Shown: piece after piece, positions 1 to 21,171 of the stretch | Numbering within the stretch: the stretch's first letter is position 1 | Layout of the letters: each line of letters starts with the position of its first letter | Position numbers and translations under genes: made by a program | Origin: a virus | Direction: 5' to 3' (one strand) | Virus record (IMG/VR): IMGVR_UViG_3300028569_000199 | Coordinates: 1-21,171 of that record | Length of the DNA stretch: 21,171 bases | Notes under the pieces: model-generated | What the model was told of the DNA's origin: nothing | The model's database searches: none | What the model saw: the letters and a program-made list of their open reading frames with translations, nothing else

Positions 1-2
1 AA

Positions 3-503
3 AATTATGAAGAAGTAGAATTTCCACACGAACCAAAATCTCCTTTTCATGTTCATTGTTCTCCTATTTTTGTTAATAATATATTAAGTTTAAGTTACAA
101 TTTCAATATTTACATAAAAAATGGTAACGTGTGGAAAATTGTAAAAGAAAAGGTATGGCAAGGATTTTTTGACGGAGAATTTACAAATTATGTATATTCC
201 AATAAAGCATTTATAAAAAATAAAGAAATTATTTTTTCTTTTTTTGAAAAAATTTACAGAATAGCTCCTTACAACGAAAATTATATTATAACTGGTCATT
301 CTTCGATATCGAAAAATAAATCTATAGTAGTTAATAAAGACGGTGCTGTTTTAGGAGAAATACAAGATGAATTCGGTAATAGTATATATAAATGTAACAT
401 CATTAATGATGTTTTATACTACTCTGCTAAAATAATAGAAAATGAAATATGGAATTCTGAAAATTACGAAATACAAAAAACAAACATATTTTTTATAAAA
501 TAA
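3..503 (+). CDS. Unknown protein, 5' end outside the window
   Basis: The reading frame is open from base 3, so this is the C-terminal part (about 166 residues) of a longer protein, not a short gene beginning at the GTG at 129. I do not recognise the family. The visible part is rich in Ile, Asn, Tyr and Phe with alternating hydrophobic and polar residues (for example YIKNGNVWKIV, KSIVVNKDGAVLGEI), which suggests mostly beta structure, possibly repeated blade-like units. No signal peptide, membrane segment or catalytic motif is visible. It is followed after 29 bp by a small basic protein on the same strand. A virion or accessory role is possible but not shown. Confidence 0.7.
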   Translation, partial: NYEEVEFPHEPKSPFHVHCSPIFVNNILSLSYNFNIYIKNGNVWKIVKEKVWQGFFDGEFTNYVYSNKAFIKNKEIIFSFFEKIYRIAPYNENYIITGHSSISKNKSIVVNKDGAVLGEIQDEFGNSIYKCNIINDVLYYSAKIIENEIWNSENYEIQKTNIFFIK

Positions 504-532
504 AAAATAAAAGATTAATTATATATATATAT

Positions 533-799
533 ATGCCTTACACTATAAAAAAATCCTCTAATAAATATAAAGTTTGCAAAAAAACAGGAAAGAAATGTTT
601 TGGTACTCATAGTAGTAAGAAAAAAGCTGTTGCTCAAATCGGAGCTATAGAATCTAGTGAAAACCAACAAAACGAATCGTATTTAGATTTTAATATGATA
701 TTGGAAGCGTGTTGGAAAGATTATGAACAAAAAGGAATGAAAAAAAAGGGTAATAAAATGGTTCCTAACTGTGTTCCTAAAAAAAGAAAAAAGAAATGA
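533..799 (+). CDS. Small basic phage protein with C-terminal MVPNCVPKK motif
   Basis: This is an 88-residue, Lys-rich protein with two recognisable parts. Residues 1-40 (MPYTIKKSSNKYKV, then GTHSSKKKAVAQIGAIE) resemble small phage proteins of the 'MPY.v.k..gkY.V...tG..fg.Hsskk.A.aQ..Al' type. The C-terminal part (CWKDYEQKGMKKKGNKMVPNCVPKK) resembles a motif that I recall recurring at the ends of T4-like phage hypothetical proteins; this is from memory, not a search. The function is unknown; the charge would fit nucleic-acid or head association. An ILEA sequence precedes the second part and fits an (L/I)-x-E|A prohead-protease site. A run of alternating TA precedes the ATG at 533 and there is no Shine-Dalgarno. 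The stop overlaps the next start as ATGA. Confidence 0.8.
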   Translation: MPYTIKKSSNKYKVCKKTGKKCFGTHSSKKKAVAQIGAIESSENQQNESYLDFNMILEACWKDYEQKGMKKKGNKMVPNCVPKKRKKK

Positions 800-1665
800 A
801 AGATAACGATCAAATTTTATTAGAAGATATATACAATAATATCTTAAAAGAAGCTCCTATAGATAGTTTTAATTTGGTAGGAGAATGGGAACCGACTTCT
901 AAAAAAAGAGGATATGATAAGGCTAGTCGAGGTATATTGACTAGTCCTGCTGGTGTAGAAAAAATAAAAAAACTTTGGGCTAAAACTAGGCAGGATTTTG
1001 ATGTTTATATGGTTTCTACAAAAGAAGGTTGGAAATATTCTGAAGTAGGTGAGGTCGATCCATATTTTATTAGAGATAAATTAAAATTGGATATTCCTAT
1101 TAATGATGATAATATTACAATTTTTTATACTAGTAATAAAGGAGCCGAAAAAATACCTACTACGGCATGGACACTAGCACATCGTTTTGGTCATGCTCTA
1201 AGAAGATCTAGCAAAGGAAGCAATTACGAATATTCCGAATTGGAAAAATTACTTCAACGAATGATTGATAATGTAGCCGATAAAATTTATAGAAAAAGTT
1301 TAAAAACTTCTAAATACGAATACAATCAAAACACTAAAAATATAAGAGAAATGCAAAGACAAGTTGCTCATGCTCTAGGTACTTTTAAATCGGCAAGAGA
1401 TAGAAAATTAAGAAATGTTTTTGAGTTTACCAATGAAGTTATAGCCCAATATATAATAACCGGAAAAGTTGTATTTAATAGAGAATTTCCCAAAATTTTA
1501 CCTACGTATTTTACTTGGGGAACTCCTCAAGGTCCGCATTCCGTACAAATAACACCAGAGCTTCAAGAAGAAATAGATAATACTATATCTGATTTTGAAA
1601 CCGAAATTTATGCATGGGTTGATAATTTGGTGGATTCTGCTAATGGTAAAATTTTTGTCATGTAA
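796..1665 (+). CDS. Zincin-like protein with altered HRxxH motif and N-terminal head-tag-like peptide
   Basis: The 289-residue product carries TAWTLAHRFGHALRR at about 123-137, which looks like a metallopeptidase helix (HEFGHAL) with the catalytic Glu replaced by Arg130; His129 and His133 are kept. About 80 residues on, FTNEVIAQYI (211-220) resembles the gluzincin third-ligand helix (NExxA). The metal-site residues therefore seem retained but the general base is missing, so it may be a pseudo-enzyme, a variant family, or an unrelated helix. The first 20 residues (LLEDIYNNILKEA) match the N-terminal pattern seen in other proteins here, with a possible LKE|A cleavage site at 17-20, suggesting packaging in the head. 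It is coupled to the preceding gene by ATGA. Its last 58 bp overlap the convergent glycosyltransferase gene. Confidence 0.75.
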   Translation: MKDNDQILLEDIYNNILKEAPIDSFNLVGEWEPTSKKRGYDKASRGILTSPAGVEKIKKLWAKTRQDFDVYMVSTKEGWKYSEVGEVDPYFIRDKLKLDIPINDDNITIFYTSNKGAEKIPTTAWTLAHRFGHALRRSSKGSNYEYSELEKLLQRMIDNVADKIYRKSLKTSKYEYNQNTKNIREMQRQVAHALGTFKSARDRKLRNVFEFTNEVIAQYIITGKVVFNREFPKILPTYFTWGTPQGPHSVQITPELQEEIDNTISDFETEIYAWVDNLVDSANGKIFVM

Positions 1666-2471
1666 TATATATTTTTTAATTGTTTTTTACAATAATCCAT
1701 ATCTACAAAATTTTCCTTTGGTCCGTATCCATTAACAACGCTAAATCCATTTTTTTCTATAAAGGTATCCAATCCTTTTTTAAAAATTTCTTGAAAATTT
1801 GATTCATTTCTTATTTTACTATTTTGATGATCGGGTACAATATCCTTTAAATAATTTTTAGAATTATATATATCTGCAAAATATCTAAAAGGCGGGTGAA
1901 AATTATTTTTAATTGCTTGATACGTATGGTCTACGTGTTCCAGCGCATTAAAAAATTTCTCATCTATATATCCGATTTTTGTTATTACCTCCAAATGATA
2001 GTAAGAAAATGCTCCCAGTAGATTGGGGTATAAATCTATTTTTACATTATCTGGATAGTTTATAGTACTTAAAACATTAGGAGTCTTATCGTAATTTAAA
2101 TTATGGTTTCCGTGTAATCCGTAATTAAAATGTTTGATTCCGGTTTTTTTAGAAGTTTCGATATATTTATCAAAAACATTATTATCGGTTATTTCTATGT
2201 CATCCTCCATTAAAAATAAATGAGTACATCCGTTATCAATCAAAAATTTTAATCCTAAATTTTTAGCAATAGCAACACCTTTTTTACCACCAGTTTCTAT
2301 AAAATTAATAGGGTAAACTGGTAATTTTTCAAGACCGTCATTTATTACAACATACTCTATATCTTTATCTTGAACAGCATCCAGCAAAGAATTTAAAGAT
2401 TTTTTAAAAAAATCTGGTCTGTCACAGGTTATTAAAGCACATCCTATTTTTTTACTTTCCATGGGTTGCAT
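1608..2471 (-). CDS. GT-A (family 2-like) glycosyltransferase
   Basis: The protein (287 residues, or 284 from the second Met at 2462) starts with a GT-A nucleotide-sugar-binding pattern: IGCALITCDRPDFFKKSL, then EYVVINDG at about 39-46, a GVAIAKNLGLKF helix, and HLFLMEDDIEI with the acidic metal-binding triad EDD at 89-91. A later segment (LGAFSYYHLEVITKIGYIDEKFF) matches the acceptor side of family-2 enzymes. The donor sugar and acceptor cannot be read from sequence. It is downstream of a paralogous gene with a 20-bp overlap, or 11 bp if Met4 is used, the overlap length that recurs elsewhere in this genome. Neighbouring Thr/Pro-repeat proteins are plausible acceptors; DNA or surface sugar modification are alternatives. 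Confidence 0.82.
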   Translation of the reverse strand: MQPMESKKIGCALITCDRPDFFKKSLNSLLDAVQDKDIEYVVINDGLEKLPVYPINFIETGGKKGVAIAKNLGLKFLIDNGCTHLFLMEDDIEITDNNVFDKYIETSKKTGIKHFNYGLHGNHNLNYDKTPNVLSTINYPDNVKIDLYPNLLGAFSYYHLEVITKIGYIDEKFFNALEHVDHTYQAIKNNFHPPFRYFADIYNSKNYLKDIVPDHQNSKIRNESNFQEIFKKGLDTFIEKNGFSVVNGYGPKENFVDMDYCKKQLKNIYYMTKILPLAESTKLSTHA

Positions 2472-3225
2472 AATTTTGTTGAAGATCTCCCATAAATTCC
2501 ATCAAGTCATCTTTTGTTATCGATTTGATTTCATCGTGATCTGGTATGTATTTATGTTGGTGATGGAAATACCCATATGAAAATCCTACAGATTTATTTT
2601 TAACATCTAACACATCGGAATGATCTACCTTTTGGATTTTAGCATCAGAATACTTTAAAATGTTTCCTACAGTTGGATGGAACGGATGTGGTGGATAAAT
2701 TCCTAATTTTCTTGCCTTATTAATATAATCTAAAAAATCTAAATCTTTTGTATTAACATATCGTTCATCAAAATAACCTAGATTTCCGATAATACCAGAT
2801 CTAATAAAAATAAAATCGGTATTCAATTTTGTATTCACACATAATGATGTATTTGTATCAGAATCGTCCAAATGTGTAGGAGTTTCTTGATATCCTGTCA
2901 TAATCCAAGTGCCAAAAGATTCAGCAGTTTTTATAGTTTTTTCTATAAAATTAGGATCGGTTATTATTACGTTAGAATTGATCAAAAATATATATTTGAT
3001 ACCTAAACATCTAAAGTGTGATATACAATGATTTCTTAGTGTTGCCATAGACACCTGATGAGTCAATTTTTTATCGTATTGAAAATCTTTAAGAGACAAA
3101 AGTCTGTTCGATATTACATACACAGAAGTATCATTAGTAATTTTAGATAAACTATATGAACAATCAATTAAAGATTTATCATCATAAATATCAATCATTC
3201 CAATTCCAATTTCAGTATTTTCCAT
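2452..3225 (-). CDS. Glycosyltransferase-like protein with degenerate DxD motif
   Basis: This 257-residue protein is similar in layout to the next gene downstream and is probably its paralogue. KYIFLINSNVIITDPNF (78-93) aligns with THLFLMEDDIEITDNNV in the partner, and GNLGYFDERYVNTKDLDF aligns with TKIGYIDEKFFNALEHVD. The acidic metal triad reads N83-S84-N85 here. Either it uses another mode of binding, it is a non-catalytic partner, or its DxD lies elsewhere. It is the first gene of a two-gene leftward unit that diverges from the Thr/Pro-repeat gene at 3280. TATAAAT directly abuts the ATG and there is no Shine-Dalgarno. Confidence 0.72.
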   Translation of the reverse strand: MENTEIGIGMIDIYDDKSLIDCSYSLSKITNDTSVYVISNRLLSLKDFQYDKKLTHQVSMATLRNHCISHFRCLGIKYIFLINSNVIITDPNFIEKTIKTAESFGTWIMTGYQETPTHLDDSDTNTSLCVNTKLNTDFIFIRSGIIGNLGYFDERYVNTKDLDFLDYINKARKLGIYPPHPFHPTVGNILKYSDAKIQKVDHSDVLDVKNKSVGFSYGYFHHQHKYIPDHDEIKSITKDDLMEFMGDLQQNYATHGK

Positions 3226-3279
3226 ATTTATATATTAATATAATAACACAAAAAATCAAATAAAAAGTAAATATTTTTA

Positions 3280-4131
3280 ATGTATATTTCTTGTGGTACT
3301 AATGATGATATTGATGATGATAAGGATTATCTTATTACTCTAACACCTACACCTACACCTACGATAATATTCATCCCAACAAGAACACCTACTCCTACTC
3401 CTACTTCTACACCCACAAGAACACCGACACCTACACCTACTCCTACAGAGACCGAAACACCTACACCTACTCCTACAGGCACACCTACAGGAACACCGAC
3501 ACCTACACCTACTCCTACAGAGACCGAAACACCTACACCTACTCCTACAGGCACACCTACAGGAACACCGACTAATACTCCTACATCTACTCCTACAAGA
3601 ACTCCTACAGGAACACCGACTAATACTCCTACATCTACTCCTACAAGAACTCCTACCAATACTCCTACATCAACACCATCACCGACACCGATTCCACCAG
3701 TAGACGGAATTAATGTTCAACTAATACAATTACCATCTAGTACATATCCATCAAATTGTACATTACCTAATATAACAAGTGTATTAGGAAGATATGTTTT
3801 TAGTAAAACATTTTTATGGCAAGATATTCCTAATTGTTTTACGACATGGACAGAATATGGCATACCAAGAACACCAAGTGTAATCATATATTCAAATTGC
3901 GTAATCACTATTAATGTTACATTTGATATATATCGAAATATTTCAAGGCCTGGTGGTCCGAATTGTATTCCTTGTTGTACAGATAATTCTTCTAATACTC
4001 ATATAGGAACCTCAACAGCGGGGATTACTAGAAATGCTAATGGTACAATTACAACTAATTTTCCGACTATTCCAATCAGTAATAATATCACACCAGGTGG
4101 TTGGTCGAATGGTATTGTTCTAACATATTAG
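3280..4131 (+). CDS. Mucin-like Thr/Pro-repeat protein with beta-rich C-terminal domain
   Basis: The 283-residue product has three parts: a short acidic N-terminus (DDIDDDKD near 9-16), a Thr/Pro-alternating stalk at about 21-140, and a C-terminal region at 141-283 that is rich in Thr, Asn, Ile and Cys (including CIPCC at 229-233) and looks like a globular beta domain. The stalk contains exact repeats: a 24-residue unit twice (48-71, 72-95) and a 16-residue unit twice (96-111, 112-127, last residue differing). Such extended stalks in phages usually link or display a terminal binding domain on the virion. No signal peptide or TM segment is visible. The adjacent divergent glycosyltransferases make O-glycosylation of the Thr residues a reasonable inference. 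The same repeat vocabulary reappears in the gene at 20733. Confidence 0.85.
3421..3660 (+). repeat. Tandem DNA repeats coding the Thr/Pro stalk (72 bp x2, 48 bp x2)
   Basis: Two 72-bp units (3421-3492 and 3493-3564) are followed by two 48-bp units (3565-3612 and 3613-3660). All are in frame and made of ACN-CCN codons, so this strand is almost free of G except in the ACAGAGACCGAAACA-type islands. Copies are near-identical at DNA as well as protein level, which points to recent slippage or unequal exchange. In-frame length variation is expected. Confidence 0.9.
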
Positions 4132-4164
4132 AATAAGTATTCTCTGATGTGATTCATCGATAAT

Positions 4165-5214
4165 CTATTTTAAATTATCATAAACATTAAGAATATATTC
4201 TTTTAATTCTTTTTTATTTTTAATATCCATTGATTCTATATATTCATTTAAAGATTTAGATATATCAGAAATTTCAAATTCTTCGGTTCCGTCTGGGTTT
4301 AATTCTCGTTGTGGTTCGGCGTGTTCAATTTTAAATGTTTTAGGTTCCAAATTTTGAATTTTTGATACTAAAATTGAATATATATCAGGTGTAATAGATA
4401 TATCTATTATTAAACATATTAAATTATTTGGAACATCTCTTTTAAGATCATCAGAGTTAATTTTTTTATCTAATAAATCAGATATTTTAATTTTTTTATG
4501 AACTGGTGACGTTGTATTTGTTATAAATTCAAACTTTTTATCATTCAAATCGAATATATATATACCTCTCTCGTCTCCTACATCTCCAAAATTATGTTGA
4601 AACGGACTTCCGATGTATAAAATGTTGCCGTCAGTATATTCTCTAAATTCTTTTTTGTGAAAATGTCCTGATATGATATATTTTGATTTTTCAAAAAGAT
4701 TTTTTGATTCAAAACCATGATCGCATAATTTTAATCCATTCATATAAAAGGATTGAATATCTAAATGACCAAAACATATATCAGTTGTAGGAAAATTTTC
4801 TAAATCTGTTGCCCACGGTATAAACGAAACTGTTTTATTTTTTAAAGTTTTATATACTTCAGGTTTTAAATCTATTATAGTTATATTTTTCCATTCGGCT
4901 AAAAGTTTTAACGAATGTATGTCGGATGCATTTTTTTTAAAAACATCGTGATTTCCTACAGAAATAATCAATTCAAAATCTTTAAAATAATCAAAGAATT
5001 GTTTACATACATCTAAAGTTTTTACAGAAATTTCAGATCTATTATGAAACACATCACCGGGTATGATGATTTCGGTAATTCCTCGTTTTTTAAATGTTTC
5101 AGAGGCCCATTTACCGAAATCTAATACAATATCGTGCCATACGGAACTATCTTGTCCTAGTCCTATGTGTATATCTGAAAATATTCCTATTTTATTACTT
5201 TTAAATTGCTTCAT
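4165..5214 (-). CDS. 47: Recombination exonuclease subunit gp47 (SbcD/Mre11 family)
   Basis: The 349-residue length is close to T4 gp47 (about 339). All metallophosphoesterase motifs are visible: SDIHIG (13-18, Asp14/His16), GDVFHNR (53-59), GNHD (87-90), FGHLD, and GHFHKKE. Together with gp46 (the SbcC/Rad50-like ATPase) this family processes DNA ends for recombination-dependent replication and host DNA breakdown. The gp46 partner, which follows gp47 in T4, is not present downstream in this window; the Thr/Pro-repeat gene lies there instead, on the other strand. The start overlaps the stop of the sigma-factor gene as ATGA, so the two are probably translationally coupled at the end of the uvsY-uvsW-55-47 operon. 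Confidence 0.93.
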   Translation of the reverse strand: MKQFKSNKIGIFSDIHIGLGQDSSVWHDIVLDFGKWASETFKKRGITEIIIPGDVFHNRSEISVKTLDVCKQFFDYFKDFELIISVGNHDVFKKNASDIHSLKLLAEWKNITIIDLKPEVYKTLKNKTVSFIPWATDLENFPTTDICFGHLDIQSFYMNGLKLCDHGFESKNLFEKSKYIISGHFHKKEFREYTDGNILYIGSPFQHNFGDVGDERGIYIFDLNDKKFEFITNTTSPVHKKIKISDLLDKKINSDDLKRDVPNNLICLIIDISITPDIYSILVSKIQNLEPKTFKIEHAEPQRELNPDGTEEFEISDISKSLNEYIESMDIKNKKELKEYILNVYDNLK

Positions 5215-5804
5215 CGATCATTACTAATTTTTATATTTCTATTTTTTATGATAGTATTATATTGTTCACTAAACATCATTAATTCTTCTTTGTATTTTTC
5301 ATGTATTTCTTGATTTCTTTTTTCTATCTTTATTCTATTTCTATAAGCATTAAAGGCAATTCTAGTAAAATATGAAAACGGATTCGATCCTTTATTATGT
5401 TGATATTTTTTACCTATCAAAGCTTTCATCATTTTTATGATAGCATCGCCTATCATATCAGGTCTATAGCTATAGTTTATAAAGTTTGGAGCATATGCAA
5501 GTTTTTGCGCAATTTTATATACCATACTAGCCAGTTCGTTTGTAAGATCTCCGCTTTCATAATATTTCATTATAGCATCATCAAATTCTTTTGGCACTAT
5601 ATAAATTTTTTTCTTTTCTGGTTTTTGTTTTATAGTATTTTCTTCTTCGTCTTCTTCGTCATCACAATCATCAACAATCGAATCATCGTCTTCGTTATAA
5701 TCGTTAATTTTTTCTTCATCTTCGATTAAAAGATCTCTTTCTAATTCTTTTAAAGTTTCATCATCTAATGCTAAAGTGTCAGGATTAATTTTTTTTCTTC
5801 TCAT
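5211..5804 (-). CDS. 55: Late-transcription sigma factor, gp55-like
   Basis: Residues from about 70 to 175 align by eye with T4 gp55: a helix around DAIMKYYESGDLTNEL, then FINYSYRPDMIGDAIIKMMKAL, HNKGSNPFSYFTRIAFNAYRNRIKIEKR, which is the sigma region-2 core that binds the RNA polymerase coiled coil and the late -10 element. T4 gp55 recognises TATAAATA without a -35 element. The 197-residue protein has an unusual acidic stretch at about 27-56 (mostly Asp/Glu), absent from T4 gp55 as I recall it. The C-terminus (NRNIKISNDR) lacks the hydrophobic-acidic clamp-binding end of T4 gp55. It sits between uvsW (3-bp gap) and gene 47 (ATGA overlap). Candidate target elements (ATAAGTAA, TATAAATA) are listed separately. 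Confidence 0.85.
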   Translation of the reverse strand: MRRKKINPDTLALDDETLKELERDLLIEDEEKINDYNEDDDSIVDDCDDEEDEEENTIKQKPEKKKIYIVPKEFDDAIMKYYESGDLTNELASMVYKIAQKLAYAPNFINYSYRPDMIGDAIIKMMKALIGKKYQHNKGSNPFSYFTRIAFNAYRNRIKIEKRNQEIHEKYKEELMMFSEQYNTIIKNRNIKISNDR

Positions 5805-5807
5805 AAT

Positions 5808-7223
5808 TTATATTTTTTTTTCGGTAAAGGGATATTTTTCAGCATCATAAAGTTTTTTTCGTTCATCTTTATGTATTTTTCCATAATATGTATTATCAGC
5901 TATGTCAAAAATATAAGCTTTTTCTTTTGTGTGGTGTAATCTTAAGGCTCTACCTATACCTTGTATAATTTTAATTTTTGCTTTTCCGGCTGATGCAAAA
6001 ACGATAGAATGTAAATTTGGGATATTTATACCCGTTGAAAAAATCTTAGACACGGCAACAACTATAACATTATTTTGTTCTTCCATTAATTTTTTAATTT
6101 TTTCACGGTCATCCATTTCGGTTGAACCTTGTATAAAGTAAACGGGAGAATCTATACAAATTTTTTTAAGACTATTTAATAATTCTTCCCCGTGTATGAT
6201 ACGATCAACCATAATAATAGTATTTTTATTTATTTTATTTACTAATTTTGAAATAATTTCATTTCTTTTTTCGCATGTCATTAGAAATGTTAGTTCGTTT
6301 TCATATTTTGATGTTGGTGAATTGGGATTAAATGGAAAATTTGTTTTTCCGTGATCTATTTCTATAAGATATATTTGAAAATCTGATACATATTCACCTT
6401 TTTTAAGTTCATCTGTCTTTTTTTCAAATATTATTGGTCCCAGTTTTCCGCTAATATTCCATTGATCAATTTTTTCTTCTGGTAATGATCCGGTTAAACC
6501 ATACTTAAAGGGAGTTTTTATAAATTTAAATATATTATTTATCTCATTATTTTTTTTAAGTACATGACATTCATCTATTAATAAAATATCTATGTCATTT
6601 AATATAGATAAATCTGTATTTTTTCCTACTAAATATTGTGTACCAGCAACTATTATACTTGCATTCGGATCTAATTTATTTTTTCCCGACCATTTTGAAA
6701 TATTATCTAAACCATACTCTTTAAAATCAGAAGCGGTCTGTTCTACTAATTGTATAGTTGGAACAGTAACTAAAACTTTTGCATTAGGTTTGTTTAGATT
6801 TTCTCTTAAGTTTATTATCAATCCAGCGGTTAGTAATGTTTTTCCACCACCTGTACCAACAACTATTACACCATTGTTTTCTCTTATAGCGGTCTCTATT
6901 GCGTTTTTTTGGTATTCTCTATACGGTATATGCAAAGATAAAATTTTAGAGGGGTTAAAAACGATTTTAAAATTTTTTACTTCTTCTGAAATCTCAAATT
7001 TTAAATTTTCAGAATTTAAATAATTTGTTATTTCTTTCAATAAACCAGATTCAAATTTTCCGGCTGGTGTTATTGCATACAATCTTTTTGGTGTAAATCT
7101 ATTTCTGGCTATAGCTGCTGGGTTAGGACACGAAAAATGATGCCTAATCAATTCCAACTGGGTCGGATCACAAACCAGTTGCATTAAATCTTTCCGATCA
7201 TTATAAAAATCTATATCAATCAT
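5808..7223 (-). CDS. uvsW: UvsW-type superfamily 2 DNA helicase
   Basis: The 471-residue protein shows ordered SF2 motifs: the Q-like REYQKNAIETA segment at 102-112, Walker A GTGGGKT (123-129), TVPTIQL, Walker B/motif II DECH (217-220), motif III GLTGS (242-246), SKIFSTGINIPNL (motif V) and QGIGRALR (421-428, motif VI). The N-terminal region (1-95) corresponds to the small substrate-binding domain of T4 UvsW. UvsW unwinds branched DNA and R-loops, drives fork regression and helps switch from origin-dependent to recombination-dependent replication. T4 UvsW is slightly longer, about 500 residues. The start overlaps the uvsY-like gene by ATGA, and the pairing with uvsY supports the assignment. 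Confidence 0.93.
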   Translation of the reverse strand: MIDIDFYNDRKDLMQLVCDPTQLELIRHHFSCPNPAAIARNRFTPKRLYAITPAGKFESGLLKEITNYLNSENLKFEISEEVKNFKIVFNPSKILSLHIPYREYQKNAIETAIRENNGVIVVGTGGGKTLLTAGLIINLRENLNKPNAKVLVTVPTIQLVEQTASDFKEYGLDNISKWSGKNKLDPNASIIVAGTQYLVGKNTDLSILNDIDILLIDECHVLKKNNEINNIFKFIKTPFKYGLTGSLPEEKIDQWNISGKLGPIIFEKKTDELKKGEYVSDFQIYLIEIDHGKTNFPFNPNSPTSKYENELTFLMTCEKRNEIISKLVNKINKNTIIMVDRIIHGEELLNSLKKICIDSPVYFIQGSTEMDDREKIKKLMEEQNNVIVVAVSKIFSTGINIPNLHSIVFASAGKAKIKIIQGIGRALRLHHTKEKAYIFDIADNTYYGKIHKDERKKLYDAEKYPFTEKKI

Positions 7224-7615
7224 GTTGTTTCCATCTTGATCAGATCAGTTGCGTTTTTAATATCAAAACTCATACTAGAAAATATTTTTTCTACCTTTTC
7301 TAAATATTCGACTAATAATTCATATTTTTCTATATCATCATTAATTTCTTTGACCTTTTCAGATCCTTCTATTTTTATATCCAGTGCGGCTTTAGGTAAA
7401 CTTTTAGGTATACTATCTTGGATTTGTTCTACTACTATTTTTTTAATATCTTTCTTTTTTTTGAACAATCTATTGAGATTTTTTTTACAATCGATTAACC
7501 GTGATACCCATTTATGTTTTATTGTGGGCAGCATCAACTGTTTATCCAAAATATTAAACTGGTCTATTTTAGTATCCTCTATTATTTCTTTTTTGTATTC
7601 ATCTAAAATATCCAT
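7220..7615 (-). CDS. uvsY: UvsY-like recombination mediator
   Basis: This 131-residue protein matches T4 UvsY (137 residues) in size, context and pattern. The N-terminus has YKKEIIEDTKIDQFNILDKQ and KHKWVSRLIDCKKNL, comparable to the VFIDSTKLQYEA and YSKWLNKHSSIKKEM segments of T4 UvsY. A helical middle region follows, and the end is FDIKNATDLIKMET, comparable to the T4 FAIKHIQDMRAFE end. UvsY loads the UvsX recombinase onto gp32-covered ssDNA. It is the first gene of the leftward operon uvsY-uvsW-55-47 and is coupled to uvsW by ATGA. No Shine-Dalgarno is visible; an AT-rich TATAAAATAT precedes the ATG. Similarity is by eye and remote. Confidence 0.75.
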   Translation of the reverse strand: MDILDEYKKEIIEDTKIDQFNILDKQLMLPTIKHKWVSRLIDCKKNLNRLFKKKKDIKKIVVEQIQDSIPKSLPKAALDIKIEGSEKVKEINDDIEKYELLVEYLEKVEKIFSSMSFDIKNATDLIKMETT

Positions 7616-7660
7616 ATATTTTATATAATATCATATAAAATTATAAAATCAAATTTTATA

Positions 7661-7705
7661 TTGACATATATTTAAAAAATATTATGCTAAAGGGCGGCAG
7701 GTGGG
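7661..7705 (+). promoter_or_regulatory. Promoter/G-rich module 1
   Basis: TTGACA at 7661-7666 is followed at 16 bp by TATGCT (7683-7688, 4/6 to TATAAT). A 14-nt G-rich segment, GGGCGGCAGGTGGG (7692-7705), begins 31 bp after the start of the -35. The same arrangement recurs 111-112 bp downstream. In a genome this AT-rich the G run is striking. It points rightward to the genes from 7899. Confidence 0.5.
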
Positions 7706-7756
7706 TTTAAATATTTATAATACTTTATACTGTTACTTTTATTATCTGTTAACCTA

Positions 7757-7773
7757 AAGTTTTAAGAAAACTT
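7757..7773. promoter_or_regulatory. Inverted repeat at the -35 of module 2
   Basis: AAGTTTT-AAG-AAAACTT is a perfect 7-bp inverted repeat with a 3-nt centre. Its right arm overlaps the first bases of TTGACA at 7772. No T run follows, so it looks more like an operator than a terminator. Its bases are all common in this genome, so chance is possible. Confidence 0.4.
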
Positions 7774-7817
7774 GACATTATAAAAATTAATGATACTTTA
7801 AAAGGGAGGGGGGCGGG
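7772..7817 (+). promoter_or_regulatory. Promoter/G-rich module 2
   Basis: TTGACA (7772-7777) is followed at 16 bp by TACTTT (7794-7799), preceded by TGA as in an extended -10. The G-rich segment GGGAGGGGGGCGGG (7804-7817) aligns without gaps to module 1 (10 of 14 identical), and both continue as TTTA(A/G)ATA. The rest of the 283-bp gap 7616-7898 holds three copies of a TTTATAATA(C/T)TTTA-like string (near 7714, 7832 and 7862) and no gene. Confidence 0.5.
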
Positions 7818-7884
7818 TTTAGATAATATATTTTATAATATTTTAATACATTTAGAAAGTATTTATAATATTTTATGTCAAAAA

Positions 7885-7893
7885 TATAAGTAA
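7885..7893 (+). promoter_or_regulatory. Candidate late promoter TATAAGTAA
   Basis: TATAAGTAA ends 6 bp before the GTG start at 7899. It differs by one base from the T4 late promoter TATAAATA recognised by gp55. The same ATAAGTAA core precedes the genes at 11024, 20733 and 15191 (minus strand). With T4-like geometry the transcript would begin within a base or two of the start codon. Confidence 0.5.
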
Positions 7894-7898
7894 CTTTA

Positions 7899-8144
7899 GT
7901 GAAAAACAATAAATCTAATAATTTTAATAATCTTTTTAGACAAATAATGGAAAACAATACTGCTGGAGGAGCTATGAGTGTTTTTGGTGATGTCTCTACT
8001 TCATGGGGAGAAAAGACTGCTGGTGATAATCGAATTCCTAAAGTTATTGGTAAAGTGATCAAAAGAAATCCTGTTGAATTAACTGTTTTTGCTACAGGAA
8101 AAAAATCTAAAAAGAAAAAAAATAATAGAAAACATGGCAAATAA
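7899..8144 (+). CDS. Small tagged phage protein (VFGD / RIPK type)
   Basis: The 81-residue protein begins at GTG. Its N-terminal helix (FNNLFRQIMENN) ends in an I16-M17-E18 site like the other tagged proteins in this window. It continues as TAGGAMSVFGDV and GDNRIPKVIGKV and ends in a very basic Lys/Arg/Asn tail. I recall small T4-like phage proteins with the same order (N-terminal IxEN, then VFG, GD.RIPK, basic tail), of unknown function; a head-associated role is inferred. The last 11 bp overlap the downstream nuclease gene. A GTG start was chosen because it follows the TATAAGTAA element and no in-frame ATG precedes the tag. Confidence 0.7.
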   Translation: MKNNKSNNFNNLFRQIMENNTAGGAMSVFGDVSTSWGEKTAGDNRIPKVIGKVIKRNPVELTVFATGKKSKKKKNNRKHGK

Positions 8145-8652
8145 AAATAAAAATAAAGGTAAGCGCGGTGAAAATGCAGTTTGTAAACTATTAGAATCCG
8201 TTTTCGGTCTTAGTTTCATGAGAGTTTTTACATCAGGTGCCTTTTTTGGCGGTAAAAATATTTCTAATTTTTCAAAATATACTAAAGTTCAACAAGATTT
8301 GAATGAAGGTGATATAGTTGTACCTGAAGAATTGTCACATTTTTCTTTGGAAGTAAAAAATTATAAAGAATTTCCTTTTCATGCATTATTTACCGGAAAA
8401 TGTGGAATATTGGATGGTTGGATAAAACAAGCATCACATACAAATAAACCTTTTTGGTTACTTTTTTTTAAAATTACGCACAAAAATGTATACGTGTGCC
8501 ATTTAAAAGAATATAAATTCTTGACAAAAGAAAATATAATGATATACAACAATAACTATTGTATAGAATTAGCAGAAAATTTTTTAAATAATAATAAAAA
8601 TAAAATGTTGGATATAAAATACAATAATAACGATGAAGGATTGGAAAAATGA
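8134..8652 (+). CDS. PD-(D/E)xK nuclease, Hjc/RecB-like resolvase type
   Basis: The start is taken at the ATG at 8134 (MANKNKNKGKRGEN, 172 residues); the frame extends upstream to 8089, but that would deeply overlap the previous gene, and 8134 gives the 11-bp overlap typical here. Motifs in order: KGKRGENAV with Glu13, RVFTSGAFFGG (30-40), EGDIV with Asp60, LEVKNYKEF with Glu73 and Lys75, and WIKQA with Gln99. This E...GD...ExK...Q set is typical of Hjc-like Holliday-junction resolvases and related phage endonucleases. It could resolve branched recombination intermediates before packaging; T4 does this with unrelated gp49. Cleavage specificity cannot be inferred. Confidence 0.75.
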   Translation: MANKNKNKGKRGENAVCKLLESVFGLSFMRVFTSGAFFGGKNISNFSKYTKVQQDLNEGDIVVPEELSHFSLEVKNYKEFPFHALFTGKCGILDGWIKQASHTNKPFWLLFFKITHKNVYVCHLKEYKFLTKENIMIYNNNYCIELAENFLNNNKNKMLDIKYNNNDEGLEK

Positions 8653-9188
8653 AATGTATTTATTGTGATGCTTCAAATTATGGATCAGGGTGCATTTACT
8701 CTCCTGTAAATGTCCATGCTCATATGGATGAACCTAACAACTGTATATATTGTGGATCTCCTAATACAGCATCCAAATGTCCTTATAATCCTTACGGGGA
8801 TACGCACATGAAAGGTAATATAATGTATCAAAAAATAAAAGAACAATTAAAAAAATCAGCAGTATTAAGTCATATATTTGAGGTTTTAGATCAAAAAAAT
8901 AATTTATCTTATAAATCACCGTTAGATAGATTTTATAAACGTTTGGCTGAATCGATTAAAAAATTATCTGAGCCGTTTTTAGATTCTTTTTTATTAAGAG
9001 AACAGACTATTTTTGAAAATATAAATTTTGAAGAAAAAATTAAAATATCAAAAATACAAAATCAATTGTATAAAAAAATAAAAGATTTAAAGGTTACTAT
9101 CACGGAAGCAAATTGTTCATTGCCACCAGAAATAGTTGAAAGAGTTTTAATAAATGCTATAATAGACTCTTGTGATTCAAATAAATAA
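8649..9188 (+). CDS. Tandem zinc-finger protein
   Basis: The 179-residue protein opens with two similar Cys/His units: CIYCDASNYGSGCIYSP followed by VHAH, and CIYCGSPNTASKCPYNP followed by DTH, each C-x2-C-x8-C with a His about 8-10 residues later, consistent with one zinc per unit. Similar CxYCGS...GC.YSP pairs occur, to my memory, in T4-like phage proteins without known function. After about residue 55 it is helical and Lys/Glu/Leu-rich. An RNA-, DNA- or protein-binding role is inferred only. It is coupled to the nuclease gene by ATGA, and the next gene overlaps its end. Confidence 0.75.
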   Translation: MKCIYCDASNYGSGCIYSPVNVHAHMDEPNNCIYCGSPNTASKCPYNPYGDTHMKGNIMYQKIKEQLKKSAVLSHIFEVLDQKNNLSYKSPLDRFYKRLAESIKKLSEPFLDSFLLREQTIFENINFEEKIKISKIQNQLYKKIKDLKVTITEANCSLPPEIVERVLINAIIDSCDSNK

Positions 9189-9642
9189 ACATTTGTATTG
9201 TGTTTTATCAGAAAGACTATTGATGTTTTCGATTAGTTCTTTTTGTGATGATCTTGTTGTTGAAATATTAAATTATCTATATGATTGGAATCTGCTCGAA
9301 GATGGTAAAATAAAAAAAAATGTTAGATGTGTAAACGATGTTTTAAAAAATACTATAATTAAAATAAACGAAGAGTTAAAAGTAATAAGCCATGAAAAAA
9401 ATATGAAACTTATTTTTTTCGATACTGATATAGACCTGTCAGATGTTTCGGATCATTTAGAAGATTCTGAGTATTTTACACATAAAATATATTCTTATTG
9501 CAAAAAAATATTTTGTAAAAACAAAAAAATACCATTTATAGATCAAAAATTTTATCAAAATTCTTTAATATTTGATGATATACCGTGTTTAGGTCTAACG
9601 GGTGAGCAAAAAGAAATATTATTAAAAATTTTAAAAAATTAA
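9172..9642 (+). CDS. Unknown protein
   Basis: I do not recognise this 156-residue product (GTG start at 9172, 17-bp overlap with the preceding gene). An alternative start is the ATG at 9223, giving MFSISSFCDDLVVE. It is helical and rich in Lys, Ile and Asp, with Cys pairs (YCKKIFCKNKK) that do not form a clear zinc site. It is the last gene of the rightward unit starting at 7899 and converges with the lysozyme gene so tightly that both stop codons share TTAA at 9639-9642. Confidence 0.65.
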   Translation: MIQINKHLYCVLSERLLMFSISSFCDDLVVEILNYLYDWNLLEDGKIKKNVRCVNDVLKNTIIKINEELKVISHEKNMKLIFFDTDIDLSDVSDHLEDSEYFTHKIYSYCKKIFCKNKKIPFIDQKFYQNSLIFDDIPCLGLTGEQKEILLKILKN

Positions 9643-10241
9643 CACGACAAAACTAATTTAGATTCTTCTTCTCTTCTTTCCAATAATCCATCTAATTTTT
9701 TACCAATCCACAATCTTTTCATTTTTATTATTTCTTCGGATATTTCTTTATATTTTTTTAACAATATCAAATTTTTTATATTTTTCATTTCTATTCTGGA
9801 TGGACCGCTCAGAGATGAACCGCGATTAAAAATGATTGATGTTAGAGCTACTTGAGCACTTGGACACAACTCTTCGGTTTTTGGCCATACTTTTAAAGTG
9901 AGATTATAAAACTTAGGAAGTATTATATCGTAAAAAACTCTTTCAGCATTATCCCATGAAACTTTTATACCTTTTAATTTTTTAATATAACTTTTAGCAT
10001 TTAGTCCGGTTTCTCCTATACATCCTAAAACCAAATTGATTTCGGTTTCGTTTAAAAAATTAAATATTTTTTTTAGTTCTGTTTCAGTGTAATATGCACA
10101 GTCTACACCTATCATTATAGTTGGACCCGAAGCCCCACCGGGATACGTGAAATGACTTAAATATTTTTCGTAATAATTTTTACCACCAGATTCCCAATTT
10201 ATAATAGGAGACCAGTCAAAATTCAAATAATCGTTATTCAT
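9639..10241 (-). CDS. Phage lysozyme, pesticin/T4-lysozyme-like muramidase
   Basis: The 200-residue enzyme has the N-terminal catalytic arrangement of the pesticin/T4-lysozyme superfamily: NWESGGKNYYEKYLSHFTYPGG with catalytic Glu17, then SGPTIMIGVDCAY with Thr41 and Asp47. It also has the conserved C-lobe segment ALTSIIFNRGSSLSGPSRIEM. It should cleave the glycan strand of peptidoglycan, either as endolysin or as a virion lysozyme. No signal peptide is visible, so it would need a holin. The overlapping upstream gene (8 bp) encodes a small two-TM membrane protein, which favours the endolysin role. It is the last gene of a leftward unit. Confidence 0.88.
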   Translation of the reverse strand: MNNDYLNFDWSPIINWESGGKNYYEKYLSHFTYPGGASGPTIMIGVDCAYYTETELKKIFNFLNETEINLVLGCIGETGLNAKSYIKKLKGIKVSWDNAERVFYDIILPKFYNLTLKVWPKTEELCPSAQVALTSIIFNRGSSLSGPSRIEMKNIKNLILLKKYKEISEEIIKMKRLWIGKKLDGLLERREEESKLVLSC

Positions 10242-10668
10242 GTTCTTTAAAATCTAATGTATAATCATCTTCTTTTGGCGATTTGGTATATTCTTTAACC
10301 GACATCGTATCAGTATTTGCGTTATAATTAACCGAACTTGAGCTATTAATTTTATAATCCAATACAGTTTGAACACCTAGATAAAACCCAACAACTAAAG
10401 CAAACAATTCTATAGTTTTAGAAAATAATGTTACAAATCCGGTTATTTTTTCAGGCATATCCGGTAATAAAAATAAAATAAATATACTCGTAAAATAATA
10501 AAAACAAATAATCAATATACTAGTAAAAACTATAAAAAATTTTTTAGATTTTAAAAAATTAATAGTACCTAATTCCTCTGTTTTATTGAGTGGTGTTTTA
10601 GGAGGAACTACATTACTCTGTAAAAAAGACGATGCATTTAAAAAAATGTTTTTAAGTGTTTTTAACAT
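10234..10668 (-). CDS. Putative holin (two-TM membrane protein)
   Basis: The start is set at the ATG at 10668 (MLKTLKN); an in-frame ATG at 10683 would add five residues and overlap the upstream gene by 32 bp. Two hydrophobic segments are evident: KFFIVFTSILIICFYYFTSI (about residues 44-65) and a second around IELFALVVGFYLGVQTVL (about 86-103). These are followed by a polar C-terminal tail rich in Ser, Asn, Asp and Glu. Overlap with the lysozyme gene makes a holin the most likely role, but this is context-based; no family signature is recognised. Confidence 0.68.
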   Translation of the reverse strand: MLKTLKNIFLNASSFLQSNVVPPKTPLNKTEELGTINFLKSKKFFIVFTSILIICFYYFTSIFILFLLPDMPEKITGFVTLFSKTIELFALVVGFYLGVQTVLDYKINSSSSVNYNANTDTMSVKEYTKSPKEDDYTLDFKEHE

Positions 10669-10942
10669 GTGAACGTAAGGCATCTATAATTGCCGCAAAA
10701 TTATTTTTATCAGCAATTGTTGCTAAAATTTTTCCGGTTCCGTCTGTAATATTATATCGATTTGTTTTAGGGTCTAATGAAACTTTAATAGATGGTTCTG
10801 ATGCACGAGGAGAAACATTTTGCGGTGCATTATTATTTTGTTTCGGGGTCATTTGTATAGCCGGATCATTTGATAATTTCATATTTTTAAGATCAGACAT
10901 CATATTATCAAGATTTTCGTTTAAAATGGTTTTAAAATTCAT
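10652..10942 (-). CDS. Small protein with N-terminal LNE tag-like site
   Basis: The 96-residue product begins MNFKTILNENLDN, with L7-N8-E9 a possible early (L/I)-x-E cleavage site as in other proteins here. It then has a Pro/Asn/Gln-rich linker (PKQNNNAPQNVSPR) and a small C-terminal domain with SLDPKTNRYNITDGTGKILA, probably a short beta hairpin followed by a helix. The family is not recognised. It heads the leftward unit with the putative holin and lysozyme. Its upstream region contains the 34-bp tandem repeat. Confidence 0.65.
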   Translation of the reverse strand: MNFKTILNENLDNMMSDLKNMKLSNDPAIQMTPKQNNNAPQNVSPRASEPSIKVSLDPKTNRYNITDGTGKILATIADKNNFAAIIDALRSHVKNT

Positions 10943-10944
10943 AT

Positions 10945-11012
10945 ATAAATAATTATCTTTTTTATAAGTTATATTATAATAAATAATTATCTTTTTTATA
11001 AGTTATATTATA
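10945..11012. repeat. Perfect 34-bp tandem duplication in a divergent promoter region
   Basis: Bases 10945-10978 and 10979-11012 are identical. The 81-bp gap between the divergent genes ending at 10942 and starting at 11024 is almost filled by this duplication. TATAAATA, the exact T4 late consensus, spans 10944-10951 at copy 1; in copy 2 the first base is A instead of T. It may duplicate promoter elements for both directions. Confidence 0.85.
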
Positions 11013-11019
11013 TAAGTAA
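11011..11019 (+). promoter_or_regulatory. Candidate late promoter TATAAGTAA
   Basis: TATAAGTAA ends 4 bp before the ATG at 11024. It is identical to the 9-mers at 7885 and 20714. The ATG at 11030 (MSKFD) is an alternative start giving a short leader instead of a leaderless transcript. Confidence 0.5.
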
Positions 11020-11023
11020 TTTT

Positions 11024-11404
11024 ATGAAAATGTCTAAATTCGATACAGTATACCAAAAATCATATAAATTATTCTTAAAAGAAGAAGCTCCGATGCCTAC
11101 AGGTGCTATGACCGATACTAATCAGATTAAACAAGGAGCACCCGCACCCCCCGAAGCGGCAGAAAATCCTACAGACGATCAAATAAATCAATCTGAGTTA
11201 CCTGATCCCAATGATGTGATAGGAGTAAAAACAGATTTATTAAAAATGTTTCAAGATTTTTTTAATGCTGACCAACAAAGACAAGAAGAATTTAAAAGAA
11301 CTCTTTCTACTAAATCCATAGATGCTAATAATTCTGAACGGTTGATTTCACAAATGAAAGAATTTATAGCATCAGGAGAAAAACCAAAACAATCTTCTAT
11401 TTGA
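11024..11404 (+). CDS. Acidic tagged protein, possible head-core or internal protein
   Basis: This is a 126-residue protein (124 from Met3). The N-terminus SKFDTVYQKSYKLFLKEEAP fits the tag pattern, with L18-K19-E20 as a possible cleavage site. The rest is low-complexity, Pro/Ala/Glu/Gln-rich (GAPAPPEAAENPTDDQ), then a helix (TDLLKMFQDFFNADQQRQEEF), resembling small disordered head-core or scaffold-like proteins. No enzyme motif is present and the family is not recognised. Two ATG codons lie 6 bp apart. It is preceded by the 34-bp tandem repeat and TATAAGTAA, consistent with late expression. Confidence 0.7.
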   Translation: MKMSKFDTVYQKSYKLFLKEEAPMPTGAMTDTNQIKQGAPAPPEAAENPTDDQINQSELPDPNDVIGVKTDLLKMFQDFFNADQQRQEEFKRTLSTKSIDANNSERLISQMKEFIASGEKPKQSSI

Positions 11405-11429
11405 CTTTTTTAGAAAATTGGTTAATAAT
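11401..11429 (+). promoter_or_regulatory. Candidate sigma-70 promoter for the 11443 unit
   Basis: TTGACT (11401-11406), 17 bp, AATAAT (11424-11429), each 5/6 to consensus. The following AGGA at 11432-11435 lies 7 bp before the ATG at 11443, one of the few Shine-Dalgarno-like sites in the window. Confidence 0.4.
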
Positions 11430-11442
11430 ATAGGAATGTATT

Positions 11443-11727
11443 ATGGAATCAAAAATTAATTTGTTATTGACAAAGGAAGAATTTTCTCTTATATTGGAAT
11501 CGTTATTATTCGCATGTTCAGTTGATGCTAATGCTGACTGGGACTACGATGATACGATAAAAATAAAAGATATGCTTCTAAAATTTAGAATAAAAAATCC
11601 AACATTACCAACTAATAGAATTAGTGTTTTGAGTAAAATTGATGAAAAATATGAATATAATGATTTACATACTGAAGAATTGGTCAAGTATTTTCCAGAA
11701 ATAGTTTTAACAGAAAATTTTATATGA
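11443..11727 (+). CDS. Unknown small protein
   Basis: The 94-residue product (MESKINLLLTKEEFSLILESLLFACSVDANADWD...) is mainly helical and acidic. Its N-terminal half reads like many short phage proteins with an 'F.lIlesLl.a' helix, but no function can be assigned. It is translationally coupled (ATGA, 11724-11727) to the downstream P-loop protein, suggesting joint expression. The start is supported by AGGA 7 bp upstream. Confidence 0.7.
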   Translation: MESKINLLLTKEEFSLILESLLFACSVDANADWDYDDTIKIKDMLLKFRIKNPTLPTNRISVLSKIDEKYEYNDLHTEELVKYFPEIVLTENFI

Positions 11728-12386
11728 AAATTTGCGTAACAGGAACAGCATGTCAAGGTAAATCAACATACGTATCCGATTTTTTAAAAAATTGGAACAT
11801 GTATAAAACTTCAGAAAAATCTTATAGAGATATAGTTAAAGAAAAAAACCTCTCCATAAACGAAGATGGCAATGAAGATTCTCAAAAAATTATTTTAGAT
11901 ATTTTAGTAGAACAGGCTATTTCTTTCACTAAAGATGAAGATGTTATATTAGATCGATGCGTTTTAGACAATCTAGCATATACAGTATGGTTAAATTTAA
12001 ATGGTAAGGTTAGTGATGCATTTGTAGAAAAAACAAGAACTATTGTACATGAAACTTTAAGAATGTATGATATTATATTATTTTTTCCTATTACAAAACA
12101 TTCACCCATAAACATAGTGAAAGAAGGATTGCGGAGTGTTAACGAACAATATCGAGAAGAAATTGATAATATTTTTAAAATATTTCAACAATCTTATTTG
12201 GATGGTGATGGTAAAATTTTCCCCAAAAACGATTGTCCAGCATTTATTGAAATATTTGGAACACCAGAACAAAGAATCAAATTAACAGAATTGTACATTA
12301 ATAATGACGGTAAACCTTATGGTGATGATGATTCATTAATGTCTGATATATATATGCCACCAGAAAAACAAATAATTGTACCTTAA
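11724..12386 (+). CDS. P-loop kinase-like protein (AAA_28/NadR or dNMP-kinase-like)
   Basis: The 220-residue protein has an N-terminal Walker A loop GTACQGKST (7-15), a YRDIVKEKNL segment typical of NadR/AAA_28 proteins, and VILDRCVLDNLAY, the second acidic motif of the same group, with ILFFPI as the next strand. A Lys/Arg-containing lid region (EGLRSVNEQYREEID) follows. Such phage proteins are annotated as NadR-like ATPases or nucleoside/nucleotide kinases; substrate is uncertain. The last 40 residues (GDDDSLMSDIYMPPEKQ) are an acidic extension. ATGA coupling to the previous gene. Confidence 0.78.
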   Translation: MKICVTGTACQGKSTYVSDFLKNWNMYKTSEKSYRDIVKEKNLSINEDGNEDSQKIILDILVEQAISFTKDEDVILDRCVLDNLAYTVWLNLNGKVSDAFVEKTRTIVHETLRMYDIILFFPITKHSPINIVKEGLRSVNEQYREEIDNIFKIFQQSYLDGDGKIFPKNDCPAFIEIFGTPEQRIKLTELYINNDGKPYGDDDSLMSDIYMPPEKQIIVP

Positions 12387-12410
12387 AAAGATAAATAGTT
12401 TATAAATATC

Positions 12411-13205
12411 ATGAAAAAAACAAAATTCGACATTCTTTTTGAAAAAGTTGTAATAGTCAATGAAGGAAGAAAGAAAAAAGTATACCCTAAATATACTTTA
12501 AATATGGATAAATTATCAGAAGATTTAAAAAACTTAAAAAGTCCATTTAAAAATTTCTATTTACAAGCATTGCAACATGTACAATCCACCGGAAATTTAC
12601 CAGAGACTAAACCTGAATGGGAAAGTACTATAAATATCGGTTTAATGAATCAAGGGTTAGGACCAGATGAAAGAAAATTGTTATTTAAAAGATTTTGGCA
12701 TGTGTTAAGCACACCAGATCATTCTTATTTTGTCGAATTTGATGAAAATTCTACCAGCGAAGAAGAACCCGCAAAATCAATATCGAGCGTAGAAGAACAT
12801 ATCTATAATTATATAATTGAATCGGATGATGAATCATCAACCAAAGAAGAAATCAAATCTTTTATTTCTAAATATGGTCACGAAGAAGAAGAAGTTGATA
12901 AAATTATAGACAAAATGGTTAAGGATGGTCAATTGGGAGAACAAGATGGCAAATTGGTAGCAATAAAAGATCCAGCTTTAGATGATTTAGAAGAACCTGA
13001 AACCTTTGATAATAATATCAAGGATGATGATTTGGAAGGATTACGAACCGACATAGAATCAGGAGAAGGCGATGACTACAATACTGATAGTTCAATATCA
13101 TCTGAAATCGATCCTGAACTTGCAAAAGATTTAGGTATAGATTCTAACGATCCTTGGGGTGAAAAGGGAATGCTAGATGACAATTACGATGACTATAACG
13201 ATTAA
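12411..13205 (+). CDS. Acidic tagged protein with winged-helix-like segment
   Basis: The N-terminus MKKTKFDILFEKVVIVNEG resembles the other tags, with V16-N17-E18 as a possible cleavage site. The 264-residue protein then has a basic region (GRKKKVYPKY), a helical domain to about 115 and a segment at about 126-170 (VEEHIYNYIIESDDESSTKEE, then EEVDKIIDKMVKDGQL) that reads like a winged-helix fold. The C-terminal third is highly acidic and probably disordered. The family is not recognised. TATAAATA ends 2 bp before the ATG, too close to be a T4-type promoter for this start. Confidence 0.7.
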   Translation: MKKTKFDILFEKVVIVNEGRKKKVYPKYTLNMDKLSEDLKNLKSPFKNFYLQALQHVQSTGNLPETKPEWESTINIGLMNQGLGPDERKLLFKRFWHVLSTPDHSYFVEFDENSTSEEEPAKSISSVEEHIYNYIIESDDESSTKEEIKSFISKYGHEEEEVDKIIDKMVKDGQLGEQDGKLVAIKDPALDDLEEPETFDNNIKDDDLEGLRTDIESGEGDDYNTDSSISSEIDPELAKDLGIDSNDPWGEKGMLDDNYDDYND

Positions 13206-13208
13206 TTG

Positions 13209-13237
13209 TTGACATTTTTATAGCTTAGTGTCATAAT
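13209..13237 (+). promoter_or_regulatory. Sigma-70-type promoter at the primase start
   Basis: TTGACA (13209-13214), 17 bp, CATAAT (13232-13237), then 6 bp to the ATG at 13244. The expected +1, seven bases after the -10, is the A of the ATG, so the promoter-derived primase mRNA would be leaderless. The helicase promoter at 17673 has the same geometry. Confidence 0.65.
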
Positions 13238-13255
13238 ACCGACATGACACTAAGC
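13223..13255. promoter_or_regulatory. 12-bp perfect inverted repeat covering the primase start codon
   Basis: GCTTAGTGTCAT (13223-13234), a 9-nt spacer, and ATGACACTAAGC (13244-13255) form a perfect inverted repeat. The right arm begins exactly with the primase ATG and the left arm overlaps the -10. It could be a repressor operator, or in read-through RNA from 12411 a hairpin that hides the start codon. No T run follows on either strand, so it is not an intrinsic terminator. Confidence 0.75.
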
Positions 13256-14194
13256 GAAAATTATATATTAAACGCTTTTTATACCTATTCGGGCGATCCA
13301 TCGTTTAATAAATATGATGGAAATTATAATGCATCGTGTCCTATTTGCAGAGAAGGAAATTCTTGGGGTAGGAAAAAAAGATTGTTCTATTACCCTAAAA
13401 CCCAATCTTTATTTTGTTTTAATTGTCAAAAGTCTTGGTCGGCTATAAATTGGTTATCTAATATAACCGGACTTTCTTACGATGAAATTTTTTTAGAAAA
13501 TAAAAATGAGGATTTTTCTAAAGAAATTAAAAATATTGGTATAAAAAAAGAGTATATAATACCATCACTGCCTTACGATTCTATTAATATTTTAGATCAT
13601 ACTCAACAGAAATATTATAAAAACAATAGATATTTTAATAAAGCTGTTGATTATATAAAAGCTAGAAAAATTGATACTGCAATAAATCGATCTAAAACTT
13701 ATTATATAAGTTTGAACGATAAGATTCACAGGAATAGATTGATTATTCCTTTTTATGACACATCCAATAAAATAATATTTTATCAAACTAGATCATTGGA
13801 TGGATCAGAACCAAGATATTTGGGAAAAATTGGTCACGATAAAACAATTTTTGGTATAGAAAATATCAATCCTAATATTGATTATATTTTTCTATTCGAA
13901 GGTCCGATAGATTCTATGTTTGTTAAAAACGGTGTTGCTGTTTGCGGTTTAACTTTAACAAAAACACAAAAGGAACAACTTAACGCTTTTCCGTTTCATA
14001 TAAAAATATGGGTAATCGATAATATAGCAGTTACAAAGGATGAGGAGACTAAGCAAAAGGTACTAAAACTTTTAAATGAATCTGAAAAAGTATTCAGATG
14101 GCCTACTACAAAATACAAAGATTTTAATGATATAGCTATAGATAAAAATTTAAATGAAATTGATTATAAATTTATTCTGAAGAATTTGTACTAA
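13244..14194 (+). CDS. 61: DNA primase, gp61-like (zinc ribbon plus Toprim)
   Basis: The 316-residue protein (T4 gp61 is about 342) has a CHC2/zinc-ribbon domain with SCPICREG (Cys32, Cys35) and LFCFNCQKSW (Cys58, Cys61). The catalytic core has HRNRLIIPF (162-170), a Toprim motif FLFEGPIDSMF (216-226, Glu219 and Asp223) and a second acidic strand KIWVIDN (254-260). It would make RNA primers for the lagging strand with the gp41-type helicase, which is not in this window. Its promoter predicts a leaderless mRNA. It overlaps the convergent gene at 14172 by 23 bp. Confidence 0.88.
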   Translation: MTLSENYILNAFYTYSGDPSFNKYDGNYNASCPICREGNSWGRKKRLFYYPKTQSLFCFNCQKSWSAINWLSNITGLSYDEIFLENKNEDFSKEIKNIGIKKEYIIPSLPYDSINILDHTQQKYYKNNRYFNKAVDYIKARKIDTAINRSKTYYISLNDKIHRNRLIIPFYDTSNKIIFYQTRSLDGSEPRYLGKIGHDKTIFGIENINPNIDYIFLFEGPIDSMFVKNGVAVCGLTLTKTQKEQLNAFPFHIKIWVIDNIAVTKDEETKQKVLKLLNESEKVFRWPTTKYKDFNDIAIDKNLNEIDYKFILKNLY

Positions 14195-14564
14195 ATTCGT
14201 AATCCTTTAACACGTATAAAAATCTAATTAAATTATCTTTTAAAGCCCATTGTTCTTTTTCGTTAAGATATGAAATTAAATCATCTATTCCATTCGAACC
14301 TAAACTATTAAGATTTTTTAAAATATTTTCAGAAGCTATTCGATTACCTAGCTCATTTATTATTTCTTGCATAGAATCGTTAGATTCTTCTCTATCATCT
14401 TCTTCTTCTATTTCACGATTTTCATACTCATTATTATTGCCTTGCTTTGGCATAAAACTATTTCTTGCAGAATGTTCATCAGGAACATCACCAAAATTTG
14501 CAATTTCTTCTTTTAATAAAATTTTATTATATGCTTTTTCTAATAAATGTTGATCGTATTTCAT
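14172..14564 (-). CDS. Acidic tagged protein
   Basis: The 130-residue protein opens with MKYDQHLLEKAYNKILLKEEIANFGD, the clearest version of the shared tag, with a potential L17-K18-E19 cleavage site. It continues with an acidic low-complexity stretch (EYENREIEEEDDREESND) and a helical C-terminus (DLISYLNEKEQWALKDNLIRFLYVL). The function is unknown; an internal head or core protein is a reasonable guess. It follows the gene at 14571 after 6 bp and shares its transcript. It ends inside the tail of the primase gene. Confidence 0.72.
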   Translation of the reverse strand: MKYDQHLLEKAYNKILLKEEIANFGDVPDEHSARNSFMPKQGNNNEYENREIEEEDDREESNDSMQEIINELGNRIASENILKNLNSLGSNGIDDLISYLNEKEQWALKDNLIRFLYVLKDYEFSTNSSE

Positions 14565-14570
14565 AAAAAA

Positions 14571-15191
14571 TTATTTAGGAGCACCTTGCATATCTTGATC
14601 ACGTAATTTTTTAGGTGCTGTGATAATGAATGTATTAAGAACTTCTTTTAATTTTTCTACTTCACCAGCAATACGAGTAATAGAATCGGAAGCTTTGCGG
14701 GTAACACCTCTCAACAAACTACCCGGTCTATCAGAATCAGCCAATATTCTATGTAAAGATGTTCCCTTATCAGGATCATTTAAAAAGTTAGCAAATTGGT
14801 CTAATTTATCGGACCATGTTCGTATTTGCTCTATACTTTGTTGGGTTATTTCGGGTGATAACCCTTGAGTTTCAAATTCAGATGGATCTGTTTCTTGTGA
14901 TAACGATTTATCAAAATCTTGTTTATTTTTTTCAGGGGAATATACATCCGATGAATTATCCAACGATTGTTTTTCCACATCATTAGACGGTATAGGTTCA
15001 CCATTATCATCTCCTTGTTCTTTTAAAAGAGCTTTAACAAAGCTAGAAATGAACGGAATATCCGATTCATTCAAACTCATTTTACGTCTATTGGAATCAA
15101 GTACGTTTTTTATTTGATTTCTTGTTCTTAAAGATGTTTGAGGTACTAAAGTTTTCATATTTCTTTTATTATTTTTGACTTTTTTAGACAT
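14571..15191 (-). CDS. Unknown protein with basic N-terminus and internal tag-like site
   Basis: The 206-residue product begins with a basic segment (SKKVKNNKRNMKTL) and then has SDIPFISSFVKALLKEQGDD at about 43-62, matching the tag pattern but displaced about 40 residues inward (L56-K57-E58). A Met at 38 is an alternative start that would put the site near residue 21. An acidic linker (63-105) and a helical C-terminal domain follow (IEQIRTWSDKLDQFANFL, ITRIAGEVEKLKEVLNTFI). The family is not recognised; a structural or core role is inferred. Confidence 0.7.
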   Translation of the reverse strand: MSKKVKNNKRNMKTLVPQTSLRTRNQIKNVLDSNRRKMSLNESDIPFISSFVKALLKEQGDDNGEPIPSNDVEKQSLDNSSDVYSPEKNKQDFDKSLSQETDPSEFETQGLSPEITQQSIEQIRTWSDKLDQFANFLNDPDKGTSLHRILADSDRPGSLLRGVTRKASDSITRIAGEVEKLKEVLNTFIITAPKKLRDQDMQGAPK

Positions 15192-15202
15192 TATGATAAA
15201 AT

Positions 15203-15221
15203 TACTTATCCTTTATTTATA
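15203..15221 (-). promoter_or_regulatory. Candidate late promoter pair TATAAATA / GATAAGTA
   Basis: On the minus strand, an exact T4 late consensus TATAAATA (15221 to 15214) is followed by GATAAGTAA (15210 to 15202), 12 bp or less from the ATG at 15191. The second element matches the ATAAGTAA found before three other genes. The 47-bp divergent gap also serves the glycosyltransferase gene at 15239; I see no clear promoter for that strand. Confidence 0.5.
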
Positions 15222-15238
15222 CAAATACATTTTAAAAT

Positions 15239-15907
15239 ATGAAAACCATTAAATTCGTAATAGCTACCAAAGATAACAAACAAACTTTTTTAAATAAAAA
15301 ACCATTTGGCTTATTTTTAGAAAAAACAGAATCCGTCAATAATGCTATAATTATAGAAAATAACACAGAAGGACTTCCTAAAGTATATAATAAATTCTTA
15401 ACCGAAGAATATAAAAATAATTTTATAATTTATGTTCATGATGATGTTCTTATAGATGATTTGTTTGCTTTTGAAAAAATGCAAATGGCTTTTGAAAATT
15501 ACGATATTATAGGTTTGGCTGGAGCGAAAACGTGCAATTTAAATTCAGATGTATGTGCATGGCATTTGATGTCAAATCAAGATAATTACGTAGGAGAAGT
15601 AGCACATTATGCAAAGAATAAAAAAGTATGGACTACAGTGTTCGGCCCATCTGATAGCAGAGCTTTAATTTTAGATGGATTATTTATTGGTGTAAATGTG
15701 GAAAAAGCTCTAGAAAAACAATTAAAATGGGATGAGAATTTTAAATTTCATCATTACGACATATCATTTTGTTTACGAGCTAATAATTTAAAAATAAAAG
15801 CTGGTGTTTTTCCGTTAAGATCTGTACACTATGGGTTAGGAGATTCGATGCTTTCTGATGATTGGGAAAAATCTAATCAACTTTTTAAATCTTTATATGC
15901 AAACTAA
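15239..15907 (+). CDS. Glycosyltransferase, family 2 / StrF-like
   Basis: The 222-residue protein has the small GT-A layout: an N-terminal strand (IKFVIATKDNK), NAIIIENNTEGLPKVYNKFL, a metal-binding HDD in NFIIYVHDDVLIDDL (61-75), and WDENFKFHHYDISFCLRAN near 163-181, matching the aromatic-rich acceptor/base region of the StrF-like family (for example 'fhfYD.d.clra'). It keeps its acidic metal site, unlike the protein at 2452. The acceptor is unknown. It heads a run of replication and chaperone genes, with the next gene overlapping by 11 bp. Confidence 0.8.
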   Translation: MKTIKFVIATKDNKQTFLNKKPFGLFLEKTESVNNAIIIENNTEGLPKVYNKFLTEEYKNNFIIYVHDDVLIDDLFAFEKMQMAFENYDIIGLAGAKTCNLNSDVCAWHLMSNQDNYVGEVAHYAKNKKVWTTVFGPSDSRALILDGLFIGVNVEKALEKQLKWDENFKFHHYDISFCLRANNLKIKAGVFPLRSVHYGLGDSMLSDDWEKSNQLFKSLYAN

Positions 15908-16283
15908 TAATAATATTTTTGAATTTTTAGACTGGATTTTAAAGAAAAAAGAAAAAGAACCTATATACGAAAATAATATCACAGATTATATTTTAAATCG
16001 ATGGGTATCTATGTCAGATTTTGATGCCGCTAAAATTACAAATGTAACTGTAAATAGATGGAATAAGTGCGATGAAAGCTCTGAAAATTTTTTACAAAAT
16101 TGTAAATTTTTAAAAATAATTTTACCCAAAATACATAAAAAATTAGAATATCTTAAAAAGAAAAATATAAACACAGAAGAAAATTCGGATGAAGATATAT
16201 TGATAAAAAACTATGAAATATCTAAAAGAGAAATAAAAATATATAACAATTTACTTGAATATATTAAAAACAAAGATAATTAA
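15897..16283 (+). CDS. 62: Probable clamp-loader small subunit, gp62-like
   Basis: The start is placed at the ATG at 15897 (MQTNNNIFEF, 128 residues), giving an 11-bp overlap; an earlier in-frame ATG at 15858 would overlap by 50 bp. The pattern FEFLDWILKKKE...YILNRWVSMSDFDAAKITN...FLKIILPKIHKKLEYLKKKN...YEISKREIKIY resembles the phage clamp-loader A (gp62) family of distant T4-like phages: 'F.fl..I..kK', 'NR.lSm..d....N', 'ilpk.kr..kWiKk'. With gp44 this loads the gp45 clamp. The gp44 gene, normally adjacent, is not here. Identification is by remembered pattern. Confidence 0.6.
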   Translation: MQTNNNIFEFLDWILKKKEKEPIYENNITDYILNRWVSMSDFDAAKITNVTVNRWNKCDESSENFLQNCKFLKIILPKIHKKLEYLKKKNINTEENSDEDILIKNYEISKREIKIYNNLLEYIKNKDN

Positions 16284-16289
16284 ACGTAT

Positions 16290-16679
16290 ATGATAGACTT
16301 AATACCAAAAAATGTAGAAAATTTAAACAAAGGATTAGTAGAATTAGAAAGTTATAAAAATTCTGATCTAAATCTAGAAGGTTGGGAATTGACTGACGTA
16401 TTAGATGATATTTTAATGGTGGAATATATAGATGTTTCATCAGACGGAACACAAATCAAAAGAGGAAACATTTGGGTTCCTGTCGATGTTGTGCATTTTG
16501 CATGGAGAGTTGGTAAGGTTCATTTGGCTGGCCCTAATTGCAGAACCGTGAAAAAAGGGGATTGTGTAATTTTTCCGAACGATAAAGGTATTAAGGTAGC
16601 AAGTTTAAATAACATATCAAACTTAGTATTTTTAAACGAAGGTAGAATATTTGGTGTAGCTAAACCACAAAATGGGTAA
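16290..16679 (+). CDS. GroES/gp31-like co-chaperonin
   Basis: The 129-residue product has the beta-barrel pattern of the GroES fold in its second half: VHFAWRVGKVHLAGPNCRTVKKGDCVIFPNDKG, then VFLNEGRIFGVAKP, corresponding to GroES 'G.V...G......vk.GD.V.f....g' and the closing 'L.E.dIlgv'. Between about 45 and 62 lies a segment (DVSSDGTQIKRGNIWVPVDV) where a mobile GroEL-binding loop is expected. T4 gp31 (111 residues) replaces GroES for folding gp23. The stop overlaps the next start by 8 bp. Confidence 0.75.
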   Translation: MIDLIPKNVENLNKGLVELESYKNSDLNLEGWELTDVLDDILMVEYIDVSSDGTQIKRGNIWVPVDVVHFAWRVGKVHLAGPNCRTVKKGDCVIFPNDKGIKVASLNNISNLVFLNEGRIFGVAKPQNG

Positions 16680-17070
16680 TATCGGGATATCAGGATTATA
16701 TCAAATAGCTCAAACTCACGTTGTAGAAATTGTTTTTACTCGTAGAGATAGAAATCGATTACCCAAAACACGTAGAATGTTACTAACATTAGATCGAAAA
16801 CTATTAAATTCTACTGAAGGTATCAAATTATTACATTTCAAAAAACCTAGATTACCACGCGCATATGAACCAAGACCTAAAAATTTGGAATTTTTTTGGG
16901 ATATTATAATGCAAGATTGGAGAGCCGTACCCGGTGAAAGTATCAATGTGGTAAGAAGCGCGATGTTGCCGATAAAAACATACCCTGATAGTACTAAATT
17001 TTGGCAATATTATAATTTAATATTGTCAAAAATGACATCTGGTGAGAAAGCATCCTTTATGGATCGATAA
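16672..17070 (+). CDS. Probable Sm-like/SH3-barrel small phage protein (DUF2693/WYL_2-like)
   Basis: The 132-residue protein has VVEIVFTRRDRN, TRRMLLTLDRKLL, LEFFWDIIMQDWRAVPGESINVVRSA in an order that matches the DUF2693/WYL_2 group of small SH3-barrel phage proteins ('v.v.F.KkdG..R.m.ctl.p.llp...vwD....dWRsf..dsi..v'). The function of that family is not established; nucleic-acid association is suspected. It is basic (many Arg/Lys). It overlaps the co-chaperonin gene by 8 bp and lies 3 bp before the next gene, so belongs to the same operon. Confidence 0.6.
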   Translation: MGNIGISGLYQIAQTHVVEIVFTRRDRNRLPKTRRMLLTLDRKLLNSTEGIKLLHFKKPRLPRAYEPRPKNLEFFWDIIMQDWRAVPGESINVVRSAMLPIKTYPDSTKFWQYYNLILSKMTSGEKASFMDR

Positions 17071-17073
17071 AAA

Positions 17074-17427
17074 ATGCTTATTAACGGAACATATATAGAA
17101 AACAATTGCAAAAAATTATTGCAAAAAAATATATCATTTGAAATTAAAAATAAAATTATAAAAAAAGGAAAATTAATTTTATTTTATCAAAGAAATTTTT
17201 ATTTGGTTTTTATTTTAGAAAACGATAAAAAGAAAAAAGATAAATTAGAAATACCGATACCGTTTGGAATGGAATATCATGAGGACGATGACTTAATGTA
17301 TTTTGATTATAGAATTGTTACATTAAAAAAACATTTATTTGATATCGAACCGTATTTTACATTGTTCAATCCAAAGGTTGCAAAATCAAAATTTTTTAAT
17401 ATAATATTAACTGTAAATGGAAAATAA
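17074..17427 (+). CDS. Unknown protein
   Basis: I do not recognise this 117-residue protein. It is Lys/Ile/Phe-rich and probably alpha/beta, with strands such as KLILFYQRNFYLVFILEN and LMYFDYRIVTLKKHLFDIEPYF. The central KKKKDKLEIPIPFGMEYHEDDD is a mixed-charge loop. No membrane segment is clear, although the second strand is hydrophobic. It is tightly packed in the operon, with 3 bp upstream and an 11-bp overlap downstream. Confidence 0.65.
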   Translation: MLINGTYIENNCKKLLQKNISFEIKNKIIKKGKLILFYQRNFYLVFILENDKKKKDKLEIPIPFGMEYHEDDDLMYFDYRIVTLKKHLFDIEPYFTLFNPKVAKSKFFNIILTVNGK

Positions 17428-17671
17428 AAAAATTAATATATTTAATGTTTTTTCTGGTACTGTGATACAAATACCCGAAAAAGATTTAAAAATTTTGGAT
17501 ATAAGTCAAATACCATTAAAATCATATCCAAAAATCAATAAAAAACAAAACTACGGTAGATTGTATACCGGAAGAGATAAAGACAATTTTGTATACTATG
17601 CTGCTCCGTGTGTTTTAAAGGTGGTTGATCAAGAATTAAGCAAATCTCTCAATAAAGATTTGATAAAATAA
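17417..17671 (+). CDS. Unknown small protein
   Basis: The 84-residue protein has an N-terminal strand pattern (INIFNVFSGTVIQIPEKDL), a basic middle (KSYPKINKKQNYGRLYTGRD) and a C-terminal FVYYAAPCVLKVVDQELSK. No known motif is recognised. It overlaps the preceding gene by 11 bp, the recurring overlap length here, and is the last gene before the promoter of the DinG-like helicase. Confidence 0.62.
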   Translation: MENKKINIFNVFSGTVIQIPEKDLKILDISQIPLKSYPKINKKQNYGRLYTGRDKDNFVYYAAPCVLKVVDQELSKSLNKDLIK

Positions 17672-17672
17672 A

Positions 17673-17701
17673 TTGACAGTTTTACAGAAACACTCTATAT
17701 T
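17673..17701 (+). promoter_or_regulatory. Sigma-70-type promoter at the helicase start
   Basis: TTGACA (17673-17678), 17 bp, TATATT (17696-17701), then 6 bp to the ATG at 17708. Predicted +1 falls on the A of the ATG, exactly as at the primase gene. The interval also contains AGGG directly before the ATG, too close for a Shine-Dalgarno. Confidence 0.65.
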
Positions 17702-17707
17702 TTAGGG

Positions 17708-19360
17708 ATGTCAAATTTTTTAGATTTTTTTCCAAACGGTGCAGTACCCCGAACACAACAAATAGAAGCTCTAAAAAAAATAGATAAAATTTGGAATTCT
17801 GGTAAAAAAATAGCAATAGGATGTTTACCTACAGGTTCTGGGAAATCTCATATAGCTAAAACGATAGCCGAAAGTACTAGAAATATAGATGATACTTTAA
17901 AAGAGTATATTGAGAATTATTCGATATATAAAAAAAACAAAGATAATGAGTTTTGCGTATCTCAAGAGTTTTTAGATGCCGAATTTTTCGGTGCTTTTAT
18001 TCTTACTATTAGTAAATCGCTACAAGATCAATATTCAAATCTTTTTTTGGATGGTCGTAGCATTAAAGGTAAAAGAAATTATAAGTGTGATATAGATGAT
18101 AATTTTTATACTGATTTTGCACCATGTACATTATTACCATCACAAAAAATAGAATGTTTTCAAGAGAATAGATGTCCATATTACAAAAATAGAAATAATG
18201 GATTAATATCAAAATCCCCTGTTTTAAACTATAGTGTTTTTTTAAATCTTCCTGAATTTTTACAAAAAAGACAGATTTTGATAATGGACGAAGCATCAGA
18301 ATTAGAAGACGAATTGATTAATAAATATACTTTAAATATAAATTATAAAAATTTAAAATTTGAAGGAATACCGCATACAAAAATATTAGATGATAATACA
18401 ACAAAATCTAAAAAATGGTTACAAGATCTACATACAGAAGTAACAAAAGAATACGAAGATTGTTTTTTAAATGCACAAAAAATATCCTTAAAATCGGGGT
18501 TTGATAAAATAAATAACAATATATCTGGTAAAATATTCAGATTATCAAATATGATTTCTACTATGGATCTAGTATTAAACAATTGGAAAGATTGTGATTA
18601 TTTAGTTGAATCGTTTAATACGGAAAAGGTAACATTTGCGCCATATAATATAAAACCTTTATCAAAAAATATTTTTGATAAAGCTGATAAAATATTAATG
18701 ATTTCTGCTACAATATCAAATCCTAAAGAATTTGCAAAAACACTGGGTATTTCTGAAAACGATTATGAATATTTTGAGATCGATTCGTGTTTTGATGCTA
18801 AAAAATCTCCTATAATGTGTTCAAAAAAATATTCATTATCTTATAAAACAATGGATAGTATGTTACCACTTATAGTTAAGGATGCTATAGAAATATGTAA
18901 GAGTCATCCGAATGAAAAAGGACTGATACATACTCATACTAATAAAATAACCGAAGAATTTAAGAAACAATTAAAAAACAATCAACGTTTTCTTTTTAGA
19001 GATGATGGTATAACAAACGAGGACATAATAAGAGAACATTACGATACTAATGAACCCACAATATTGATTAGTCCGTCTCTAGATACAGGTATAAGTTTGG
19101 ATGACGATTATGGCAGATTTCAAATTATAATAAAAGCTCCATATTTACCTTTAAATTCAAATAGAATTAAAAAAATGTTTAAAGAAAACCCTGAACATTA
19201 TACATCTAAAATGTTAGATAAGATTATTCAAATGTGTGGTAGATGTACTAGATCTAAAGATGATTTTTCGGTAACTTATATATTAGACGGTACAGCTGTA
19301 AAAACTATACAAAGATATAGTAAAACGTTACCTAAATACTTTTTAGATCGATTTTTTTAA
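17708..19360 (+). CDS. DinG/XPD-family superfamily 2 helicase with probable Fe-S domain
   Basis: The 550-residue protein shows: Walker A PTGSGKS (41-47); four Cys at 127, 140, 150 and 156 (NYKCD, APCTL, IECF, RCPYY) in the position of the XPD/DinG iron-sulphur cluster; the NYSVF segment after it; motif II MDEAS (193-197, DEAH-like); SATIS (motif III-like region); SPSLDTGISLDD; and motif VI QMCGRCTRSKDD (508-519). Family members are 5'-3' helicases acting on forks, D-loops or R-loops. It would complement UvsW. The T4 genome uses Dda and gp41 instead, so this is an added or replacing activity. It is expressed from its own promoter. Confidence 0.9.
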   Translation: MSNFLDFFPNGAVPRTQQIEALKKIDKIWNSGKKIAIGCLPTGSGKSHIAKTIAESTRNIDDTLKEYIENYSIYKKNKDNEFCVSQEFLDAEFFGAFILTISKSLQDQYSNLFLDGRSIKGKRNYKCDIDDNFYTDFAPCTLLPSQKIECFQENRCPYYKNRNNGLISKSPVLNYSVFLNLPEFLQKRQILIMDEASELEDELINKYTLNINYKNLKFEGIPHTKILDDNTTKSKKWLQDLHTEVTKEYEDCFLNAQKISLKSGFDKINNNISGKIFRLSNMISTMDLVLNNWKDCDYLVESFNTEKVTFAPYNIKPLSKNIFDKADKILMISATISNPKEFAKTLGISENDYEYFEIDSCFDAKKSPIMCSKKYSLSYKTMDSMLPLIVKDAIEICKSHPNEKGLIHTHTNKITEEFKKQLKNNQRFLFRDDGITNEDIIREHYDTNEPTILISPSLDTGISLDDDYGRFQIIIKAPYLPLNSNRIKKMFKENPEHYTSKMLDKIIQMCGRCTRSKDDFSVTYILDGTAVKTIQRYSKTLPKYFLDRFF

Positions 19361-19415
19361 TTTATATTTTTTAAAAAATATTTAAAACGTTTATTTTTAA
19401 TAAATATTTATATAG
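19361..19415. other. AT-only intergenic gap with two palindromes
   Basis: This gap contains an 18-bp perfect palindrome (19364-19381, A/T only, six T then six A at centre) and a 12-bp palindrome ATAAATATTTAT (19400-19411). The latter carries AATAAATA on the plus strand (19399-19406), one base from the T4 late consensus and 9 bp before the ATG at 19416. The first may be a weak bidirectional terminator; both may also be by-products of base composition. Confidence 0.4.
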
Positions 19416-20159
19416 ATGAAAAAATATACGTTTAATTGGGAAATACAAACACTTCTTGAACAGATGGTTGCTGCTTTCAATGATGTTATAATTAAACGAT
19501 ATGATAAAAATAAAGAACTTTTAGATCCACCTGATAAAAAAGTATTGTATGTGTATGCACCCAAAACTAGAGTATTCAATTATTTAAATAATCCCGCACC
19601 TGGCGGGTTAACGGTTCCGGTTATTGGTGTTAATATAAACTCTATAACCAGAGATAATACGAGAGTTTTTAATAAAAACGAAGGGTTTAGAGTTCCATAT
19701 AGTAACGAAGAAGATTCTTTACCTTATGATAAAAAGATATTACAACCCGTACCTGTTAATATCGGGGTTTCGATGACCATAGTAACAAAATATCAAAATG
19801 ATATGGATCAAATTATATCTAATTTTGTACCATATTGTGATCCTTATATTATAATATCTTGGAAAATACCTACAGTAAATCCAAAATTTCCAACAGAAAT
19901 AAGATCTGAAATATTATGGGATGGTAGTATCAGAATAAATTATCCTATAGAATTACAAGCAACCCAACCCTATAGAATTACAGCTGACACAACATTCACA
20001 ATCAAAGGATGGTTATTTAAACGATTGGATGAGGTTATTAATAAAATATATGTAATAGATTCCGAATATCACACAGCAAACTTCGATAATAATTTATTAG
20101 TAGACATAGATGATATATTTACAAATTATTATAGTATATCAGCAAGACCACAATTCTAA
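19416..20159 (+). CDS. 15: Tail sheath stabiliser / completion protein, gp15-like
   Basis: The 247-residue product aligns by eye with T4 gp15 (272 residues). VSMTIVTKYQNDMDQIISNFVPYCDPYI (118-145) corresponds to the T4 segment YELSIFTRYEDDMFQIVEQILPYFQPHF, and TFTIKGWLF (193-201) to TFEVNGWMYPP, followed in both by a strand toward the C-terminus. The protein caps the sheath and tube, joining tail to neck. It starts a structural gene run with the two downstream genes; a late promoter-like AATAAATA lies just upstream. Confidence 0.8.
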   Translation: MKKYTFNWEIQTLLEQMVAAFNDVIIKRYDKNKELLDPPDKKVLYVYAPKTRVFNYLNNPAPGGLTVPVIGVNINSITRDNTRVFNKNEGFRVPYSNEEDSLPYDKKILQPVPVNIGVSMTIVTKYQNDMDQIISNFVPYCDPYIIISWKIPTVNPKFPTEIRSEILWDGSIRINYPIELQATQPYRITADTTFTIKGWLFKRLDEVINKIYVIDSEYHTANFDNNLLVDIDDIFTNYYSISARPQF

Positions 20160-20164
20160 TTAAA

Positions 20165-20701
20165 ATGAAAAAGGTTATACCGTATCAAATTAGCTTGAGT
20201 TCTAATATTTCTTCAGTCGATATATTCATAAAGGGAAAATCGTTTTTAAGACCTAGAAAATTATATTTAAGTGCATCAAATGAAATGATGTTTAATAATA
20301 TAAGATGTTTTAATCCTTTCATATCAGGAACAAATACGCAAAAACTATCATATCCGCCGTTTAGAGCAATTCAAGTTTTTGAGTTTACCGTTATAAATGA
20401 TAAATTTTTAAATTTTATTTTCCCGCAACAACCAAAAACGATAGGATATGTTGATGTTATAATGGAAAATGAGGCTGGTTATGGTAAATTAACAAAAGAT
20501 ACAATTTTACCTTATATAAGCTCATTCGGTTGCTCTCAAAATATACAATTTCCGTGGACTAAAGGCATAGAAATAATATATTACAATCATAAATGGAATG
20601 ATAATTTACTATGGATCGATGATTATATATGGGATGAATATTATGATTATAAATGGGATGATTATATGTTATGGTTAGATGTTTATAATTGGTATGAATA
20701 G
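20165..20701 (+). CDS. TIG/Ig-like virion protein with Trp-repeat C-terminal tail
   Basis: Residues about 8-112 fit an IPT/TIG-type fold: VDIFIKGKSFLRPRKLYL at 18-34, FEFTVINDKFLNFIFPQQP and IGYVDVIMENEAGYGKLT (93-110), the last typical of phage virion TIG-like domains. The last 37 residues form two copies of a Trp/Asp/Tyr-rich unit with Trp at 144, 150, 156 and 164, 170, 176. The tail may dock the protein into another virion component or bind carbohydrate. It starts 5 bp after the gp15-like gene. Confidence 0.75.
   Translation: MKKVIPYQISLSSNISSVDIFIKGKSFLRPRKLYLSASNEMMFNNIRCFNPFISGTNTQKLSYPPFRAIQVFEFTVINDKFLNFIFPQQPKTIGYVDVIMENEAGYGKLTKDTILPYISSFGCSQNIQFPWTKGIEIIYYNHKWNDNLLWIDDYIWDEYYDYKWDDYMLWLDVYNWYE
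20588..20698 (+). repeat. 60-bp coding repeat for the Trp-rich tail
   Basis: Residues 142-161 (20588-20647) and 162-178 (20648-20698) are copies: KWNDNLLWIDDYIWDEYY versus KWDDYMLWLDVYNWYE. Trp spacing is six residues within each copy and 20 between copies. The second copy ends at the stop codon. Confidence 0.8.
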
Positions 20702-20713
20702 TAACAGTTAAAA

Positions 20714-20722
20714 TATAAGTAA
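20714..20722 (+). promoter_or_regulatory. Candidate late promoter TATAAGTAA
   Basis: The same 9-mer as at 7885 and 11011, here ending 10 bp before the ATG at 20733. It lies in the 31-bp gap between two structural genes, which supports a late role. Confidence 0.5.
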
Positions 20723-20732
20723 GTATATTAAT

Positions 20733-21171
20733 ATGGCGCAAGAAATTTTAAACAATAGAGAATCTTTATTTACAATAAGAACCAAAATAAATTCAAATTT
20801 TCAAGAATTGTTTGAAAATATTTCTGATATAATGGACGAAATACAGCAAATTAAAAATAATATTAATAATTTGGTAACCCCTACACCAACACCTACTTCG
20901 ACTCCTACACCAACACCTACTTCGACTCCTACTTCGACTCCTACTGAAACACCTACTTCGACTCCTACTGAAACACCTACACCGACACCAACAGAGACCG
21001 AAACACCTACACCAACACCAACTTGTACTCCTACAGAGACTGAAACACCTACACCTACTCCTACTCCTACTCCTACAGAGACCGAAACACCTACTCCTAC
21101 TCCTACAGAGACCGAAACACCTACTCCAACTCCTACAGAGACCGAAACACCTACTCCTACTCCTACAGAGA
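20733..21171 (+). CDS. Thr/Pro-repeat fibre-like virion protein, 3' end outside the window
   Basis: The frame is open from the ATG at 20733 to the window end (146 residues seen). Residues 1-23 contain [16 protein letters not shown], a pattern common at the N-terminus of phage tail or neck fibre proteins. Residues 24-47 look like a short coiled coil ([20 protein letters not shown]). From Thr49 the sequence is Thr/Pro repeat with Ser, Glu and one Cys inserted, and the C-terminal domain lies beyond the window. Placement after gp15-like and TIG-like genes suggests a neck or tail appendage. The stalk repeats closely match those at 3421-3660. Confidence 0.8.
20877..21171 (+). repeat. Thr/Pro-coding tandem repeat, ending in a 30-bp unit
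   Basis: The tract runs to the window edge. From 21075 a 30-bp unit coding [10 protein letters not shown] occurs three times (21075-21104, 21105-21134, 21135-21164) and a fourth begins at 21165. Copies are nearly identical; only one base differs in the second. ACAGAGACCGAAACACCTAC-type strings are shared with the repeat at 3421. Confidence 0.85.

Follow-up and report, generated by a model that had tools for sequence, protein, structure and literature searches.

The cI mRNA of phage lambda, transcribed from PRM, is leaderless, and to our knowledge no hairpin covers the start codon in that system. The literature also names cI as leaderless (PMC9031893). In phage T4, start-sequestering hairpins silence the early read-through mRNA of genes with late promoters, namely e, soc, 49 and the gene for I-TevI (PMC3014915). 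Here we compare with these systems a phage primase gene whose promoter and start codon are overlaid by a predicted hairpin.

The window, the whole stretch of 21,171 nucleotides that we analysed, is an IMG/VR fragment (21 kb) of a T4-like phage with a G+C content of 27.6%. Its genes include those for a gp61-like primase, a UvsW-like helicase, an SbcD/gp47-like nuclease, a gp55-like late sigma factor and a tail sheath stabiliser. The primase (13244..14194, + strand, 316 aa) matches PHROG 47 with an E-value of 4e-36 and is 27–29% identical to gp61 of cultured phages; a Pfam CHC2 zinc-finger match is weak and below the cut-off, and the zinc-binding cysteines C32, C35, C58 and C61 are invariant. 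Similarity to phage primases and these cysteines satisfy membership in the gp61 primases. The start codon at 13244 is secure, because there is no in-frame start upstream of it and because the N-terminus, MTLSENYILNAF, aligns with the MxIPExYIxxKF of homologues. A bacterial genome search yielded only one phage-like contig, from a Chitinophagaceae MAG, which is too little for naming a host. Elsewhere in the window, a 34-nt AT-rich unit is perfectly duplicated in tandem between divergent genes (10945–11012), and the regions 3280–4131, which encodes a long PT-rich repeat protein, and 20858–21166 are related by a 12-nt repeat.

The primase start is preceded by TTGACA-N17-CATAAT-N6-ATG (13209–13246, + strand), in which the −35 element TTGACA occupies 13209..13214, the −10 element CATAAT 13232..13237 and the ATG 13244–13246. 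Overlaid on it is a perfect 12-bp inverted repeat (+ strand), whose left arm GCTTAGTGTCAT (13223..13234) overlaps the −10 element, whose 9-nt loop AATACCGAC lies at 13235..13243, and whose right arm ATGACACTAAGC (13244..13255) begins at the ATG and comprises the start codon and first primase codons; the CAT of CATAAT pairs with the AUG of the primase. The loop is supported by the repeat and the predicted fold, and the arms additionally by both-sided changes in relatives. In sigma70 promoters, a −10 element ending 6 nt before the AUG places the expected transcript start on the AUG. The primase meets this criterion for a leaderless gene (−10 about 6 nt before the start codon), so its mRNA is predicted to be leaderless, with a transcript start at or near 13244 that is inferred without a mapped 5′ end. 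The left arm would then lie outside the leaderless transcript.

The window contains 132 promoter-like sites where 136 are expected, so a single promoter match is not beyond chance, and the match at the primase carries weight because its position is conserved in relatives, including a TTG-type −35 element near −35 from the start. No other short-loop inverted repeat in the window has an arm that reaches 10 bp with at least 3 G/C. When the window was simulated 60 times with a second-order Markov model, arms of at least 12 bp appeared 0.37 times per simulation, and never with at least 5 G/C. Elsewhere in the 21-kb record the palindrome does not recur, and the idea that it is a repeated element was rejected. 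No RNA family of Rfam 15 matched the window at the gathering score.

According to the predicted folds, the 51-nt region of the read-through RNA has a free energy of −17.2 kcal/mol (z = −6.1) with its AUG paired, whereas the structure of RNA beginning at the AUG is unremarkable (z = +0.5). A preliminary description of this locus had given the same layout of promoter and repeat, whose coordinates we confirm exactly, and had supposed that a transcript starting at the ATG would lack the hairpin, with which these folds agree.

We consider it probable that the primase is expressed as a leaderless mRNA from a promoter fused to its start codon, and that read-through RNA is locked by the start hairpin. 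A sigma70-type promoter fused to the start codon would yield an mRNA that begins at, or a few bases from, the AUG and is free to initiate. The −10 region would serve twice, as DNA to start the leaderless mRNA and as RNA to cover the start codon. In RNA that reads through from upstream, it would block internal initiation by pairing with the start codon and first codons, and the primase would be made only from its own promoter. The sequence evidence supports the promoter–start fusion, the specific and conserved pairing, and the exclusion of the left arm from the predicted leaderless RNA; the transcript start, the translation block and the early and late classes are inferences. If the host cannot initiate internally without a Shine-Dalgarno (SD) sequence, the hairpin would be partly redundant.

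We collected primase relatives, mostly from uncultured contigs, by three IMG/VR scans and one bacterial-genome scan, and retained 103 that differ from one another around the start. Their alignment on the start codon has T at −12, A at −11, T at −7 and TTG around −35. A promoter of the TTG/TANNNT type, located 4–10 nt before an ATG or GTG and scoring at least 8/12, is found at 75 of the 103 primases, compared with 2.3% of 15,197 other ATG/GTG codons in the same loci; at a threshold of 9/12, the comparison is 62/103 against 1.05% of control codons. At the lower threshold, the promoter stands exactly 6 nt from the start in 46/103. About a quarter of the relatives have no recognisable promoter at the primase start, and in one of the window's two closest relatives (L033), possibly also in the other (L034), the −10 element stands 9 nt before the ATG, which would leave a leader of about 3 nt. 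The prediction of a leaderless primase mRNA extends across the family, for which no 5′ end has been mapped.

A survey of 627 predicted genes on six contigs gave a similar picture phage-wide. The promoter-to-start distance peaks at 6–7 nt, SD-like 4-mers at gene starts are not above a control position (7% vs 6%), and the T4 late motif TATAAATA (at least 7/8) peaks 5–6 nt before starts. The genes were called by longest open reading frame and some starts will be wrong, an error that should weaken rather than create these signals. As a control of the method, the T4-like phage RB32 showed an SD in 50% of genes versus 3%, and no promoter-distance peak. Two further genes of the window, 9172 and 17708, have strong promoters shortly before the start, at 8 nt (TTGAAA-16-TATAAT) and 6 nt (TTGACA-17-TATATT), respectively; both are kept in the two closest relatives, although the promoter of the helicase gene 17708 is weaker in one.

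We quantified pairing across the start by a cross-start energy, defined as the minimum free energy of positions −35 to +25 minus the energies of its two halves; this measure was chosen because start-codon accessibility alone discriminated weakly, the unpaired probability being below 0.3 in 30% of all gene starts and in 49 of the 103 primases. The mean cross-start energy is −6.6 kcal/mol for primases and −2.5 kcal/mol for other gene starts (p = 4e-23). Because composition could mislead, upstream halves were swapped among primases: native pairs averaged −6.61 kcal/mol, compared with −3.84 ± 0.20 kcal/mol for permuted ones, a difference of about 14 sd. With one representative per 55% identity (n = 30), the difference is still 6.9 sd and is reached in 0/5000 permutations; an artefact of relatedness is rejected, since the signal persists among representatives sharing less than 55% protein identity. 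Substituting coding DNA at +27, +60 or +120, or reversing the upstream half, abolished the signal (z from 0.2 to −1.5); at ATG/GTG positions drawn at random from the same loci, z ranged from +0.5 to −2.5. By these shifted, reversed and random-ATG controls we also reject an artefact of base content shared by upstream and coding DNA.

The signal is largely specific to the primase and is weak or absent at other genes: the swap test gave z = −13.4 for the primase ingroup, −4.5 for the outgroup, −1.8 for other early leaderless genes, −0.7 for late leaderless genes and +0.6 for other starts. Native pairing thus exceeds swapped pairing, is lost in the controls and is largely confined to the primase; therefore, the DNA before the primase start appears to have been selected for pairing with the same phage's first codons. 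The helicase 17708, taken as a second test family, yielded only four loci, which is too few.

Confinement to a replication gene could also point to an RNA operator, through which the primase itself or a RegA- or gp43-like protein would repress primase translation, as T4 gp32, gp43 and RegA repress replication genes translationally (PMC3014915). Such a protein would have no conserved loop or arm sequence to recognise, and the predicted leaderless mRNA would lack the stem; we regard this explanation as very improbable.

The hairpin itself persists while its sequence turns over. Both closest relatives keep the stem, with 17 bp in L033 and 11–12 bp in L034, and within the window's clade three of the 12 pairs carry changes on both sides and no pair a change on one side alone; in slid controls, the paired share falls from 92% to 21–39%. 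The sister L040 has a 13-pair stem that includes G-U pairs. Other lineages have different arms in the same architecture, with stems of 12–15 bp in L126–L128 and of 9–10 bp in L123, L080, L047 and L076. Stems of at least 9 bp occur in 10/103 primases where 0.83 are expected, and this label requires at least six gains or losses on the tree; counts of perfect stems overlook G-U stems such as that of L040. The both-sided changes in L126–L129 amount to one pair, too small a count to weigh alone, and a strong hairpin is missing in about half of the primase relatives. Among the strongest hairpins, the left arm is placed upstream of the predicted transcript start or at it, and the right arm covers the start codon or follows directly behind it. 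With its left arm outside the leaderless transcript, the hairpin would therefore form only in RNA begun upstream.

A chance origin would explain the locus as a promoter-like match in AT-rich sequence, where many exist, together with a coincidental palindrome, 12-bp arms being found occasionally. It accounts neither for the both-sided changes nor for the strength of the family-wide pairing signal; conservation, including that among the most divergent representatives, and the controls lead us to reject it, and we leave it practically no weight.

The palindrome could alternatively act as DNA, with a dimeric phage or host repressor binding across the −10 element and +1 and turning the primase promoter off. 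A perfect dyad over these positions is the classic placement of an operator, and the arms are similar within the window's clade. Between lineages, however, arm sequence, loop length (4–20 nt) and the centre of the dyad (about −6.5 to +4 from the start) all vary, and an operator's requirement for conserved half-site sequence and spacing is not met. L040 uses G-U pairs, the palindrome is not repeated in the record, and the family-wide signal was measured as an RNA pairing energy and vanishes in the controls. The preliminary description had left a repressor operator open beside a transcript-dependent switch. The comparative data disfavour the operator, which we now find unlikely, and strengthen the switch, as promoter–start fusion is family-wide and pairing is kept despite sequence turnover; absence of the palindrome from related phages, which would have counted against the switch, is not what the relatives show.

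A third possibility is that the hairpin acts on read-through RNA without a direct effect on initiation, by terminating it, offering a site for RNase processing or stabilising the 3′ end of the upstream transcript. It does lie just behind the stop codon of the upstream gene, and a T-rich run follows the hairpin in L126–L129. The stem of the window, like those of L033, L034 and L047, has no T-run behind it, the terminator scan made no call at the primase hairpin, and across lineages the pairing has its centre at the start codon and first codons. The combination of a G+C-rich stem and a T-run that defines an intrinsic terminator is not met in the window. We judge this explanation to have only a small chance of being right; termination is plausible for L126–L129 only. 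In these four (L126, L127, L128 and L129), TTTTCTTTT or TTTTATTTT comes after the start hairpin, which could also terminate read-through RNA in this lineage.

The source of read-through RNA for a start-locking hairpin would be the upstream gene (12411..13205, + strand), which is co-directional, encodes 264 aa of unknown function and ends 38 nt before the primase. A co-directional gene precedes the primase in 92 of the 94 loci with enough flank, and it commonly ends 30–45 nt before the primase, so that the gap is little more than a promoter. The commonest neighbour family, with 33 loci including gene 12411, has a conserved upstream late-type promoter motif (GATAAATA at 12390..12397, + strand, in the window): in 18 of the 33 relatives, ATAAATA stands no more than 45 nt from the start of the neighbour, against a background of 1.6% per 45-nt window, and others have near variants. 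A second late-type motif, TATAAATA (12401..12408, + strand), ends 2 nt before the neighbour's ATG and is conserved in the two closest relatives; its function is doubtful, because this distance is shorter than the phage-wide peak of 5–6 nt. The protein of gene 12411 and the unknown proteins 11024 and 796 (+ strand) and 14564 and 10942 (− strand starts) have in common an N-terminal pattern like FDxLxEx(n)LxEG, which recalls T4 capsid-targeting peptides with LxE prohead-protease sites; its carriers may be internal head proteins.

Hairpins are strongest at primases behind the commonest neighbour family, averaging −8.9 kcal/mol, and average −6.4, −5.9 and −3.7 kcal/mol behind the next three neighbour classes. 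Hairpin strength is only marginally associated with the neighbour's ATAAATA motif itself (p = 0.05), an association inflated by related phages, and late read-through into the primase is for this reason a reasoned inference and not a result. With a neighbour carrying late-type motifs, the lock would stop translation of an early replication gene on late transcripts. Read-through from an upstream sigma70-type promoter (e.g. 11401–11429) would be silenced equally.

The locus thus resembles T4 e, soc, 49 and I-TevI in two respects: read-through RNA would form a hairpin over the initiation site that is kept in relatives, and a promoter inside the left arm would make RNA without the hairpin. Sequestration of the initiation site in read-through RNA, the first requirement for a gene-e-type system, is met by the predicted fold and the both-sided changes; the second, a stem-region promoter yielding RNA without the 5′ arm, is met by sequence only. 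The third, a late promoter TATAAATA with a sequestered SD, is not met, as the primase has the promoter TTGACA/CATAAT and no SD. Unlike the T4 genes, the primase is a replication gene with a sigma70-type promoter and is predicted to be leaderless; its neighbour looks late, and the timing would be reversed, in that an early gene would be silent on read-through RNA by the logic of gene e. As with lambda cI, a phage mRNA is predicted to begin at the AUG from its own promoter, but leaderless starts seem frequent phage-wide in the primase-relative contigs.

Among cultured phages, Pelagibacter phage HTVC008M and cyanophages S-ShM2, S-PM2 and P-RSM6 likewise have TTGAC(A/T)-N17-TANNNT directly upstream of the primase; unlike in the window, the −10 element is 11 nt (HTVC008M) or 23–27 nt (cyanophages) from the start, giving a short leader. 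No comparable primase promoter was found in four enteric-type or Aeromonas T4-like phages (RB32, R1-RT, an Acinetobacter phage and Aeromonas phage 25). In HTVC008M (KC465899; L204–L206), about ten genes, several of them structural, carry the late-type motif TATAAATA (at least 7/8) at a distance of exactly 5 nt upstream of the ATG. Leaderless late mRNAs are therefore predicted for this cultured phage, which otherwise relies on SD sites.

We hold with moderate confidence a broader proposal, that a wide, uncultured T4-like clade has largely given up SD leaders and fused sigma70-type and late promoters to its starts, and that its primase has a fast-evolving RNA lock, rebuilt in each lineage from the −10 region and first codons, that makes translation promoter-dependent. 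The literature that was searched on leaderless mRNA in T4-like phages does not describe this architecture, which is not proof that no description exists. The T4 read-through switch acts on SD genes with late promoters; here it would extend to a replication gene predicted to be leaderless, across a large group of uncultured phages, with strong apparent selection on upstream/coding complementarity despite sequence turnover. The same AUG is predicted to be used only as a 5′ end, and the locus can test how leaderless and internal initiation are distinguished. The promoter-to-start distance rule may also improve the calling of gene starts and promoters in AT-rich phages without SD sites.

Start-codon hairpins were also observed at two other genes. 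In the phage of L033, a 368-aa gene with a DUF7487 match (L163:15274-16377; contig position 35274) has an 11-bp start-codon hairpin, TATGAATATAT...ATATATTCATA, that overlaps a late-like TATGAATA; it resembles the start hairpins of T4 homing endonucleases, the enzyme class being a guess. In L190, a 270-aa gene on the minus strand (G007:C1:90377) has a perfect 12-bp start hairpin, GATAGAGGCATA...TATGCCTCTATC, which contains the late-type motif CATAAATA and is a possible T4 gene-e-like case.
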